A program made the position numbers and the translations under genes. The notes below the pieces were generated by a model. That model did not search any database. It saw only the letters and a list, made by a program, of their open reading frames with translations, and was not told where the DNA came from. Shown in pieces: positions 1 to 64,000 of a stretch of DNA of 64,000 nucleotides (the stretch's first letter is position 1; every line of letters begins with the position of its first letter). Source of the DNA: Catellatospora sp. TT07R-123 (lineage in GTDB: Bacteria > Actinomycetota > Actinomycetes > Mycobacteriales > Micromonosporaceae). The stretch lies in NCBI RefSeq assembly GCF_018327705.1, contig NZ_BNEM01000002.1:4216001-4280000 (forward strand). The letters run 5' to 3'.

Positions 1-398
1 CCGCTGCGCCGCGACCCGCCGATCGGGTACGACCGTTCGAAGTCGACCAGCAGCACCTCGGGCCGCCGGTCCCGCAGCACCTCGGCGACCAGCGGCAGCG
101 CCCCCGGCGCGAGCGCGTCGTCGCTGTCGACGAACCACACGTGGTCGCCGGTCGCGTGCGCCAGCCCGGCGTTGCGCGCCCGCCCCAGCCCCACGTTCTG
201 GGGCAGGTGCAGCACCTTGAGCCGGCGGTCGCGGGCGGCGTAGGAGTCGAGGATGTCGCCGCAGTGGTCCGGCGACGCGTCGTCGACGGCGATCACCTCC
301 AGGCCCGCGACCTGCTGCCCGAGGATCGAGTCCAGACACTCCCGCAGGTATCCCTGCACCCGGTAGGCGGGCAGTACCACGCTGATCGACACCGGCAC
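1..398 (-). CDS. Family 2 glycosyltransferase, N-terminal part, cut by window edge
   Basis: About 132 N-terminal residues of a GT-A fold glycosyltransferase are visible; the rest lies beyond the left edge. After an opening beta strand (SISVVLPAYR) come the family landmarks VDDAS (about residues 38-42) and the metal-binding region DSDD (91-94), with the usual N-G-G-R segment between them. Such enzymes transfer a sugar from a nucleotide sugar onto cell-wall polymers, lipids or other glycans; the acceptor cannot be told from this fragment. The GTG at 398 is the first possible start after an in-frame stop at the serine ammonia-lyase terminus, and a second GTG two codons on is also possible. It lies 45 nt behind the serine ammonia-lyase gene on the same strand and may be cotranscribed with it. 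Confidence 0.85.
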   Translation of the reverse strand, partial: MPVSISVVLPAYRVQGYLRECLDSILGQQVAGLEVIAVDDASPDHCGDILDSYAARDRRLKVLHLPQNVGLGRARNAGLAHATGDHVWFVDSDDALAPGALPLVAEVLRDRRPEVLLVDFERSYPIGGSRRS

Positions 399-443
399 CC
401 CGTCCGATTCGGGGCGCGCGGCGGCATCAGCCGCCGGGACGGC

Positions 444-1802
444 TCAGCATTCGATGACGTTGACGGCCAGGCCCCCGCGCGCCGTCTCCTTGTACTTGAT
501 TTTCATGTCCGCGCCGGTCTCGCGCATGGTTTTGATGACTTTGTCCAGAGATACGAAGTGGTTGCCGTCGCCGCGCAGCGCCATCCGCGCCGCGGTGATC
601 GCCTTGACGCTGGCCACCGCGTTGCGCTCGATGCACGGGATCTGCACCAGGCCGCCGACCGGGTCGCAGGTCAGACCCAGGTTGTGCTCCATCGCGATCT
701 CGGCCGCGTTCTCGACCTGCGCCGGGTTGCCGCCCAGCACCTCCGCCAGCCCGGCCGCCGCCATCGAGCAGGCCGAGCCGACCTCGCCCTGGCAGCCGAC
801 CTCGGCGCCGGAGATGGAGGCGTTCTCCTTGAACAGCACGCCGATCGCGGCCGCGGTCAGCAGGAACCGGACGATGCCGTCGTCGGAGGCGCCCGGCACG
901 AACTTCGCGTAGTAGTGCATGACCGCCGGGACGATGCCCGCCGCGCCGTTGGTGGGGGCGGTGACCACGCGGCCGCCCGCGGCGTTCTCCTCGTTCACGG
1001 CCAGCGCGAACAGGGTGATCCAGTCCATCACCCGCAGCGGGTCGGTGACGAAGTGCTCGCGCGACAGCGAGGCGCGCAGCTCCGCCGCGCGGCGGCGCAC
1101 CTTCAGGCCGCCCGGCAGGATGCCCTCGTTGGTGCAGCCCGCCTCGACGCAGTCCTGCATGACCTGCCAGATGCGCAGCAGGCCCGCGCGCACGTCGGCC
1201 TCGCTGCGCCAGGACAGCTCGTTGGCCAGCACGATGTCGCTGATGCGCAGGCCGGTCTGCTCGGTCAGCGCCAGCAGCTGGGCGCCGGTCCGGAACGGGT
1301 AGCGCACCACGGTGTCGTCCGGCTTGATCCGGTCGGCCCCGGCGGCGTTCTCGTCCACCACGAACCCGCCGCCGACCGAGTAGTACGTGCGCTCGCGCAC
1401 GCAGGCGCCATCGGAGTCGTACGCGGCGAAGGTCATGCCGTTCGGGTGGTACGGCAGCGACTTGCGCCGGTGCAGGGTCAGCTCGAACGCCGCGTCCTCG
1501 ATGCCGAGCAGGCTCACCCGCCCGGCCGCCTTGATGGCCTGGAAGCGCTCGTCTGCGGTGGCGGTGTCGACGGTCTCCGGGTCGTCACCGGCCAGGCCCA
1601 GCAGCACGGCCTTGTCGCTGCTGTGTCCGTGCCCGGTCGCGCCGAGCGAGCCGAACAGCTCCGCCCGCACCATGACGACCTCGCTGAGGCGCCCGTCGGC
1701 TTTCAGCCCGGTCGCGAAGATCTGTGCCGCCCGCATCGGTCCGACGGTATGCGAGCTCGACGGCCCGATACCGATTTTGAACAGGTCGAAGACGCTGATC
1801 AC
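444..1802 (-). CDS. sdaA: L-serine ammonia-lyase (iron-sulfur type)
   Basis: Deaminates L-serine to pyruvate and ammonia in the cytoplasm using a [4Fe-4S] cluster. The protein is a single-chain fusion of the beta and alpha domains, about 452 residues, normal for the family. GPSSSHT near the N terminus (about residues 12-18) is the family signature, and conserved cysteines occur at about 341 (GSACSM), 378 (TCDPVGG) and 390 (IPC), as expected for cluster ligands. The start is chosen at the GTG giving V-ISVFDLF: a GGAGGG ribosome site lies 8 nt upstream, and homologs begin at this point; a GTG at 1808 is the alternative. It lies upstream of the glycosyltransferase on the same strand. Confidence 0.95.
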
Positions 1803-1901
1803 CGACACACCCTCCGACGCTGGAAGCGGACGGAGCAACGATAGCGCTGTGACCTGGGTCGCCCGCTACCGCAGGCGACGCCCGTCACAGCGCCGGATCG
1901 A

Positions 1902-2687
1902 TCAGAGGCTGTCGAAGTTGATCGTTACGGAGGTGTAGCCGAGCGAGTGCAGCAGGCCCTCCAGGGTCTTACGGGTGTTCTCCTGCGCCCGCTCCTTGAG
2001 CTGGCTGCTCTGGGCGGCGTTCTTGAGCTTCTCCTCGGCGGCCTGCATGGTCTCCTGCTGGCGGTTGGGGTCGCCCTCGAAGAAGTCGCCCACCCGGTTG
2101 ATCAGGCCCCGGTCCTCGGCGTAGACGTAGCTGCGGCCCAGGTCGAGGTTCGGCTCGCCGAGCTGCGGGGCGGGCAGGTTGATGGTCACCGTCTTGTGGT
2201 CCGGCGAGTCGATGATCTGGGCCTCGGTGAGCTGCGAGAAGTCGACGTACGCCTCGACCGTGCCGGCGGCCACGAACAGGGTGTGCTGGTTGTAGAGCCA
2301 GTCGGGCAGGAACTTGCGGTCCTGCTTGAGGTCGACGATGACCTCGTAGTTGCCCTCGGCCGCCACGAACCGGCTCAGGTCCTTGATCGACAGCAGCACC
2401 GGCGGCTGGCTGTTGTCGGTCACCTGCTCGGCGAACGGGTTCTTCAGCTTCGGGATCATCCCGGCCACGGTCAGCCCGGCCACCGTGATGCTGGCCAGCG
2501 CCAGCACCAGGAAGGTCAGCAGGATGCCGCGGAACCAGCGCCGCTTGGGACGCGGCGGCTCGTGCTCCTGGTCGTGGTGGTCGTCCGGGTCCGCGCCCTT
2601 GGCCCGGACCGTGGGCAGGGGCTCGGTCGGCTTCGCCCGACCCGGTGAGTACTCGGGCAGGTTCTGCGTCGGTTCGTCGGCGCCCAT
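1902..2687 (-). CDS. DUF4230 membrane-anchored protein
   Basis: Conserved protein of unknown function. Residues 1-50 are a charged, proline-rich cytoplasmic segment ending in a basic patch (PRPKRRW). One hydrophobic helix follows (about 52-75), then an extracytoplasmic DUF4230 domain containing the features FVAAGTVEAYVDF and LPAPQLGEPNLDL. The C terminus is helical and rich in glutamine and lysine. The fold is probably an exported or outward-facing domain tethered by the single helix. ATG at 2687 has a GGGAGG site 5 nt upstream, and a plausible -10 (TAATAC) lies further upstream in the 104-nt gap behind it. Nothing in the context assigns a substrate. Confidence 0.8.
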   Translation of the reverse strand: MGADEPTQNLPEYSPGRAKPTEPLPTVRAKGADPDDHHDQEHEPPRPKRRWFRGILLTFLVLALASITVAGLTVAGMIPKLKNPFAEQVTDNSQPPVLLSIKDLSRFVAAEGNYEVIVDLKQDRKFLPDWLYNQHTLFVAAGTVEAYVDFSQLTEAQIIDSPDHKTVTINLPAPQLGEPNLDLGRSYVYAEDRGLINRVGDFFEGDPNRQQETMQAAEEKLKNAAQSSQLKERAQENTRKTLEGLLHSLGYTSVTINFDSL

Positions 2688-2791
2688 GAGAGCCTCCCGT
2701 GTGTTCCGGTGGTGACACCCACGGTATTACCTCACCCCGACAAGGCGACACTCTTGATCTAGAAGACGACTCGGCGCAGACGGCGGCGGCG

Positions 2792-3964
2792 TCAGGCGAA
2801 GGCGGCGATGCCCGTCAATCGCTGACCCAGCACGAGCTGATGGATCTCCGACGTGCCCTCGTAGGTGAGCACGCTCTCCAGGTTGTTGGCGTGGCGCAGC
2901 ACCGGGTACTCGCCGGACACCCCGTTGGCGCCCAGGATGGTGCGGCACTGCCGGGCGATCGCGATCGCCTCGCGCACGTTGTTGAGCTTGCCCGCGCTGA
3001 CCATCTCCGGGCGCAGCGCGCCCCGGTCGGCGGTGCGGCCCAGGTGCAGCGCCAGCAGCCAGGCCTTCTGGAGCTCCAGCGCCATGTCGGCCAGCTTCGC
3101 CTGGGTCAGCTGGAACGCCGCGATCGGCTTGCCGAACTGGGTGCGCGTGGTCGCGTAGTCGATCGCGGTGTGCAGGCAGTCGCGGGCCGCCCCGACCGCG
3201 CCCCAGACGATGCCGTACCGGGCCTCGGTCAGGCAGCTCAGCGGGGCGCGCAGGCCCTCGGCGCCGGGCAGGCGGGCGTCGTCGGGCAGCCGTACGCCGT
3301 CGAGCACGATCTCGCCGGTGGCGCTGGCCCGCAGCGACAGCTTGCCGGTGATCTCCCGCGCGGAGAACCCGGGCGTGTCGGTCGGCACGGCGAAGCCGCG
3401 GACGCCGTCGTCGGTGCGCGCCCAGATCACGGCCACGTCCGCGAGCGGCGCGTTCGTGATCCACATCTTGCCGCCGTCGAGGATCCAGTCGGCGCCGTCA
3501 CGGCGGGCGCGGGTGGCCATCCCGGCCGGGTCGGAGCCGTGGTCGGGCTCGGTCAGCCCGAAGCAGCCGATCAGCTCGCCCTTGGCCATGCCCGGCAGCC
3601 AGCGCTGCTTCTGCTCCTCGGAGCCGAACTTCCAGATCGCGAACATGGCCAGCGAGCCCTGCACGCTGACCAGCGAGCGCACGCCCGAGTCGGCGGCCTC
3701 CAGCTCCAGGCAGGCCAGGCCGTAGGCGACCGCGCTGGTCCCGGCGCAGCCGTAGCCGGTCAGGTGCATGCCGAGCAGGCCCTGGGCGCCGAAGTCGCGG
3801 GCGAGCTCGCGGACGGGGGCGTGGCCGGACTCGTACCAACCTGCCACGTGCGGCCGCACCCGGTCGTCGACCAGGCGGCGGACCACCGCCCGGATCTCCC
3901 GCTCCTCGTCGGTGAGCAGGGCGTCGAGGTCGAGCAGATCCAGCGGCAGCACGGGAGTCGTCAC
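2792..3964 (-). CDS. gcdH: Acyl-CoA dehydrogenase, glutaryl-CoA dehydrogenase-like
   Basis: FAD-dependent acyl-CoA dehydrogenase, 390 residues, full length. The N-terminal helical domain, the central beta domain (FGLTEPDHGSDPAGM, about 155-170, which contacts flavin and substrate) and the C-terminal helical domain are intact. The catalytic base is the glutamate in YEGTSEIH at about residue 369, the position used by glutaryl-CoA and isovaleryl-CoA dehydrogenases. Overall similarity is closest to glutaryl-CoA dehydrogenase, which oxidises and decarboxylates glutaryl-CoA to crotonyl-CoA in lysine and tryptophan breakdown. Substrate choice cannot be proved from sequence alone, so the symbol is tentative. 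It lies behind a palindromic repeat that follows the 4067-4360 gene, so it is probably transcribed separately. Confidence 0.8.
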   Translation of the reverse strand: MTTPVLPLDLLDLDALLTDEEREIRAVVRRLVDDRVRPHVAGWYESGHAPVRELARDFGAQGLLGMHLTGYGCAGTSAVAYGLACLELEAADSGVRSLVSVQGSLAMFAIWKFGSEEQKQRWLPGMAKGELIGCFGLTEPDHGSDPAGMATRARRDGADWILDGGKMWITNAPLADVAVIWARTDDGVRGFAVPTDTPGFSAREITGKLSLRASATGEIVLDGVRLPDDARLPGAEGLRAPLSCLTEARYGIVWGAVGAARDCLHTAIDYATTRTQFGKPIAAFQLTQAKLADMALELQKAWLLALHLGRTADRGALRPEMVSAGKLNNVREAIAIARQCRTILGANGVSGEYPVLRHANNLESVLTYEGTSEIHQLVLGQRLTGIAAFA

Positions 3965-3992
3965 GGCCTCACCATAATCGTCGCCCGCGGTA

Positions 3993-4047
3993 GCGGCCGC
4001 TCGGTGTCATCCGCAGCGCAGCGGAGGATGACACCGATTAAGGCCGC
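3993..4047 (-). repeat. 55-bp palindromic element A, copy 1 (probable terminator)
   Basis: Long imperfect hairpin. Outer arms are GCGGCC and GGCCGC, inner arms CGGTGTCATCC and GGATGACACCG. It begins 20 nt after the stop of the minus-strand gene at 4067-4360. Further copies lie at 8040-8094 and 48968-49022, all in the same orientation relative to the gene that precedes them. Confidence 0.8.
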
Positions 4048-4066
4048 GGTAGCCGGCGAGCATGAC

Positions 4067-4360
4067 TCAGCTCAGCTGGAGCACGCGGACGTGGATCTGG
4101 TGGCGCTGCTGCAGGGCCGCGCGCAGGGCGCGGTGCAGGCCGTCCTCCAGGTAGAGCTCGCCCTTCCACTCCACGACGTGCGGGAACAGGTCCCCGTAGA
4201 AGGTCGAGTCGTCGGCCAGCACCCGGTCCAGCGCCATCTCCAGCTTGGTGGTGACCAGCTGGTTCAGCGAGATCGGGCGCGGCGGGATCTCGGCCCACTG
4301 CTTGAGGGTGTAACCGTGGTCCGGGTACGGACGACCGTCCCGTACCGCCTTGAAGATCAC
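4067..4360 (-). CDS. Conserved actinobacterial protein, unknown function
   Basis: A 97-residue soluble protein. Similar small proteins are, as I recall, common in streptomycetes and relatives, with the conserved core Y-P-D-H-G near the N terminus, then SLNQLVTTK, TFYGDLFPHVV and LYLEDGLHRALRAAL near the C terminus. The ending DGLHRALRAALQQR loosely resembles a ParB/Srx-type fold (compare the D-G-H-R motif of ParB-like domains), but this is only a resemblance. The GTG start at 4360 has an excellent GGGAGGGG site. It is the last gene of the apparent operon pdxH - epimerase - nitroreductase, 36 nt behind the nitroreductase, and is followed by palindromic element A. Confidence 0.75.
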   Translation of the reverse strand: MIFKAVRDGRPYPDHGYTLKQWAEIPPRPISLNQLVTTKLEMALDRVLADDSTFYGDLFPHVVEWKGELYLEDGLHRALRAALQQRHQIHVRVLQLS

Positions 4361-4396
4361 GTTCTTCCCCTCCCGACCCGACAGACCGCGCCCAGA

Positions 4397-5032
4397 CTAA
4401 CCGCCCGGGGCGACCTCCGGCGCGCCTGTGTTGCCCCATGCTCCACGGTGCACCACCTCGTCCAGGCCGCGCCGCCCCCGCTTGAGTGACTTCGACCGGT
4501 GGTCGGGGGCACGGTAACCCACGCTCACCGCCCCGATCGGCGTGTACGCCTCCGGCACTCCGAACGCCGCCCGGAACGTCTCGATCCGGTCCGGCGGCAC
4601 GCCGAAGAAGCACGCGCCCAGGCCCTCATCGACTGCCGTCAGCAGCATCAGCAGCGACGCCATGCCGGTGTCGACGTGCCAGTACGGCACCGGCCAGCGC
4701 GCCTCGTCCTGGTCCGTCCAGCCCTTGTCCGCCTCGGCGTACCGGCTCAGGTACGCCGCCTTGTGCGACAGCGGCACGATGATCAGCGGCGCGGTGCGCA
4801 TGTTGGTCAGCCACTGCCGCCACACCTGGGTGTGCGGCGTGGCCGCCTCCCAGAACCGCGCACGCTCCTCGGGGGTCTCCAGCACCAGGAAGGCCCAGCC
4901 CTGCGAGAACCCGGCCGAGGGCGCGTGCGTGGCGTGGCGCAGCAGCTTCTCGACGACCTCGGGCGGCACCGGCCGGTCCGGGTCGTAGTTGCGCACCATC
5001 CGGCGCCGGCGTACGACGTCGGCGAACTCCAC
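4397..5032 (-). CDS. Nitroreductase family protein
   Basis: FMN-dependent oxidoreductase of the nitroreductase fold, 211 residues. The N-terminal RRRRMVRNYDPDRPVP region supplies the usual flavin-binding arginines, followed by HAPSAGFSQGWAFLVL (about 35-50) and, near the C terminus, GLGACFFGVPPDR (FMN contacts). These enzymes use NAD(P)H to reduce nitro compounds, quinones or flavins; some act in cofactor or natural-product pathways. The GTG start directly abuts the stop of the upstream aldose epimerase gene (TAG then GTG), which implies cotranscription and translational coupling. The true substrate is unknown. Confidence 0.85.
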   Translation of the reverse strand: MEFADVVRRRRMVRNYDPDRPVPPEVVEKLLRHATHAPSAGFSQGWAFLVLETPEERARFWEAATPHTQVWRQWLTNMRTAPLIIVPLSHKAAYLSRYAEADKGWTDQDEARWPVPYWHVDTGMASLLMLLTAVDEGLGACFFGVPPDRIETFRAAFGVPEAYTPIGAVSVGYRAPDHRSKSLKRGRRGLDEVVHRGAWGNTGAPEVAPGG

Positions 5033-5953
5033 CTACGCCGCCTGCGCGACGACGCCCCAGGTGCCCGCCCACAGCTGGCCCGGGGCCAGGGTGAGCAGGT
5101 CCCGGCCGGAGCGCAGCGCGTCCGGCGGGCAGGTCATCGGCTCGACCGCGATGGAGCGGCGGTGCCGCGCCCCGGTCAGCGTGTGCGAGGTGTACAGCTG
5201 CCACCAGCCGAAGTTCTCGTCGGCCCACAGCCGCACGCTGCGCCCGTCGGGCGCGGTCAGCGTGACCGCCGAGCCGCCGTCGGCGTCGCGGACGACGTCG
5301 CCGAACGCGGTGTCGAGCTCCAGCGTGCCCAGGCGCTTGGCCTCGGTGAAGTCGAACTCGGTCCCGGCCACCTTCGCCGCGCCGATCGGCAGCATCCGGC
5401 CGTCGACCAGCAGGCGGGTGCGCGCCGGGATGTGCACCACCAGGTCGTCCACACTGACGCCCGGGATGTGCAGGTACGGGTGGGTGCCCAGCCCGAACGG
5501 GGCCGCCGTCGGCGCCTCGTTGACCACGGTGTGGCTGATCCGCAGGCCCGCGTCGCTCAGCGAGTACGCGGTGCGCAGGCGCAGCTGCCACGGGTAGCCC
5601 GGCCGGGGGTGCAGCAGGCACTCGACCGTGACGGCGTCGGCGGACTGCTCCACCGCGGTCCAGGGCAGCCAGTGCACCAGGCCGTGGATGGCGTTGTGCA
5701 GCGCCGGCTCGGTCAGCGAGAGCTGGTGGGACTGGCCGTCGAAGCGGTAGTAGCCGTCCCGGACCCGGTTGGGCCACGGCGCGAGCACCTGGCCGGCGCC
5801 GGCGGGGCACAGCTCGTCCTCGCCGAACCCGTCGAGGACCTCGACACCGCCGACCGCGTATCCGCGCAGCCCGCCGCCCACCTCGACCACGGTCGCGGTC
5901 TGCTCACCGTGCACAAGCGTCCATTGGGTGCCGGACGGGTGAAAGTTGGTCAC
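5033..5953 (-). CDS. Aldose 1-epimerase family protein
   Basis: Galactose-mutarotase-like protein, 306 residues, which interconverts the alpha and beta anomers of aldoses in the cytoplasm. Visible family features are NRVRDGYYRFDGQSHQL in the N-terminal third, the His-containing segment ALHNAIHGLVHWLPW (about 87-101), GLGTHPYLHIPG (about 153-165) with the second catalytic His, and the C-terminal AVEPMTCPPDALRSG containing the conserved glutamate. The GTG start at 5953 is 24 nt behind pdxH on the same strand, and its stop touches the nitroreductase start, so the three genes probably form one transcript. Its link to pdxH is probably transcriptional rather than metabolic. Confidence 0.88.
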   Translation of the reverse strand: MTNFHPSGTQWTLVHGEQTATVVEVGGGLRGYAVGGVEVLDGFGEDELCPAGAGQVLAPWPNRVRDGYYRFDGQSHQLSLTEPALHNAIHGLVHWLPWTAVEQSADAVTVECLLHPRPGYPWQLRLRTAYSLSDAGLRISHTVVNEAPTAAPFGLGTHPYLHIPGVSVDDLVVHIPARTRLLVDGRMLPIGAAKVAGTEFDFTEAKRLGTLELDTAFGDVVRDADGGSAVTLTAPDGRSVRLWADENFGWWQLYTSHTLTGARHRRSIAVEPMTCPPDALRSGRDLLTLAPGQLWAGTWGVVAQAA

Positions 5954-5977
5954 GACCCCGCACCTTACATGGCGGAT

Positions 5978-6673
5978 TCAGGGAGCGAGACGTTCCACGA
6001 TCCACTCATCGCCTACCCGTCGGTAACGCAGGCGGTCGTGCAGGCGGCTCGGCCGCCCCTGCCAGAACTCGACCGTCTCCGGCTCGACCCGCAGCCCGCC
6101 CCAGTGACCGGGCAGCGGCACGTCGGTGTCGGCGGGGAACGACTGCTCGGCCCGCGCGTACGCCTCCTCCAGCGCGCCCCGGTCGGCCAGCACCGACGAC
6201 TGGGTGCTGGCCCAGGCGCCGAGCTGGGCACCGCGCGGGCGCAGGTGGAAGTACTCCTCGCTCTCGTCGCGGTCCACCGGGGTGATCCGCCCGCACACCA
6301 CGACCTGCCGCCCGATCGGAAACCACGGGAAGGTGATGCTCGCGTACGGGTTGGCCAGCGCCTCCCGCCCCTTGCGCGAGTCGTAGTTGGTGAAGAACAC
6401 GAACCCGTGCTCGTCGTAGCCCTTCAGCAGCACGGTCCGGCTGCTGGGGCGCCCGTCCGGCGCCGCCGTCGCCACGATCATCGCGTTCGGCTCGACCAGG
6501 CCCGCCGCGACCGCCTCACCGAACCAGCGGCGGAACTGCGCGGTCCAGTCCTCGGCCAGCTGCGACTCCAGCAGCCCTTCGGCGCGTACGGCCGGGCCGG
6601 GCTCGGCGGGCTCGGCATACTCGCGGCGCATCCGGGCGAGGTCGGGGTGGGTGATCGGCGGCTGCTCGTGCAC
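5978..6673 (-). CDS. pdxH: Pyridoxamine 5'-phosphate oxidase
   Basis: FMN enzyme that oxidises pyridoxamine or pyridoxine 5'-phosphate to pyridoxal 5'-phosphate, the last step of the vitamin B6 salvage route. The protein has about 231 residues with the split-barrel core: [31 protein letters not shown] in full order, then [27 protein letters not shown], and the C-terminal dimerisation segment ending in [18 protein letters not shown]. The start is set at the GTG at 6673 ([11 protein letters not shown]) because a purine-rich GAGGATGG site precedes it; the frame stays open far upstream but that extension carries no homology. It heads the pdxH - epimerase - nitroreductase - 4067 gene set. Confidence 0.93.
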
Positions 6674-6910
6674 CCGACCATCCTCGCCCAGGCGGCGCGC
6701 CGGCCGGGAAGCGGCGGCGGAAAACATGTCCCGTCCGGCGCGGCGCGGCGCGGATTCGACGTTCGCGGGGCGCGTACACCGAAGAATGTCGCCTCTAGCA
6801 CATCCGTGGCGGGTCGCCAAACGGTTAACGCCGTAGCAAGATGTTGCTCGAACTGAACCAAACCTCAGGTCCGCGCAACCTGCCGCGACACACAGACCGG
6901 GAGTACAGAG

Positions 6911-8017
6911 ATGTCCGACTTCAAGCCGGGGCTGGAAGGCGTGATCGCCTTCGAGACCGAGATCGCCGAGCCTGACAAGGAGGGCGGCTCGCTTCGCTAC
7001 CGGGGCGTCGACATCGAGGACCTGATCGGCCAGGTGTCGTTCGGCAACGTGTGGGCGCTGCTGGCCGACGGCAAGTTCGGCCCGGGCCTGCCGCCCGCCG
7101 AGCCGTTCCCGGTGCCGGTGCACTCCGGCGACATCCGCGTCGACGTGCAGTCCGCCGTCGCCATGCTCGCGCCGTACTGGGGCCTGGGCCAGCTGCTGGA
7201 CATCACCGACGAGCAGGCCCGCGAAGACCTGGCCCGCGTGTCGGTCACCGCGCTGTCGTTCGTGGCCCAGTCGGCCCGCGGCCTGGGCCTGCCGGCCGTG
7301 CCGCAGAAGGAGATCGACAAGGCGCAGACCATCGTCGAGCGCTTCATGAAGCGCTGGCGCGGCGAGCCCGACCCCCGCCACGTCAAGGCCGTCGACGCGT
7401 ACTTCATCTCCGCCGCCGAGCACGGCATGAACGCCTCGACCTTCACCACCCGCGTCGTGGCCTCCACCGGCGCCGACGCCGCGGCCTGCATCTCCTCCGG
7501 CATCGGCGCCCTGTCCGGCCCGCTGCACGGCGGCGCCCCGTCCCGGGTGCTGCACATGATCGAGGCCGTCGAGCGCTCCGGCGACGCCGAGGGCTACGTC
7601 AAGGGCGTGCTCGACCGGGGCGAGCGCCTGATGGGCTTCGGCCACCGGGTGTACCGCGCCGAGGACCCGCGCGCCCGCGTGCTGCGGCGCACCGCCAAGG
7701 AGCTCGGCGCGACCCGCTACGAGGTGGCCGAGGCGCTGGAGAAGGCGGCCCTGGCCGAGCTGCGCGCCCGCCGCCCCGACCGGGTGCTGGAGACCAACGT
7801 CGAGTTCTGGTCGGCCGTGGTGCTCGACTTCGCCGAGGTGCCCGCGCACATGTTCACCTCGATGTTCACCTGCGCCCGGGTGGCCGGCTGGTCCGCGCAC
7901 GTCCTGGAGCAGAAGAAGCTGGGCCGCATCGTGCGCCCGTCGGCCACGTACATCGGCCCGGCCACCCGCAAGCCGAGCGACGTCGAGGGCTGGAACGCCA
8001 TCAGCCACTCCGCCTGA
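6911..8017 (+). CDS. Citrate synthase, actinobacterial type 2
   Basis: Condenses acetyl-CoA with oxaloacetate to citrate. At 368 residues it matches the short actinobacterial CitA-type paralog rather than the main GltA. Active-site histidines are H206 (GPLHGG) and H245 (GFGHRVY). The usual catalytic aspartate is replaced by glutamate, E298 in TNVEFW; as I recall this is shared by the mycobacterial CitA group. Another conserved His is in [10 protein letters not shown] (171). ATG at 6911 is preceded by GGGAGTACAG. A 237-nt divergent promoter region separates it from pdxH and contains the small inverted repeat AGCAA-GATG-TTGCT at 6835-6848. Palindromic element A follows 23 nt after the stop. It may instead be a 2-methylcitrate-synthase-like enzyme. 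Confidence 0.85.
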
Positions 8018-8039
8018 CCGTGACATGGGCGCTGGCTCT

Positions 8040-8094
8040 GCGGCCTTAATCGGTGTCATCCTCCGCCTTCGCTCCGGATGACACCGAGCGGCCG
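8040..8094 (+). repeat. 55-bp palindromic element A, copy 2 (probable terminator)
   Basis: Starts 23 nt after the citrate synthase stop. Inner arms CGGTGTCATCC and GGATGACACCG, outer arms GCGGCC and GGCCG. The orientation relative to the upstream gene is the same as in the copies at 3993 and 48968, supporting a role in transcript 3'-end formation. Confidence 0.8.
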
Positions 8095-8247
8095 GCAACC
8101 GCCAGCGCCCGGCGGGCCGGGGGCGCAGGTGAGCACCGTCACGGACAAACCCGGGTACGCCGCGCCTGCCGCAGCCGCCTGACGTGGGAGAATCCGGGTG
8201 ATACGGCAGCGTCGCCGCACGAAGCTCGCACTCTCTGACACGCCTGA

Positions 8248-9384
<1,137 letters not shown>

Positions 9385-9404
9385 CGGCTGCCGAACCCGC
9401 CAGG

Positions 9405-9434
9405 AGCGCGGATCCCCGACCGGGGGTCCGCGCT
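9405..9434 (+). terminator. Rho-independent-type terminator after serC
   Basis: Hairpin with arms AGCGCGGATCCCC (9405-9417) and GGGGGTCCGCGCT (9422-9434), one bulge, then TCTTCC. It lies between serC and the acyltransferase gene. Confidence 0.85.
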
Positions 9435-9570
9435 TCTTCCGTATCGGCGCACGTCATTCTTGAGCTGTTTTTCACGTTTGTTTCAGCTAAGCTCCCACGA
9501 AACCTGGTGTGCCCCACCGCGCTCATGGGTAGGACCGGCGCATGCCAACAGACCAGAGCGGGGGCCACTG

Positions 9571-10710
9571 GTGACGATCCAGGCTGCACGGCAGCAGGAG
9601 CTCAGCGGCGTTCCCGCAGCGTCGGCCGACCAGCAGGCGACCGCCGACCCGCTCGCGGCCGCACCGTCCGAACCGGCCCATCCGCCGCGCCTGCTGTTCC
9701 TCGACGGGCTGCGGCTGCTCGCGGCCCTGCTGGTGGTGGCGCACCACCTGGTGCGCGGGCCGTGGGACGTCCGCCCCGAAGAGCACTTCGGCATGCTGGC
9801 CACCCTGTCGAAGTACGGCTGGCTCGGGGTGAACCTGTTCTTCCTCATCTCCGGCTTCGTCATCTGCATGAGCAGCTGGGGCCGCGGCCTGGGCCGGTTC
9901 GCGGTGTCCCGGATCGTGCGCCTGTTCCCGGCGTACTGGCTGGGGGTGATCCTCACCACAGGCGTGCTGGCGATGTGGCCGGTGCTGCGCGGCCCGCTGC
10001 CGCCGCCGGAGTCGCTGGTCAACCTGACCATGCTGCAGAGCGGGCTGGGCGTCACCGACCAGGACTGGTCGTACTGGTCGCTCGGGACGGAACTGCGTTT
10101 CTACCTGCTGTTCGCGATCGTGGTCTGGCTGGGCGTGACCTACCGCCGGGTCGTCTACTTCTGCGCGCTGTGGACGGTCGTCGCGGCGTTCTCCAGTTCG
10201 TGGCACGAGGGCCTGCTCGACAACCTGATCGTGGCGGACTCGGCGCCCTACTTCGTGGCGGGCACCGCGCTCTACCTGGTCCACCGATTCGGCCCGAACC
10301 TGCTGCTGTGGGGCCTGGTCGGGGCCAACTGGGTGATCGCGCTCTACCGGCTGGAGAAGTACCCGGGGGTGGTGACCCTCCATCTCAACTGGTGGCCCGT
10401 CGCGGCCGTGGTCACCCTGTTCTGGGCCGTCATGATCGCGGTCGCGCTGGGCGCGTTCCGGCGCGTCAGCGGCCGGTGGCTGGTCACCGCGGGCGCGCTG
10501 ACCTATCCGCTGTACCTCATCCACCAGGCCATCGGGCAGACCCTGATCCGCGGCCTGCACCGGCACGCGCCCGCGTGGCTGCTGCTCGTCGGGGTCATCG
10601 CGCTGCTGCTCGGCGTCTCGTGGCTGATCCACCGGTACGTCGAGCGCCCGCTGGGCCGCCGCCTCAAACGCGGCCTCGACTCCTCGCTCGCCGCCGCGCG
10701 CAACGCCTGA
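9571..10710 (+). CDS. Acyltransferase 3 family membrane protein
   Basis: Integral membrane O-acyltransferase of the OafA/YrhL type, about 379 residues with some ten hydrophobic helices. The hallmark N-terminal segment LLFLDGLRLLAALLVVAHH, with the catalytic-site histidine, is followed by KYGWLGVNLFFLISGFVI and RIVRLFPAYW. The C terminus carries the expected LTYPLYLIHQAIG and the basic tail VERPLGRRLKRGL. Members move acetyl or longer acyl groups onto sugars, lipids or antibiotics on the outer side of the membrane; the acceptor is unknown here. The start is taken at the GTG at 9571; an open extension upstream to 9460 has no homology. It is not obviously linked to its neighbours serC and sepH. 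Confidence 0.85.
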   Translation: MTIQAARQQELSGVPAASADQQATADPLAAAPSEPAHPPRLLFLDGLRLLAALLVVAHHLVRGPWDVRPEEHFGMLATLSKYGWLGVNLFFLISGFVICMSSWGRGLGRFAVSRIVRLFPAYWLGVILTTGVLAMWPVLRGPLPPPESLVNLTMLQSGLGVTDQDWSYWSLGTELRFYLLFAIVVWLGVTYRRVVYFCALWTVVAAFSSSWHEGLLDNLIVADSAPYFVAGTALYLVHRFGPNLLLWGLVGANWVIALYRLEKYPGVVTLHLNWWPVAAVVTLFWAVMIAVALGAFRRVSGRWLVTAGALTYPLYLIHQAIGQTLIRGLHRHAPAWLLLVGVIALLLGVSWLIHRYVERPLGRRLKRGLDSSLAAARNA

Positions 10711-10893
10711 TCAGCACCGGTCCGGCGTGGACATATTCCGACATGTGAACGTGAGCGTGTCCTCAGACACGGCGTGGCGGGTGCGCAGGCGCGCCCTCAC
10801 CGCGTACGGTGTCGGGTGAGAACGTCCTACCTAGGCCGGGAGCTCCCCCCGGTAGCCACAGGTATGGACAGGCACAGGAGACGGAGGATAGCG

Positions 10894-11904
10894 ATGCGAC
10901 CCGTACGGTTCGTCGCCCTCTCCGAAGACGGCCAGGCGCTCGTCCTCGCGGACGAGGTCGGCCGTCTACTCGCACTGCCCATCGACGACCGTGTCACCTC
11001 GGCCACCCACCCCGACCGGGGTGCGGGGGCGCATCTGGTGACCATCGCGGCGGTGCCTTTCGACGCCAACCCCGTGCTGTCCCCACGCGACATCCAGTCG
11101 CGCATCCGCGCCGGCGAGTCCGCCGACGACGTCGCCCGTGTCGCGGGCGTCCCGGTGGACCGCGTGCTGCGCTACGCCGGCCCGGTGCTGCAGGAGCGGG
11201 CCATGCTGGCCCAGCACGCCCGCCGCACCCGGCTGAGGAACTCCGACAAGGGCGCGACCCTGGCCGACGTCGTGGACGGGCGCCTCGCCCAGCACGGCAT
11301 CGACACGGAGAAGATCTCCTGGGATGCGTACCGCCGCGAGGACGGCACCTGGCGCGTCGTGGCGACCTGGCCCTCGGGCAAGGCCACCGCGCAGGCGATC
11401 TGGGAGCTCGACCGCAACCGGCAGCAGGTCTCCCCGCACGACGACATGGCGCAGTACCTCTGCGCCGAGCGTCCTACCCAGATCCTGGGCCAGGACCCGA
11501 ACGCGGGCCAGACCCCGCCGCCGAGCCGCAGCGGGCACGGGCTGCCCAGCGCGACGGACGTGACGCGCCGTCCCAGCCGCGACCCGATCCGGGCCGGCCG
11601 CGACGCGCTGGTCGCCGCGATGGACCGGCCGCTGGGCTCCGGCCCCGGCCGCGGCCTCGACCTGCCCTCGGAGACCCCGCGCCAGCGCCCCGCCGCGGCC
11701 ACCATCGGCGGCGCAGGCAGCGCCTTCGACGAGGACCCGGACGCGCCGAAGGAAGTGCCGGCCGTCCCGTCGCTGGCCGTGCTGCGCCCGCGCCGCCAGG
11801 CCCCGGCCGACGCGAACACCGCCGCGGGCGACAAGCCGCGCAAGCGCCTCCCGAGCTGGGACGACGTCCTCTTCGGCGGCGCGCCGGCGGCGCGGGAGAA
11901 CTGA
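10894..11904 (+). CDS. sepH: Septation protein SepH
   Basis: Cytoplasmic cell-division protein of actinobacteria that contacts FtsZ and promotes filament bundling or assembly. The protein has 336 residues: an N-terminal DUF3071 domain (about 1-170) with RPVRFVALSEDGQALVLADE, the helix-turn-helix-like segment IRAGESADDVARVAGVPVDRVLRYAGPVL (about 70-98) and YRREDGTWRVVATWPSG, then a disordered proline-, arginine- and alanine-rich tail. The tail ends in a conserved short segment KRLPSWDDVLFG close to the C terminus. The ATG at 10894 has a GGAGGATAG site. The 61-bp palindromic element B follows 43 nt after the stop. Confidence 0.93.
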   Translation: MRPVRFVALSEDGQALVLADEVGRLLALPIDDRVTSATHPDRGAGAHLVTIAAVPFDANPVLSPRDIQSRIRAGESADDVARVAGVPVDRVLRYAGPVLQERAMLAQHARRTRLRNSDKGATLADVVDGRLAQHGIDTEKISWDAYRREDGTWRVVATWPSGKATAQAIWELDRNRQQVSPHDDMAQYLCAERPTQILGQDPNAGQTPPPSRSGHGLPSATDVTRRPSRDPIRAGRDALVAAMDRPLGSGPGRGLDLPSETPRQRPAAATIGGAGSAFDEDPDAPKEVPAVPSLAVLRPRRQAPADANTAAGDKPRKRLPSWDDVLFGGAPAAREN

Positions 11905-11946
11905 CGCGCCGCTGCTCGCTTCCGGGTGGTCGGGGGGCAGGGTGGT

Positions 11947-12007
11947 GATCGTCGTTTCCGGTCAGAAGGTCGTGTTCTGCACTGCCTTCTGACCGAAACC
12001 TCTGATC
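11947..12007 (+). repeat. 61-bp palindromic element B, copy 1
   Basis: GATC-bounded hairpin between sepH and the aldo/keto reductase gene. Arms run inward through GTTTC, GGTCAGAAGG and, on the other side, CCTTCTGACC and GAAAC to GATC, with a 17-nt loop region. Copies of identical length occur at 38102-38162 and 43655-43715. Confidence 0.8.
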
Positions 12008-12052
12008 TTGGCAGTGCCCGGCCCCGGCACGACGGGGATAGGGTGGGGACTC

Positions 12053-13039
12053 ATGGAGTTCACCACACTGGGTCGCACCGGCCTGACCGTCAGCAGGCTC
12101 TGCCTGGGCACCATGAACTTCGGTCCGAAGACCACCGAGGCGGACAGCTTCGCCATCATGGACCGGGCCCTGGAGCATGAGCTCAACTTCTTCGACACCG
12201 CCGACGTCTACGGCTGGAAGATCGGCGAGGGCATCACCGAGAACATCATCGGCCGCTGGTTCGCGCAGGGCGGGGGCCGCCGCGACAAGGTCGTGCTGGC
12301 CACGAAGGTGTACGGCAAGATGGGCGAGTGGCCCAACGAGCAGGGCCTGTCCGCCCGCCACATCATCAGGGCGGCCGACGCCTCGCTGCGCCGCCTCCAG
12401 ACGGACTGGATCGACCTGTACCAGATGCACCACGTCGACCGTAAGACGCCGTGGGAGGAGATCTGGCAGGCGATGGAGACCCTCGTCGCCGCGGGCAAGG
12501 TCCTCTACGTCGGCTCGTCCAACTTCGCCGGCTGGCACATCGCCGCCGCGCAGGAGGCGGCCAAGCACCGCAACTTCCTCGGCCTCGTCGCCGAACAGTC
12601 GATCTACAACCTGATGACCCGGCACGTCGAGCTGGAGGTCGCCCCGGCAGCCCAGCACTACGGTCTGGGCATCATCCCCTGGTCGCCGCTGCACGGCGGC
12701 CTGCTCAGCGGCGCGGTCCGCAAGCTCAAGGACGGTAGCGGCGGCCGGGCCACCGAGGGCCGTTCGGCCGAGGGGCTGGCCGAGCACCGGGCCACCATCG
12801 AGGCGTACGAGAAGCTGTGCGAGTCGATCGGCGCCGACCCGGCCGACGTGGCGCTGGCCTGGCTGCTCTCGCGGCCCGGCGTGACCGCGCCGATCATCGG
12901 CCCGCGCACGATCGAGCAGCTCGACAACTCGCTCAACGCGCTCACGCTCAAGCTCGACGACGACACGCTGGCGCGGCTGGACGAGCTGTTCCCGCCCGTC
13001 GGCAAGGGCGGCCCCGGCCCCGAAGCCTGGGCCTGGTAA
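12053..13039 (+). CDS. Aldo/keto reductase
   Basis: NADPH-dependent oxidoreductase of the TIM-barrel aldo/keto reductase superfamily, 328 residues, close to the YajO/Gre-type and voltage-channel-beta-like groups. The catalytic tetrad is D48 and Y53 (FFDTADVYG), K85 (LATKVYG) and H126 (LYQMHHVD). C-terminal GPRTIEQLDNSL supplies the cofactor-binding loop. The ATG at 12053 is chosen because homologs begin MEFTTLGRTGLTVS and because GGGTGGGG lies upstream; an upstream GTG would run back into the palindromic repeat. The natural carbonyl substrate is unknown. It converges on the RNA cyclic phosphodiesterase gene across a bidirectional hairpin. Confidence 0.9.
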   Translation: MEFTTLGRTGLTVSRLCLGTMNFGPKTTEADSFAIMDRALEHELNFFDTADVYGWKIGEGITENIIGRWFAQGGGRRDKVVLATKVYGKMGEWPNEQGLSARHIIRAADASLRRLQTDWIDLYQMHHVDRKTPWEEIWQAMETLVAAGKVLYVGSSNFAGWHIAAAQEAAKHRNFLGLVAEQSIYNLMTRHVELEVAPAAQHYGLGIIPWSPLHGGLLSGAVRKLKDGSGGRATEGRSAEGLAEHRATIEAYEKLCESIGADPADVALAWLLSRPGVTAPIIGPRTIEQLDNSLNALTLKLDDDTLARLDELFPPVGKGGPGPEAWAW

Positions 13040-13054
13040 CCCGCTCGGTCGGGA

Positions 13055-13094
13055 AGGGCACCTTCTGCATCGGATGGCGATGAGAAGGTGCCCT
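13055..13094. terminator. Bidirectional hairpin (palindrome type C) between convergent genes
   Basis: Arms AGGGCACCTTCTGCATC (13055-13071) and GATGAGAAGGTGCCCT (13079-13094) pair with one bulge. It sits exactly between the stops of the aldo/keto reductase (plus) and the phosphodiesterase (minus), so it can serve both. I recall this core (AAGGGCACCTTCT) as common in Micromonosporaceae; that is memory, not a search. Confidence 0.75.
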
Positions 13095-13098
13095 GCCT

Positions 13099-13650
13099 TC
13101 ACCCGGCGCGCAGGGCCGACGCGGTGAGCGGGTGGTAGGACGGGTGCGGGCCGAGCTCGCTGCGTACCAGCAGCAGCTCGCGCACCGTCCAGCTCGGCCC
13201 GCGGTAGTCGTGCAGGGCCGCCAGGTCGGCGTGCAGGGCGTGCGCGGGCAGCCGGTCGCCGGGCCGGGCCAGCGTCAGGTGCGGCTGGAAGCGCTTGTCG
13301 TCGGGGTGCAGGCGGCGGGCGCGCAGTTCGCGGCGCACCTCGCGGCCGAGCCGGACCAGCCCGTCCACGTCGCCGTCCAGCCCCGCCCACAGGACCGTGG
13401 AACGGCCGTGGCCGAACTTCCCGCCGCCGCATACGGACAGGTCGCCGCAGGTGCCGGTGACCGCGCCGAGGGCGGCGGTCGCGGGTTCGGCGGCGTCGTC
13501 GGGGACCTCGCCGAGGAAGGCGAGGGTCAGATGCCAGCGTTCGGGCGGGCTCACCCGCGCGTGGGCCCGGCCCACCTCCAGCCGATCGACCAGATCGGAC
13601 AGGTGGGCCACGGCCGGCGGTGGCGGGAAGACGGCCACGAACAGGCGCAT
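13099..13650 (-). CDS. thpR: RNA 2',3'-cyclic phosphodiesterase (2H family)
   Basis: Opens 2',3'-cyclic phosphates on RNA ends. The protein has 183 residues. Both family H-x-T motifs are present: H40-L-T in RWHLTLAFLG and H124-L-T in FQPHLTLARPG. The N terminus MRLFVAVFPPPP is typical. The start codon shares one base with the stop of the upstream gene (TGATG), a sign of translational coupling with the unknown protein at 13650-14210. In bacteria the physiological RNA target is mostly unknown. Its stop faces the aldo/keto reductase across hairpin C. Confidence 0.9.
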   Translation of the reverse strand: MRLFVAVFPPPPAVAHLSDLVDRLEVGRAHARVSPPERWHLTLAFLGEVPDDAAEPATAALGAVTGTCGDLSVCGGGKFGHGRSTVLWAGLDGDVDGLVRLGREVRRELRARRLHPDDKRFQPHLTLARPGDRLPAHALHADLAALHDYRGPSWTVRELLLVRSELGPHPSYHPLTASALRAG

Positions 13651-14210
13651 CAGGGCTCCGAGAGCACGACTCCGGCGGAGATGAGCGCGCCCTCGACCCG
13701 CACCCGCTCGATCTGGAGGTCGAGCCCGGCCACCTCGGCCAGGTGCTCGTCGATGCCCAGGCACAGGCACGCGTCGCGCAGGGCCTGGTCGTAGGCGTCG
13801 TGCTCGCGGGGCAGCTCGCGCAGGGCGGCCACGATCTGCTCGAACGGCAGCGGGCCGCCCCCGATCGCCACCGGGGCGGGTTCGGGCAGCCAGGCCGGGG
13901 CCAGGCCGACGGCGCTGAGCCGCTGCGCGGCGAACTGGACCATGGTCTCCCGGGCGGCGCCCAGCGCGACCGTGGCCACGCGGGCGGCGTTGGTCCACGG
14001 CGGGCCCGCCGGCGGCGCGGGGGCGAAGGCCCGCTCCAGCCGGTCGAGGGTGCGCTGCTCGTGCCAGGCCTCGCGCACCTTCTCGGCGCGGTGGCGCACC
14101 TGCACCACCATGTCGTCGGCGCAGATCACCGCGGCGATCGCGGCGGGCATGCCGGCAAGCGCCATCACCCCCAGGGTGATCGGAAGTGCGCTGTCGGTAG
14201 CCACGTTCAT
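13650..14210 (-). CDS. Membrane-anchored protein of unknown function
   Basis: Not recognised. The protein has 186 residues, with a single hydrophobic N-terminal helix (about 10-32, LPITLGVMALAGMPAAIAAVI) that would tether it to the membrane. A basic, coiled-coil-like stretch follows (RHRAEKVREAWHEQRTLDRLERAF), then a proline-rich linker and a soluble C-terminal half. No cofactor or catalytic motif is visible. ATG at 14210 is preferred over upstream possibilities because translation from there begins at the hydrophobic helix. Its stop overlaps the thpR start by one base, so the two proteins are probably made together. Confidence 0.6.
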   Translation of the reverse strand: MNVATDSALPITLGVMALAGMPAAIAAVICADDMVVQVRHRAEKVREAWHEQRTLDRLERAFAPAPPAGPPWTNAARVATVALGAARETMVQFAAQRLSAVGLAPAWLPEPAPVAIGGGPLPFEQIVAALRELPREHDAYDQALRDACLCLGIDEHLAEVAGLDLQIERVRVEGALISAGVVLSEP

Positions 14211-14271
14211 GACACTATGCCCAACCCTTCGCCACTCGCCACCGCAAACCGTACGTACGTCCAACAGGCGG

Positions 14272-15024
14272 TCAGCCTGTCGCCATTCCCAGCAGGTCAC
14301 GCAGCCCGGCCACCCGCCCGGCGGCTCCGGTGACGGCCAGCTCGGCGTCGTCGCCCCGCCGCCACACCCAGCGCAGCATCGCGTCGGGTGCCCCGGCGAC
14401 CGTCGCCGCGGCCGGACCGTCGCCCTCGGTGACCAGCACCTCGGTCGGCGTGGGCGCCACCAGCCAGCGGCGGCTGCCCGACTCGATCGCGACCGAACCG
14501 CCGTCCGCCCCGGCCAATGCCGCCGCGAAGTACTGGTGCCAGGCCGTGCTGCCGTACGCGAGGAAGCAGCGCAGCAGCTCGTCGATGCCGTCCAGCGCGA
14601 CCTCGTCGGGCACGGTCAGCGAGCCCACGCCCGTGGCCAGCTCGCCGTCGATGCGGTGGATCACCGTCTCGTGCACCATCCGGCGGATCCAGAACCCCAC
14701 GGTCTGGTCCGGGGCGAACCAGGTCGGGGCGGACTCGGCCGGCGCCTTGGCCGCGAACTGCGCGGTGAGCTCGGCGTAGCCGCGGCGCAGCAGGGCGATC
14801 GGGTCCTCGTCGGCCACGCCCGGCGGCGGCCAGTCCTGCGGTTCCTGGGGCATCGCGCCGTCGCGCATGCAGGCCACCTTGTGCAGGTAGACCATGCCGA
14901 CATGCCGGTCGAGGTCGGCCACCGACCAGTCGGGGCAGGTCGGAACCTGCGCACCGGCTGGGGCGAGGCCGCTGACCTCCAGCAGCCGCTCGTAGTCGGA
15001 TTCGAGTGCGCTCAACAGATCCAT
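14272..15024 (-). CDS. Maleylpyruvate isomerase family mycothiol-dependent enzyme
   Basis: DinB/MDMPI-fold protein, 250 residues. The N-terminal four-helix bundle carries the metal-binding histidines: one in DWSVADLDRHVGMVY (about residue 41) and another pair in MVHETVIHRID (about 117-122), the H-x3-H spacing usual for this fold. The C-terminal half is the family's small accessory domain. Relatives use mycothiol, the actinobacterial low-molecular-weight thiol, in isomerisation, transfer or detoxification reactions. The actual reaction here is unknown. ATG at 15024 reads MDLLSALESDYERLL. It sits 13 nt behind the MFS gene at 15038, so MarR - MFS - MDMPI may be one detoxification operon. Confidence 0.85.
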   Translation of the reverse strand: MDLLSALESDYERLLEVSGLAPAGAQVPTCPDWSVADLDRHVGMVYLHKVACMRDGAMPQEPQDWPPPGVADEDPIALLRRGYAELTAQFAAKAPAESAPTWFAPDQTVGFWIRRMVHETVIHRIDGELATGVGSLTVPDEVALDGIDELLRCFLAYGSTAWHQYFAAALAGADGGSVAIESGSRRWLVAPTPTEVLVTEGDGPAAATVAGAPDAMLRWVWRRGDDAELAVTGAAGRVAGLRDLLGMATG

Positions 15025-15037
15025 GGATCGGATCCCA

Positions 15038-16327
15038 TCACGCGGTTACGACACTGTCGTCGTGCACGACGCGCAGCCGCGGGCTGGGGCGGACCTGGAT
15101 GGACAGCTTGTCCCCGGCGTGGCGCAGCTGCCAGACCAGGCAGACCACGGCGGCCAGCAGCGAGATCGCGCCGCCGAGCCAGATGCCCGCGGCGGCGCCG
15201 TAGCGCTCCACGATCCAGCTGATCACCATCGAGCCGATCGGGGCCGTACCGAGGAAGATCAGCACGTAGAGGGCCATGACCCGGCCCCGGAACGCCCCGT
15301 CCACGCCGAGCTGCACCCGCTGGTTGGCGGCCTGGGCCAGGAACACGGTGCTGAACCCGGTCGGCACCAGCAGCGCCAGCACCAGCCAGCGGTACGGCGC
15401 GAAGCCCACCGCCAGCGCCAGCACCCCGAAGGCGACGGCCGCCGCGAGCAGCAGGTAGACCGAGGGGCGGCCCTTGCGGGCGGTGCCCGCGAGCGCCCCG
15501 GCCAGCGAGCCGACGGCCAGCGCGGTGTTGAACAGCCCGAACGTCGCCGCACCGGTGGCGAAGACGGTCTTGGCCAGCAGTGCCAGGGTGAGCTGGAAGT
15601 TGTAGCCGAACATGGCGATCACGAACATCATCGCCATGGGCAGCAGCAGGTCGTGCCGGTTGCGTACGTACTTCAGCCCGTCGGTGACCCGGGCCTTCTC
15701 GCTGCGCGGGGGCAGTTCGGGCCGGAACAGCTCGGCCGGGCGCATCTGCCACTGCATGAACACCGGCGCGATCGCCATCACGGTGCTGAGCAGGAACACC
15801 GGGCCGGTGCCGAGGCCCGCGATGGCCACACCGGCCAGGGCCGGGCCGGTGACGCGGGCGGTCTGGAAGGTGGCCGCCGACAGCGACAGCGCGTTGGGCA
15901 GCAGTTCCTTGCCGACCAGTTCGGAGACGAACGCCTGGCGCACGGGGGTCTCGACGGCCTGGGCGATGCCGAGCAGGCCCGCGAAGATCAGGATGTGCCA
16001 GAACTGGATTAGGCCGGTGGCGATGAGCACGGCCTGCATGACGGCGAGCACCGCCCACGCCCCGTTGGAGATCATGAGCAGGGTCCGCTTGTCGAGGCGG
16101 TCGGCCAGGGTGCCCGCGTACAGCGTGAGCAGCATGACCGGGACGAACTGCAGCGCGGTGACCAGCCCGAGGGCGGTCGGCGAGTCGTGGGTCAGTTCCA
16201 GGACCAGCCAGTCCTGGGCTACGTACATCATCCAGACGCCGACCAGCTTGATCAGCTGACCGCCGGCGAACAGCCGGTAGTTACGGACCGTCAGGGATCG
16301 GAAGGTGGTGCTCAGTCTCGCCCGCAC
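15038..16327 (-). CDS. MFS exporter, EntS-like, next to a MarR regulator
   Basis: Twelve-helix major facilitator of the MFS_3 group (enterobactin or drug exporter-like), about 429 residues. The A-motif loop DRLDKRTLL lies between helices 2 and 3, and FRGRVMALYVLIFLG is the matching repeat in the second half. The start is placed at the GTG at 16327 (V-RARLSTTFRSLTVRNYRLF) because AAGGAGG lies 10 nt upstream and homologs start here; an ATG at 16357 without a good ribosome site is the alternative. It is 81 nt behind marR in the same direction, a common arrangement in which the MarR protein represses the exporter. Cargo unknown. Confidence 0.88.
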   Translation of the reverse strand: MRARLSTTFRSLTVRNYRLFAGGQLIKLVGVWMMYVAQDWLVLELTHDSPTALGLVTALQFVPVMLLTLYAGTLADRLDKRTLLMISNGAWAVLAVMQAVLIATGLIQFWHILIFAGLLGIAQAVETPVRQAFVSELVGKELLPNALSLSAATFQTARVTGPALAGVAIAGLGTGPVFLLSTVMAIAPVFMQWQMRPAELFRPELPPRSEKARVTDGLKYVRNRHDLLLPMAMMFVIAMFGYNFQLTLALLAKTVFATGAATFGLFNTALAVGSLAGALAGTARKGRPSVYLLLAAAVAFGVLALAVGFAPYRWLVLALLVPTGFSTVFLAQAANQRVQLGVDGAFRGRVMALYVLIFLGTAPIGSMVISWIVERYGAAAGIWLGGAISLLAAVVCLVWQLRHAGDKLSIQVRPSPRLRVVHDDSVVTA

Positions 16328-16408
16328 GCAGGTTGCGCCTCCTTGGATAGCAGCCATCCGGTTGAGACGGACCAGGCTGCTCGGCGCGATACGGGCGGGT
16401 GCCCGCGG

Positions 16409-16840
16409 TCACTCCCGGGCCAGCCGCTCCAGCAACTGGGCGGCACGCTCCACGATGTCGCGTTCGTCCGGGACGAGCTCGGCCAGCCGGTGGGCCAGCC
16501 ATTCGTCTCGTACGCGCTGGTAGCGGTCGAGCACCGCGATCCCCTCCGGGCTGAGCGACAGCAGGACCTGCCGCCCGTCGGTGGGGTGCGGGGCCCGGCT
16601 GATCAGACCGCGGTCCTCCAGCTTCGCCACGATCTTGGTCATCGTGGGCGGCTGCACCCGCTCGGCCTCGGACAGCTCACGTGGGGTGAGTGCGCCGCCG
16701 ATCCGCAGGCTGGTGAGCGCGGAAAGCTGGGTAACGGTGAGATCGCCGAGCGGCCGTTCCTGGCGCAATCGCCGGTTGAGCCGGGTGATGGCATCGCGGA
16801 GCCGCTCCGTCAGCTCCTCGGGAGAGGCTTGCGCCACCAT
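16409..16840 (-). CDS. MarR family transcriptional regulator
   Basis: Winged-helix dimeric repressor, about 143 residues. Recognition-helix region: GGALTPRELSEAERVQPPTMTKIVAKLEDRGLISRAPHPTDGRQVLLSLS in order, with the wing formed by DGRQVLL. The ATG at 16840 has GGAGCAGG upstream; an in-frame GTG at 16858 would give a nearly leaderless start. The promoter region carries a repeated TTAGC-x-AGGCT motif (16864-16889), a probable operator. With the MFS gene behind it, it most likely senses a toxic small molecule and relieves repression of the pump. Ligand unknown. Confidence 0.9.
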   Translation of the reverse strand: MVAQASPEELTERLRDAITRLNRRLRQERPLGDLTVTQLSALTSLRIGGALTPRELSEAERVQPPTMTKIVAKLEDRGLISRAPHPTDGRQVLLSLSPEGIAVLDRYQRVRDEWLAHRLAELVPDERDIVERAAQLLERLARE

Positions 16841-16863
16841 CACCACCTGCTCCGTCACAATCC

Positions 16864-16889
16864 ATAGCCTAGCTAATAAGCCTGGCTAA
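16864..16889 (-). promoter_or_regulatory. Candidate MarR operator
   Basis: On the minus strand two 11-nt units TTAGCCAGGCT and TTAGCTAGGCT follow each other with a 13-nt period, and each is itself a partial palindrome (TAGC...GGCTA). It lies just upstream of marR, where a self-repressing MarR dimer pair would bind. Inferred from sequence only. Confidence 0.55.
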
Positions 16890-16949
16890 CGAAATGGTTT
16901 TCCCTGGAAGAGGCGCTGTCACCGCCGTCACAGCGCCTCCGGGGCCGTC

Positions 16950-18392
16950 CTAGAAGAGCGCCTTCTCCAGCACACCGCGCAGGAAGTAGACCACGAACAG
17001 CAGCGCCACCGCCCACAGCAGCGGGTGCACGTCGCGGGCCTTGCCCTTGGCCAGCTTGATCAGCACGTACGAGATCACGCCCGCGCCGATGCCGTTGGAG
17101 ATCGAGTACGTGAACGGCATGACCACGATCGTGAGGAACGCCGGGATGCCGATCTCGTAGTCCGACCAGTCGATGTTGCGGACCGAGGTCATCATCAGGA
17201 AGCCCACGATGACCAGGGCCGTCGACGCCGCCTCGAACGGCACGATGGTGACCAGCGGCGCCAGGAACATCGCCACCAGGAACAGGGCGCCGGTGACCAG
17301 GTTCGCGAAGCCCGTCCGCGCCCCCTCGGCCACACCCGCCGCGCTCTCGATGTACGACGTGTTGCTCGACGTGCTCGCCGCACCGCCGGCCGCGGCCGCG
17401 ATCGAGTCCACCAGCAGGATCTCCCGGGTACGGGGAACCGTCCCGTCCTCCTTCAGCATGCCGCCTTCCTGCGCCACGGCGACCATCGTCCCCATGGTGT
17501 CGAAGAAGTCGGTCAGCAGCAGGGTGAACACGAACATGATCGCGACGATCGGCCCGGCCGTCTTCCAGCCGCCCAGCACGTTGAAGTGGCCCAGCAGCGA
17601 CAGGTCCGGCGCGGCGACCCACTTGGTGGGCACCGCCGGCACGTTCAGGCTCCAGCCCGCCGGGTTGGGCTTGCCGTCGACGAACGACGGCCCGACCTTG
17701 GCGACCGCCTCCACGATGATCGCCAGGATGGTCGAGCTGATGATGCCGATGAGGATCGCGCCCTTCACCTTGCGCGCCACCAGCACCGCGGTCAGCAGCA
17801 GACCCAGCACGAACACCAGCCCCGGCCAGGTGATGATCGTGCCGTTGACGCCCATGCCGATCGGCGGCGAGCCGGTCCCGGTCGAGCGGACGAACCCGGC
17901 GTCGACGAAGCCGATGATCGCCAGGAACAAGCCGATGCCGACGCCGATCGCCGTCTTCAGCTGCATCGGCACGCTGTGGAACACCGCCGTGCGCAGGCCG
18001 GTCAGCACCAGCAGGCCGATGATCACGCCCTCGATGACGACCAGGCCCATCGCGTCGGCCCAGGTCATCTTCGGCGCGATCTCGTACGCGACGAGGGCGT
18101 TCACGCCGAGGCCGGCCGCCAGTGCGAGCGGGAACCTGCCCCATACCCCCATCAGGATGGTCAGCAGGCCCGCGACGAGCGCGGTGCCCGCCGCCAGCGC
18201 CGCCATCGGCAGCTTCGCGCCGGTGCTGTCGACGCCGCCGCCCAGGATGAGCGGGTTGAGAACCACGATGTAAGCCATCGTGAAGAAGGTGGCCAGGCCA
18301 CCACGCACCTCGCGGGACATCGTCGACCCGCGGGCGGAGATTTCGAAGAAGCGGTCGAGCCCACCGACCGCGTTGGTGCCTGCTGTGCTCAT
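16950..18392 (-). CDS. NCS2 family purine permease (AzgA-like)
   Basis: Membrane transporter for guanine, hypoxanthine or adenine with about 13-14 hydrophobic segments, about 480 residues. N-terminal hallmark: REVRGGLATFFTMAYIVVLNP. Other family segments are AAGLGVNALVAYE, the conserved GVGIGLFLAIIGF, LLLTDFFDTMGTMVAVA and the SSNTSYIESAAGVAEGARTG segment. Start at ATG 18392 (M-STAGTNAVGG) is a choice; ATG 18401 is nearly as good and ribosome sites are weak for both. It is divergent from the DUF3027 gene across an 84-nt promoter region. A purine salvage role is likely; the precise base is unknown. Confidence 0.92.
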   Translation of the reverse strand: MSTAGTNAVGGLDRFFEISARGSTMSREVRGGLATFFTMAYIVVLNPLILGGGVDSTGAKLPMAALAAGTALVAGLLTILMGVWGRFPLALAAGLGVNALVAYEIAPKMTWADAMGLVVIEGVIIGLLVLTGLRTAVFHSVPMQLKTAIGVGIGLFLAIIGFVDAGFVRSTGTGSPPIGMGVNGTIITWPGLVFVLGLLLTAVLVARKVKGAILIGIISSTILAIIVEAVAKVGPSFVDGKPNPAGWSLNVPAVPTKWVAAPDLSLLGHFNVLGGWKTAGPIVAIMFVFTLLLTDFFDTMGTMVAVAQEGGMLKEDGTVPRTREILLVDSIAAAAGGAASTSSNTSYIESAAGVAEGARTGFANLVTGALFLVAMFLAPLVTIVPFEAASTALVIVGFLMMTSVRNIDWSDYEIGIPAFLTIVVMPFTYSISNGIGAGVISYVLIKLAKGKARDVHPLLWAVALLFVVYFLRGVLEKALF

Positions 18393-18476
18393 GCGCCGCA
18401 TCGTCCCAGATCGACGACCGATTGTGTATCGGATCCGGCCCGGGTCCGCTAAACCTCGAATCAGCGATGAGGAAGA

Positions 18477-19232
18477 ATGGGGAACGTGACCAGGACCGCC
18501 ACCCGTGCCCCGAAAGTCGACCAGGTATGTGCCGAGGCCGTCGAGACGGCCCGTACCGCGATCACCGATGACGCCGGCCATGTCGGCGAGCATCTGAACA
18601 CGGTCGCCGAGGGCGACCGGGTGGTCACCCATTATTTCGCCTGCGACCTGCCCGGATACCGGGGCTGGCAGTGGGCGGTCACCGTCACCCGCGCCCCGCG
18701 CAGCAAGCACGTCACCATCTGCGAGACGGTGCTGCTGCCCGGCGGCGACGCGCTGCTGGCGCCCGGCTGGGTGCCCTGGCACGAGCGGCTGCACCCCGGC
18801 GACCTGGGCGTGGGCGACCTGCTGCCGACCCCGGAGGACGACGAGCGGCTGACCCCCGGCTACATGCTCAACGGCGACCCCGCCGTCGACGAGGTCGCCT
18901 GGGAGCTGGGCCTGGGCCGCCCGCGCGTGCTGAGCCCGCTGGGCCGCGAGGACGCCGCCCAGCGCTGGTACGACGGCGACCACGGCCCCGAGGCGCCCAT
19001 CTCGTTGGCGGCGCCCCGCACCGCCCGCTGCGTCTCGTGCGCGTTCTACGTGCAGCTGGCCGGCTCGCTCGGCCGCGTCTTCGGCGCCTGCGCCAACGTG
19101 TACGCGCCCGACGACGGCAGGATCGTCTCGCTCGACCACGGCTGCGGCGGCCACTCCGAGGTGCTCATCGACGAGACCGTCATCCCCGCCCCGCCGACCA
19201 TCTACGACGACGGCGGCGTCGAGGAGGTCTGA
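18477..19232 (+). CDS. DUF3027 protein
   Basis: Conserved actinobacterial protein of unknown function, 251 residues, soluble. Recognisable family segments are HYFACDLPGYRGWQWAVTV near residue 45-63, LPGGDALLAPGWVPWHERLHPGDLGVGDLLP in the middle, and the C-terminal cysteine-containing CVSCAFYVQLAGSLGRVFGACAN followed by DHGCGGHSE. The four cysteines and nearby histidines could bind zinc, which is inference. ATG at 18477 follows GAGGAAG closely; a GTG at 18486 is an alternative. It starts divergently from the purine permease. Confidence 0.8.
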   Translation: MGNVTRTATRAPKVDQVCAEAVETARTAITDDAGHVGEHLNTVAEGDRVVTHYFACDLPGYRGWQWAVTVTRAPRSKHVTICETVLLPGGDALLAPGWVPWHERLHPGDLGVGDLLPTPEDDERLTPGYMLNGDPAVDEVAWELGLGRPRVLSPLGREDAAQRWYDGDHGPEAPISLAAPRTARCVSCAFYVQLAGSLGRVFGACANVYAPDDGRIVSLDHGCGGHSEVLIDETVIPAPPTIYDDGGVEEV

Positions 19233-19304
19233 GCACCCCCTGCTCAGGCGCCGCGCGATGATCGTTTAACCTCACCCGTGCTCGGAACACGGGGAGGATC
19301 TTTC

Positions 19305-20936
19305 ATGCGTCGTGCACTGTGCGTACTCGGGGTGTCGCTGCTGGGACTGACCGGCGCGACGGCGGCGGGAGCCGCGCCCGCGGCTCCCGGTGGCGGTCCG
19401 CGGGTGTCGCCGAACCAGGTCCAGGTCCGCCGGCCGGTGCTGCTGCGCCGGATCGGGCAGACGCCGCCCGCGAGCACCGGCACGCCGCAGGGCGCCGCGC
19501 GCTGGGACTTCGACGGGGACGGGCGCGACGAGATCGCCGTCGCCGGGGACAGCTACGGCGGCACGGTGATCGTGTCGTACAGCCGGATCGGGGCCCGCGA
19601 CGTCATCACGATCGACCGGCCGTACCAGGGCGGGGGCGAGTTCGGCACCGCGCTGGCGGGCGGCGACTTCGACGGCGACGGCTACGACGACCTCGTCGTC
19701 GGCGACTACGTCGACACCGCGTTGCGCCAGACCGGCTCGCGGCGCTACGCCGCGCCCGGCTCCGGTTCCGTCTGGATCATTCCGGGCGGCACGGCCGGCC
19801 TGCGGCTCGACCGCGCCCGCGAGATCAACCGCGACACCGTGGCCGGGCTCGGCCAGCGCGCCGAGTACGAGTCGTTCGGCTCCGCGGTGGCCACCGGCGA
19901 CCTCAACCGCGACGGCTACGACGACCTCGCCGTGGGCGCGCCGACGGCCAACGGCCTGGAGGGCGGCGTCGCCGTCGTGTACGGCGGCCGCCGCAGCCTC
20001 GGCACCAGCGGCACCTGGCTCGACCAGGACACCGCCGGGGTGCCGGACACCGGTGAGCACGGCATGTTCACCGGCGACTACTTCGGCGCCGCGCTGGCGA
20101 TCGGCGACGCTACCGGCGACGGCTACGCCGACCTGGCCGTCGGCGCCCCGGGCGAGGACGGCGACGATCCCCGCATCGGCACGGGCGCGATCACGCTGCT
20201 GAAGGGCTCCGCCGCCGGGCTCACCACGGCCGGCGCCACGCAGGTCAAGGCCGCGAGCATGGCGACGGCCGCCCAGCCGCGCCTGGGTCTGGGCCGCACC
20301 CTGGCCGTCGTCGACCTCAACCGCGACGGTGCCGCCGAGGTCGTCTCCGGCAGCGCCACCAGCATCCCGACCAGCCTCGGCGGCGTCTGCGACGTGGTCA
20401 GCCTGGTCGGCCGCGCGGGCGGCCTGTCCACGGCCGGCGCGCAGATCGTGAAACCGGCGCCGACCGCCCTGGGTGACGGCTTCGGCAGCGCGCTGGCCAC
20501 CGGCGACGTGACCGGGGACGGCTACCCGGACCTGGTCGTCGGGGCACCCGGCCGGACCGTCGCCGGGCACCCGAACGCGGGCGCCGTCTACGTGGTGCCG
20601 GGCTCGGCGGGGCGGCTGACCGGCGCGGGCATCCGCGAGTACACCCAGGACACCGCCGGGATCAGCGACACGGCCGAGCAGGACGACGAGTTCGGCCACG
20701 CCGTGGCGGTGCTGAACCGCGACGGCGACGGGACGTCGCAGGTGCTGGTCGGGGCATACCGGGAGTGGATCGGCGGCGAACCCCGGCCGCACGGCCTGGT
20801 CACCGTCCTGCGCGGCGGCACGGCTCTGACCGAGCTGACCACCTGGACCGGGGCGCAGCTGTTCCCCGCCCCGCCGGACGGCGACTTCGGCATGCTGGGC
20901 GTCGGCCTGACCGGCTCCCGGCTCGGCTACTACTGA
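19305..20936 (+). CDS. Secreted FG-GAP (integrin-alpha-like) repeat protein
   Basis: Exported beta-propeller protein, 543 residues. A Sec signal peptide (MRRALCVLGVSLLGLTGATAAGAAPA) is followed by at least six FG-GAP blades. Each has a calcium-binding loop of the D-x-D/N-x-D-G type: DFDGDGRDE, DFDGDGYDDL, DLNRDGYDDLAVG, DATGDGYADLAVG, DLNRDGAAE and DVTGDGYPDLVVG. There is no membrane anchor or catalytic motif, so it is probably a secreted adhesin or binding protein. ATG at 19305 has the strong site GGGGAGG. It stands alone between DUF3027 and the menaquinone genes. Its partner is unknown. Confidence 0.85.
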   Translation: MRRALCVLGVSLLGLTGATAAGAAPAAPGGGPRVSPNQVQVRRPVLLRRIGQTPPASTGTPQGAARWDFDGDGRDEIAVAGDSYGGTVIVSYSRIGARDVITIDRPYQGGGEFGTALAGGDFDGDGYDDLVVGDYVDTALRQTGSRRYAAPGSGSVWIIPGGTAGLRLDRAREINRDTVAGLGQRAEYESFGSAVATGDLNRDGYDDLAVGAPTANGLEGGVAVVYGGRRSLGTSGTWLDQDTAGVPDTGEHGMFTGDYFGAALAIGDATGDGYADLAVGAPGEDGDDPRIGTGAITLLKGSAAGLTTAGATQVKAASMATAAQPRLGLGRTLAVVDLNRDGAAEVVSGSATSIPTSLGGVCDVVSLVGRAGGLSTAGAQIVKPAPTALGDGFGSALATGDVTGDGYPDLVVGAPGRTVAGHPNAGAVYVVPGSAGRLTGAGIREYTQDTAGISDTAEQDDEFGHAVAVLNRDGDGTSQVLVGAYREWIGGEPRPHGLVTVLRGGTALTELTTWTGAQLFPAPPDGDFGMLGVGLTGSRLGYY

Positions 20937-20955
20937 CGTCGGCCCGCCGCCGCGC

Positions 20956-21600
20956 CTACCAGCTGCCCGCCAGGGCGGCCAGGTGTGGCGCGGCGGCGGT
21001 CAGGGCGCTCAGGGCGTCGCCGATGCGCCAGGAGGCGCGGTCGCGCGGCCCGACCGGATTCGAGATCGTACGCAGCTCCGCGAACGGGACTCCGGCCTGC
21101 TCGGCGGCGCAGCCGACGCCGTAGCCCTCCATCGCCTCGGCCACCGCCAGCGGGTGCCGGGCGACCAGCTCGCGGGCCGTCTCGGCGGTGCCGGTCACGG
21201 TCGACAGGGTGAGCACGTCCCCGACGGCGGCGTCGGGCAGCACCCGGCGCAGCGCCGCCAGCAGATCCGCGTCGGCCTCCAGGGTCGCGGTGCCGAAGCC
21301 CAGGTCGTCGACGCTGATGAAGCCGGTGTCGGACTCCGGCGACTGGGCGCCCAGGTCCGCCGCGATGCTGCGGGCCCCCAGCACGGTGCCACCGGGCTCG
21401 ACGCCGATGCCGCCCGCGATCCCGGCCGACACGACGGCCCGGTAGCGCGAACCGGCCAGGGCCAGCAGGCGGGCCGTACCCGCGGCCGCGGCGGCCGGGC
21501 CGACCCCGACCGGCGTCACGGTCACCGGGTGGCCGGCGGGCATCCCGCGCAGCAGCGCCTCGGCCTCGGCGGCCACCGCGGTCACGACCAGCAGCGTCAT
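20956..21600 (-). CDS. mqnB: Futalosine hydrolase
   Basis: Nucleosidase of the menaquinone futalosine pathway that releases hypoxanthine from futalosine. The protein has 214 residues with the PNP/UDP-phosphorylase-like fold: the N-terminal MTLLVVTAVAAEAEALL strand, GVGPAAAAAGTARLL, SAGIAGGIG (about 59-67), EAMEGYGVGCAAEQAGVPFAELRTISNPVGPRDRASW in order near the end; the glutamate in EAMEGYG and the Asp in PRD are the expected active-site positions. ATG 21600 overlaps the stop of the upstream membrane-protein gene by four bases (ATGA). mqnD lies 1.1 kb away on the other strand, supporting this pathway; mqnA and mqnC are not in the window. Confidence 0.9.
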   Translation of the reverse strand: MTLLVVTAVAAEAEALLRGMPAGHPVTVTPVGVGPAAAAAGTARLLALAGSRYRAVVSAGIAGGIGVEPGGTVLGARSIAADLGAQSPESDTGFISVDDLGFGTATLEADADLLAALRRVLPDAAVGDVLTLSTVTGTAETARELVARHPLAVAEAMEGYGVGCAAEQAGVPFAELRTISNPVGPRDRASWRIGDALSALTAAAPHLAALAGSW

Positions 21601-22451
21601 TTCTTGGTTCCCTCGTCGGTCGGGTCCAGCGACGACGGACGGTACACGTGGAAGCCGTCCGGGGTGGTCCGGGCCTCCTGGTGCGGCACCCGGGCCGGGC
21701 CGCCGTCGACGGCGGCGGGCAGGCGGGGAACGATCTCGCCGCTGACCACCGTACCGCCGCTCGCCCCGCCCGGTGTGCTCGTCGCCGAGCCGGGCAGGCG
21801 CAGGGCGAGCAGCGCGCCGACGCTCAGCAGGACGGCCGCCACCCACAGCGGCCAGGCGGCCGCGACCAGCCCGACGAGCAGGCCGGTGACGCCGGTGGCC
21901 AGGCCCGCGATCAGGCCGTACTGCATGGCGCGGTAGAGGCCGCCGAGCGGGTGCACGGTGCGCGGCAGCAGCCGGCGCAGCACGGTCAGGTGCATCGCCC
22001 ACTGCGGCAGCACCAGGGCGAGCAGCAGCATCAGCAGCGGCCACAGGTCCCCGGCCCACTGAGCGGCCAGCACCGTGGCGACGCCCCGGCCCACCAGGGC
22101 CAGCCCGATGGCGGCCCGGGTCAGGGCGGGGACGCGGCTGACCAGTACGCCGCCGAGTGCCGCCAGCACCAGCCCGCCGACCAGCGCCGCCGACCACCCG
22201 ACGGCGCCGGGGGAGCCCGCGGCCCAGAGCAGCCCGGCCAGCAGGGACAGGTCGGCGGCCATGACCACGGCGTGCAGGTCGAACAGGCGGCCGGCGCTGG
22301 GATCACCGCCGGAGCCCATCATCCGCACGCGCAGGGCGGTGCGGGTGAGCCACCGGATGCCGACCACGGAGCGGTTCACCGTGGCGACCAGCATGCGGAT
22401 CAACCGGACCAGCAGGTCCGCGAGGTGGCGCAGTGCTTGCAGCAGGGGCAT
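21597..22451 (-). CDS. Multi-pass membrane protein upstream of mqnB
   Basis: Unrecognised integral membrane protein, 284 residues, with about seven or eight hydrophobic helices between residues 55 and 220. A basic amphipathic N terminus (RHLADLLVRLIRMLVATVNR) and a C-terminal soluble tail ending in FHVYRPSSLDPTDEGTKK flank them. ATG at 22451 is chosen because GGCAGG lies 9 nt upstream; ATG 22460 is the alternative. The stop overlaps the mqnB start (ATGA), so it is cotranslated with futalosine hydrolase. No transporter or enzyme motif is visible; a role in menaquinone biology is only suggested by position. Confidence 0.65.
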   Translation of the reverse strand: MPLLQALRHLADLLVRLIRMLVATVNRSVVGIRWLTRTALRVRMMGSGGDPSAGRLFDLHAVVMAADLSLLAGLLWAAGSPGAVGWSAALVGGLVLAALGGVLVSRVPALTRAAIGLALVGRGVATVLAAQWAGDLWPLLMLLLALVLPQWAMHLTVLRRLLPRTVHPLGGLYRAMQYGLIAGLATGVTGLLVGLVAAAWPLWVAAVLLSVGALLALRLPGSATSTPGGASGGTVVSGEIVPRLPAAVDGGPARVPHQEARTTPDGFHVYRPSSLDPTDEGTKK

Positions 22452-22490
22452 GGTGCACATCCTGCCAGCGCGTACCCTGTTCTCGTGCCC

Positions 22491-22715
22491 ATGGAACCAC
22501 CCAAACCGCTGGACCCGCCGACCGTCCCCTTCGCCCTCGCCGGAATCGGCGCGTTCGCGCTGGTCGGCCTCGTCTTCTTGATCTTCCGGGACTGGCTCGC
22601 CGCCAACGGCCACGAGAGCTGGCTGTGGATCTGCGTCGCGGGTGTGCTGTGGGGCCTGCCGGGCCTGGCCACGATGATCGTGCACGACCGGCACCGGCGG
22701 GAGCGCCGCTCGTGA
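22491..22715 (+). CDS. DUF2530 small membrane protein
   Basis: A 74-residue protein with two hydrophobic helices (about 14-33 and 45-63), starting PPKPLDPPTVPFAL and ending in a basic tail HDRHRRERRS. This is the usual shape of the actinobacterial DUF2530 family. Start ATG 22491; a GTG at 22485 is in frame. Its stop overlaps the mqnD start (GTGA), so it is probably cotranscribed and coupled with mqnD. Function unknown. Confidence 0.75.
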   Translation: MEPPKPLDPPTVPFALAGIGAFALVGLVFLIFRDWLAANGHESWLWICVAGVLWGLPGLATMIVHDRHRRERRS

Positions 22716-23527
22716 GCGCGCCGCTGAGCATCGCCTTCTCGCCCTGCCCGAACGACACGTTCGTCTTCCACGCGCTGGCGCACGGGCTGGTCCCCGGCGC
22801 CCCGGCGCTGGACGTGACCTTCGCCGACGTCGACGTCACCAACACCGCGGCCCTCGACGGCCGCTTCGACCTGGTCAAGGTGAGCTACGCGGCCCTGCCG
22901 TGGCTGCTGGACCGCTACGAGCTGCTGCCCTGCGGCGGCGCGCTCGGCCGCGGCTGCGGCCCGCTGCTGCTCACGGCCGGGCGGGCCGACATCAGCGGGG
23001 CGACCGTGGCGGTGCCCGGCGACCGGACCACGGCATACCTGCTGTTCCGGCTGTGGGCACAGCAGAGCGGGCAGGTGCCGGGGCGCATCGAGGTGGTGCC
23101 GTTCCACGAGATCATGCCGGGGGTGGCGGCCGGGCGGTTCGACGCGGGCCTGGTGATCCACGAGGCGCGGTTCACGTACCCGCGCTACGGCCTGACCAGC
23201 CTGGTCGACCTGGGCGAGTGGTGGGAGACGGACACGGGCCTGCCGATCCCGCTGGGCGCGATCCTGGCCCGGCGCGGCGCGGTCGACCCCGTCGCGGCGG
23301 CCGCGTGGGTGCGCGCGTCGGTGCGGGCGGCCTGGGCCGATCCGGCGGCCAGCCGCGACTACGTGCTGGCACACGCCCAGGAGATGGAGCCCGAGGTCGT
23401 CGACCAGCACATCAAGCTGTACGTCAACGAGTTCACCGAGGAACTGGGCGAGGCCGGACACGCGGCCGCCCGGGCCCTGCTGACCCGGGCGGCGGCGGCC
23501 GGCCTCACTCCTGCGGTGGTGCTGTAG
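22712..23527 (+). CDS. mqnD: 1,4-dihydroxy-6-naphthoate synthase
   Basis: Menaquinone futalosine-pathway enzyme that turns cyclic dehypoxanthinyl futalosine into 1,4-dihydroxy-6-naphthoate. The protein has 271 residues with a periplasmic-binding-protein-like fold. The N-terminal signature SIAFSPCPNDTFVFHAL is characteristic, followed by DVTNTAAL, VSYAALPWLLDRYELLPCGGALG and GRFDAGLVIHEARFTYPRYGL, where the conserved histidine lies. The GTG start overlaps the DUF2530 stop by four bases. Pairing with mqnB shows this organism makes menaquinone by the futalosine route rather than the classical Men route. Confidence 0.95.
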   Translation: MSAPLSIAFSPCPNDTFVFHALAHGLVPGAPALDVTFADVDVTNTAALDGRFDLVKVSYAALPWLLDRYELLPCGGALGRGCGPLLLTAGRADISGATVAVPGDRTTAYLLFRLWAQQSGQVPGRIEVVPFHEIMPGVAAGRFDAGLVIHEARFTYPRYGLTSLVDLGEWWETDTGLPIPLGAILARRGAVDPVAAAAWVRASVRAAWADPAASRDYVLAHAQEMEPEVVDQHIKLYVNEFTEELGEAGHAAARALLTRAAAAGLTPAVVL

Positions 23528-23528
23528 C

Positions 23529-23915
23529 TCAGACCTCGAGCTCGCGGGCGATCGCGTGCAGCGCCTCGGCGATCTTCTGCGCGCTCTTCTTCTCGGGGAA
23601 GCGGCCGCGCTTGAGGTCGGGCAGGATCCCGCTCTCCAGCACCTTGATCATGTCTTCGATCATGTTGTTCAGCTCGTCCGCCGGGCGGCGACGCAACTCC
23701 ACCAGCGACGGCGGCGCGTCGATGAGCTTGACCTGCAGGGCCTGGTCGCCCTTGCGGCCGGCGGCGACGCCGAACTCGACCTTCTGGCCCGGTTTCAGGT
23801 CGCCCACCCCGCCCGGCAGCGCGGCCTTGTGCACGAAGACGTCGCCGCCCTCGTCACGGGTCAGGAAACCGAAGCCCTTCTCCGTGTCATACCACTTCAC
23901 CCGACCCGTAGGCAC
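23529..23915 (-). CDS. Cold-shock-domain protein with C-terminal extension
   Basis: Single-stranded nucleic-acid-binding protein, 128 residues, twice the length of CspA. The N-terminal cold-shock barrel carries RNP1 (KGFGFL, 13-18) and RNP2 (VFVH, 26-29). The C-terminal half (about 70-128) is helical and charged, with PPSLVELRRRPADELNNMIEDMIKVLE; this extension is typical of a long actinobacterial cold-shock protein. Start at GTG 23915 (V-PTGRVKWYD), where homology begins; an upstream open stretch has none. It converges on mqnD with a 1-nt gap between stops. Likely an RNA chaperone or regulator. Confidence 0.9.
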   Translation of the reverse strand: MPTGRVKWYDTEKGFGFLTRDEGGDVFVHKAALPGGVGDLKPGQKVEFGVAAGRKGDQALQVKLIDAPPSLVELRRRPADELNNMIEDMIKVLESGILPDLKRGRFPEKKSAQKIAEALHAIARELEV

Positions 23916-24207
23916 TGCTGCAACACCTGCTTCTCTGCACCGCGGGCGGCTGGCGCCCGACACGTCCGACTGAGGCCGCGCCCACGGCGGCCCGCTGACA
24001 AGGCTAGCGATCGTGCTCCGGGCACCCAACTGGAATCCCCGGTCCCGCCGCCGGTCGGGCCGACGGACCATCCCGGACAACACACTCAGGCTAATCGATA
24101 TCACGCGGTGACAGGGCGAGGCCCTGCACCGCTGTCAGACCCGGGCGGTGTACGCCCGTGCCGCGCGGCCCGCGCGCGGCGGCCCGACCGGATAGCGTGG
24201 AGACACG

Positions 24208-26592
24208 ATGACCACCGAGTACGCCGACCACCTGCGCGCGCTGCCCGACGACGCCCTGGGCGCGCTGCTGCGCGTGCGCCCCGACCTGATCACGCCGGTG
24301 CCCACCGACGTGACGGTGCTGGCCGCCCGTGCCCAGACCCGGGTCTCGGTGGCCCGCACCCTGGACACCCTCGACCGGTTCACCCTGGAGATCCTCGACG
24401 CGCTCCGGCTGACCCGCGAGCCCGACACCCGGACCACCTCGCTGGCGGCGGTCGTCGCCATGGCGTGCGCCCCGGCGGGCGGCCCCGAGCCGGCCCGGGT
24501 GGCCGAGGCGGTCGGCCGGCTGCGGGCCAGGTCCCTCGTGTACGGACCCGACGACACGCTCACCCTGATCCCCACCGTCGACGAGGTGTGCTCGCCATAC
24601 CTGGCGGGCCTCGGGCGGCCCGCCGCCGACCTGGCGACCGCGGGCGACTCCGACGGCGCGGTGGCCGCGCTCATGGCCGACCCGGCGAAGCTGCGCCGCA
24701 CCCTGCTCAGCGCGCCGCCCGAGGCCCGCGCCGTGCTGGACCGGCTGGCCGAGGGGCCTCCCGTGGGCACCAGCACCAACCGCAGCGAGCCGGTGACCTG
24801 GCTGCTGGAGCACCACCTGCTGGTGGCCACCGGCGACGACGCGGTCGAGCTGCCGCGCGAGCTGGGGCTGCTGCTGCGCCGCGACGCCGGGCCGCTCGGG
24901 CAGCTGCACCCGCTGCCGCCGGAGCCCGCCGGGCAGCCCCGGCCGGAGCTGTTCGCAGACCGGGCCGGGGCCGGGCAGGCGATGAACGCGGTGCGGCATA
25001 CCGAGGACCTGCTGGAGGCGCTGCACGAGGAGCCCGCGCCGGTGCTGCGCGGCGGCGGTCTGGGCGTGCTGCCGCTGCGGCGGCTGGCCCGCGCCGCCGG
25101 GATCGCCGAACCGCTGGCCGCGCTGCTGCTGGAGGCCGCCATGGCGGCCGGGCTGCTGGGCGAGCTGGAGCTCGGCAGCGAGACCGTCTTCCTGCCCGCC
25201 GCGGGCTACGACCTGTGGCGCGGCACCCCGCTGGCGCAGCGCTGGGCCGTGCTGGCCGGGGCGTGGCTGGCCATGCCGCGGCAGCCGGGACTGACCGGCG
25301 GCCGCGACGAGAAGGACCGGCCGCTGACCGTGCTGTCGCCGCAGCTGGAGCGGGCCGGGATGCCCGCCGCCCGGCGGGCGGTGCTGGCGGCGCTGGCCGA
25401 ACTGGCGCCCGGCTCGGCGCCCAGCGCCGACGAGCTGCTGGAACGGCTGCGCTGGCAGGCGCCGCGGCGGCTGCGCGGCCGGGCCGAGCTGCACCGCGAG
25501 GCCCTGACCGAGGCGGCCGAGCTGGGCGTGACCGGCTCCGGCGCGCTCACCGGGTACGGCAGGCAGCTGCTGGAGGTGGGGCACGGCGACCCCGACGCCG
25601 ATCCGCTGGGGCGCCGGCCCGAGGCCGAGCTGCCGCCGGAGCAGACCCCGCTGGTGCTGGCCCTGGCGGCGCTGCTGCCGCCCCCGGTCGACCACGTGCT
25701 GGTGCAGGCCGACCTGACCGTGGTGGTCCCCGGGCCGCCCGAGCCCGCGCTCGGCGCCGAACTGGACCTGGTCGCCGAGCACGAGTCCGGCGGCGGCGCC
25801 AGCGTGTACCGGGTGACCTCGGCCAGTCTGCGCCGGGCGCTGGACGCCGGATACGCCGGGACGGACCTGCACGCGCTGTTCCAGCGGCGCTCGAAGACCC
25901 CGGTGCCGCAGGCGCTGACGTACCTGATCGACGACGTGGCGCGGACCCACGGCGGGCTGCGCACGGGCGGGGCGCAGGCGTATCTGCGCAGCGACGACGA
26001 GGGCCTGGTGTCGGCGGTGCTGGCCGACCGGCGGCTGTCGGCGCTGCAACTGCGCAGGCTGGCCCCGACGGTGCTGGTGACGCCGTTCAGCTCGGGGCGC
26101 CTGCTGGCCGCGCTGCGCGACGCCGGGTACGCGCCGGTGCCCGAGGACGCGAGCGGGGCGGCCGTGCTGACCAAGCCGAAGTCGCGGCGGGCCGCGCCCC
26201 GGGCGGCGCTGGAGCCGCAGCCGGACCCGCTGGAGGCGCCGGGGCTGACCGAGCCGCGGCTGCTCGGCATCATCGAGGAGATCCGGCGTGGCGACGCCCG
26301 CGCGCGGGCCGCGCGCCGGGCCCCGGCCGAGGTCCGTGCGGCCGCCGGGCACCCGATGTCGAGCCTGACCGCGGTGCAGGCGCACTCCCAGGCGCTGGCG
26401 GTGCTCCAGCAGGCGGTGCGGGACAAGGCCAAGGTCTGGGTCGGGTACGTCGACGCGCACGGCGCGAACGCGTCCCGCCTGGTGCGGCCGGTGTCGCTCG
26501 GGGCGGGCTACCTGCGGGCCGAGGACGACCGGACCCAGACGCTGCACACGTTCGCGCTGCACCGGATCACGGCGGCGGCCCCCGCCGACTGA
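24208..26592 (+). CDS. Helicase-associated (XPB N-terminal-like) protein
   Basis: Large cytoplasmic protein, 794 residues, with no helicase ATPase motifs of its own. It matches the actinobacterial group annotated as helicase C-terminal or XPB/Ssl2-like domain proteins: an N-terminal winged-helix-like region (ALGALLRVRPDLITPVPTDVTVLAARAQTRVSVARTL) and a C-terminal part shared with the XPB N-terminal region, containing VDHVLVQADLTVVVPGPPEP, RVTSASLRRALDAGYAGTDLHALF and SKTPVPQALTYLIDDVARTHG. The last 80 residues resemble a WYL-type small domain (KVWVGYVDAHG...RLVRPVSLGAGYLRAEDD). GGAGA precedes the ATG. It probably works with the XPB-type helicase encoded 1.5 kb downstream in DNA repair or transcription-coupled processes; this is inference from shared domains and position. 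Confidence 0.8.
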   Translation: MTTEYADHLRALPDDALGALLRVRPDLITPVPTDVTVLAARAQTRVSVARTLDTLDRFTLEILDALRLTREPDTRTTSLAAVVAMACAPAGGPEPARVAEAVGRLRARSLVYGPDDTLTLIPTVDEVCSPYLAGLGRPAADLATAGDSDGAVAALMADPAKLRRTLLSAPPEARAVLDRLAEGPPVGTSTNRSEPVTWLLEHHLLVATGDDAVELPRELGLLLRRDAGPLGQLHPLPPEPAGQPRPELFADRAGAGQAMNAVRHTEDLLEALHEEPAPVLRGGGLGVLPLRRLARAAGIAEPLAALLLEAAMAAGLLGELELGSETVFLPAAGYDLWRGTPLAQRWAVLAGAWLAMPRQPGLTGGRDEKDRPLTVLSPQLERAGMPAARRAVLAALAELAPGSAPSADELLERLRWQAPRRLRGRAELHREALTEAAELGVTGSGALTGYGRQLLEVGHGDPDADPLGRRPEAELPPEQTPLVLALAALLPPPVDHVLVQADLTVVVPGPPEPALGAELDLVAEHESGGGASVYRVTSASLRRALDAGYAGTDLHALFQRRSKTPVPQALTYLIDDVARTHGGLRTGGAQAYLRSDDEGLVSAVLADRRLSALQLRRLAPTVLVTPFSSGRLLAALRDAGYAPVPEDASGAAVLTKPKSRRAAPRAALEPQPDPLEAPGLTEPRLLGIIEEIRRGDARARAARRAPAEVRAAAGHPMSSLTAVQAHSQALAVLQQAVRDKAKVWVGYVDAHGANASRLVRPVSLGAGYLRAEDDRTQTLHTFALHRITAAAPAD

Positions 26593-26673
26593 CCGGAGTC
26601 CCCCTAATGCCTGGCAACCGGGGCGAAACGCCCTGCCGGGTGGCACGCTAGGGATGGGAAAGGACGGGGCGCG

Positions 26674-26916
26674 ATGACGACAGAGCAGGACGCGGTACGG
26701 GACGAGGTCGAGCCGCCCCCACCGGACCGGGCGGTCTCCCACCGGGCCGTGCTCGCCGTCGGCGGAGTGTCCGCCGTGCTCGTGGCCTGGTTCTTCTGGG
26801 CCTGGCTGGGCCTGCGCCGCAACATCGTCGACGCCGCGGGCGAGTCGATCGGCAGCGCCATCGCGCTGCTGCTGGTGGTGTCGATCGCCGGGGCCACCTG
26901 GCGCGCCCGGCGCTGA
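26674..26916 (+). CDS. Small membrane protein, two helices
   Basis: An 80-residue protein with an acidic N terminus (TTEQDAVRDEVEPPPPD) and two hydrophobic helices (about 24-45 and 56-74). No family recognised. ATG 26674 follows AAAGGACGGGG. Weak inverted repeats occupy the 80 nt between this gene and the helicase-associated gene, and a strong GC hairpin (26954-26987) follows it. Confidence 0.6.
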   Translation: MTTEQDAVRDEVEPPPPDRAVSHRAVLAVGGVSAVLVAWFFWAWLGLRRNIVDAAGESIGSAIALLLVVSIAGATWRARR

Positions 26917-26953
26917 CGGCACGGTCCCGGCGGCCCCGGCACGCGAAAAGGGA

Positions 26954-26987
26954 GTGGGCCGCGGCCACCCCCGCGGCCACGGCCCAC
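26954..26987 (+). terminator. GC-rich hairpin terminator
   Basis: Arms GTGGGCCGCGGCC and, after a short loop, GGCCACGGCCCAC, with one mismatch. It lies 37 nt after the stop of the small membrane protein and before the convergent L,D-transpeptidase gene. No T-run follows, as is common in actinobacteria. Confidence 0.65.
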
Positions 26988-27126
26988 TGACGTTGCGCTC
27001 GCCCCCGTTAGGCGCCCCGAACGCGCACGGCACACGGATTACGCATTCCAGGTGGTCCGGGGTTGCGGTTCGGCACCGGATTCAACCGAACGACCGATAA
27101 GCTCCGGCCGACCGTCCAGATCGGCA

Positions 27127-27918
27127 TCAGGTGCCGGGGCGACGCCCGAAAATCTTTACCGTGGTGCCGTTCTTGAGCGTGTTCCAGAATCTGACCGCGT
27201 CGACCGGCAGAAGGTTGATGCAGCCGTGCGATCCGATCGAGCCGTTGTGGATCCAGGTCGTCGTCTGGTGAAAACCGCTACCACCGACCACGCGCTGCCA
27301 GTACGGCAGCCACACGTCCCACTCCTCCGACCAGTTCTTCAGCTGCCGGTCGTGGATGGCGAACGAGCCGGTGTCGGTCGCGTAGCCCGCCATCCCGGTG
27401 CGGGTCACGGTCGGGCCGTACACGACCTTGCCGCCGCTCATGATCCACACGGTCTGGTGGGTCAGGTCGACACAGGCGGTCAGGCCGCTGCCCGCACCGC
27501 AGGCGCCCGGCTTGCTCGCCAGCAGCCGCTCGGCGACGTTGCGGGTCATCGGACCGGCCTTGCCGTCGACCGGGCGCAGGTCGAACCGCTTCTGGAACTT
27601 CTTGACGGCGTCGCAGTCGGCCTGCGACTGCACGCCGTCCACGGTCAGCTTGCCGTAGCCGCCCAGCGCCGCCAGCGCCTGCTCCACGGCCTTCTGGTGC
27701 TCCCCCTGCTGGCAGGTGGCCGGCTTCGGGCTGGTGGTGGGCTTCGGCGACGCCGACGGCACCGGCACCTCGGCACTCGGTGACGGCTGCGCCGACTCGG
27801 CCGGCAGCGGCAGCTCGGACGCCTGCGCCACCGCGCCCGGCACGGCCGGCTTCGGCTGGCACGCGGCGGTGCCCGCCAGGCAGGCGATCGCGAGCACGCT
27901 CACGACTATGCGGCGCAC
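27127..27918 (-). CDS. L,D-transpeptidase lipoprotein with peptidoglycan-binding domain
   Basis: Cell-wall crosslinking enzyme, 263 residues, exported. Signal peptide with a lipobox-like end LAGTAAC (Cys20), a proline-serine-rich linker (about 21-70), a PG_binding_1-type domain (about 73-135, VDGVQSQADCDAVKKFQ...) and a YkuD catalytic domain. The active-site signature is SHGCINL with H231 and C233; IHNGSIGSHG precedes it. It would form 3-3 crosslinks in peptidoglycan or attach proteins to it. The GTG start at 27918 has the site GGGGAGG. The leader upstream contains a GGGCAGC-GTCGC-GCTGCCC hairpin (27948-27966), of unknown meaning. Confidence 0.9.
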   Translation of the reverse strand: MRRIVVSVLAIACLAGTAACQPKPAVPGAVAQASELPLPAESAQPSPSAEVPVPSASPKPTTSPKPATCQQGEHQKAVEQALAALGGYGKLTVDGVQSQADCDAVKKFQKRFDLRPVDGKAGPMTRNVAERLLASKPGACGAGSGLTACVDLTHQTVWIMSGGKVVYGPTVTRTGMAGYATDTGSFAIHDRQLKNWSEEWDVWLPYWQRVVGGSGFHQTTTWIHNGSIGSHGCINLLPVDAVRFWNTLKNGTTVKIFGRRPGT

Positions 27919-28051
27919 AGGCCCTCCCCAAGGCTCACGGCTGATCCGGGCAGCGTCGCGCTGCCCGCACCTGAGACGGTCTCCGCCTGGGCGGGGGTTG
28001 CCCCGCGTGGGAGACTGGACTGTTGACCTGCATCGGACCAGGCGGGCGACT

Positions 28052-28095
28052 AACCCGGTGGGAACGAACCCGGTGGGAACGAACCGGCGGAAACG
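28052..28095 (+). repeat. Tandem 15-bp repeat in the XPB upstream region
   Basis: Two perfect units AACCCGGTGGGAACG (28052-28066, 28067-28081) and a degenerate third, ending 28 nt before the XPB start codon. It may be a regulator-binding array or a replication-slippage product. Confidence 0.7.
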
Positions 28096-28122
28096 CGTAC
28101 CGCCGACGCAGACGAGGTGAGC

Positions 28123-29799
28123 ATGACGAACGGACCGCTGATCGTCCAGTCGGACAAGACGTTACTTCTCGAGGTAGACCACCCGGACGCGACCGCCTGC
28201 CGCATGGCGATCGCGCCCTTCGCGGAGCTGGAACGCTCACCCGAGCACATGCACACCTACCGGCTGACCCCGCTCGGGCTGTGGAACGCCCGCGCCGCCG
28301 GACACGACGCCGAGAGCGTCGTCGACGCGCTGCTGCGCTTCTCCCGCTACCCGGTGCCGCACTCGCTGCTGGTGGACGTCGCCGACACGATGGACCGGTA
28401 CGGCCGGCTCCAGCTGCTCAACGACCCCGCGCAGGGGCTGGTGCTGCGCGGGCTGGACCGGGCGGTGCTGGTCGAGGTGGCCAAGTCGAAGAAGGTCGCC
28501 GGGATGCTCGGCGCCCAGCTCGACGCCGACACCATCGCCGTGCACCCGTCCGAGCGCGGCCACCTGAAGCAGGTGCTGCTCAAACTCGGCTGGCCCGCCG
28601 AGGACCTGGCCGGGTACGTCAACGGCGAGGCCCATGCGATCGAGCTGCGCCAGGACGGCTGGCAGCTGCGGTCGTACCAGCGGGAGGCGGTGGAGCACTT
28701 CCAGGCCGGCGGATCCGGCGTGGTCGTGCTGCCGTGCGGGGCGGGCAAGACCCTCGTCGGCGCGGCCGCGATGGCACAGGTCAGCGCGACGACGCTGATC
28801 CTGGTCACCAACACCGTCGCCGGGCGGCAGTGGCGCCGGGAGCTGCTGGCCCGCACCACCCTGACCGAGGACGAGATCGGCGAGTACTCCGGTGAGCGCA
28901 AGGAGATCCGGCCGGTCACCATCGCGACGTACCAGGTGCTCACGACGCGGCGCGGGGGCGTGTTCCCGCACCTGTCGGTGTTCGAGGCCCGCGACTGGGG
29001 CCTGATCGTGTACGACGAGGTGCACCTGCTGCCCGCGCCGATGTTCCGGTTCACGGCTGATCTGCAGGCCCGCCGCCGCCTCGGGCTGACCGCCACCCTG
29101 GTCCGCGAGGACGGCAAGGAGGGCGACGTGTTCAGCCTGATCGGGCCGAAGCGCTACGACGCGCCCTGGAAGGACATCGAGTCGCAGGGCTGGATCGCCC
29201 CCGCCGACTGCACCGAGGTCCGGGTGTCGCTCACCGACGCCGAGCGCATGCAGTACGCCACCGCCGAGCCGGAGGAGAAGTACCGGGTCGCGGCGACCGT
29301 GCACAGCAAGCTGCCGGTGATCGAGGCGCTGATCGACCGGCACGCCGGGGAGCAGGTGCTGGTCATCGGCGGATACCTGGACCAGCTGCACGAGATCGGG
29401 CAGTTCCTCTCCGACCGCGGCACCGAGACGCCGATCGTGCACGGCGCCACCACCACCAAGGAGCGCGAGCGCCTGTTCGACGCATTCCGCGACGGCTCCG
29501 TACGCACGCTGATCCTGTCCAAGGTGGGCAACTTCTCCATCGACCTGCCCGAGGCGGCCGTCGCCATCCAGGTGTCGGGCACGTTCGGATCGCGCCAGGA
29601 GGAGGCCCAGCGGCTGGGCCGGGTGCTGCGGCCCAAGGCCGACGGCCGCCAGGCCCACTTCTACTCGGTCGTCTCGCGCGACACCGTCGACACCGAGTAC
29701 GCCGCCCACCGCCAGCGCTTCCTGGCCGAGCAGGGCTACGCCTACACCATCGTGGACGCCGCCGACGTGCTCTCCCCCGAGCCGCCTGGCGGCGCCTGA
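28123..29799 (+). CDS. XPB/Ssl2-type DNA helicase
   Basis: Superfamily 2 3'-5' DNA helicase, 558 residues. The N-terminal domain (about 1-130) is the XPB helicase_C_3-type module. The ATPase core has Walker A LPCGAGKT (about 204-211), the DEVH box VYDEVHLL (about 295-302), the LGLTATLVREDGKE segment containing the XPB RED motif, and motif VI QEEAQRLGRVLRPK in the second RecA domain. Bacterial XPB homologs unwind DNA and probably act in repair. ATG 28123 is preferred (GACGAGG 6 nt upstream) over an in-frame GTG at 28117. Its 3' end overlaps the convergent XRE gene by 58 nt. Confidence 0.93.
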   Translation: MTNGPLIVQSDKTLLLEVDHPDATACRMAIAPFAELERSPEHMHTYRLTPLGLWNARAAGHDAESVVDALLRFSRYPVPHSLLVDVADTMDRYGRLQLLNDPAQGLVLRGLDRAVLVEVAKSKKVAGMLGAQLDADTIAVHPSERGHLKQVLLKLGWPAEDLAGYVNGEAHAIELRQDGWQLRSYQREAVEHFQAGGSGVVVLPCGAGKTLVGAAAMAQVSATTLILVTNTVAGRQWRRELLARTTLTEDEIGEYSGERKEIRPVTIATYQVLTTRRGGVFPHLSVFEARDWGLIVYDEVHLLPAPMFRFTADLQARRRLGLTATLVREDGKEGDVFSLIGPKRYDAPWKDIESQGWIAPADCTEVRVSLTDAERMQYATAEPEEKYRVAATVHSKLPVIEALIDRHAGEQVLVIGGYLDQLHEIGQFLSDRGTETPIVHGATTTKERERLFDAFRDGSVRTLILSKVGNFSIDLPEAAVAIQVSGTFGSRQEEAQRLGRVLRPKADGRQAHFYSVVSRDTVDTEYAAHRQRFLAEQGYAYTIVDAADVLSPEPPGGA

Positions 29800-30518
29800 C
29801 ACCCCAGCTCCGGCCGCTCCCGCAGTCGGCCGAGCACCCAGGCGACCTCAGGGTGGTCGAGTTCGACGGCGGGCAGCGGCCGCACCGGCAGCACCTCGCC
29901 GTCGAACTCGACCAGCACCGGCTCCGGCAGCTCCGGCACCAGCCGCGCCCGCAGCTCGACCATCCTGTCGCCCCACCACAGCGGCCCCGGATCACGCGGG
30001 TCCGTGCGGTAGCCGTCGAACTCCCGGGTCCGCTCGTTCCACCGCCGCAGCGCCTTGCGAAGCACCCAGGCCGCCAGCACCTCGACGTCCGCCTCCGCCA
30101 TCAGCACGTCGACACGCCGCTCGTCGACCGGCACCCCCTGCAGCACCGCCGCCGCCGGCCCGTCCAACACGAACCGCAGCTCCCCGGGCGCCCGCACCTT
30201 CAGCAGGTGCACGTTGCTCACCACCCGGAACTGCAACTCCCGCAGCTGCGCCACCGCCGTCGCCACGCGGCTGTCCCGACCGCTGCCCGCCGCCTCGGCC
30301 TCGACCCGCAGTTGCAGGCCGAGAGCCGCGAACGCCCGATCAGCGTAGGACGAGCTCACCGGCCCGCGACCGCGCTCCAGCCTCGAGATGTGCTGCTGTG
30401 CCACGTCGACCCGGCGCGCGAGCTCCTGCTGGCTTAGGCCGCGCCGCTCCCGCTCGATCCGCAGCAGCCGCCCGAGCCGCCCTGCCAAGGTCGCCTGTTC
30501 CTCATCCACCACGCCCAT
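29742..30518 (-). CDS. XRE regulator with C-terminal nucleotidyltransferase-like domain
   Basis: 258 residues. Residues about 10-70 form a Cro/CI helix-turn-helix (LLRIERERRGLSQQELARRVDVAQQHISRLERGRG). The C-terminal 150 residues resemble an actinobacterial domain of nucleotidyltransferase-like character (LRFVLDGPAAAVLQGVPVDERRVDVLMAEADVEVLAAWV, then LPAVELDHPEVAWVLGRLRERPEL), sometimes seen alone with XRE domains; this is by resemblance only. ATG 30518 is chosen at the start of homology. A perfect-arm palindrome at 30611-30630 lies 93 nt upstream and may be its operator. The last 58 nt run into the 3' end of the XPB gene on the other strand. Target genes unknown. Confidence 0.7.
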   Translation of the reverse strand: MGVVDEEQATLAGRLGRLLRIERERRGLSQQELARRVDVAQQHISRLERGRGPVSSSYADRAFAALGLQLRVEAEAAGSGRDSRVATAVAQLRELQFRVVSNVHLLKVRAPGELRFVLDGPAAAVLQGVPVDERRVDVLMAEADVEVLAAWVLRKALRRWNERTREFDGYRTDPRDPGPLWWGDRMVELRARLVPELPEPVLVEFDGEVLPVRPLPAVELDHPEVAWVLGRLRERPELGCQAPPGGSGESTSAASTMV

Positions 30519-30610
30519 GCTGCCGCCGATCCGAACGCGGATCGAGCCCTGTGGAAAACCGGCCGATCTCCTGTGGATGACGACCTGACCTCGGTAGGTC
30601 ACACCGCAGA

Positions 30611-30630
30611 CCACACCTCATATGGTGTGG
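30611..30630. promoter_or_regulatory. Palindromic candidate operator
   Basis: CCACACCTCATATGGTGTGG: 7-bp arms CCACACC and GGTGTGG around TCATAT. It is upstream of the XRE gene in a 297-nt gap (30519-30815) that otherwise shows no gene. Suited to binding an XRE dimer; not proven. Confidence 0.5.
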
Positions 30631-30815
30631 GCACATCGCATGAGGAGTGATGCGCCGCCTCACATGGTTGCCCGGCGGCCCACACCGCGGATCGTCACGG
30701 CGTCCCGGCGGCGGTGCCTTCGGGTGACATGAGCGCCGGGATCGCACTCGTCCCGAGTCCAGTGCCTCGCGGCGGGGCCGGTGCGGTGCCCGCGCGATCG
30801 CCCCGCCATATCGGA

Positions 30816-31655
30816 TCACCGGCGGCGTCCGGAGGCGGGCAGGAGGCCTTGGTGGAGGTCGCCGAGGCGGGTGGTGCGGGCGAGGACCTCGGCGGGGGTG
30901 AAGTCCTCGGCGGTGAAGTCGCCGGCGGCGACCTCGTCCCAGGTGAGCGGGGCGGAGACGGTGGGGACCGGGCCGGCGCGCAGGGAGTACACGCTGACGG
31001 TGGTCTTGGCCTGGTGGTTCTGGCTCCAGTCGATGAAGACCCGGCCGGGGCGTACCTCCTTGGCCATCTGGTCGGTGACCATGTCCTTGGCCGCGGCCGC
31101 GAACTCGGCCGCGATCGCCCGCGCGTAGTCCATGACCTCGTCGAAGCCACCCGCGAACACCGCGGACACCTGCATGCCCTTGCGCCCGGACGTCTTCGGG
31201 TACGCGTCGCGGCCGTCCACGGCGAGACGGTCGCGCAGGGCGAGGGCGACCGCGCGGCACTCGTCGAGTCCGGCGGGCGCGCCCGGGTCGAGGTCGAAGA
31301 CGACCCGGTCGGGGCCGGGGGCACCGACGCGCCACTGGTGGGTGTGCAGTTCCAGGGCGGCGAGGTTGGCCAGCCACACCAGGGTCGCGGGCTCCTGACA
31401 GATGATCAGGCCGTCGGGGGACAGCGGCACCCAGGCCGGATGCTTGGCGGGCGCGTTCTTCTCGAAGAAGCCGGGGCGGTCGGCGCCGTCGGGGAAGCGG
31501 ATCCGGGTCAGCGCGCGGTCGGCCAGGTGCGGCAGCAGCACCGGCGCGATCCGCAGGTAGTAGTCGATCACCTCGGCCTTGGTGGTGCCGTCCGGATAGA
31601 GCGGCTTTTCGAGGTTGCTGAGGGTGAGCTGGCGGCCGTCGACCTCAGTGCGCAT
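30816..31655 (-). CDS. ligD: LigD-type DNA polymerase/primase (end joining)
   Basis: Stand-alone polymerase domain of the bacterial non-homologous end-joining ligase LigD, archaeo-eukaryotic primase fold, 279 residues. It adds ribo- or deoxynucleotides at broken DNA ends. The metal-binding pair is D121 and D123 in VVFDLDPG; LSNLEKPLYP, IRFPDG and FFEKNAPAKHPAW are family segments, and the third acidic site lies near FIDWSQN. The ATG overlaps the ligase stop by 11 nt, so ku - ligase - polymerase are one coupled operon. The phosphoesterase domain found in some LigD proteins is not in the window. Confidence 0.9.
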   Translation of the reverse strand: MRTEVDGRQLTLSNLEKPLYPDGTTKAEVIDYYLRIAPVLLPHLADRALTRIRFPDGADRPGFFEKNAPAKHPAWVPLSPDGLIICQEPATLVWLANLAALELHTHQWRVGAPGPDRVVFDLDPGAPAGLDECRAVALALRDRLAVDGRDAYPKTSGRKGMQVSAVFAGGFDEVMDYARAIAAEFAAAAKDMVTDQMAKEVRPGRVFIDWSQNHQAKTTVSVYSLRAGPVPTVSAPLTWDEVAAGDFTAEDFTPAEVLARTTRLGDLHQGLLPASGRRR

Positions 31656-32472
31656 CGGGGCCGTCCTCGGCCGGGTCGACGCAGTCGGCGGGCAGCTTGT
31701 CCGGGCGCAGCCGCAGGAAGCAGGGGAAGCGCAGGCGGCCGTCGGGCGTGATCTCGGTGTAGCGGACCTCGACCACCAGCAGCGGTTCGACCCAGGTCCC
31801 GGGTTCGGCCGGAGGCGCGAACGGCGGGTCGGGCCGGGCCAGCTCGCGCAGCACGGGCAGCAGCGCGCGCTCGGCGCGGACGGTCAGGCCGCCGCCGACC
31901 CGGCCGCGGTAGCGCAGCCGCCCGTCGGGCAGCGGTGAGCCGATGAGCAGGGCGCCCAGCGGGCGGGCGCCGGGGCGCCAGCCGCCGATGACGAAGTCGG
32001 CGGTGTGCACGAACTTCCACTTGATCCAGTCCGGGGAGCGCACGCCCGGCTGGTAGCGCGAGCTGCGGCGCTTGGCCACCACCCCTTCGAGCCCCAGCTC
32101 CCGGGCGGCGGCCACGGTGGCCTCGCCGTCGTCGAAGCTCGGCGAGACGGAAAGGTCGAGGCGTTCCAGCAGCTCCCGGCGCCGGGTGTAGGGCAGGTCG
32201 GGGCGGATGACGTCGAAGGCGACGTACGCGGGGGGCACGCCCTGCTGCATGGCGTGGAAGCTGGGCAGGCCGCGGGCGTCGAAGGCGACCAGTTCGCCGT
32301 CGACCACCTCGTCGAGGGCGGGCAGGCGAGGACCGGTCAGGCGTCGGCCGGAGCGGCCGTAGAAGTGCCCGTCGGCGTAGACGGCGCGGAACCCGTCCCA
32401 CTTCACCTCGTACGCCCAGTCGGGGCCGGTGGGCAGCGGGCCCGCGGTGGCCAGCATCGGCGCGACGATCAA
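31645..32472 (-). CDS. ATP-dependent DNA ligase, LigD ligase-domain type
   Basis: Seals nicks and double-strand breaks using ATP. Motif I is YEVKWDGFR with the adenylated lysine K24; VVDGELVAFD (motif III), EGVVAKRRSSRY (IV) and WIKWKF (V) follow, then an OB-fold domain ending with ITPDGRLRFPCFLRLRPDK. Length about 275 residues, normal for a ligase module separated from its polymerase. The start is uncertain: a TTG at 32472 overlaps the ku stop (TTGA) and would couple translation; ATG 32457 gives a 270-residue protein. The stop overlaps the polymerase start. With Ku it forms the end-joining machinery. Confidence 0.88.
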   Translation of the reverse strand: MIVAPMLATAGPLPTGPDWAYEVKWDGFRAVYADGHFYGRSGRRLTGPRLPALDEVVDGELVAFDARGLPSFHAMQQGVPPAYVAFDVIRPDLPYTRRRELLERLDLSVSPSFDDGEATVAAARELGLEGVVAKRRSSRYQPGVRSPDWIKWKFVHTADFVIGGWRPGARPLGALLIGSPLPDGRLRYRGRVGGGLTVRAERALLPVLRELARPDPPFAPPAEPGTWVEPLLVVEVRYTEITPDGRLRFPCFLRLRPDKLPADCVDPAEDGPDAH

Positions 32473-33455
32473 GCGGCCTTGGCCTTCTTCGCCGGAGCCT
32501 TCTTGGCGGTGGTCTTCTTCGCGGCGGCCGGCTCGGTGGACTTCTTCGCCGTGGACGACTTCGCCGAGGCGGTCTCCTTGGCGGGCACCGACTTCTTGGC
32601 CGCCTTCTTGATCGGTGTGACCGTGGCGTGGGCGCCCATGATCTCGGCGGCCTTCTCCTCGGGCCTGGCGGCCCCGCGCGCGGCGCGGGCCCGTTCCACC
32701 GACTCGCGCAGCGCCGCCATCAGGTCGATCGTGGGCGCGATCGGCTCCTCGGTGGTCGGCTGCACCACCGTGTCCTTCTTGCCGATCTTCACGTCGATGA
32801 CCTGCTGGAGCGCCTCGCGGTACTGGTCGGTGAACTCGTCCGGGTGGAAGTCGCCCGACATCGAGTCGACCAGTGACGACGCCATCTTGATCTCCTGCGG
32901 GCGCAGCTTGACGTCGTCGTCGAGGAAGTCGAACGCCGCCTCGCGCACCTCGTCCGGCCACAGCATCGTGTTGAGCACGAGCACGCCCTCGTGCACCCGT
33001 ACCGTGGCGAGGGTCTCGCGCTGGCGCAGCGCCACCTTGACCACCGCCACCCGGTCGACGTGCGCCAGCGCCTCGCGCAGCAGCAGGTACGGCTTGACTC
33101 CGGCGGCCCCGTCGGGCTCCAGGTAGTACGCCTTGTCGTAGAGGATCGGGTCGATCTGCTCGTTGGGCACGAACTCCAGCACCTCGATGGCGCGCGACGT
33201 GGTCAGCGGCAGGTTCTTGAAGTCGTCGTCGGTGAGCACCACGATCTCGCCGCCGCCGACGTCGTACCCCTTGGCGATCTGGTCGTAGCTGACCTGCTCG
33301 CCGTCGAGCGAGCAGACGCGCTGGTACTTGACCCGCCCACCGTCGGTCCGGTGCACCTGGTGGAACCGGATGTCCTTCTCCTCCGTGGCGGAGTAGAGCT
33401 TCACCGAGATCGAAACCAGCCCGAACGAGACGGCGCCCTTCCAGATCGCCCTCAT
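32469..33455 (-). CDS. ku: Ku protein (non-homologous end joining)
   Basis: Homodimeric ring protein that binds double-strand DNA ends and recruits the ligase. The protein has 328 residues. The conserved core starts MRAIWKGAVSFGLVSISVKLYSAT and includes the ring-bridge segments RVKYQRVCSLDGEQV and DGAAGVKPYLLLREAL, plus FHPDEFTDQYREAL. The C-terminal ~70 residues are a lysine- and alanine-rich tail (AKKSVPAKETASAKSS...), which in other Ku proteins helps DNA threading and ligase recruitment. It heads the ku - ligase - polymerase operon and is divergent from the NUDIX gene with only 20 nt between starts, so promoters probably lie within or very near the coding ends. Confidence 0.95.
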   Translation of the reverse strand: MRAIWKGAVSFGLVSISVKLYSATEEKDIRFHQVHRTDGGRVKYQRVCSLDGEQVSYDQIAKGYDVGGGEIVVLTDDDFKNLPLTTSRAIEVLEFVPNEQIDPILYDKAYYLEPDGAAGVKPYLLLREALAHVDRVAVVKVALRQRETLATVRVHEGVLVLNTMLWPDEVREAAFDFLDDDVKLRPQEIKMASSLVDSMSGDFHPDEFTDQYREALQQVIDVKIGKKDTVVQPTTEEPIAPTIDLMAALRESVERARAARGAARPEEKAAEIMGAHATVTPIKKAAKKSVPAKETASAKSSTAKKSTEPAAAKKTTAKKAPAKKAKAA

Positions 33456-33475
33456 AAGGGCAACATTGCCACGGT

Positions 33476-34030
33476 ATGACCGAGCAGGTGGCCGGTACCG
33501 CCAGAACCAGGCGGGCTCTACTGTTGACGTCCATGGGCTCCGACGAGGATTGGTACAACTCGTACCACGGCAAGGTGCGGGCGGCCATGGGCAGCGCGAC
33601 GCTCTTCTTCCTGGCCGCACGCGGGGTGATCCGCGACGAGCAGGGCAGGGTCCTGCTGATCAAGCGCACCGACAACGGCTACTGGGCGTTCCCCGCGGGC
33701 GCGATGGAGCTAGGCGAGTCGATGCGCGACTGCGCCATCCGGGAGACGTTCGAGGAGACCGGGCTGAAGGCCGGCAACGCCGTGCTGTTCGCCTTCCTGT
33801 CCGGCCCCCAGTACACCTTCACCAACGTGTACGGCGACACCTACCAGCACATCTCCGGGTCGTACCTGCTGACCGACGTCACCGGCGAGCTCAACCCGGA
33901 CCCGTACGAGGCCTCCGACTGCGGCTGGTTCGCCCCCGACGCGCTGCCCGACCCGAGCTCCGGCGCGGTGACCTGGACGCTGGAGCACCTGGCCCGGTTC
34001 GAGCAGACCGGCGAGATCTTCGTCGACTGA
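33476..34030 (+). CDS. NUDIX hydrolase
   Basis: Hydrolyses nucleoside diphosphates linked to another group; substrate unknown. 184 residues. The full 23-residue Nudix box lies at residues 75-97, from GAMELGE to REtFEETGL, matching G-x5-E-x7-R-E-U-x-E-E-x-G-U. Start is uncertain: ATG 33476 (used) has no clear ribosome site and could be leaderless; ATG 33533 (M-GSDEDWYNSYHGKVR) begins at the better conserved part but also lacks one. It is divergent from ku and may be a nucleotide-pool sanitiser expressed near repair genes, which is only inference. Confidence 0.85.
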   Translation: MTEQVAGTARTRRALLLTSMGSDEDWYNSYHGKVRAAMGSATLFFLAARGVIRDEQGRVLLIKRTDNGYWAFPAGAMELGESMRDCAIRETFEETGLKAGNAVLFAFLSGPQYTFTNVYGDTYQHISGSYLLTDVTGELNPDPYEASDCGWFAPDALPDPSSGAVTWTLEHLARFEQTGEIFVD

Positions 34031-34102
34031 CGCGCGCCGCCGGCGGGTGCCGCAGCTAAACAGGTTGCCGTTCTGCCTGGTCACGCGAGAACATCGGGCC
34101 TC

Positions 34103-35404
34103 GTGACGAAGAAACGCCTCGCCCTGGACCTGTCGCCGCTGCGCGGACGCGACTACCGGCTCGTGTACACGGCGGCCGGGGTGAGCAGCTTCGGTTCGAT
34201 GATCACGTACGTCTCGGTGCCGATCCAGCTCAAGCAGATGACCGGCGACCCGCTGACCGTGGGCCTGCTGGGCGTGGTCGAGCTGGTCCCGCTGCTGTTC
34301 ATGGCGTTCGTCGGCGGCGCGCTGGCCGACTACGTGGACCGGCGCAAGCTGGTGTTCTGGGCCGAGCTGGCGCTGGCCGTGCTCACCGGCGTGCTGCTGA
34401 TCAACGCGCTGATCGGGCCCCGGGTCTGGGTGATGTTCCTCGTCGCGGGCCTGACCGCGGCCGTCGACGGCATCCACCGCCCGGCGATGGACTCGATGAT
34501 GCCGCGGCTGGCGCCACCGGAGAAGATGTCCGCGGTGGCGGCGCTGAACTCGCTGCGATACCAGGTGGCCCAGATCGGCGCGCCCACCCTGGCGGGTGTG
34601 ATGCTGGCCAACCTGAGCGTGGCGTGGGTGTTCGGGTTCGACCTGGCCACCTTCATCGTGTCGCTGATCTGCTTCTCGATGGTGCGCGCGGTGGCCCCGC
34701 CGGAGGCGGCCGACCGGCCGTCGCTGCGCACGGTCGTGGAGGGCGTCCGGTACGCCCGCAGCCGTCCCGAGCTGATCGGCACGTACCTGGTCGACATCAA
34801 CGCGATGTTCTTCGCCTTCCCGGTGGCGCTCTACCCGTGGGTGGCCGACCGGTTCGGCGGCCCGTCGGTGCTCGGCTTCTTCTACGCCGCGCTGGCGATC
34901 GGCTCGATGCTGGTCACGCTGACCTCGTCGTGGACGTCGAAGGTGCACCGGCACGGCCGGGCGGTCCTGGTCGCGGCGGGCGCCTGGGGCCTGGGCATCG
35001 TGCTGTTCGGCGTCGCCGACCAGCTGTGGCTGGCCCTGATCGGCCTGGCCGTCGCGGGCGGCGCCGACATGATCTCCGGCCTGTTCCGGGCGACGATCTG
35101 GAACCAGACGATTCCGGACTTCCTGCGCGGACGGCTGGCCGGGATCGAGATGCTGTCCTACCTGACCGGGCCGATGCTGGGCCAGACCCGGGCCGGGCTC
35201 AGCGCCCGCTACTGGGGCTATGCCGGAGCGGTGACCTGGGGCGGCGTGCTCTGCGTGGCGGGCACGGGCGTGCTGGCCGGGCTGCTGCCGAGCTTCTGGC
35301 GCTACGACGGCCGCGACGGGCTGGCCCGCAAGCAGGCCGAGGAGCAGGCGCGGGCCGAGCTCATCCGATCAGGTGAATTCGAGCCCGCACCCGTCACCGC
35401 GTGA
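34103..35404 (+). CDS. MFS exporter (EntS/MFS_3 type)
   Basis: Twelve-helix major facilitator, 433 residues. N-terminal DLSPLRGRDYRLVYTAAGVSSFGSMITY is typical of the enterobactin-exporter and macrolide-efflux-like group; motif A is ADYVDRRKLV between helices 2 and 3. The cytoplasmic C terminus is charged (RKQAEEQARAELIRSG). It has the same group membership as the MFS at 15038 but is clearly different in sequence. GTG start at 34103. It stands alone, with no regulator gene beside it. Substrate unknown. Confidence 0.85.
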   Translation: MTKKRLALDLSPLRGRDYRLVYTAAGVSSFGSMITYVSVPIQLKQMTGDPLTVGLLGVVELVPLLFMAFVGGALADYVDRRKLVFWAELALAVLTGVLLINALIGPRVWVMFLVAGLTAAVDGIHRPAMDSMMPRLAPPEKMSAVAALNSLRYQVAQIGAPTLAGVMLANLSVAWVFGFDLATFIVSLICFSMVRAVAPPEAADRPSLRTVVEGVRYARSRPELIGTYLVDINAMFFAFPVALYPWVADRFGGPSVLGFFYAALAIGSMLVTLTSSWTSKVHRHGRAVLVAAGAWGLGIVLFGVADQLWLALIGLAVAGGADMISGLFRATIWNQTIPDFLRGRLAGIEMLSYLTGPMLGQTRAGLSARYWGYAGAVTWGGVLCVAGTGVLAGLLPSFWRYDGRDGLARKQAEEQARAELIRSGEFEPAPVTA

Positions 35405-35505
35405 CACCTTCCGGGCGGCTTCCGCGTTAATTCGGCCAAATCGTCTGCTTTCGGTCGCTTAGCCTGTTCACGGGTCACACCGTCGAAACGGAGCGGAGCG
35501 GTCGC

Positions 35506-36480
35506 ATGCAGACGAAACAGGTCGAGGTCATCGACTACGACGCCCACGGCTACGACTACCGCAGCTACTGGGCCGGCCGCGACTACGAGTTCTGGGCCGA
35601 GGACCGCGTGCTGCGGCGCCTCGTGCCCAAGCTCGGCCGCCCCCACTGGTTCGCCGACTTCGGCGGCGCCTTCGGCCGCAACGCCGGGCACTACCTGCCC
35701 CACGCCGAGCACTCGGTCATCATGGACTACTCGGCCACCAACCTGCGCAACGCCGGCGAACGGTACGCCGCCGACCTCGCCGCCGGGCGGCTGCACCTGA
35801 TCCGCTGCGACCTGTACCGCATCCCGTTCCGCGACTTCGCCTTCGACGCCGCGATGGTGGTCCGGGTCCTGCACCACCTGTCCGACCTCGACCGCGGCCT
35901 GACCGAGATGAGCCGCACCATCGGCGGCGGCTGGCTGGTCGACGTCCCGATCAAGCACCACGTGCTGGGGCTCGCCCGCGGCCTCAGGGGCGGCGACCTG
36001 CGCCGCGTACGCGGGCCGGAGCCGGTCGCGAAGGGCGTCGAGGAGCCGTACTGGAACTTCCAGCTGCGCGCCGTACGCGAGCGGCTCGGGCGGCTGGGCT
36101 GGCGCACCGCGCTCGGCGCCAGCGTCAACAACTTCCGCCAGTGGGAGAAGGTCGCCCCGGCCAGGGCCACCCGGCTGGCCCGGCCGCTCGTACACGGCAT
36201 GGAGGTCGTGGCGCAGACCGCCGGGCGCGGCTGGTGGGGCCCCAGCCAGTTCGTCCTCGGCCGCCGCCACGACCCGGCCGCCCCGGCGTACGACAGGCTC
36301 CGCCAGCACGGCGCCGACCTGCCCCCGCACGTGGCCGACCTGGCCCGTCGGGTGGTCTGCCCGCAGTGCGTCAGCCGGCTCTCCTGGACCGCGGAGTCTG
36401 CGAGCTGCGACCGGTGCGCGTTGCGCTTTCGCCGCGAGGGCGCCTTCTGGGACTTCGTCCCGCCCGGCGCCCAGCGGTAG
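35506..36480 (+). CDS. SAM-dependent methyltransferase with C-terminal zinc ribbon
   Basis: Class I methyltransferase, 324 residues. SAM-binding motif I is DFGGAFGRNAGHYLP (about 54-68) with the acidic partner in IMDYSATNLRNAGERY (about 75-90) and the post-motif VRVLHHLSDLDRGL (about 122-135). The end of the protein has a C-x2-C...C-x2-C ribbon (CPQC...CDRC, about 286-308) of the Trm112-like sort seen in methyltransferases that act on lipids or other large substrates. ATG 35506 follows GGAGCGGAGCGG. Its target is unknown; the next gene is a leader-controlled exporter. Confidence 0.82.
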   Translation: MQTKQVEVIDYDAHGYDYRSYWAGRDYEFWAEDRVLRRLVPKLGRPHWFADFGGAFGRNAGHYLPHAEHSVIMDYSATNLRNAGERYAADLAAGRLHLIRCDLYRIPFRDFAFDAAMVVRVLHHLSDLDRGLTEMSRTIGGGWLVDVPIKHHVLGLARGLRGGDLRRVRGPEPVAKGVEEPYWNFQLRAVRERLGRLGWRTALGASVNNFRQWEKVAPARATRLARPLVHGMEVVAQTAGRGWWGPSQFVLGRRHDPAAPAYDRLRQHGADLPPHVADLARRVVCPQCVSRLSWTAESASCDRCALRFRREGAFWDFVPPGAQR

Positions 36481-36514
36481 GGAAGACACGGTTTCCGTAC
36501 CGGTATCGACGCCC

Positions 36515-36544
36515 TTTACCCGCTGCGCTCAGGTGGGTTAGCGT
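36515..36544 (+). promoter_or_regulatory. Candidate promoter of the leader/MFS transcript
   Basis: A -35-like TTTACC (36515-36520) and a -10-like TAGCGT (36539-36544) are 18 nt apart, placing transcription start shortly before the leader ORF ribosome site GAGAGGAG. Predicted by eye. Confidence 0.45.
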
Positions 36545-36574
36545 CGCGGGGTACGCCCACGAGAGGAGCTCCCG

Positions 36575-36634
36575 ATGAGGTCAGCCCGCACCACCGCGTC
36601 CACCGGTGCCGTGGCGACCGCTCGGGTCTGCTGA
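36575..36634 (+). CDS. 19-codon leader peptide upstream of MFS exporter
   Basis: A short ORF reading MRSARTTASTGAVATARVC, with a strong GAGAGGAG ribosome site at the right distance before its ATG. It ends 65 nt before the exporter start. The quality of the ribosome site and the base-pairing potential of the ORF itself (see the attenuator entry) argue it is translated for regulation rather than for the peptide's own function. It lacks the HVDL motif of the known actinobacterial cysteine leader peptides. Not proven to be translated. Confidence 0.6.
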   Translation: MRSARTTASTGAVATARVC

Positions 36635-36696
36635 CCTTTCCGCCTGCTCGCCGTCTCCGGCACCGGGATCCCCCATCCCGACCCGTCTTCGGAGAC
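36578..36696 (+). promoter_or_regulatory. Putative translational attenuator controlling the MFS exporter
   Basis: Three perfect helices can form. (1) AGGTCAGC (36578-36585, leader start) with GCTGACCT (36630-36637, leader end). (2) CCGGTGCCG (36603-36611, mid-leader) with CGGCACCGG (36658-36666). (3) GTCTCCG (36653-36659) with CGGAGAC (36690-36696), enclosing GGGAT...ATCCC. Helix 3 buries the exporter's GGAG ribosome site. Helices 2 and 3 share 36658-36659 and exclude each other. A ribosome stalled early in the leader would open helix 1, favour helix 2 and free the ribosome site, as in erm-type attenuation. Confidence 0.6.
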
Positions 36697-36698
36697 GT

Positions 36699-38036
36699 AT
36701 GTCCGCGTACCGCATCTTCCTGCTGCTCAGCGGCGTCGGCTCGTTCGCCGGCCACACCGCGTACGCCCTGAACCTGGTCTACCAGGTGCAGGTCATCGGG
36801 CTCGACCCGTTGCAGCTCATCCTCGTCGGCACCCTGATGGAGGCGGTCTGCTTCGCCGCCCAGGTGCCCACGGGCGTCATCGCCGACCTGTACAGCAGGC
36901 GGCTCTCAGTGATCATCGGATACCTGCTCATGGGGGCGGGGCTGCTGCTGTGGGGCCTCGTCCCCACGTACGCCGCCGTCCTGACCGCCAACGTCGTCTG
37001 GGCCGTCGGCGCCGTCTGCGTCGACGGGGCCCTGGAGGCCTGGGCGGCCGACGAGCTCGGCCCCGACCGCGCCGGGCCCGCCTTCGCCCGGGGCGGCCAG
37101 TTCGCCCAGCTCGGCGGCGTGCTCGGCATCGGGGCGGCTGTCGCGCTCGGCTCGCTCGACCTGGCCCTGCCGATCGTCGTCGGCGCCGCCGTCACCCTGG
37201 CCCTGGGCGTCCTGCTGGCCGTGGCCATGCCGGAGCACCACTTCACCCCGCACCGCCCGGCGGCCGCGGACGGAGCGGCGGTCAGGGACGGGGCGGCGGT
37301 CAGGGACGAGGCGGCCGACAGGGACGGAGCGGCGGGCAGGGACGGGGCGGCGCGGTCGGCGCTGGCAGCCGCGGTCGGGTCGATGGGCGGGCAGGTCAGA
37401 GCCGGGCTCTCGGTCATCCGGCGCAGCCCGGCCCTGCTGAGTCTGGTCACCGCGACCGTCTTCCTCGCCATGAGCAGCGAGGGCTTCGACCGCCTGTCCC
37501 AGCCGCACTTCCTGGCCGACGTGCCGCTGCCCGCGGCCCTGTCGCCACTGGCCTGGCTCGGCCTGTTCAGCGTCGCCGCGATGCTCGGCTCGGTCGCGGT
37601 GACCGAGGTGATCCGGCGCCGGGTGGACCTCACCCGCGCCCGGCCGATCGGGCGGCTGCTGGCCTGGCTGGAGGCCGGTGCCGCAGTGGCGGTGCTCGGG
37701 TTCGCGCTGGCCGGGAGCTTCTGGGCGGCGGCTGCGGCGTACCTGGTGGCGGGGTTGCTGCGTACGGCCGTGGGACCGCTGCTGACCGCCGTGCTCGTCG
37801 CGGAGACGGAGTCGGGCACCAGGGCCACGGTCATCTCAATGCAGGCCCAGGTGGACGCGCTGGGGCAGATCGCGGGCGGACCGCCCGTCGGGGCGCTCGG
37901 GCGCGGCTCGCTGCGCGCCGGGCTCTCGGCCAGCGGCCTGCTCCTGCTCCCCGCCGCCGCCGTCTTCGCCCTGCTCACAGCCCGCCGCCCCACCCCGACC
38001 CCAGCCCCACTCCCGACCCCCGACCCGGCCGCCTGA
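36699..38036 (+). CDS. MFS exporter under leader control
   Basis: Major facilitator, 445 residues, drug-efflux-like. Helices 1-2 begin MSAYRIFLLLSGVGSFAGHTAYALNLVYQ; motif A is ADLYSRRLSVIIGY; the second half has TEVIRRRVDLTRARPIGRLL. The large central loop (about residues 180-225) contains five hexapeptide units DGAAVR, DGAAVR, DEAADR, DGAAGR, DGAARS encoded by 18-bp tandem repeats (37269-37355). ATG 36699 has GGAG 4-5 nt upstream, but that site is paired in the predicted leader hairpin. The 61-bp element B follows, preceded by five 11-bp tandem units. The leader suggests induction by a ribosome-targeting compound that the pump removes; the drug is unknown. Confidence 0.85.
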   Translation: MSAYRIFLLLSGVGSFAGHTAYALNLVYQVQVIGLDPLQLILVGTLMEAVCFAAQVPTGVIADLYSRRLSVIIGYLLMGAGLLLWGLVPTYAAVLTANVVWAVGAVCVDGALEAWAADELGPDRAGPAFARGGQFAQLGGVLGIGAAVALGSLDLALPIVVGAAVTLALGVLLAVAMPEHHFTPHRPAAADGAAVRDGAAVRDEAADRDGAAGRDGAARSALAAAVGSMGGQVRAGLSVIRRSPALLSLVTATVFLAMSSEGFDRLSQPHFLADVPLPAALSPLAWLGLFSVAAMLGSVAVTEVIRRRVDLTRARPIGRLLAWLEAGAAVAVLGFALAGSFWAAAAAYLVAGLLRTAVGPLLTAVLVAETESGTRATVISMQAQVDALGQIAGGPPVGALGRGSLRAGLSASGLLLLPAAAVFALLTARRPTPTPAPLPTPDPAA

Positions 38037-38045
38037 CCCGCCGAG

Positions 38046-38100
38046 GCTCGGCCAGCGCTCGGCCAGCGCTCGGCCGGGGCTCGGCTGGGGCTCCGCCGGG
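38046..38100 (+). repeat. Tandem 11-bp repeat, five units, abutting element B copy 2
   Basis: Units are GCTCGGCCAGC, GCTCGGCCAGC, GCTCGGCCGGG, GCTCGGCTGGG, GCTCCGCCGGG. The array begins 10 nt after the exporter stop and ends 1 nt before element B. Copy number is likely to vary between strains. Confidence 0.8.
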
Positions 38101-38101
38101 T

Positions 38102-38162
38102 GATCGCCGTTTCGGGTCAGAAAGTAGAGCTCAGGCGCGCTTCCTGACCCGAAACGGCGATC
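38102..38162 (+). repeat. 61-bp palindromic element B, copy 2
   Basis: Near-perfect hairpin bounded by GATC: left arm GATCGCCGTTTCGGGTCAG, right arm CTGACCCGAAACGGCGATC, 23 nt between them. It is 65 nt after the MFS stop. The gap 38037-38347 (311 nt) holds this element, the 11-bp array and the tRNA terminator; no gene is seen in it. Confidence 0.85.
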
Positions 38163-38300
38163 TTGCCGAACCCTCGCTCCCGCGCCGCCCACTTAGCCTC
38201 ACCTCGACGGGGCGGCGCGACCGGCGCGCGACCCCGGGGCGCGACCCCGGGACGGTGTCGCGGGACGGTGTCGCGGGCGGTGCAGGATGGTCACGTTAAC

Positions 38301-38342
38301 GACGAAGCCCCAGGTCAGAGGTATCTGACCTGGGGCTTCGTC
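38301..38342 (-). terminator. Terminator of tRNA-Thr
   Basis: Perfect 19-bp inverted repeat, arms GACGAAGCCCCAGGTCAGA and its complement, with a 4-nt loop, 5 nt downstream of the tRNA 3' end on the minus strand. GTTAAC follows instead of a T-run. Confidence 0.9.
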
Positions 38343-38347
38343 ACCGA

Positions 38348-38419
38348 GCCGCCTGACGGAATCGAACCGTCGACCTTGTTATTACGAGTAACACGCTCTA
38401 CCGACTGAGCTAAGGCGGC
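38348..38419 (-). tRNA. tRNA-Thr (anticodon CGT)
   Basis: 72 nt. Acceptor arms GCCGCCT and AGGCGGC pair in full. D arm AGCTCAGTCGGTAGAGC, anticodon stem TGTTA/TAACA with loop CTCGTAA (anticodon CGT, reads ACG), T arm GACGGTTCGATTCCGTC. CCA is not encoded. A 19-bp-arm terminator follows at 38301-38342. Confidence 0.97.
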
Positions 38420-38482
38420 AACGTCGGATCACTATACGCGATCGCGGGCGGTTGCGCCCACCGGGTAGGCGGCGGGTCACAC

Positions 38483-38776
38483 TCAAACCGCGACTGGCGC
38501 GAACTCCCCGAACTTGAGCTGGTCCTTCTCCCCGAACCGCTCGGCGTGGCTGACGATGACACGCTGCACCGTCGCGGCCTGCTCGGCGTCGGCAGCCTCG
38601 ATCCGTACGACGAGCGCCTCGTCGGTGGCGGTCAGGTACGCCTTGCCCGCCCCGAACGCGGCACTGCCGTGGTCCTCGGCCTGCTCCACCTCGATCTTGT
38701 GGCTGAAGTGCGACAGCACCTGCTTCAGGTAGCGGGCGGCGCGGTCGGTCGGGGCCTTGCCCTCAGTGATCATCAT
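38483..38776 (-). CDS. DUF2218 protein, probably iron-regulated
   Basis: Small cytoplasmic protein, 97 residues, of the DUF2218 family: KAPTDRAARYLKQVLSHFSHKIEVE at the N terminus, then LVVRIEAADAEQAATVQRVIVSHAERFGE. Members are often encoded beside siderophore uptake or siderophore-interacting genes, though their reaction is unknown. ATG 38776 (or the adjacent ATG 38773) is preferred because homology begins there; open sequence further upstream is an artefact of GC bias. An iron-box-like 19-mer lies only 5 nt upstream (38782-38800). No siderophore genes are in the window. Confidence 0.85.
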   Translation of the reverse strand: MMITEGKAPTDRAARYLKQVLSHFSHKIEVEQAEDHGSAAFGAGKAYLTATDEALVVRIEAADAEQAATVQRVIVSHAERFGEKDQLKFGEFAPVAV

Positions 38777-38781
38777 GCCGC

Positions 38782-38800
38782 TTAGGTTACCCTTACCGCC
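38782..38800 (-). promoter_or_regulatory. DtxR/IdeR iron-box-like site before DUF2218
   Basis: On the plus strand TTAGGTTACCCTTACCGCC. Read on the minus strand it matches 14 of 19 positions of the iron-box consensus TTAGGTTAGGCTAACCTAA, with a near-perfect half site GGTAACCTAA. Position right at the gene start is suited to repression by iron-loaded regulator. Confidence 0.5.
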
Positions 38801-38868
38801 GCTCGGCGGCCACTCCATAACCGTTCCACCGGTCCCCGACCGTTCCGCCGGTCCCCGCGAGGACGGAC

Positions 38869-38913
38869 GGGGGCGGGGCGGGGGGATGGGGCGGGGCGGG
38901 GGGCGGACGGGGG
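38869..38913 (+). other. G-quadruplex-prone tract
   Basis: Seven runs of four to six G in 45 nt on the plus strand, separated by one or two bases, enough for two adjacent intramolecular quadruplexes. It lies in the 249-nt divergent gap between DUF2218 and the metallophosphoesterase. A tandem duplicate of about 18 nt (CCGTTCCxCCGGTCCCCG, about 38821-38857) is next to it. Confidence 0.7.
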
Positions 38914-39049
38914 CAAGGTGGCTGGGGTCGGCTGTTCCGGGGCAGGTCACGGGCTGCGCCGGGGTGGTTCTGTCCGAAAGCCGTAACTGCCTCGTATTGC
39001 CCGTTCGGGCCGCTGACTAGCGATCCACTGCGGACTAGGCTGCGCTGCT

Positions 39050-40825
39050 GTGACCGTCAACCCTCCGCGCAGCCCCTCTGATCCCACGCCGGTGGGCGTA
39101 CCCAAACCCCGTCCGAGCAAGCTTGAGCCCGCGCAGCTCGGCTTCACCCCGCAGCGACCGGTCGCCTGGCTGAGCCCGGTGCAGCTGGCCGCGACGGGCG
39201 CGCGGGTGGCGTTCGCCGCGCAGTTCGGCGCCTATCTGGACAAGCGCGAGCTGCAGAACGCCTTCCCCACCAAGGTCCACGACGAGCACGCCGAGTGCGA
39301 GGACCTGTGGCTGGACTACGTCGCCGACCTCGGCGACGGTTTCAACGCCACGTACTCGATGGCCTATCTGGTGGCCCAGGACGAGCTGGACGTCAACGGG
39401 CACCAGCTGCCCCGCGCCGAGGTGCTGGTGCTCGGCGGCGACCAGGTGTACCCGACGGCCAGCGGCAAGGCGTACGAGGACCGCTTCGAGGGCCCGTACC
39501 GTGCCGCTCTGCCGCAGGCGCCCAGCACGCCGCCGCCGGCGGTCTACGCCCTGCCCGGCAACCACGACTGGTATGACGGCCTGACCGCCTTCCTGCGCCT
39601 GTTCGCCCGGCGCGAGGGCGCCCGCATCGGCGGCTGGCGCACCCGCCAGACCCGCAGCTACTTCGCGCTGAAGCTGCCGCACCGCTGGTGGCTGCTGGCG
39701 CTGGACGTGCAGGGTGCGGCGTACATGGACGACCCGCAGCTGGAGTACTTCCGCGGTGTCGCGGCGACGTTCGAGCCCGGCGACCGGATCATCCTGCTCA
39801 CCCCGCAGCCGGCCTGGGTCCAGTCCGAGCAGCACCCGCTGTACTACGACACCATCGACTACTTCCTGCGCTCGGTCATCGACCCGAGCGGCGCGGACGT
39901 GGCGATGATGCTCAGCGGCGACCTGCACCACTACGCGCGCTACGCGCAGAGCGACGACGGCCGCCAGCTCATCACCTGCGGCGGCGGCGGCGCGTACATG
40001 GCGGCCACCGACAATCTGCCCGACCAGATCACGGTGCCGCCCAAGCACTCCCAGCTGCGCCGTCAGAGCACCCCGCTGCCGTACGAACTACAGGGGACGT
40101 ACCCGACGAAGATGCGCTCGCGCTGGCTCGGCACCGGCGTCTTCGCGCGCCTGCCGTGGCGCAACCCGGGCTTCGCCACAATGCTCGGCATCCTGCACAC
40201 GATGCTCATGCTCGCGCTGAACAACGCCAACGGCCGGATCATCACGGTGCCGATCTTCCTGATGACGGCCATCGTGATGGCGTCGACCGTGTTCTTCGCG
40301 GTGGGCCTCACGGAGGGGCAGACCCGAACATCGGCGGTGGTCCTCGGCGTCTTACACGGCGCCGCGCACATCGCCCTCGGTGTCGGCGGCATGGCCCTGT
40401 GGCGTCTGCTGCCGGACGAGGACTGGCGGCAGTGGCAGGTGACCTCGTTCGCGGTCGCCTTCTACCTGATCCCGGCCGGCATCGTGGCGGCGTTCCTGGT
40501 TTCGGCGTACCTGCTGGTCGCGGCCCGGTTCCGGGTGAACGTGAACGAGCTGTTCGCCGGGCAGGGCATCGAGGACTTCAAGTGCTTCCTGCGGATGCGG
40601 TTCACGGCGGACGGCGCGCTGACGATCTACCCGATCGGCATCGACCGGGTCGGGCGCAAGTGGATCGCCCAGCCGACCGGGTCGTGGTTCCGGCCGAGCA
40701 AGCCGCTGCGCCCGCGCCTGATCGACGACATCATCACGCTGGCACCGGCCGCCCGCCACGCGGCCCCGCCGGCCGAGATCCCGTCGGACACGATCGACGC
40801 GAGCACGATCGCCCAGACCGCCTAG
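39050..40825 (+). CDS. Membrane-associated metallophosphoesterase
   Basis: Calcineurin-like phosphoesterase, 591 residues, with an added membrane region. Metal-binding motifs in order: VLGGDQVYP (about 126-134), GNHDWYDG (about 170-177), and SGDLHHYARY (about 288-297), with the GD, GNHD and GxLH elements of the family. The first metal site (D-x-H) appears reduced or absent near the start. After about residue 370 there are four hydrophobic helices (ATMLGILHTMLMLAL, VPIFLMTAIVMASTVFFAVGL, VVLGVLHGAAHIALGVGGMAL, AFYLIPAGIVAAFLVSAYLL), then a soluble tail. GTG at 39050 lacks a ribosome site and may be leaderless. The last codons derive from a duplicated piece of the ricT 3' end. Substrate unknown. 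Confidence 0.8.
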   Translation: MTVNPPRSPSDPTPVGVPKPRPSKLEPAQLGFTPQRPVAWLSPVQLAATGARVAFAAQFGAYLDKRELQNAFPTKVHDEHAECEDLWLDYVADLGDGFNATYSMAYLVAQDELDVNGHQLPRAEVLVLGGDQVYPTASGKAYEDRFEGPYRAALPQAPSTPPPAVYALPGNHDWYDGLTAFLRLFARREGARIGGWRTRQTRSYFALKLPHRWWLLALDVQGAAYMDDPQLEYFRGVAATFEPGDRIILLTPQPAWVQSEQHPLYYDTIDYFLRSVIDPSGADVAMMLSGDLHHYARYAQSDDGRQLITCGGGGAYMAATDNLPDQITVPPKHSQLRRQSTPLPYELQGTYPTKMRSRWLGTGVFARLPWRNPGFATMLGILHTMLMLALNNANGRIITVPIFLMTAIVMASTVFFAVGLTEGQTRTSAVVLGVLHGAAHIALGVGGMALWRLLPDEDWRQWQVTSFAVAFYLIPAGIVAAFLVSAYLLVAARFRVNVNELFAGQGIEDFKCFLRMRFTADGALTIYPIGIDRVGRKWIAQPTGSWFRPSKPLRPRLIDDIITLAPAARHAAPPAEIPSDTIDASTIAQTA

Positions 40826-41000
40826 CGGTCCTCGTACGACCTGCGGCTCCCGCACACCGGCGCCTTCGGGCAGCCGGGGTGCGGGAGCCGTCGTCGTTCA
40901 GGCGTAGTCAGACCGCGTACCGGTCCTCGTATGACTTGCGGCTCCCGCACACCGACGCCTTCGGGCACACATTGCGCGAGCCGTCGGCGTTCAGCCGGAC
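40815..41000. repeat. Tandem duplication of the ricT 3' end, offset 95 bp
   Basis: 40815-40905 and 40910-41000 align along about 90 nt with roughly 80% identity by eye (for instance both carry CGGTCCTCGTA then GGCTCCCGCACACCG). The second copy is the functional ricT C terminus, the first a degenerate copy beyond the ricT stop. It also forms the final codons and stop of the metallophosphoesterase gene. Confidence 0.75.
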
Positions 41001-41765
41001 CACCACCGCGTCCCGCGGCACCGAATGCCCCACCACGCGCCCGTCGCCGTCCGGCGTGGACACCTGCTCGCCAATCGCGGGTGCGGTGGCGTGGTATTCG
41101 GAGTAGAGCGGGTGCTCGTACTTGAGGCAGCACATCAGGCGGCCGCACGCCCCGGAGATGCGCATCGGGTTCAGCGGCAGGTCCTGCTCCTTGGCCATGC
41201 GGATGCTGACCGGCTCGAACTCGGTGAGGAACGTCGCGCAGCACAGGTCGCGCCCGCAGGAGCCGATGCCGCCCTGCACCTTGGCCGAGTCGCGGGCCGA
41301 GAGCTGGCGCAGCTCGACCCGGCAGCGCAGGGTCGCGCCCAGGTCGCGGACCAGGGCACGGAAGTCGACGCGGTGCGGCGCCGTGAAATACACGGTGGTA
41401 CGCGGACCCGCCCCGACCTCGTCCCCCGGGCTCCCGCCCGGCACGTGGTCGACGGCGATGACCTTCATGGGCAGCTCGTGCTCGCGGATGAGCCGGTTCG
41501 CGGCGACCCGGGCCTCGGCCTTGCGCTGGCGGATCAGCTCGTCGCGGCGCGCGTCCTCGTCTCCGGCCATGCCGATGACCTTCGGGAAGCCGGAGGTGTC
41601 CTCGTCTACCCACTCGGTGGCCCAGACGCAGTCGGCGACCTCGGGGCCCTCGTCGGTCGCGACGAGCACCTTGTCACCGACCCGGGGGCGGAAGTCACCG
41701 GGATCGAGGTAGTAAAGACGCCCGTACCGGTTGAACGTGACCGCGCAGAGCATGCCCATCGCCAC
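40908..41765 (-). CDS. PSP1-domain protein (RicT/YaaT-like)
   Basis: Cytoplasmic protein, 285 residues, of the PSP1 family named in Bacillus as RicT, part of the RicAFT complex that affects RNA maturation. Conserved core: MLCAVTFNRYGRLYYLDPG, VHFxAPxRVDFR-like VYFTAPHRVDFRALVRDLG, and the cysteine-rich stretch GSCGRDLCCATFL with GACGRLMCCLKYEHP, where paired cysteines may bind an Fe-S cluster or zinc. The C terminus VCGSRKSYEDRYAV is also present as a degenerate duplicate just downstream. ATG at 41765. In related genomes, from memory, it neighbours holB and tmk, as here within 5 kb. Confidence 0.88.
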   Translation of the reverse strand: MAMGMLCAVTFNRYGRLYYLDPGDFRPRVGDKVLVATDEGPEVADCVWATEWVDEDTSGFPKVIGMAGDEDARRDELIRQRKAEARVAANRLIREHELPMKVIAVDHVPGGSPGDEVGAGPRTTVYFTAPHRVDFRALVRDLGATLRCRVELRQLSARDSAKVQGGIGSCGRDLCCATFLTEFEPVSIRMAKEQDLPLNPMRISGACGRLMCCLKYEHPLYSEYHATAPAIGEQVSTPDGDGRVVGHSVPRDAVVVRLNADGSRNVCPKASVCGSRKSYEDRYAV

Positions 41766-42018
41766 ACCATACTTCGCGCATCGGCGGAATCGGTGAGCGC
41801 GGCTGGACGGAAGTCAGATGGTGCGCACCTTTTCGGTTGATTCGTCGTTAGCTCTTCCGGATACGTATACGCAGACCGCCGTAACCCGGCCGAGGACCCT
41901 TCGTTGGGCCACGGCGTAGGGTGCGCACCCCCGCGCACCCCCGCCAGGTACATGGCCCGTCCCGCCGGTGCTGCCAAACGGCCGTCCGGGAGGTGCCACG
42001 TCCGCCCCCGGAGGAAGC

Positions 42019-43590
42019 ATGCGTCGCCAACTCGCGGCTGCCGGTACGGTCGCACTCGTCTCGCTCAGCGGGCTCGCGCTCGTGTCCACGCCGTCGCTCG
42101 CCACGACCGGCTGCGACCGCCCCGGCGGGTACGCCGCCGGCGCCGCCGCCGATCTGCTCAAGGTCAGCGCGCTCGACCTGCGCCCGCTGGGCCTGCCGCT
42201 GCCGGCCGTCGCCGACGTGACCGTCGGGTCCGCCAGCGCGAGCATGTCGGCCACCAACGCGATCCGCAGCACCGGCACCGCCCGGTACGCCGACGCCCGG
42301 CTGCTGGGCCTCAGGCTGCCCACCGGCCCACTGGACGGCCGCGTCTACCAGCAGGCGCCGCCCTCGCACCAGGACCCGGTGCGCAACAACGCGTCCTCCG
42401 TCGACTTCGGCGTGGTCAAGGCGGGCACGGGCGACCTGCTCGCCAGCGCCAAGTGGGACGACGGCCAGGCCTGCGGCACCGCCCACGGGCCCGCGGGCGA
42501 CGCCTCGGCGGCCCTGGTCGACGCGTCCGTGCTGCCCGGCGGCCGGGGTGCGCTGGTCCGCGCCGCGCACAACGCCTCCAGCACCGCGATGACCGGCACC
42601 CTGATCCACCGGGGCCGGGCCGCCTCCGCCGCGGGCGCCGAGATCGGCCTGACCGACCTCGACCTCATCGGCGGCACGGTCAAGGTCGAGGTGCTCACCC
42701 CGCCGCGCCTGAAGGTGCTGGCCACCGGCGAGGCCGCCACCTCGGCGGTGGACTACCAGGCGCCCCTGCTGAAGATCACCGCCCCCGGGGTCGGCACCCG
42801 CACCCTGGACTCGGCGCACCGGTCGTTCGAGGTCGCCGTGCCGTTCCCGGCCACCGGCGGCCTGCTCGGCGTGCTGAACCTGCCCGCCCTGCGCCGCCGC
42901 GCCCAGCTCGAAGGCCTGCCGCTGCTGGACTCCGGCACGCTCGGCAGCCTGCTCAGCGGCCTGCCCGTCGGCAACCTCACCCCGATCGCCAACCGGCTCA
43001 CCGGCTCGGCCGGCACCGACACGCTGCTGCCCCAGCTGCCCGAACTCGGCGGCCTGCCGCAGCTCGGGGACCTGCTCGGCGCCACCCGCCTCGGCGGCCT
43101 CGGCACGCCGTGCCAGCTGGCCGTCCTGAAGATCTCGATCGGCGAGCTGGAGCAGCGGACCACCGACCGGGGCGTCACCGCGCAGGCCGCCAGCCTGCGG
43201 ATCCAGGTGCTGGCGCTCGGCGACGACCGCGGCGAGAGCGCCGCCGTGCTCGACCTCGGCGTCGGCATGCTGCGCGCCGCCGCGGCCGCCCCCCGGCGTA
43301 CCGGCGGGGGCAGCCCGCAGCCCAGCGCCACGGCCGGCAACCCCGGCGGTGGCAGCAGCGGCTCGCCGTCCGCGCACCCGAGCGGCGGCAACGGCGGCGG
43401 CAGCGGTCCGGGGCAGTCCCCGGCCGCGGACAGCAGCGACTGCGACACGCCCGGCTGCAACCTGCCGCGTACGGGTACCAACATCGCCCTGATCGCGGGC
43501 GCCGGCGTGGTGCTCTTCATCGCGGGCCGCTTCCTGCTCCTGCTCGCCCGCCGCCGCGCCACCGAAGGCCCCACCGACCTCCTCAGCTAA
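42019..43590 (+). CDS. LPxTG-anchored surface protein
   Basis: Exported wall protein, 523 residues. Signal peptide MRRQLAAAGTVALVSLSGLALVSTPSLA; a long beta-rich central domain (about 30-425); a low-complexity linker rich in Gly, Ser and Pro (about 430-475); then the sortase signal LPRTG (482-486), a hydrophobic helix and a basic tail RRR. It would be attached to peptidoglycan by a housekeeping sortase. It resembles the actinobacterial SCO1860-like anchored proteins, function unknown. ATG 42019 has GGAGGAAG 4-5 nt upstream. Behind it lie an 8-bp tandem array, element B copy 3 and palindrome D. The 253-nt region upstream (41766-42018) shows nothing clear beyond a likely promoter. Confidence 0.85.
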   Translation: MRRQLAAAGTVALVSLSGLALVSTPSLATTGCDRPGGYAAGAAADLLKVSALDLRPLGLPLPAVADVTVGSASASMSATNAIRSTGTARYADARLLGLRLPTGPLDGRVYQQAPPSHQDPVRNNASSVDFGVVKAGTGDLLASAKWDDGQACGTAHGPAGDASAALVDASVLPGGRGALVRAAHNASSTAMTGTLIHRGRAASAAGAEIGLTDLDLIGGTVKVEVLTPPRLKVLATGEAATSAVDYQAPLLKITAPGVGTRTLDSAHRSFEVAVPFPATGGLLGVLNLPALRRRAQLEGLPLLDSGTLGSLLSGLPVGNLTPIANRLTGSAGTDTLLPQLPELGGLPQLGDLLGATRLGGLGTPCQLAVLKISIGELEQRTTDRGVTAQAASLRIQVLALGDDRGESAAVLDLGVGMLRAAAAAPRRTGGGSPQPSATAGNPGGGSSGSPSAHPSGGNGGGSGPGQSPAADSSDCDTPGCNLPRTGTNIALIAGAGVVLFIAGRFLLLLARRRATEGPTDLLS

Positions 43591-43599
43591 CCCGCCCCT

Positions 43600-43652
43600 C
43601 GGCCCGTCGGCCCGTCGGCCCGTCGGCCCAGCGGCCCAGCGGCCCAGCGGCC
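43600..43652 (+). repeat. Tandem 8-bp repeat before element B copy 3
   Basis: Three units CGGCCCGT, three CGGCCCAG and a partial seventh. It begins 10 nt after the anchored-protein stop and ends 2 nt before element B, mirroring the 11-bp array beside copy 2. Confidence 0.8.
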
Positions 43653-43654
43653 AT

Positions 43655-43715
43655 GATCGCTGTTTCAGGTCAGGAACCGCGCTCCACGCACAGGTTCCGA
43701 CCCGAAACAGCGATC
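43655..43715 (+). repeat. 61-bp palindromic element B, copy 3
   Basis: GATC-bounded hairpin with left arm GATCGCTGTTTCAGGTC and right arm GACCCGAAACAGCGATC, then GGAACC/GGTTCC inside. Its length equals the other two copies (61 bp). It lies in the 300-nt gap 43591-43890, which contains this element, the 8-bp array and palindrome D but no gene. Confidence 0.85.
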
Positions 43716-43749
43716 ACCACTGCCCCGCCGACCCCGAGCCCCGCCTCGT

Positions 43750-43816
43750 CATAGACGTTGGCCTATCACATCGACTCCGGCAAGATCGAAGTCGACGTGA
43801 TAGGCCAACGTCTATG
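43750..43816. repeat. Palindrome D, 26-bp arms
   Basis: Inverted repeat with 26-nt arms (43750-43775 and 43791-43816) differing at one position, around a 15-nt loop. The outer 20 nt, CATAGACGTTGGCCTATCAC, are perfect. It lies between convergent genes and may terminate transcription from either side, or be a remnant of a miniature mobile element. Confidence 0.8.
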
Positions 43817-43890
43817 GAAAACCAGAGGCTGCGGCAGCAGCCGAACAGCAGCGAGGGTCAGCCGCAGGGGTGGGTGGGTGGGTCGGGCGG

Positions 43891-44598
43891 TCAGAGGTCG
43901 ACGTGTAGGGCCGCTGCTGCGGGGCCGAGGTCGAATGTCGCCTCGGTGGTCGCCCGGACCGCCGGCACCCGCGCGACCAGTTCCTCGCCCTCGGCGAGCA
44001 GCCGGTCGAACTCCGCCAGCAGCGTCGCGCCGATCTCCGCCGCCGCGGCCGCGCGCACCCGCAGCGACCTGTCCGCACCCCCGGCGTCACCCCCGGCCAT
44101 GATCCGCAGCGTCGCCGCGCCGGGCGCGATCCCGGTGACCAGGGTGACCGCCTGGGCGCTGCCCGCGACCCGGCCCAGCACCCGCGCGGCCCGCAGCCGG
44201 GCGTCCAGCAGCCAGTGGGCAAGCTCGGTGAGCCGGTCGGCGTCGGCGAGCGCCTGCTCGCTCCAGCCCCGCATGCGCGCCCGCGCCGCCCCGGCCCGTA
44301 CGGCGAAAGCCTCCGCCGCCGGGCCGCGCCAGCCGTAGTCGGCCGGCTGGGCCACCGGCAGGGCGGCGGCCACCTCGTCGGTGTGGCGGGCGGCCCGGCG
44401 CAGCACTTCTGCCTGTTCCAGCCAGGGGCCGGGGCTCCACGCCGCCAGGCCGCCGACGAGGTCGCCGGGCAGGGCGCCGGTGCGGCGCAGCAGCGGCCAG
44501 ATGTCGTGGTCGGCCGGTGCGCCGCAGCGGGCGAGCAGGTCGTCGACCTGGCCGAGCAGACCGGCGGTGTGCGTGTGCAGGCGGGTGAGGGCGTCCAT
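43891..44598 (-). CDS. Unknown protein, third gene of YbaB cassette
   Basis: 235 residues, helical, rich in alanine, no signal peptide or membrane helix. N-terminal part MDALTRLHTHTAGLLGQVDDLL is amphipathic; the central part DYGWRGPAAEAFAVRAGAARARMRGWSEQALADADRLTELAHWLL resembles WXG100/ESX helical hairpins (a W-x-G at YGWRGPAAEAF). ATG 44598 shares a base with the stop of the preceding gene (TGATG). Together with the two upstream genes it forms a tightly coupled cassette. It could be a type VII secretion substrate or chaperone-like protein; that is inference from the W-x-G pattern. Confidence 0.65.
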   Translation of the reverse strand: MDALTRLHTHTAGLLGQVDDLLARCGAPADHDIWPLLRRTGALPGDLVGGLAAWSPGPWLEQAEVLRRAARHTDEVAAALPVAQPADYGWRGPAAEAFAVRAGAARARMRGWSEQALADADRLTELAHWLLDARLRAARVLGRVAGSAQAVTLVTGIAPGAATLRIMAGGDAGGADRSLRVRAAAAAEIGATLLAEFDRLLAEGEELVARVPAVRATTEATFDLGPAAAALHVDL

Positions 44599-44942
44599 CA
44601 CGCCACCGGCCCGGCGGGTTCTTCGGCGGCGCGGTATCCCGCGGCGGCGGCGCGGACCGCGGCGGCGAGTTCGACGAGATCGCGTTCGCTGTGGTGGGCC
44701 GCGTCCCGCCGGGTGTTCCAGGCGGTGTCGAGCTGGGACTGGGCCGTGTTCGCGAGCCGTCCGAGCCGTCCGGGCAGGTCGGCGGGGTTGGGCGACGGCA
44801 CCGCGCGGTCGGCGTCGGGTGCGGCCTGCGGCCACATCGCGTCGAGCCAGGCCGTGCCGGGGCGGGCCCGGTTCAGTTCGGCGCGCACCTGTGCCAGCTC
44901 CTGCGCGGCGGAGTCCAGCCGCGCGGCGAGGCGGTCGATCAC
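44598..44942 (-). CDS. Unknown helical protein, second gene of YbaB cassette
   Basis: 114 residues, predicted as two or three long helices (IDRLAARLDSAAQELAQVRAELNRA and LGRLANTAQSQLDTAWNTRRDAAHHSERDLVELAAAVRAAAAGYRAAE). The size and helical pattern recall WXG100-superfamily proteins, but no clear W-x-G is present in the usual turn. Its ATG overlaps the YbaB-like gene's stop (ATGA) and its own stop overlaps the next start (TGATG), so the three proteins are made together. Function unknown. Confidence 0.65.
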   Translation of the reverse strand: MIDRLAARLDSAAQELAQVRAELNRARPGTAWLDAMWPQAAPDADRAVPSPNPADLPGRLGRLANTAQSQLDTAWNTRRDAAHHSERDLVELAAAVRAAAAGYRAAEEPAGPVA

Positions 44943-45268
44943 CGGGCACCTCCCAGGTCGGCGTAGCCGCCGAACGTCTCGTCGTACACCTTGCGCCTGG
45001 CCCAGCCCGCGGCCTCCGTGGCGGCCGTGATCGCCTGCTGGATGGCGCGGGACAGCTCGATGCTGGTGCGGCCCTCGATCGACCCGGTCACGACCACGCG
45101 GCGGACCGCGCCGTCGGCGTCGGCGACGACCTCGACCAGGTCGTCCGGCGAGCGTACGGTCACCTCGACCCGGGCCAGGGCCCGGGTCAGCGCCTCCTGC
45201 CGCTCCTCGATCCGCCGGTATGACGCGATCGCCTCCTCGATCCAGGCGTCGTCGATCTCCCGGGGCAT
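44939..45268 (-). CDS. YbaB/EbfC-family DNA-binding protein
   Basis: 109 residues. The YbaB/EbfC core is seen as AIASYRRIEERQEALTRALARVEVTVRSPDDLVEVVADADGAVRRVVVTGSIEGRTSIELSRAIQQAI, i.e. a helix, three strands and a long helix. Such proteins dimerise and bind DNA as nucleoid-associated factors; in actinobacteria divergent members often accompany WXG100-like genes. ATG 45268 has GAGGAGCG upstream. It heads the three-gene cassette 45268-43891. It is not the recR-linked ybaB, whose neighbours dnaX and recR are missing here. Confidence 0.8.
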   Translation of the reverse strand: MPREIDDAWIEEAIASYRRIEERQEALTRALARVEVTVRSPDDLVEVVADADGAVRRVVVTGSIEGRTSIELSRAIQQAITAATEAAGWARRKVYDETFGGYADLGGAR

Positions 45269-45403
45269 GGGTCGCTCCTCAGTGGACTGCGCGGTGCGCG
45301 CCAGCGGCCACGGCAGTGCCCGTCGACGCGGCGACAATGCGCTCACCGTACCGGCTCCACGATCGGCACGGCAGCCCCTGTGGACAATCCACTGTGGACT
45401 GAG

Positions 45404-46603
45404 TCAGCCCTGCCACAGCTGGAGCATCATCGCCTCGACCGCGATGCGCGGCTTGACGTTGGCGTCGATCGCCGTACGGCAGGAGAGCACCGCCTCCAGG
45501 CGGCGCAGCGTGCTCTCGGCCGTCCAGCGCTGCGCGGCCGCCTCGGCCAGCGGCGCGGTGTCGGCGTGCACCGGGGTCACCGGGCCGCCCCAGCGGGCGT
45601 TGAGCACGTCGCGGTAGAACCCGGCGAGGTCGAGCAGCGCCCGGTCGAGGGCGTCGCGCTGCGCCCGGGTGGCTCGCGACTTCTGCCGCTTCTCCAGGTC
45701 TTTGAGCTGTCCGGCGATGCCGCGCGCGGCTCCGGCCGCGCCCTTGCCGGTGCCGCCGGCGCCCAGCGCGGTCTCCAGCGCGGCCCGTTCGGCCGCGTCG
45801 GCCTCGGCGACCGCCGCCGCTGCCTCCGCCTCGGCGGCCGCGATCAGCCCACCGGCCGCGTCGAAACAGGCGCCGATGCCGGTGAGCTGGCGCGGCACGG
45901 CGAGCACCGCCGCGCGCCGGTCGCGCGCCTGCGCGTCACCGGCCAGGCGCCGGGCCCGGCCCACGTGCCCCTGGGCGGCGGCCGCGACCCAGGCCGCGGT
46001 GGCCGGGTCGACGCCGTCGCGCTCGACCAGCAGCGTGCTGACCGCCTCGGCGGCGGGCTGGCGCAGTGGCACCACCCGGCAGCGCGAGCGGATGGTCACC
46101 GAGATGTCGTCCGGGTGGTCCGACGGGGCGCAGAGCAGGAAGATCGTCCGCTCCGGCGGCTCCTCGACCGCCTTGAGCAGCGCGTTGCCGGCCGCCTCGG
46201 TGAGCCGGTCGGCGTCCTCGATCAGCAGCACCTGCCAGCGGCCGTTGGCCGGGGTGGTGGCCGAGCGCAGCACCAGGTCGCGCATCTGCGCCACCGGGAT
46301 GCTCAGCCCGTCCGGAACGACGAGCCGCACGTCCGGATGCGTCCCCGCCAGGGCGGTGTGGCAACCGCTGCACACGCCGCAGCCCGGCCCCCGGTCGGGG
46401 TCGGTGCACTGGAGGGCGGCGGCGAAGGCGCGGGCGGCCACCGAGCGGCCGGAGCCGGGTGGGCCGGTGAACAGCCAGGCGTGGGTCATCGCCCCGGCTC
46501 CGACGGCCTCGCCGCGCAGGACGGCGGCCGCGGCCCGGGCCGCGGCGCGCAGGGTGCCCACGGCGTCGGGCTGGCCGACGAGCTGGGCGAAGACGTCGTT
46601 CAT
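45404..46603 (-). CDS. holB: DNA polymerase III delta-prime subunit
   Basis: Clamp-loader subunit, 399 residues. The N-terminal RecA-like domain has a degenerate P-loop GPPGSGRS (lysine replaced by arginine, usual for delta-prime, which need not hydrolyse ATP), a zinc module of four cysteines in CTDPDRGPGCGVCSGC (about 70-85), and a sensor-like segment LLIEDADRLTEAAGNALLKAVEEPPERTIFLL, then SRCRVVPLR. The ATG overlaps the stop of the fused MFS-tmk gene (ATGA), so kinase and polymerase subunit are cotranslated. The charged alanine-rich insertion in the C-terminal half is family-typical in actinobacteria. Confidence 0.93.
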   Translation of the reverse strand: MNDVFAQLVGQPDAVGTLRAAARAAAAVLRGEAVGAGAMTHAWLFTGPPGSGRSVAARAFAAALQCTDPDRGPGCGVCSGCHTALAGTHPDVRLVVPDGLSIPVAQMRDLVLRSATTPANGRWQVLLIEDADRLTEAAGNALLKAVEEPPERTIFLLCAPSDHPDDISVTIRSRCRVVPLRQPAAEAVSTLLVERDGVDPATAAWVAAAAQGHVGRARRLAGDAQARDRRAAVLAVPRQLTGIGACFDAAGGLIAAAEAEAAAAVAEADAAERAALETALGAGGTGKGAAGAARGIAGQLKDLEKRQKSRATRAQRDALDRALLDLAGFYRDVLNARWGGPVTPVHADTAPLAEAAAQRWTAESTLRRLEAVLSCRTAIDANVKPRIAVEAMMLQLWQG

Positions 46604-48855
46604 GCCCGGCTGGTCCGTAACTCGGCCGAGGACTCACCCGGCGTACGGGGTTCGGCCAGGCCCGGGTGGCGGTCCGCCCTGGCGGGTCCGGCGGGGCCGG
46701 TGTCGCGCGGGGCCGCGGGCAGCAGCGCCGCCAGCCGTGCGGCGATCGCCTCGGCGAGGTCGTCCTCGGCGCGGGTGGCGTCGAGCACCAGGTAGCGCTC
46801 GGGGTCCTTGGCGGCCAGGTCGAGGAAGCCGTACCGGACGCGTTCGTGGAAGGCGAGTGACTCGCTCTCCAGCCGGTCGGCGGTGCCGCGGCGGTCGACC
46901 CGGGCCAGGCCGACCCGGGGGTCGACGTCGAGCAGCACCACCAGGTCGGGCTTGAGCCCGCCGGTGGCCCACGCCGACAGCCAGGAGATCTCGTCGACCG
47001 GCAGGGTCCGGCCCGCGCCCTGGTATGCCAGCGAGCTGTCGACGTACCGGTCGGAGACGACGACCGCGCCCCGGGCCAGCGCCGGGCGGACCACCGTGGT
47101 GACGTGGTGGGCCCGGTCGGCGGCGTACAGCAGCGCCTCGGCGCGCGGGGCCAGCGCGGCGGCGTCGCCGGGCGCGGACGGGGCGGTGTGGGTCTCCAGC
47201 ACCATCTTGCGGATGCGGGCGCCGATCTCGGTGGCGCCCGGCTCGCGGGTGACCACCACGTCGCGGCCGTCGCTCTCCAGCCGCTGCGCGAGCAGCGCGA
47301 TCTGGGTGGACTTGCCAGCGCCCTCGCCGCCCTCGAACACCACGAAGACGCCCTGGCGGGGGGTGGCCTCGGCGGGGCTGAGCGGGCGGCCGCGCACGGA
47401 GCTGATCAGGTCGGCGAAGAGCGGGACGCCGGGCTTGTCGTCCATCTGACGCAGGGCCCAGAAGCCGGCCAGCACGCCGAGCACGCCCGCCACGCCCAGC
47501 AGGACGCGGGTGGAGGAGATCGGGACGCCGGTGCCGCCGACGTCGTGCGAGCCGCCGACGCCGACGAGCACGCCCGACAGCGCGATCGCGAGCATCAGCA
47601 CCACCCGGGTGCCGATCTGCACGGTCGCGAAGACCCGGCCGCGCACCTCGTCGCCGACCTCGCCGCCCAGCAGCGTGGTCCCGGACAGGAACGCCATGCC
47701 CGCGCCCGAGCCGACCAGCAGCGCGAAGACGACCGCCAGCGACAGGTGCGGGGCCAGCGACAGCAGCGCCACGGACGCGCCCGCGAGCATGATGCTCAGG
47801 CAGAACCAGCGCTTGCGCGACAGCGCGCCGATCAGGCGGGGGCCCAGGGCGATGCCGAGCCCGAGCCCGATGAAGATCACCGCGAACAGGATGGCGAAGG
47901 TGGAGTCGCCGCCGCCCAGCGACTTGGCGAAGAACTGCGCCGTGCCGATGACCACACCGCCGGCGGAGAACGCGCCCAGGATGCCGAAGACCAGGCCGCG
48001 CACCATCGGCGTCTTGCCGATGAAGCGCCAGCCGTCCACGAACTGGCGCAACATGCTCTCGCTGCGCTGCCGCTGGCCGTTGTGGCCGGAGATCTCGCGG
48101 ATGCCGAACAGCACGACCAGGGCCGTGGCCAGGCGCGACAGCGAGTTGAAGTACAGCGCGAGGCTGGACGGGTCGGCCCAGCCGGGCACGTGGGTGCCGG
48201 TCTTCTCCAGCCACGCGTAGAACTGGTTCAGCACGGCGAGCACGGCGGCGGCGAGCACGGGCGTGATGCCGTACGTCGAGATCAGCGTGAGCTGGTTGGC
48301 CGCCTCCAGCCGGGCGCGCGGGATCAGGTTGGGGACCGCGGCCTCCTTGGCCGGGATCCAGATCAGCGTGATCGCCTCGATGATGAACGTGGCGACCGCC
48401 GCCCAGCCGACCGTGATCTTCGCGTCGCTGGAGTACAGCGCGACCGTCGGGATCGTGGCGAACAGCACGAACCGCAGCAGGTCGCAGATGACCATGGTGT
48501 AGCGCCGGTCGAACCGGTCCGCCATCACCCCGGCCAGCGGACCGAGCAGCAGCGCGGGCAGCAGCCGGATCGCGATCACGCCGCCGAACGCGAAGCCCTT
48601 GGCCGCGTCGCCGCTGACCTGGGCCGAGGCGAACGTCGCGGTGGCCAGCAGACCCAGCCAGTCGCCGAGCGAGGCGGCGCTGAGCACCAGCCACAGCCGC
48701 CGGAACGGTCGGATCCGCAGGATGGCGCGCAGTTCTGCGCCGCCGGTGAGATCGGCCTGGGCGACGGGGGCCGGGATCGGCTCACCGTCGGGTGCCTGCG
48801 CTGGCGTGCTGATGGCCGTACCCTCCCGCGTCGCTGCCCAGATCATGATCATCAT
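46600..48855 (-). CDS. tmk: MFS transporter fused to thymidylate kinase
   Basis: Single 751-residue protein. Residues about 45-470 are an MFS transporter with 12 helices (RIRPFRRLWLVLSAASLGDWLGLLATATF; motif A ADRFDRRYTM). Residues about 500-720 are a complete dTMP kinase: P-loop FEGGEGAGKST (about 507-517), the DR motif SDRYVDSSLAYQGAGR, and LDVDPRVGLAR with the lid region. The kinase makes dTDP from dTMP for DNA synthesis. This fusion is, as I recall, known from streptomycetes and Micromonosporaceae. ATG 48855 follows AGGAAAG; a GGGAGGG further inside lacks a usable start. Coupled to holB by ATGA. What the transporter carries is unknown. Confidence 0.92.
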   Translation of the reverse strand: MMIMIWAATREGTAISTPAQAPDGEPIPAPVAQADLTGGAELRAILRIRPFRRLWLVLSAASLGDWLGLLATATFASAQVSGDAAKGFAFGGVIAIRLLPALLLGPLAGVMADRFDRRYTMVICDLLRFVLFATIPTVALYSSDAKITVGWAAVATFIIEAITLIWIPAKEAAVPNLIPRARLEAANQLTLISTYGITPVLAAAVLAVLNQFYAWLEKTGTHVPGWADPSSLALYFNSLSRLATALVVLFGIREISGHNGQRQRSESMLRQFVDGWRFIGKTPMVRGLVFGILGAFSAGGVVIGTAQFFAKSLGGGDSTFAILFAVIFIGLGLGIALGPRLIGALSRKRWFCLSIMLAGASVALLSLAPHLSLAVVFALLVGSGAGMAFLSGTTLLGGEVGDEVRGRVFATVQIGTRVVLMLAIALSGVLVGVGGSHDVGGTGVPISSTRVLLGVAGVLGVLAGFWALRQMDDKPGVPLFADLISSVRGRPLSPAEATPRQGVFVVFEGGEGAGKSTQIALLAQRLESDGRDVVVTREPGATEIGARIRKMVLETHTAPSAPGDAAALAPRAEALLYAADRAHHVTTVVRPALARGAVVVSDRYVDSSLAYQGAGRTLPVDEISWLSAWATGGLKPDLVVLLDVDPRVGLARVDRRGTADRLESESLAFHERVRYGFLDLAAKDPERYLVLDATRAEDDLAEAIAARLAALLPAAPRDTGPAGPARADRHPGLAEPRTPGESSAELRTSRA

Positions 48856-48967
48856 CCGGGCTTTCCTGCGGCTTCACTCTAGCCCTGCCCCGGCGGAGCC
48901 CGACCCGGATCCAACCCTGAAGACTTGCCACAAAAACGCGGGAGTGGTACGCGGCGTCGGCGGCTTC

Positions 48968-49022
48968 CGGCCGCTCGGTGTCATCCGGAGCGCAGCCGGA
49001 GGATGACGCCGATGAAGGCCGC
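48968..49022 (-). repeat. 55-bp palindromic element A, copy 3 (probable terminator)
   Basis: Begins 22 nt after the TetR gene stop on the minus strand. Inner arms CGGTGTCATCC and GGATGACGCCG (one change from the other copies), outer arms CGGCC and GGCCG. Same orientation relative to the upstream gene as copies 1 and 2. Confidence 0.8.
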
Positions 49023-49043
49023 AGAGCCGACGCCGCGGACGGG

Positions 49044-49673
49044 TCAGGCGAGGGCGAACGTCTGGAGGTAGCCGCGAACCAGGCGCTTGGACTCGGCCAG
49101 CACGGCGGCGTCCCCGTCCGGGTGGCGGCGGAACGCCAGCTTGATCAGCGCGTCGGCGGCTTCGACCGAGATGGTCAGCGCGAACCGCAGCTCCGGGCCG
49201 TCCGGCGCGTTGTGGAAACGGATCAGCAGGTCGGCGAGGTGATCGGCGATGACCGCGTTGTTGTCGCGCTCCGGGTCGATCAGGTGCACGTCGACGACGT
49301 CGCCGAAGTGCAGCGTACGGAAGCCGGGCACGCTGCGGTGCAGCTCGATGTACTCCTCGATCGCCCCGTCGACGCCGTCCCACCAGTGGGCGAGCTCACC
49401 GGCGGGGATCCGCTCGGCCAGCCGCTCCATGTACGCCTCGACGTTGCGCAGCGTCAGCGCCTGCACGATGGCCCGCTTGTCCGGGAAGAACTGGTAGACA
49501 GAGCCGATCGCGACGCCGGCCCGCTCGGCGAGCAGCGTCGTGCTGAGGCCGTCGTAGCCGACCTCGTCGATCAACTCAGCGCACGCGTCGAGCATGCGCT
49601 GTACCCGCGCGACACTGCGGCCCTGCACCGGCACCCGCCGCAGCGGGCCGGTACTGACTGCTGGTGTGGACAC
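49044..49673 (-). CDS. TetR family regulator
   Basis: 209 residues. The N-terminal helix-turn-helix spans about 15-65 (RVQRMLDACAELIDEVGYDGLSTTLLAERAGVAIGSVYQFFPDKRAIVQAL, with the classical GVxxGSVYxxFxxK). The C-terminal ligand domain is helical. GTG 49673 has GAGGAG upstream. It lies between topA and tmk with element A behind it. Target and ligand unknown; no pump gene is adjacent in the same direction, although it precedes the MFS-tmk gene. Confidence 0.88.
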   Translation of the reverse strand: MSTPAVSTGPLRRVPVQGRSVARVQRMLDACAELIDEVGYDGLSTTLLAERAGVAIGSVYQFFPDKRAIVQALTLRNVEAYMERLAERIPAGELAHWWDGVDGAIEEYIELHRSVPGFRTLHFGDVVDVHLIDPERDNNAVIADHLADLLIRFHNAPDGPELRFALTISVEAADALIKLAFRRHPDGDAAVLAESKRLVRGYLQTFALA

Positions 49674-49774
49674 TTATCCGCTCCTCACCGCGGCGTGCGA
49701 TCCGGGACCCGGACGCGACGCTCGCATCGACACCCTACCCAGGGTCAACGACCCTGGGCAGGGTCGGTAAGCGG

Positions 49775-52630
49775 TCAGCTTGCTGTCTTCTTCGCGGCAG
49801 CCTTCTTCGGCACACTCTTGGCGGGCTCAGCGGCCTTCTCGACCGCCTTCGCGGCGGTCGCCTTCTTGGCCGTCGTCTTCTTCGCCGCCGCCTTGGTCGC
49901 CGTGGCCTTCGTCGCCGCGGCGGCCTTCTTGGCCGGTGCCTTCTTGACCGCCTTCTTCGGGGCGGGCCCCTTCGCCCGCTTCTCCGACAGCATCTCGCTG
50001 GCCTGCTCGATGGTCAGACTCTCCGGGGACTGCCCGCGCCGCAGCGAGGCGTTGCTCTCGCCGTCGGTGACGTACGGGCCGAACCGGCCGTCCTTGATGA
50101 CGAGCTGCTTCTCCGTCAGCGGGTCGACGCCCATCTCCCGCAGCGGCGGCTGCGCCGTGCGGCGGCCCCGCTGCTTCGGGGCGGCCAGCAGCGTCAGCGC
50201 CTCGGCCAGGGTGACCGTGAACAGCTGCTCCTCGTTCTCCAGCGAGCGCGAGTCGCCGGCCCGCTCGATGTACGGGCCGTACCGGCCGTTCTTGGCGAAG
50301 ATCTCGGTGCCGTCGGCGTCCTTGCCGACCAGGCGCGGCAGCGACAGCAGCCGCAGCGCGTCGGCCAGGGTCAGCGTGTCCGGGGTGTGCGTCTTGAGCA
50401 GCGAGGAGTTGATCTCGCCACTGGAGACGTACGGCCCGTACCGGCCGGACTTGAGCACCACCGGCTCGCCCGTCTCCGGGTGGTCGCCGAGGCTGCGCTC
50501 GCCGCCGCCGCCGAGGAACAGCTCCTCGATCTTCTCCGGGGTCAGCTCGTCGGGGGCCAGCCCGTCCGGGACGGAGACGCGGTCGCCCTCGCTCGCGGTC
50601 TCGGCGTCGGGGTCGATGTCGCTGCCGGTGCCGGTGCCGGTGCCGGTGCCGTGCCCGTTGACGTTCGCGCCGCGCTGGAGGTACGGCCCGTACTTGCCGA
50701 CGCGGACGACCACGTCGCGGCCCTGCTCGTCGGTGAACAGCTTGATCGAGTTGATGCTGCGCGCGTCGATCTCGCCCAGGTGCTCGGTGACCAGCTTCTT
50801 CAGGCCGCCGGCCTGCGCGACCGAGCCCTCCTCCGCCGTCGGCGAGCCGAAGTAGAAGGAGGTCAGGAACTCCAGCGCGGTGGCGTCGCCGCCCGCGATC
50901 TGGTCGAGCTGGTCCTCCATCGCGGCGGTGAAGCCGTAGTCGACCAGGCGCGGGTAGTGCTGCTCCAGCAGCCCGATCACCGCGAACGCGACGAAGGTCG
51001 GGATCAGCGCCTGGCCGCGCTTGGTGACGTAGCCGCGGTCCTGGATCGTCTGCATGATCGACGCGTACGTCGACGGGCGCCCGATGCCCAGCTCCTCCAG
51101 CGCCTTGACCAGCGACGCCTCGGTGTAGCGGGATGGCGGCTGGGTCGTGTGCCCGACCGCCTCCAGCCCCTCCTCCGTCAGCGGCTGGTCCTTGACCAGC
51201 ACCGGCAGCTTGCGCTCGGCGTCGTCGGCCTCGGCCGACTCGTCGTCGGACGACTCGACGTACGCCCGCAGGAAGCCGGGGTCGGTGATGGTGCGGCCGC
51301 TGGAGCCGAAGTCGGCGTCCTCACCGGCCGCCGTGGTCGCCCGGATGCGCACGCTGACGCTCATGCCGACCGCGTCGGTCATCTGCGAGGCGACGGTGCG
51401 CTGCCAGATCAGCTCGTAGAGCTTGTACTCCTCGGTCGACAGCTCGTTGCGGACCGCGCCCGGGGTGCGGAAGTTCTCGCCCGCGGGGCGGATCGCCTCG
51501 TGCGCCTCCTGCGCGTTCTTGACCTTGCCGGTGTAGCGGCGCGGCTGCGGCGGGACCGCGCCGGAGCCGTAGAGCTCGGCGATCTGGGTCCGCGCGGCGG
51601 CCAGGGCCGACTCGGAGAGGTTCACCGAGTCGGTACGCATATAGGTGATGTAGCCGTTCTCGTACAGCCGCTGGGCGGTGCGCATCGTCGCCGCCGAGGA
51701 GAAGCGCAGCTTGCGCGCCGCCTCCTGCTGGAGCGTCGAGGTGATGAACGGGGGGTACGGCTTGCGCCGGTACGGCTTCTCCTCGACCCGGGTGACCGTG
51801 AACGGCCGGTCGTCCAGCCGCGCGGCCAGCCCCCGGGCGCCGTCGCCGTCGAGCTGCACCACGCCGGAGCCGGGCTTGAGCCGGCCGGTGGTGGGCTCGA
51901 AGTCCTTGCCGGAGGCGATGCGGTCGCCGTCCAGCGCGATCAGGGTCGCGGTGAAGGTGCGAGGCCCGTCACCGGGCTTCTGGACGGCGAGCGTCGCGGT
52001 GATGTCCCAGTAGTCGGCGGCACGGAACGCCATCCGCTGCTTCTCGCGCTCGACCACGATGCGGGTCGCCACCGACTGCACCCGGCCCGCGGACAGGCCG
52101 CGCTGCACCTTCTTCCACAGCACCGCCGACACGTCGTAGCCGTAGAGGCGGTCCAGGATGCGGCGGGTCTCCTGCGCGTCGACCAGGTCGCGGTCGATCT
52201 CGCGCGGGTTGGCCACGGCCGCCTGGATGGCCGGCTTGGTGATCTCGTGGAAGACCATCCGCTTGACCGGGACGCGCGGCTTCAGCGTCTCGACCAGGTG
52301 CCAGGCGATCGCCTCGCCCTCGCGGTCCTCATCTGTCGCCAGCAGGACCTCGTCGGCGTCCTTGAGCAGCGCCTTCAGCTTGCTGACGTGCTTGGCCCGG
52401 TCCGGGTTGACGATATATACGGGAGCGAAGCCGTTGTCGACGTCGACGCCGAGGTAGGCCCACGGCTCCTTCTTGTACTTCTCCGGCATCTGCTTGGACC
52501 CCGCAGGGAGGTCGCGGATGTGCCCGAGGCTCGCCTCGACGACGTATCCCGGGCCGAGGTAGCCCGAGATGGTCTTCGCCTTCGCCGGGGACTCGACGAT
52601 CACCAGCCGGTTCCTGGAAGCAGTCGGCAC
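49775..52630 (-). CDS. topA: DNA topoisomerase I
   Basis: Relaxes negative supercoils through a tyrosyl-DNA intermediate. 951 residues. Toprim domain: E13 in IVESPAKAKT and the acidic cluster D100/D102/E104 in LLATDEDREGE. Active-site tyrosine Y330 in GYITYMRTDS. The second half has several C-terminal repeat domains, each with a GRYGPY-like or GRFGPY motif. The end is a lysine- and alanine-rich tail (from about residue 890), typical of actinobacterial TopA and thought to bind DNA. ATG 52630. The upstream gap of 380 nt contains its promoter on the minus strand and the operators of the next plus-strand gene. Confidence 0.97.
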   Translation of the reverse strand: MPTASRNRLVIVESPAKAKTISGYLGPGYVVEASLGHIRDLPAGSKQMPEKYKKEPWAYLGVDVDNGFAPVYIVNPDRAKHVSKLKALLKDADEVLLATDEDREGEAIAWHLVETLKPRVPVKRMVFHEITKPAIQAAVANPREIDRDLVDAQETRRILDRLYGYDVSAVLWKKVQRGLSAGRVQSVATRIVVEREKQRMAFRAADYWDITATLAVQKPGDGPRTFTATLIALDGDRIASGKDFEPTTGRLKPGSGVVQLDGDGARGLAARLDDRPFTVTRVEEKPYRRKPYPPFITSTLQQEAARKLRFSSAATMRTAQRLYENGYITYMRTDSVNLSESALAAARTQIAELYGSGAVPPQPRRYTGKVKNAQEAHEAIRPAGENFRTPGAVRNELSTEEYKLYELIWQRTVASQMTDAVGMSVSVRIRATTAAGEDADFGSSGRTITDPGFLRAYVESSDDESAEADDAERKLPVLVKDQPLTEEGLEAVGHTTQPPSRYTEASLVKALEELGIGRPSTYASIMQTIQDRGYVTKRGQALIPTFVAFAVIGLLEQHYPRLVDYGFTAAMEDQLDQIAGGDATALEFLTSFYFGSPTAEEGSVAQAGGLKKLVTEHLGEIDARSINSIKLFTDEQGRDVVVRVGKYGPYLQRGANVNGHGTGTGTGTGSDIDPDAETASEGDRVSVPDGLAPDELTPEKIEELFLGGGGERSLGDHPETGEPVVLKSGRYGPYVSSGEINSSLLKTHTPDTLTLADALRLLSLPRLVGKDADGTEIFAKNGRYGPYIERAGDSRSLENEEQLFTVTLAEALTLLAAPKQRGRRTAQPPLREMGVDPLTEKQLVIKDGRFGPYVTDGESNASLRRGQSPESLTIEQASEMLSEKRAKGPAPKKAVKKAPAKKAAAATKATATKAAAKKTTAKKATAAKAVEKAAEPAKSVPKKAAAKKTAS

Positions 52631-52891
52631 GTTTTTCTCTCCGCGGTGGTCCGGGTGGCTTCAGCCGCCCACCGGGCGGCTCGGTCTGAGGTTACGCAGC
52701 AGGCGAGCGGCGGCTGATGCCCCGAGGAGGTGACACCGGCCGCGGATGTCCAAGGTAACGCTCAGTGTGCGTCAGGGGTTACACACCCCATTGACGTACG
52801 GGCACATTCTTGTGACCGGAGACACGATACTCCGCGCCATAAACCGGACAAGAGGGATTCCATACTGCGCGCCAACCGGCGATCTTGCAAA
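52631..52891. other. Intergenic stretch upstream of topA
   Basis: No convincing gene. It contains the topA leader and promoter on the minus strand. An AT-richer patch (52780-52900) lies before the operator array and is unlike the neighbouring coding DNA. A possible short ORF from 52746 lacks homology and runs through the operators, so it is not called. Confidence 0.5.
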
Positions 52892-52987
52892 ATGTTGCCC
52901 ACAGCCAACATCGCCTCGCTTCTCCCCGAATGTTGGCTACAGCCAACATTCGACCTGTAGCGTGCTAATGTTGGCTTCGCCCAACAT
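52892..52987 (+). promoter_or_regulatory. Three 20-bp operators at 38-bp period
   Basis: ATGTTGCCCACAGCCAACAT (52892-52911), ATGTTGGCTACAGCCAACAT (52930-52949) and ATGTTGGCTTCGCCCAACAT (52968-52987). Consensus ATGTTGGCT-nn-AGCCAACAT; the middle copy has perfect 10-nt half sites when flanking A and T are included. Centres are exactly 38 bp apart. The last ends 23 nt before the HipB-like start codon, so binding would block transcription of that gene. Confidence 0.85.
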
Positions 52988-53010
52988 CACAAACTTGGGG
53001 CGGAGTCTTC

Positions 53011-53268
53011 ATGTGGTACCGCATTCGGGGTAGCCGGGGCGTCAAACAGGCGCTCCAGGGCGCTCGACGCGAGCGCGGCCTGACCCAGGCACAGCTCGCC
53101 GGCCTCGTCGGAACCGACCGCACCACCATCCTGAACATGGAAGCCGGGCGCAATCCGGCCGTCAATCGCCTCGTCGAGGCATTCGCCACCATGGGGTTCG
53201 ACCTCATCGCGGTGCCACGTACCGCTCATGTCAGCGTCGCCGAGGGGGCACCCGACAGTCATGAGTGA
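53011..53268 (+). CDS. HipB-like XRE antitoxin/repressor, orphan
   Basis: 85 residues. The helix-turn-helix spans about 10-65: GVKQALQGARRERGLTQAQLAGLVGTDRTTILNMEAGRNPAVNRLVEAFATMGFDLIAVPR in order, the pattern of HipB antitoxins, including the (G)RNPAVNRL-type segment. ATG 53011 has GGGGCGGAG upstream. HipB normally binds operators as a dimer and neutralises the kinase toxin HipA encoded next to it. No HipA follows here; a 46-codon ORF overlaps its 3' end by 8 nt instead. The three upstream operators strongly suggest autorepression. Confidence 0.85.
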   Translation: MWYRIRGSRGVKQALQGARRERGLTQAQLAGLVGTDRTTILNMEAGRNPAVNRLVEAFATMGFDLIAVPRTAHVSVAEGAPDSHE

Positions 53269-53401
53269 ATCGCAGATCTGGCTCTCCGACGAGCACGTCG
53301 CTGTCCAGCGCGGACGGCTCAAGCTCGCCCATCTGCCCGACGCGATTGATCGACGCCAGGTGACCGACCGGACGGCGGCTGCGCCGCGCCCGGGTTCGTG
53401 A
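53261..53401 (+). CDS. 46-codon ORF overlapping the HipB-like gene, possible toxin remnant
   Basis: Starts at an ATG inside the HipB 3' end (8-nt overlap), reads SESQIWLSDEHVAVQRGRL then KLAHLPDAIDRRQVTDR and stops at 53401, 1 nt before the convergent regulator. The position is that of a hipA gene, but the product is a tenth of the length and does not clearly match the HipA N terminus. It may be a degraded toxin, a new short partner or a non-functional leftover. Confidence 0.4.
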   Translation: MSESQIWLSDEHVAVQRGRLKLAHLPDAIDRRQVTDRTAAAPRPGS

Positions 53402-53402
53402 A

Positions 53403-54392
53403 TCAGGCCCAGCCGTGGCGGGCGGCGTGCCAGCCGAGCTGCATGCGGGTGTCGACCCCGGCCAGGTCCATCAGGTGGCGCAGCCGGCGCTGGAGCGTAC
53501 GCAGGGACAGGTCGAGCTGCGTGGCCACGGCCTGGTCGGTCAGGCCGGACAGCAGCAACGCCATGATCCGCCGGTCCAGCGGGGTGGGCCCGTCCGACTC
53601 CACCTCCGCGTACGGCAGCTCGCCGCCCGTGAACGCGGCCAGCTCCAGCGGGTACGCCCGCTGCCACACGATCTCGAACAGCGCCTCCAGCGCGGCCAGC
53701 AGCGCGCTGCGGTGCAGCAGGACGGCGCCGGGCTCGCTGCCGGGCAGGAACGACACCGCGATCGGCACCAGCGCCAGGTCCTCGTCGGCCAGGATGAGCT
53801 TCATCGGCAGCGAGTCCGCGACGCGCAGCTCCAGGCCTCGCTGGAGTGAGTCCATGATCTCCGGCACGATGCCGGGCTCGGCCAGCACCGGCCGCTCCAG
53901 CACCACCCGGAAGCGCACGCCCCGTTCGGCCGCGGCGTCCTCCTGGGCGTTCGAGCCCGGCGGCACCGCGATGTACGGCGCCGTGACGAAGTGCCGGATC
54001 TCCTTGCGGGCCGCCTGCTGCACCTGCTGGAACCGGTGGCGGATCGCGTCGACGCCGGACAGCACCTCGATCAGCTCGCCGATGCTGCGCCCGGCCACCG
54101 CCGCGCGGTGCTCCTCGGCGAGGGTGACCAGCGCCTGCTCGGCCATGCGCAGGCCGTCGCGCCGTTCGGTGATCATGGCGCCGAGCGCCATCGCGGGCGG
54201 CGCTGCGACGTACGCCTCCCCGCCGGAGCGCTGGGCCAGGCCGGACCCGACCAATCGGGACAGTGCCCGGTCCACGTCCGGTTCGGGCAGCTCAAGCACG
54301 TCGGCCAGCAGCATCGCGGTGGTGCTGGGCCGGCCGAGCAGGGCGCGGTAGACCCGCTCCTCGGTGGGGTCGAGCCCCAGCGCGCCCAGCAT
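53403..54392 (-). CDS. TrmB/LuxR-type transcriptional regulator
   Basis: 329 residues. N-terminal winged helix of TrmB type (GALGLDPTEERVYRALLGRPSTTAMLLADVLELPEPDVDRALSRLVGSGL, about 2-50) and a C-terminal LuxR-type helix-turn-helix (LDRRIMALLLSGLTDQAVATQLDLSLRTLQRRLRHLMDLAGVDTRMQLG, about 270-318). The middle binds an unknown signal. ATG 54392 has GGGGAGGG at 6 nt; the open stretch upstream is noise. It follows the subtilase gene on the same strand after a hairpin terminator. This domain pair is frequent in streptomycetes and relatives beside secondary-metabolism or protease genes. Confidence 0.8.
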   Translation of the reverse strand: MLGALGLDPTEERVYRALLGRPSTTAMLLADVLELPEPDVDRALSRLVGSGLAQRSGGEAYVAAPPAMALGAMITERRDGLRMAEQALVTLAEEHRAAVAGRSIGELIEVLSGVDAIRHRFQQVQQAARKEIRHFVTAPYIAVPPGSNAQEDAAAERGVRFRVVLERPVLAEPGIVPEIMDSLQRGLELRVADSLPMKLILADEDLALVPIAVSFLPGSEPGAVLLHRSALLAALEALFEIVWQRAYPLELAAFTGGELPYAEVESDGPTPLDRRIMALLLSGLTDQAVATQLDLSLRTLQRRLRHLMDLAGVDTRMQLGWHAARHGWA

Positions 54393-54485
54393 CGGCACCC
54401 TCCCCGGTGGTGATGACTGCGGGGAGAGTATGCGCCATGGTGCGGAAACTTGAATAGTCCCTGCTGACGAGCTGTCAGACGGGAC

Positions 54486-54515
54486 GGGCCCCGGGGAGTC
54501 TCCTCCCCGGGGCCC
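54486..54515 (-). terminator. Terminator after the subtilase gene
   Basis: Perfect 12-bp GC arms GGGCCCCGGGGA and TCCCCGGGGCCC with a 6-nt loop, 11 nt after the protease stop on the minus strand. Confidence 0.85.
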
Positions 54516-54526
54516 ACCTCGGTGAC

Positions 54527-57500
54527 TCATCGCAGGCCGTACGCCCGGATGATCTCGTTCTTGACGCTGTAGCCGCTGTTCGTCTCGGCGCTCGCGCGAA
54601 TCGAGACGAAGCCGCCGGCCTTGTTCGCGGTCTTGAACGAACCGGTCCAGTAGCCGTCGGCGCCCTTGGTCAGGGTCACCTTCTGCCAGGTGGCACCGTC
54701 GTCGTAGGAGACGGACAGGGTCACCTTGGTGACCTTGCCGGGCACGGTGCCGTGGTCCATCGAGACCGGGTGCAGCGTGATCTGCTGGTTCGCGTTGGCC
54801 TTCACGTCGCCGTGCAGGTCGGTCTCCAGCGCGTAGTCCAGGTTCAGCACCGAGAACGGCTCGAAGTAGTCCGAGTCCACGTAGCCGGACTTGAAGGTCC
54901 ACTCGCTGTGGGTACGGGTCGACAGCCGGAACAGATCACCGGGCCGCTCCGCGTCCAGGACGGCGCGGTAGGGCAGGTTGCCCGCCGGCACCTCCTGCCA
55001 CTGCATGTCGCCGCTGAACTGGTTGTCGTAGATCGGCGTGTCGCCCTGGAACACCTGCAGGTGCTCCGGCGTCGCGCCCCACGGCAGGTAGCCGCCGAGC
55101 CGCATCACGTCGCTGGACGAGCCCCAGGCCAGGACGTTCCAGGTCATGTAGTTCTGCGCGCGGGAGTTCTGCACGCCGAAGGAGTCGCTCATGCCGGGGC
55201 GGGTCGCCGGGGCGAACCAGTCCAGTCGCGGCGTGCTGCCCTTGGCGAACGTGTTGGCGCCCGACACCATGACCCACGGCAGCTCGCCGTAGCTGTTCTG
55301 CTCGTGCGACTCCGCCCATTCCTGGTCGGGGGTGACCCACTCGACCCGGGTGCCCGGGTGCCACTCCCGCTCGGGGAAGCCGAGCGCCGGGATGATGGTC
55401 AGGTCGATGCGGAACCCGGAGCCCTCGGCGGGGGCGCCCGCGTTGTAGTACCGAGCGTCGATCTTCACGAGGTCGCGCTGGCTCGGCTTGTAGACCAGCG
55501 GCTTGTCCGGCACCTGGCCGGGGTAGGCGCGGGCCAGGTCGTACACGAACGGGGTGTATTCCGTCTGCTTCACCCGCAGGTTGACGAAGCCGAGCTTGGC
55601 CATCGCGATGAGCAGCTTGCCCGCGTCGCGGTGCACGGTGGCGACGGGGATCGTCGACTCCCCGACGATCTCCAGCAGGCCGCCGGGCGCGTCGTTGACC
55701 ACGATCAGGGCCTTCGCCCCGGCCGCGATCGCGGCGGCGGTGCGCTCCTCGGGCATGACCTCGTCGCTGCGCTGCACGACGACGAGCCTGCCCTTGGCCT
55801 TGATCTTGCGGTAGTCCGCCGGCGCACCCTTGCCGGCGTAGACCGCCAGCATGGTGTCCGCGGAGGTGTCCAGGGTGCTGCCCGCCTGCACCAGCGTCTC
55901 GAAGTGGAGCAGCCCGGCCATCCCGCTCAGGCTGAGCAGCTCCTCTCCCTTGCGCCAGCGGCTGGTGAAGACGAACTCGCCCTGCGTCATCTTCTCCGTC
56001 GGGGAGACGTAGACGTCGTCGTACATCGGCGGGACCTCGTAGCCGCCCCGGATGTCGTACCACGGGTCGGTCCCGTTGAAGTGGATCTTGTAGTTGACGA
56101 TGACCTGCCGGTTCTCGGCGTGCTGCGGCGCCTCGGTCTCCAGCAGGCGCGCCTTGCTCGCGTCCAGGGCGACGTCGGCCGGGCCGCCGGCGAGGATGAC
56201 CTCCGGGTCGACCAGCACGGCCAGACCGCTGCGGTCCGCCTTCGCACCCGCCACGTCGAGGTAGCTCGACACGGTGTAGGTGCCGGGGGGCATGCGCAGG
56301 GTCGTCGAGCCCTCGACGTAGAGCGACCACGGCCACTCGCTGCCGGCCTGGTTGATCCCGACGTAGCCCGAGGCCGGCTTGCCGTCCCGCCCGACCAGCT
56401 TGATGTTCAGGTCGTAGGCCTCGTCCTCCTTGAGCAGCCCGACCGAGGTGCGGGTCACCGGCTGGCCGGTGGCCGCGTCGGTGCCGACCACGTAACCGGT
56501 GTTGCTGCCGTTCGGGGCGGCCTGCGGGTCGCCGGTGACCGGAACCGTCGCCGTCCCGCCGGCCGGCACGGTGACCGTGGCGGCGCCCAGCGTGAACGCG
56601 CCACCGGTGTCGGTCAGCGCCAGGTTCAGCGTGACGTCGGCGGTGCCGCTGTTGGTGAAGGTCAGGTCCTTGGTGACGGCGGTGTCGGTCGGCTGGTGCG
56701 GCCACTTGTAGTTGCCGAAGAACAGCGTGCCGGTGCCGCGAACGGTGTTGCGGACGGCGGCGGCCACGTCCAGCCGTCCGGTGCCGACCTGGTACGGGTT
56801 GTACCAGTCGGCCAGGCCCTTGGCGCTGCTCATCAGCGCTTCCTTGAGCTGCTGGCCGGTCCAGTCGGGGTGCCGCTGCTTCAGGATCGCGGCCGCGCCC
56901 GACACGTGCGGGGTGGCCATCGAGGTGCCGCTGATGGTCCAGTACATGCCGTCGTTGGCCGGGTTGACCTGCTGCTGCGAACGGGCGGCGGTGATGTCGA
57001 CGCCCGGCGCGGAGATGTCCGGCTTCATGGCACCGTTGGTCAGCGGCCCGGTGCTGGAGAAGTAGGCGAGGCCGTCCTGCTTGTCGGTCGCCGCGACGGT
57101 GAGCGCCGAGGCGGCCGCACCGGGCGCGGAGATGCTCTGCGGACCCGCGTTGCCGGCGGCGATGACGAACAGCGTGCCGTACTGCGCGGACAGCTGGTCG
57201 ACCGCCATCGACATCGGGTCCGTGCCGTCCGACGGGAAGCTGTCGCCGAGGCTCATGCTCACGATGTCGGCGCCCTGCTGGGCCGCCCACTCCATGCCCG
57301 CGAGGACCCACGAGTCGGCGCCGTTGCCCTCGACACCGCCGAGCACCTTGCCGACGATCAGGTCGGCGCCGGGCGCGACGCCCTTGTAGTCGCCGCCGGA
57401 GGCGGCGCCGGTGCCCACGATCGTCGAGGCGACGTGGGTGCCGTGGCCGTGGATGTCGATGACGGACTCGCCGGGCACGAAGCTGGCGGTGCCGTCGATC

Positions 57501-58264
57501 TGGGTGGCCAGGTCGGGGTGGGTCGTGTCGATGCCGGTGTCGAGCACGGCGACCTTGACGCCGTGGCCGTCGTAACCGGCCGCCCACGCCTCGGGCGCGC
57601 CGATCAGCGGCACGCTCTCCTTGAGGTCGACCTTGACCTGGCCGTCGAGCCACAGCTTGGCCACGCCCGAGCCGAGCGCCGTGGCGCCCTGCGGGGCGAC
57701 GGTGGTCCAGAAGGTGCGGGTCTGCCGCTTGTCGGCCGACAGCGAGGCGCCGTGGATGCCGTTCAGCCTGCGGACCAGCCTGCTGCCGCGCGGCGCCGCC
57801 GGATCGGCCGTCTTGGCCTTGGTCTTGGCCGGGGTGTACGTGGCGATCAGCGGCACCTGGGACGACTTGGCGTCGTCGTAGCCCATCTCGATCAGATCCG
57901 TGACGTCGAACAGCCGCCGGTCCAGCTTGTTCGCGTACAGCAGCGACGCGGCCTCGTCCGGGATGACGTACAGGTCGCCCTTGATCTCCTGGATCTTCAC
58001 GCCGCCGACGGCGTTGTCCGGCCGGTCGACATCGGCGATCTGCCTGCCGTCAGACATCGTGGTGACCGTGACGACATCGCCGGTGACCAAGGTGACCTTG
58101 TGGGTCGCCGAGGGCTTGGCGGGAACGGTGGGCTTGCTCGGCGCGGCCGAAGCGGGCGCCTGCAGGACGGCGAAACCCGCCGCGAGCAGCGGCACCACCG
58201 CGGCCGCCGAGACCAGCTGCCACCGCCTGCGACGGGTGCCGGGGGAATGTGAGGGGGAGAACAT
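54527..58264 (-). CDS. Large secreted S8 subtilase
   Basis: Exported serine protease, 1245 residues, about three times a plain subtilisin. Signal peptide (about 1-41) with a basic start GTRRRRW; propeptide (about 42-220); catalytic domain with D242 (AVLDTGID), H274 (GHGTHVAS), oxyanion N372 (AAGNAGP) and S448 (SGTSMATPHVSG). Then an immunoglobulin-like region (TFTNSGTADVTLNLAL), a protease-associated-like domain (about 830-950) and C-terminal beta domains that end in VTKVTLSVSYDDGATWQKV. ATG 58264. It is divergent from the SARP gene and followed by the TrmB/LuxR regulator. It may process other secreted proteins; substrate unknown. Confidence 0.92.
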   Translation of the reverse strand: MFSPSHSPGTRRRRWQLVSAAAVVPLLAAGFAVLQAPASAAPSKPTVPAKPSATHKVTLVTGDVVTVTTMSDGRQIADVDRPDNAVGGVKIQEIKGDLYVIPDEAASLLYANKLDRRLFDVTDLIEMGYDDAKSSQVPLIATYTPAKTKAKTADPAAPRGSRLVRRLNGIHGASLSADKRQTRTFWTTVAPQGATALGSGVAKLWLDGQVKVDLKESVPLIGAPEAWAAGYDGHGVKVAVLDTGIDTTHPDLATQIDGTASFVPGESVIDIHGHGTHVASTIVGTGAASGGDYKGVAPGADLIVGKVLGGVEGNGADSWVLAGMEWAAQQGADIVSMSLGDSFPSDGTDPMSMAVDQLSAQYGTLFVIAAGNAGPQSISAPGAAASALTVAATDKQDGLAYFSSTGPLTNGAMKPDISAPGVDITAARSQQQVNPANDGMYWTISGTSMATPHVSGAAAILKQRHPDWTGQQLKEALMSSAKGLADWYNPYQVGTGRLDVAAAVRNTVRGTGTLFFGNYKWPHQPTDTAVTKDLTFTNSGTADVTLNLALTDTGGAFTLGAATVTVPAGGTATVPVTGDPQAAPNGSNTGYVVGTDAATGQPVTRTSVGLLKEDEAYDLNIKLVGRDGKPASGYVGINQAGSEWPWSLYVEGSTTLRMPPGTYTVSSYLDVAGAKADRSGLAVLVDPEVILAGGPADVALDASKARLLETEAPQHAENRQVIVNYKIHFNGTDPWYDIRGGYEVPPMYDDVYVSPTEKMTQGEFVFTSRWRKGEELLSLSGMAGLLHFETLVQAGSTLDTSADTMLAVYAGKGAPADYRKIKAKGRLVVVQRSDEVMPEERTAAAIAAGAKALIVVNDAPGGLLEIVGESTIPVATVHRDAGKLLIAMAKLGFVNLRVKQTEYTPFVYDLARAYPGQVPDKPLVYKPSQRDLVKIDARYYNAGAPAEGSGFRIDLTIIPALGFPEREWHPGTRVEWVTPDQEWAESHEQNSYGELPWVMVSGANTFAKGSTPRLDWFAPATRPGMSDSFGVQNSRAQNYMTWNVLAWGSSSDVMRLGGYLPWGATPEHLQVFQGDTPIYDNQFSGDMQWQEVPAGNLPYRAVLDAERPGDLFRLSTRTHSEWTFKSGYVDSDYFEPFSVLNLDYALETDLHGDVKANANQQITLHPVSMDHGTVPGKVTKVTLSVSYDDGATWQKVTLTKGADGYWTGSFKTANKAGGFVSIRASAETNSGYSVKNEIIRAYGLR

Positions 58265-58511
58265 GACAAGGGTCTACCGGGTCGGCAGCCCTCGGGTGAA
58301 TAGACGATGTTGGCGGGGTTCCGTCATGGCGAAAGTCCGCCAATGTCCAGGTACCGACCCGGTCACGCTGAGCACCGGCCAGGGTGACGCGGCATGCGCG
58401 ATCATCCATACTGGCGCTGTCCGGTGGCCTGTGACCTGGACTGACGTGCTCGACCGACGCGCCGGGCCGACGTGACCGGGCCGTTACACTGGGCGCCCCT
58501 GAGGTGCGACG

Positions 58512-61500
58512 GTGAGGTGCGAGGTGGAGTTCCGGCTGCTCGGACCCGTCGGCGCGGCCGTCGCCGGGGAGCCCGTGCCGCTCGGCGGCACCAAGCCCAA
58601 GGCCCTGTTCGCCGCGCTGCTGCTGGAGCACGGCCGGGTGGTGCCGACCGAGCGCCTGGTGGACGTCCTCTGGGGCGTCGACCCGCCCGACAGCGCCCGC
58701 GCCCTGATCCAGACGTACGTCTCCAGCCTCCGCCGCGCCTTCGCCGCGCGCGGCGTCGACGACGTCATCGCCACCACCGCTCCCGGGTACACCGTCCGCA
58801 TCCCGCCGGGCTCCCTGGACCGCGACCTGTTCAGCGACCTGGTCGCGCAGGCCCGCACCGCCGCGGCGGCCGGGGACCACCCCCAGGTCGCGAACCTGCT
58901 GCGCCGGGCGGAGTCGCTGTGGGAGGGTCCGGCCCTGGCCGGGCTCGGCGAGACCGGACTGGCCGCCGACGCGGCGCGCCTGGACGAGATGCGGGTCGCC
59001 GCCGCCGAGGAGCGCATCGCCGCCGAGATCGCCCAGGGCCAGTGGAGCGAGCTGGTCGGCGAGCTGACCGTGCTGGTCGGCCGCAACCCGGTCAACGAGC
59101 GGCTGCGCTGCCAGCTGATGACCGTCTACTACCGCCTCGGGCGGCAGGCCGACGCCCTGGCCTGCTTCCGGGACGCCCGCGAGGTGCTCATCGACGAGCT
59201 GGGCGTCGAGCCCGGCCCCGAGCTCACCGCGCTGCACCACGCCATCCTGCGCGGCGAGACCGAACTGCTGGCCGCGTCGTCGAGCTCGCCCGAGCAGGCC
59301 GCCTCCGGCGCCGTGCACCCGGTTCCGGCGCAGCTGCCGCCGGTGCCCGCCGACTTCACCGGCCGCGCCGAGCAGGTCGAGCAGCTGGCCGTGGCGCTGC
59401 GGCCGGTCCCGGACCGGCTGCCCGCGGTGCAGGTGATCGCGGGGCCGGGCGGCACCGGCAAGTCCACCCTGGCCACCCGGGTCGCCCACCAGCTCGCCGC
59501 CGACTTCCCGGACGGGCAGCTCTACGCCGAGCTGCACGGCCTGTCCGACGCACCGGCCGACCCGGCCGAAGTCCTGGCCCGGTTCCTGCGCGCGCTCGGC
59601 GTCGACCAGTCCCAGCTGCCCGACGGCGCGAGCGAGCGGGCCGACCTGTACCGCAGCCTGCTCGCCCAGCGGCGCATGCTGGTCGTGCTGGACGACGCCG
59701 GGTCCGAGGCGCAGGTGCGCCCGCTGCTGCCCGGGGTGACCGGCAGCGCGGTGCTGGTGACCAGCCGGGACCGCCTGCCCGGCCTGGCCGGGGCGGCACT
59801 GACCGAGCTGCCGATGCTCGACCCGGCCGAGGCGCTGCAACTGCTGCGGCGGCTGGCCGGCACCGAGCGCATCGACGCCGACCCCGAGGCCGCGGCCCGG
59901 ATCATCGAGTACTGCGACGGGCTGCCGCTGGCGCTGCGGATCGTCAGCGCCCGGCTGGCCGGCCGGCGGGCCCTGCCGCTGCGGCTGCTGGCCGACAAGC
60001 TCGCCGACGAGAGCCGGCGGCTGAACCACCTGTCCGTCGGCGACGTCGGCGTGCGCAGCACCATCGAGGTCAGCTACCGGGCGCTGGAGTCGGACTCCCG
60101 CTCGGTGCTGCGGCGGCTGGGCTACTTCGGGGTGCCGGACTTCTCGCCGTGGGTGGTGTCCTGGCTGGCCGAGTCCTCCCTGGCCGAGGCCGAGGAGCTG
60201 GTGGAGCGCTTGGTCGACGAGCACCTGGTGGAGTTCGTCGGGGTGGACCGGATGGGCGGCATGCGCTACCGGCTGCACGACCTGATCCGGCTGTACGCCC
60301 GCGAGTGCGCCGTGATCGAGGAGCCCGCCGACGAGCTGACCGGAGCGGTGGCCCGCGCGCTGCGCGGCTGGCTGGCGCTGATCAACCGGACCGCGGCCGA
60401 GTCGCCGCCGGCGGAGATGCGCTGGCGGCGCGCGCCCTCGAACTTCTTCCCCGTCGACGACGAGGTGACCGCGCTGGTCATCGCCGACCCGTGGGACTGG
60501 TTCGAGGCCGAGCAGTCGGCGCTGGCCGCGGGCGTGGAGCGCGCGGGCGCGCTGGGCATGTACGACCTGGTCTGCGAGTTCGCCTCGGCCCGCAACGCGT
60601 CGGCGTTCATGGGCACGAACCGGTTCGAGACGCGCAGCCGCGTCGTCGAGGCGGCGCTGACCGCGGCCCGCAAGGCGGACAAGCCCCGCGACGAGGCGGT
60701 GATCCTCACCGAGCTGGGGCAGCTGCGCTACGACCAGGACCACTACACCGACGCGCGGCGCCACTTCCGGGCCTCGCTCAGCCTGTTCCGCGACCTGGAC
60801 GACCTGCCGGGGCAGGCGGCGGCGCTGGCGGGGCTGGGCATCGCCTGCCGCGAGCCGGGGCGCCTGGCCGAGGGCATCCACTTCCTGGACCAGGCGGTCG
60901 CGATGCTGCACGACGCCCGCGACGACACCGGCATCGGGTACGCGCGGCGCCTGGCCGGCTCGATCCGGTTGGAGCTGGGCGACTACGCCGGGGCGTGGGA
61001 CGACCTGTTCGAGTCGCTCGCGGCGTACCGGCGGGTGGGCAGCCAGCTCGGGGAGGGGCACACGCTGCGCACCCTCGGGCTCTACCACCGGGCGCGGGGC
61101 GAGTGGGACCGGTCGCGGGAGCTGTGCGAGCAGTCCGTGGAGATCTTCCACGAGCAGCGCGACGAGCTGATGGAGGCGTACGCGGTGCGTGCGCTGGCCA
61201 AGACGCGGCTGCGGCAGGGGTTCGCCGACGAGGCGCTGCCCCGCCTGGAGTGGGCGCTGTCCGTCAGCCACACCATGGGCGACCGCTGGGGGCAGGCTGC
61301 GACGCTGCGCGTACTCGGGCAGCTGCACCTGGCCTGCGAGCGGCTCGACCTGGCCGAGGCCTGCCTGGAGGCGGCCCTGGCCATCTGGCAGACCATGGAC
61401 GTGCCGGTGTGGCGGGCCCGGCTCGACCGCGACCGGGCGGCCCTGCTGACCGCGCGCGGCGAGCTCGCCGGTGCCGCCGAGATCCGCGACCGCGCCCGCA

Positions 61501-61556
61501 AGGTCTTCCACGACCACGGCGCGCGTGAATACGCGGAGCTCGCATCCGGGCACTGA
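58512..61556 (+). CDS. SARP/AfsR-type regulator with NB-ARC and TPR domains
   Basis: Large transcriptional activator, 1014 residues. Winged-helix DNA-binding domain (about 5-95, FRLLGPVGAAV...LGGTKPKALFAALLLEHGRVVPTERLVDVLWG), BTAD domain (about 100-255), NB-ARC ATPase (about 280-560; P-loop GPGGTGKST at about 312-320; Walker B LVVLDDAGSE), winged helix, then TPR-like repeats (about 700-1000). AfsR-like proteins turn on secondary-metabolite or development genes. GTG 58512 is used; a GTG at 58524 is almost as good. It is divergent from the subtilase across 247 nt (58265-58511). Target genes are unknown; no biosynthetic cluster is visible here, though the subtilase and VanX genes flank it. Confidence 0.92.
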   Translation: MRCEVEFRLLGPVGAAVAGEPVPLGGTKPKALFAALLLEHGRVVPTERLVDVLWGVDPPDSARALIQTYVSSLRRAFAARGVDDVIATTAPGYTVRIPPGSLDRDLFSDLVAQARTAAAAGDHPQVANLLRRAESLWEGPALAGLGETGLAADAARLDEMRVAAAEERIAAEIAQGQWSELVGELTVLVGRNPVNERLRCQLMTVYYRLGRQADALACFRDAREVLIDELGVEPGPELTALHHAILRGETELLAASSSSPEQAASGAVHPVPAQLPPVPADFTGRAEQVEQLAVALRPVPDRLPAVQVIAGPGGTGKSTLATRVAHQLAADFPDGQLYAELHGLSDAPADPAEVLARFLRALGVDQSQLPDGASERADLYRSLLAQRRMLVVLDDAGSEAQVRPLLPGVTGSAVLVTSRDRLPGLAGAALTELPMLDPAEALQLLRRLAGTERIDADPEAAARIIEYCDGLPLALRIVSARLAGRRALPLRLLADKLADESRRLNHLSVGDVGVRSTIEVSYRALESDSRSVLRRLGYFGVPDFSPWVVSWLAESSLAEAEELVERLVDEHLVEFVGVDRMGGMRYRLHDLIRLYARECAVIEEPADELTGAVARALRGWLALINRTAAESPPAEMRWRRAPSNFFPVDDEVTALVIADPWDWFEAEQSALAAGVERAGALGMYDLVCEFASARNASAFMGTNRFETRSRVVEAALTAARKADKPRDEAVILTELGQLRYDQDHYTDARRHFRASLSLFRDLDDLPGQAAALAGLGIACREPGRLAEGIHFLDQAVAMLHDARDDTGIGYARRLAGSIRLELGDYAGAWDDLFESLAAYRRVGSQLGEGHTLRTLGLYHRARGEWDRSRELCEQSVEIFHEQRDELMEAYAVRALAKTRLRQGFADEALPRLEWALSVSHTMGDRWGQAATLRVLGQLHLACERLDLAEACLEAALAIWQTMDVPVWRARLDRDRAALLTARGELAGAAEIRDRARKVFHDHGAREYAELASGH

Positions 61557-61732
61557 CCGTCGCGAAAGCCCGCCGTCATCCGGCGCAGGGCATCCGACCT
61601 GGTCAATTACAGAAAAGTTAAAGCGCTTGCCGGAAAGATGACAGCCGTCGGAGATACGGGTGGCTGGGCACGGGGCCAGCCACCCGTATCCGGCACACAT
61701 ACGCCTGTGCACGGGGGGAAGGGGGAAGTGAC

Positions 61733-62395
61733 ATGGCGGAAATGGTGCTGCTGTCGGACACCGCGGTCGTGGAGACCCCGGTGACCGACTGCCAGGAGGC
61801 TCTGATCGACCTGCGGACCGTGGGGGCGCTGCGGCTGGACGCCAGGCTCGCCGACCCCGACGGCGCGTTCGCGCACGTACGGCTGAGCGTGGTCGACCGG
61901 CTGGTCACCGCGCAGACCCTGCTGCCGTCGGAGCTGCGGCTGCTGATCGTCGAGTGCTACCGGCCGCTGTGCCTGCAGCGGCAGTACTTCGACGCGCACA
62001 AGGAGCGGCTGCGCACGATCCAGCCCGGCCGCGACGATGACTGGTACCACCGGCGGGCGAGCCGGTACATCTCGCCGCCCGAGGTCGCCCCGCACGTCGC
62101 CGGCGCGGCGGTCGACCTCACGCTGTGCACCGCCGACGGAGCCGAGATCTGGATGGGGACCCAGGTCAACGACACCGACAGCGAGGCCTGCCACACCGAC
62201 TCGGCCAACGTCTCCGCCGAGGCAGCGCGGCACCGCCGGATCCTCGGCGACGCGCTGACCGCGGTCGGCATGGTCAATTATCCGACCGAGTGGTGGCACT
62301 GGTCCTACGGCGACCGCTACTGGGCGCACGTCACCGGCGCAGCCTCGGCCCGCTACGGCCCGGTCGAGTCGGTCCCCGTGCCGGCTGGACGCTGA
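61733..62395 (+). CDS. VanX-type D-Ala-D-Ala dipeptidase (M15D)
   Basis: Zinc peptidase, 220 residues. Zinc ligands and catalytic residues are H121 and D128 in PHVAGAAVD, and E186 with H189 in EWWHW. R77 (ECYRP) corresponds to the substrate-binding arginine. Members cut D-Ala-D-Ala dipeptides, in glycopeptide resistance or in cell-wall turnover. No signal peptide, so it acts inside the cell. vanH and vanA genes are not nearby, so a housekeeping role or recycling is more likely than resistance. ATG 61733 follows GGGGGAAGGGGGAAG. The 3' end overlaps the convergent gene by 43 nt. Confidence 0.92.
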   Translation: MAEMVLLSDTAVVETPVTDCQEALIDLRTVGALRLDARLADPDGAFAHVRLSVVDRLVTAQTLLPSELRLLIVECYRPLCLQRQYFDAHKERLRTIQPGRDDDWYHRRASRYISPPEVAPHVAGAAVDLTLCTADGAEIWMGTQVNDTDSEACHTDSANVSAEAARHRRILGDALTAVGMVNYPTEWWHWSYGDRYWAHVTGAASARYGPVESVPVPAGR

Positions 62396-63087
62396 TCCAG
62401 TAGTAGCCATTCCTCGGCACTCGGCGCTTCGACAGTCGCGGGGGGCGACTTCGGAGCCGGGGTGGGGCGCCGCGCCGACGTCTCGTCGGAGTCCGCGGCG
62501 AACGTGGCGTCGCCGGGCCAAGCGCCCGGCGGCGCCACGTGGGGGCGCTCGCCGACCAGCTCGCGCAGCCGGGCCACCCGGCGCCGCCCGCTGATCCGCA
62601 GCGACGGCCCCTTCGCCAGCTCGGCCGCGCTGGACAGTGACGTGAACGCGCGCAGCGCCACGGCCCCGCAGTGCTCGTCGCTGGCGCCCAGCCGCAGCAG
62701 CGCGCCGTCGCCCTCGGGAACGACCGAGCCCGCCGCCGCGAACCACAGCCGCAGCCGCGCCCCGTCCAGGGCGAACCCGGCCGGAGGCCGCTTGCCGGAG
62801 CCGCGCAGCCACGCCTCGGCCAGCGGCGACAGGATCCCGGTGTACGACGTGCGCACCCCGAAGTGGCCCTCGATCGCCGCCTCCTCCCAGCTCGTCTCCA
62901 GCCCGCGCGCGGCGAACTCGGCCGCCAGCGCGTGCACCCGCCAGGCGGCGTCCACCACCACCGACACCCGGGCCGTGCCGCCCATCCGGGTCACCTGGCC
63001 GGGGCCGATGAGCAGACCCGCCAGGTCGTACGGCGAGGGCCGTGCCGACTCGGCGGAGAACATCGCCAGCTGCCGGTTCAGAGACAC
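62353..63087 (-). CDS. Unknown protein, EspG-like shape, convergent with vanX
   Basis: 244 residues, cytoplasmic. N-terminal half MFSAESARPSPYDLAGLLIGPGQVTRMGGTARVSVVV then AAEFAARGLETSWEEAAI; the middle is beta-rich; the C-terminal 60 residues are disordered. The size and two-part build vaguely recall ESX chaperones of the EspG type, but no motif supports this. GTG 63087 overlaps the stop of the lipoprotein gene upstream by 10 nt; GTG is used because no ATG gives a better site, though ATG 63063 is possible. Its 3' end lies antisense to the end of vanX. Confidence 0.6.
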   Translation of the reverse strand: MSLNRQLAMFSAESARPSPYDLAGLLIGPGQVTRMGGTARVSVVVDAAWRVHALAAEFAARGLETSWEEAAIEGHFGVRTSYTGILSPLAEAWLRGSGKRPPAGFALDGARLRLWFAAAGSVVPEGDGALLRLGASDEHCGAVALRAFTSLSSAAELAKGPSLRISGRRRVARLRELVGERPHVAPPGAWPGDATFAADSDETSARRPTPAPKSPPATVEAPSAEEWLLLDQRPAGTGTDSTGP

Positions 63088-63629
63088 TCCGGTACCTCGG
63101 CGAACGCCTGCTGGAGCTCGGCGGAGCGCAGCGAGCTCGTGTCGAGTGCGCTGGCGGAGTATTCCTGCTGGAGGGTGACCATCACGCCGGAGACGCGGTC
63201 GTAGAAGACGGCGGGATCGTCGGTCGACAGCGCGCGGACCGCGTCGCCGGCCCTGCCGTACGCGTCGCGGACCTTGGTGAGCGAGTCGGCGACCCCGTCG
63301 GCGATCGCGGCGCCGCCGTCCACCCCGGGCACCCCGGCCGCGACGACCTTGCCACGGGCGCGCTCGCTGGCGTCGCGGGCGCCCTCAAGCATCCGGACCA
63401 GGTTCTCCTTGGCCTGCTCGGGGGTGGTGGAGGCGGGGGTCTGCTGCTGCGCCCGGGTGGTCAGCGTGGAGATCTCATCCCGCCACGGCGTGAGCGCCGA
63501 GCAGACCGAGGCCGCCCACACCCGGGGCGGGGGTCCGGACGCGACGCAGCCGGCGAGCCCGACCAGCCCCACGAGCCCCACCAGCACGGCCAGCGGCAGC
63601 GCCGGCGCAGCACCGGATTTGGAACGCAT
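63078..63629 (-). CDS. Predicted lipoprotein, unknown function
   Basis: 183 residues. N-terminal signal with a run of small hydrophobic residues (LPLAVLVGLVGLVGLAGC), lipobox LAGC, then a helical mature part. Two cysteines remain in it: one near the start (SVCSALTPW) and one near the end (VPECL). Similar predicted lipoproteins with paired cysteines are common in actinobacteria. ATG 63629 (M-RSKSGAAP) is used. Its end overlaps the start of the next gene (62353-63087), so the two are coupled. They lie between hppA and vanX. Confidence 0.7.
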   Translation of the reverse strand: MRSKSGAAPALPLAVLVGLVGLVGLAGCVASGPPPRVWAASVCSALTPWRDEISTLTTRAQQQTPASTTPEQAKENLVRMLEGARDASERARGKVVAAGVPGVDGGAAIADGVADSLTKVRDAYGRAGDAVRALSTDDPAVFYDRVSGVMVTLQQEYSASALDTSSLRSAELQQAFAEVPECL

Positions 63630-63713
63630 ACTCCGCACCCTATGCCGTGGGGGCCGCCTCCCGGCAGCCCCCACGATTTCTATTGATCTCTCAGGTCAAG
63701 CCCTGCTCGGTGC

Positions 63714-64000
63714 TCAGGCGCTGACCTTCTCGCGCTGCGAAGGGGTCGCAGCGTCAGCTTTTCCCTCGTCACCGGCGCCCACCGCGATCGGCTTGCGCTT
63801 GTTGATGAACACGGCCACCACGATGATCCCGGCGCAGACCAGGGCGATCGCGGTGCGGGCACCGGCGCTCGCGCTGTCGCCGTACCACAGCGCCACCACG
63901 GCGGGGGCGATCAGCAGCGACACCAGGTTCATCACCTTGATCAGCGGGTTGATGGCCGGACCGGCGGTGTCCTTGAACGGGTCGCCGACCGTGTCACCGA
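63714..64000 (-). CDS. hppA: Proton-pumping pyrophosphatase, C-terminal part, cut by window edge
   Basis: The last 94 codons of a membrane pyrophosphatase that couples pyrophosphate hydrolysis to proton transport. The conserved motif [20 protein letters not shown] is read in from the right edge, followed by two terminal helices ([19 protein letters not shown] and [17 protein letters not shown]) and a charged tail. Most of the gene is outside the window. In streptomycetes, from memory, hppA also lies a few genes from topA. Confidence 0.93.

Follow-up and report, generated by a model that had tools for sequence, protein, structure and literature searches.

The window, a 64,000-nt stretch of DNA from Catellatospora sp. 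TT07R-123, contains an MFS exporter gene preceded by a short leader open reading frame (ORF), whose stop lies 64 nt before the exporter start (Table 1). A first-pass annotation had described a 19-codon leader ORF with a strong ribosome site in front of the exporter, three perfect stems of 7 to 9 bp, and an arrangement in which one stem buries the exporter ribosome site while another, overlapping it by 2 nt, releases it. The sequence bears out each of these elements. The ORF and its ribosome site are present, the stems measure 8, 9, and 8 bp, one of them contains the exporter GGAG, and this burying stem has positions 36658-36659 in common with the stem formed by arm 2 and arm 3. At least three perfect stems of at least 8 bp were found in 0.15% of 2000 dinucleotide shuffles of positions 36575-36712. 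A stem of at least 7 bp over the ribosome site is less unusual, occurring in 9.3% of 2000 shuffles in which the last 26 nt were fixed and the 4-nt ribosome-site mask sat one base 3' of GGAG. The folding energy of positions 36555-36720 is unexceptional (z of -1.44, with 15 of 200 shuffles equally or more stable). At the Rfam gathering threshold, the whole window matched tRNA and no other family.

The gene behind the leader had been called an MFS exporter, and its protein indeed matches Pfam MFS_1 (7.4e-19). It is homologous to NCBIfam Tet(40) and TetA(P) and falls below membership in both (236.8 bits for a cut-off of 800 and 230.6 bits for a cut-off of 750, respectively); by these scores, the exporter is a distant relative of the Tet(40)/TetA(P) efflux pumps and a member of neither family. 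For the best 120 out of 1463 relatives, where a name is given it is often DHA3 family tetracycline resistance protein-like or simply MFS transporter. Its substrate is a guess, tetracycline being suggested solely through pump homology. Directly downstream of the exporter is a 19-bp perfect hairpin (38102-38162; z of -7.26), which may be a terminator or a dispersed repeat; ATCGCCGTTTCGGGTCAG, from this hairpin, is found at four places in the genome, two of which are its own arms.

Table 1. Features of the leader-exporter locus and of its surroundings in the window
Feature	Position	Strand	Basis or remark
Second MFS gene, EntS/MFS_3-like	34103-35404		two genes upstream of exporter
Putative promoter TTTACC (36515-36520), 18 nt, TAGCGT (36539-36544)	36515..36544	+	by eye; start predicted near 36551
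Leader ribosome-binding site GAGAGGAG	36561..36568	+	sequence; 7-14 nt before leader ATG
Leader ORF MRSARTTASTGAVATARVC, 19 codons, stop included	36575..36634	+	ATG 36575, TGA 36632-36634
Stem 1, 8 bp, perfect	36578-36585/36630-36637		first stem of the first-pass annotation
Arm 1, leader codons pairing locally with arm 2	36586..36598	+	folding P 0.75 in window
Arm 2 CCGGTGCCG, within leader	36603..36611	+	9-bp stem with arm 3; kept in 22 loci
Burying stem, 5' arm CGTCTCCG	36652..36659	+	8 bp with 36690-36697; invariant in three Catellatospora
Arm 3 CGGCACCGG	36658..36666	+	9-bp partner of arm 2
Small apical hairpin CGGGAT/ATCCCG, between arms 3 and 4	36664..36680	+	stem list, folds
Arm 4 CGGAGACG, includes exporter ribosome site GGAG (36691-36694)	36690..36697	+	sequence, stem
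MFS exporter, 445 aa	36699..38036	+	ATG 36699, ribosome site GGAG
tRNA-Thr (CGU) gene	38346-38419	-	
tRNA-Asp (GUC) gene	44342-44435	+	

Leader and promoter regions in Micromonosporaceae

Comparison with relatives had been proposed in the first-pass annotation as a check on the leader, and the leader is clearly conserved there. The exporter was present in 23 of 354 Micromonosporaceae genomes (E ≤ 1e-40), and 22 of the 23 loci carry a leader of 19 to 22 codons that starts 119 to 131 nt upstream of the exporter. The most distant exporter locus, L049 (45% identity), showed no leader and was left out of alignment A1, which holds the other 22 loci. Leader and pairings persist in loci whose exporter is as little as 54% identical across its first ~187 residues. 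A single genus, probably Actinoplanes/Paractinoplanes as judged from protein names, accounts for 16 of the 22 leader loci.

Among the three Catellatospora, identity is 90 to 96% for the leader with its Shine-Dalgarno sequence, 86 to 90% for the exporter's first 600 nt, and 48 to 56% for the 81 nt upstream of the leader Shine-Dalgarno sequence. The ribosome site GAGAGGAG is unchanged in the other two members of the genus; between these two, leader identity equals exporter identity, and one of them (L003) has a single in-frame, 3-nt codon insertion in its leader. This conservation suggests that the window leader is a genuine short gene. The start of the peptide is similar across separate groups of loci: codon 2 is Thr or Arg in all 22 leaders, codon 3 is Thr or Ser in 20 of 22, codon 4 is Ala (14 loci) or Pro (5 loci), and codon 5 is Arg (9 loci) or Cys (8 loci).

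Further from the window, a class-wide protein search of 394 evenly drawn genomes added two loci, L058 and L059, at which no leader was recognized. When 12 distant or truncated homologues (L005-L010, L014, L016, L017, L049, L058, and L059) were scanned for arm 2 followed 40 to 90 nt later by arm 3, 10 had no such pair; L009 and L017 gave a loose arm 2/arm 3 match 84 nt apart, with no 19- to 22-codon leader recognized. Several of these distant loci carry small ORFs of other kinds. L006, whose MFS protein is a distant relative, has a 10-codon ORF, MPTAYAVAPG, 84 nt before the position read as its MFS start, with no arm 2 or arm 3. The start of this ORF resembles that of the L035 leader, MTTAYGIA..., a likeness which suggests that the peptide start may matter by itself; in a search of two genomes for further leaders of this kind, L006's own genome alone matched. 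Five-codon ORFs, MTWRC and MTWRH, follow closely after -10-like hexamers, before other MFS genes, at L010 and L016 and are perhaps another leader family. A further five-codon ORF, MSASS, lies upstream of the MFS start at L005, and its end, CTCCTGAC, complements GTCAGGAG at the MFS ribosome site.

Had transcription begun downstream of the leader, this would have spoken against the first-pass annotation. In all three Catellatospora, promoter-like hexamers, recognized by eye, lie upstream (TTTACC 59 to 61 nt and TANNGT ~36 nt before the leader ATG, within surroundings that are only 48 to 56% identical). A sigma-70 consensus scan found no promoter. Neither the conservation in relatives nor the placement of these hexamers refutes the annotation. 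In the relatives, the hexamers lie nearer to the ATG. TTGAC is found 35 to 37 nt before it in 13 of 22 loci; of four -10 hexamers allowed there, the best, in most cases a weak match, ends 5 to 7 nt before the ATG. In L042, L043, and L045-L047, a TANNNT hexamer precedes the ATG by 7 nt. If these promoters have the geometry that PMC7157823 reports for Streptomyces, transcription in 18 relatives would start on or beside the leader ATG, and the mRNA would then be leaderless, with the leader ORF at its 5' end.

PMC7157823 also gives a WblC promoter consensus, GAAAWY placed 3 nt ahead of the -35 element. We scored the 13 of 22 loci with TTGAC at -34 to -40, and 6 of these have a GAAAWY-like box 3 nt before the -35 element with at most one mismatch (two exact and four with one mismatch); the other seven have two or three mismatches. 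The background for at most one mismatch is 0.0032 per site, giving a P of 2e-12, a value that is too small since the loci are related. By eye, none of the three Catellatospora, the window included, has a GAAAWY box 3 nt before TTTACC; a ribosome site is present instead.

Competing helices around the exporter ribosome site

The helix between arm 2 and arm 3 is conserved. In alignment A1, the leader segment CCGGTGCC (arm 2) is paired with GGCACCGG (arm 3), which follows the leader, in 175 of 175 cells, compared with 27 to 48% for slid controls. Four of the eight pairs vary, each change preserving pairing as G-U. The first-pass annotation had looked to relatives for conserved pairings and compensatory base changes: the former are plainly there, whereas no two-sided compensatory change in this helix occurs among the 22 loci. 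L048 has a leader with arm 2, whereas its arm 3 has diverged. The letters of arm 2 are unchanged although they are read in frame 1 in 15 loci, in frame 2 in 6, and in frame 0 in 1 (L004, whose leader continues to a later stop), which argues that they are kept for the RNA. In L031, L039, L040, L041, and L044, arm 2 is shifted by one base and a second shift after the arm restores the frame in time for the same stop region; the ORF, too, therefore seems to have been maintained. Exchanging arms among loci slightly favored the swapped partners (-19.56 native versus -20.47 swapped) because the arms hardly vary; for the stretch separating arms 2 and 3, a test of the same type yielded a permutation p of 0.07.

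A second helix can hold the exporter ribosome site. Arm 3 itself is able to form it in 18 relatives, where it would pair with that site (CCGGG with CCCGGAG and variants), and since arm 3 is there wholly shared, helices 2:3 and 3:4 are mutually exclusive more fully than in the window. In 21 loci (L048 was left out), native combinations of arms 3 and 4 averaged -13.66 kcal/mol against -11.76 kcal/mol for swapped ones (0 of 5000 permutations), though native-versus-swapped tests are too generous because the loci are related. The three Catellatospora rank low, their native partner being equaled or beaten by 18, 14, and 14 of 20 foreign ones, because the segment tested omits their burying arm. Their own burying stem, CGTCTCCG/CGGAGACG, is invariant and therefore gives no covariation. 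Stems 3:4 that are particular to one locus include AA:TT in L033 and, in L040, a G-C pair changed to A-T. An ungapped count over the first six pairs of 3:4, with the three Catellatospora and L048 left out, was no better than shuffles (4350 of 10000), and many of the 3:4 stems seem bulged in the folds.

A third element would compete with helix 2:3 for arm 2. The first-pass annotation had made stem 1 the first part of the switch, and as a shared part it does not hold up: 8/8, 7/8, and 6/8 of its pairs form in the three Catellatospora, and by eye it was not seen in any other row of A1. The competitor common to the relatives is suggested to be a local hairpin of leader codons ~4 to 8 with arm 2. 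There, arm 1 and arm 2 pair as GGCATCG:CGGTGCC, with 90.9% of cells paired, a value that column shuffles reach in 271 of 500 cases. One two-sided change occurs (L046), and column shuffles give as many. Locally, arm 1:arm 2 folds with P of at least 0.5 in 22 of 22 loci versus 79% of shuffled arm-1 regions. A long-range pairing of codons 4 to 8 with the ribosome site, seen in folds of some relatives, was set aside as the same letters serve 3:4.

We modeled a stalled state by covering the first 27 nt, the assumed footprint of a ribosome at about codon 5, and compared it with RNA from which everything through 12 nt past the leader stop had been removed and which thus lacks arm 2 by construction. 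In the modeled stall, 17 of 22 loci have helix 2:3 predicted with P of at least 0.5. All 22 show fewer 3:4 pairs when stalled than in the shortened RNA, a difference that is partly built in through the removal of arm 2. The free RNA already forms 2:3 with P of at least 0.5 in 16 of 22 loci (mean, 0.72), so the off state there must come from ribosome movement or folding kinetics. The window has a value of 0.00 when free and reaches 0.28 in the modeled stall, a partial shift. The unpairedness of the ribosome site, taken one base 5' of GGAG in the three Catellatospora, was higher in the stalled than in the leader-removed state in only 10 of 22 loci, which gives no support for exposure.

A covariance model, R1, was built from the leader loci themselves, which therefore match by construction; in total, it matched 22 of 22 exporter genomes. 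It gave one site per genome in 3 of 3 same-genus exporter genomes and none in 8 same-genus genomes without the exporter. In the 19 further exporter genomes it found every exporter leader, along with two extra weak matches (E of 0.06 to 0.09). Fifteen other genomes of the family, with no exporter match at E ≤ 1e-40, yielded two matches (E of 0.08 to 0.1) with no obvious leader there.

Probable attenuation of the exporter and alternative readings

We consider it likely that the leader is a ribosome-stalling, erm-like translational attenuator of the Tet-family MFS exporter. This was also the reading of the first-pass annotation, which is supported in part; the leader, arms, and competing helices are conserved, whereas the folding test for ribosome-site exposure does not add to it. 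Without a stall, ribosomes would pass the leader fast, arm 2 would be held by arm 1 or covered by the ribosome, and the burying stem (3:4 in the relatives and, in the window, the stem overlapping arm 3 by 2 nt) would cover the exporter ribosome site. Under inducing conditions, a ribosome that lingers within the first ~5 codons of the leader would cover arm 1 and leave arm 2 free; arm 2 would then capture arm 3, and arm 4 would be released for translation of the exporter. We infer the stall, its cause in a translation inhibitor that the pump expels, and control at the level of translation rather than transcription, the last because the ribosome site is buried and there is no T-tailed terminator.

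According to PMC8987054, linezolid and chloramphenicol stall ribosomes best when the penultimate residue is Ala and less well when it is Ser or Thr. This preference would fit the Thr/Ser-Ala at codons 3 and 4, and a ribosome halted at codon 5 would stop just short of covering arm 2. An extension of the reading, in which a leaderless sensor ORF in Micromonosporaceae is joined to a WblC/WhiB7-type promoter, so that the drug would be sensed twice, in transcription through WblC and in translation through a stall at codons 4 and 5 (Thr/Ser-Ala-Arg/Cys), is offered tentatively, and we regard it as somewhat doubtful.

The identical arms could also serve transcription attenuation, with 3:4 as a terminator that has no T tail, 2:3 as the antiterminator, and a stalled ribosome letting transcription continue. 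Such ribosome-mediated control is described for actinobacterial and other ABCF genes in PMC12421871, where transcriptional reporters in Streptomyces were antibiotic induced for are5sc and constitutive for tiaA. Here, however, no T-run follows the hairpin, and the exporter ribosome site lies in arm 4 both in the window and among the relatives, and we judge this explanation unlikely. Nor does the absence of any drug-specific stall account well for the locus. Re-initiation or coupling, which has been proposed for tet(L)-type leaders, would need only a ribosome that re-initiates or unfolds the hairpin, and a translated-looking ORF does end upstream of the exporter, but the 64-nt gap is long for re-initiation and the conserved arm 2:arm 3 helix would be left unexplained. 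Even with the tet(L) leader tied to inducibility (PMC9387203), we find such coupling quite improbable as the sole mechanism here. Several leaders contain Cys or Arg codons, as might be expected if the leader sensed an amino acid or charged tRNA, or if a protein or ligand bound the RNA, with antibiotics uninvolved. No residue run is common to all 22 leaders, Cys being present in some and absent in others, and the WblC-like boxes in some relatives' promoters are a mark of antibiotic response, all of which makes non-drug sensing very improbable.

Firmicute resistance genes provide the best-known cases of erm-like four-arm translational attenuation. In ermC, a leader ORF precedes arms that pair either as 1:2 and 3:4 or as 2:3, with the ribosome site of the resistance gene in arm 4. 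The locus described here has the plan of such erm-type attenuators (ermC leader), namely, a short leader ORF, a 3:4 pairing with 2:3 as the alternative, an arm 4 that contains the ribosome site, and a possible 1:2 hairpin. Unlike them, it controls an efflux pump rather than a methyltransferase, and the leader ORF in 18 relatives appears to begin at the mRNA 5' end. The window exporter is also homologous to TetA(P) of the tet(P) operon of Clostridium perfringens. That operon is reported to be attenuated transcriptionally, at an intrinsic terminator, whereas none was seen at the window leader. The tet(K) leader peptide likewise precedes a tetracycline efflux MFS gene, and the mechanism proposed for the tet(L) and tet(K) leaders, both from Firmicute plasmid systems unlike the present one, is re-initiation. 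The tet(L) leader ORF, too, precedes such a gene and is linked to inducible expression (PMC9387203). Among actinobacteria, the uORF-attenuated ABCF genes are5sc and tiaA and the wblC uORF of Streptomyces provide examples of antibiotic-responsive uORF control (PMC12421871 and PMC7157823). In contrast to the window leader, the are5sc and tiaA uORFs are very short (MLV and MVGDDDISG), have predicted terminator and antiterminator forms, and belong to other genes with other peptides (PMC12421871). The first-pass annotation had known of no earlier account of the leader; in agreement, the titles and abstract starts among the literature matches listed, which leave most subscription papers outside, contain no description of the leader or of an attenuator of the exporter.

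It thus appears that a chromosomal erm-like attenuator guards a Tet-family pump in several genera of one soil actinomycete family. If WblC control and stall sensing do act together, the pump would answer phenicol- or oxazolidinone-like stallers or tetracyclines. The attenuator would be a ready reporter for which antibiotics these bacteria perceive, and it may allow one to test whether a ribosome that starts on a leaderless ORF can be a drug sensor.
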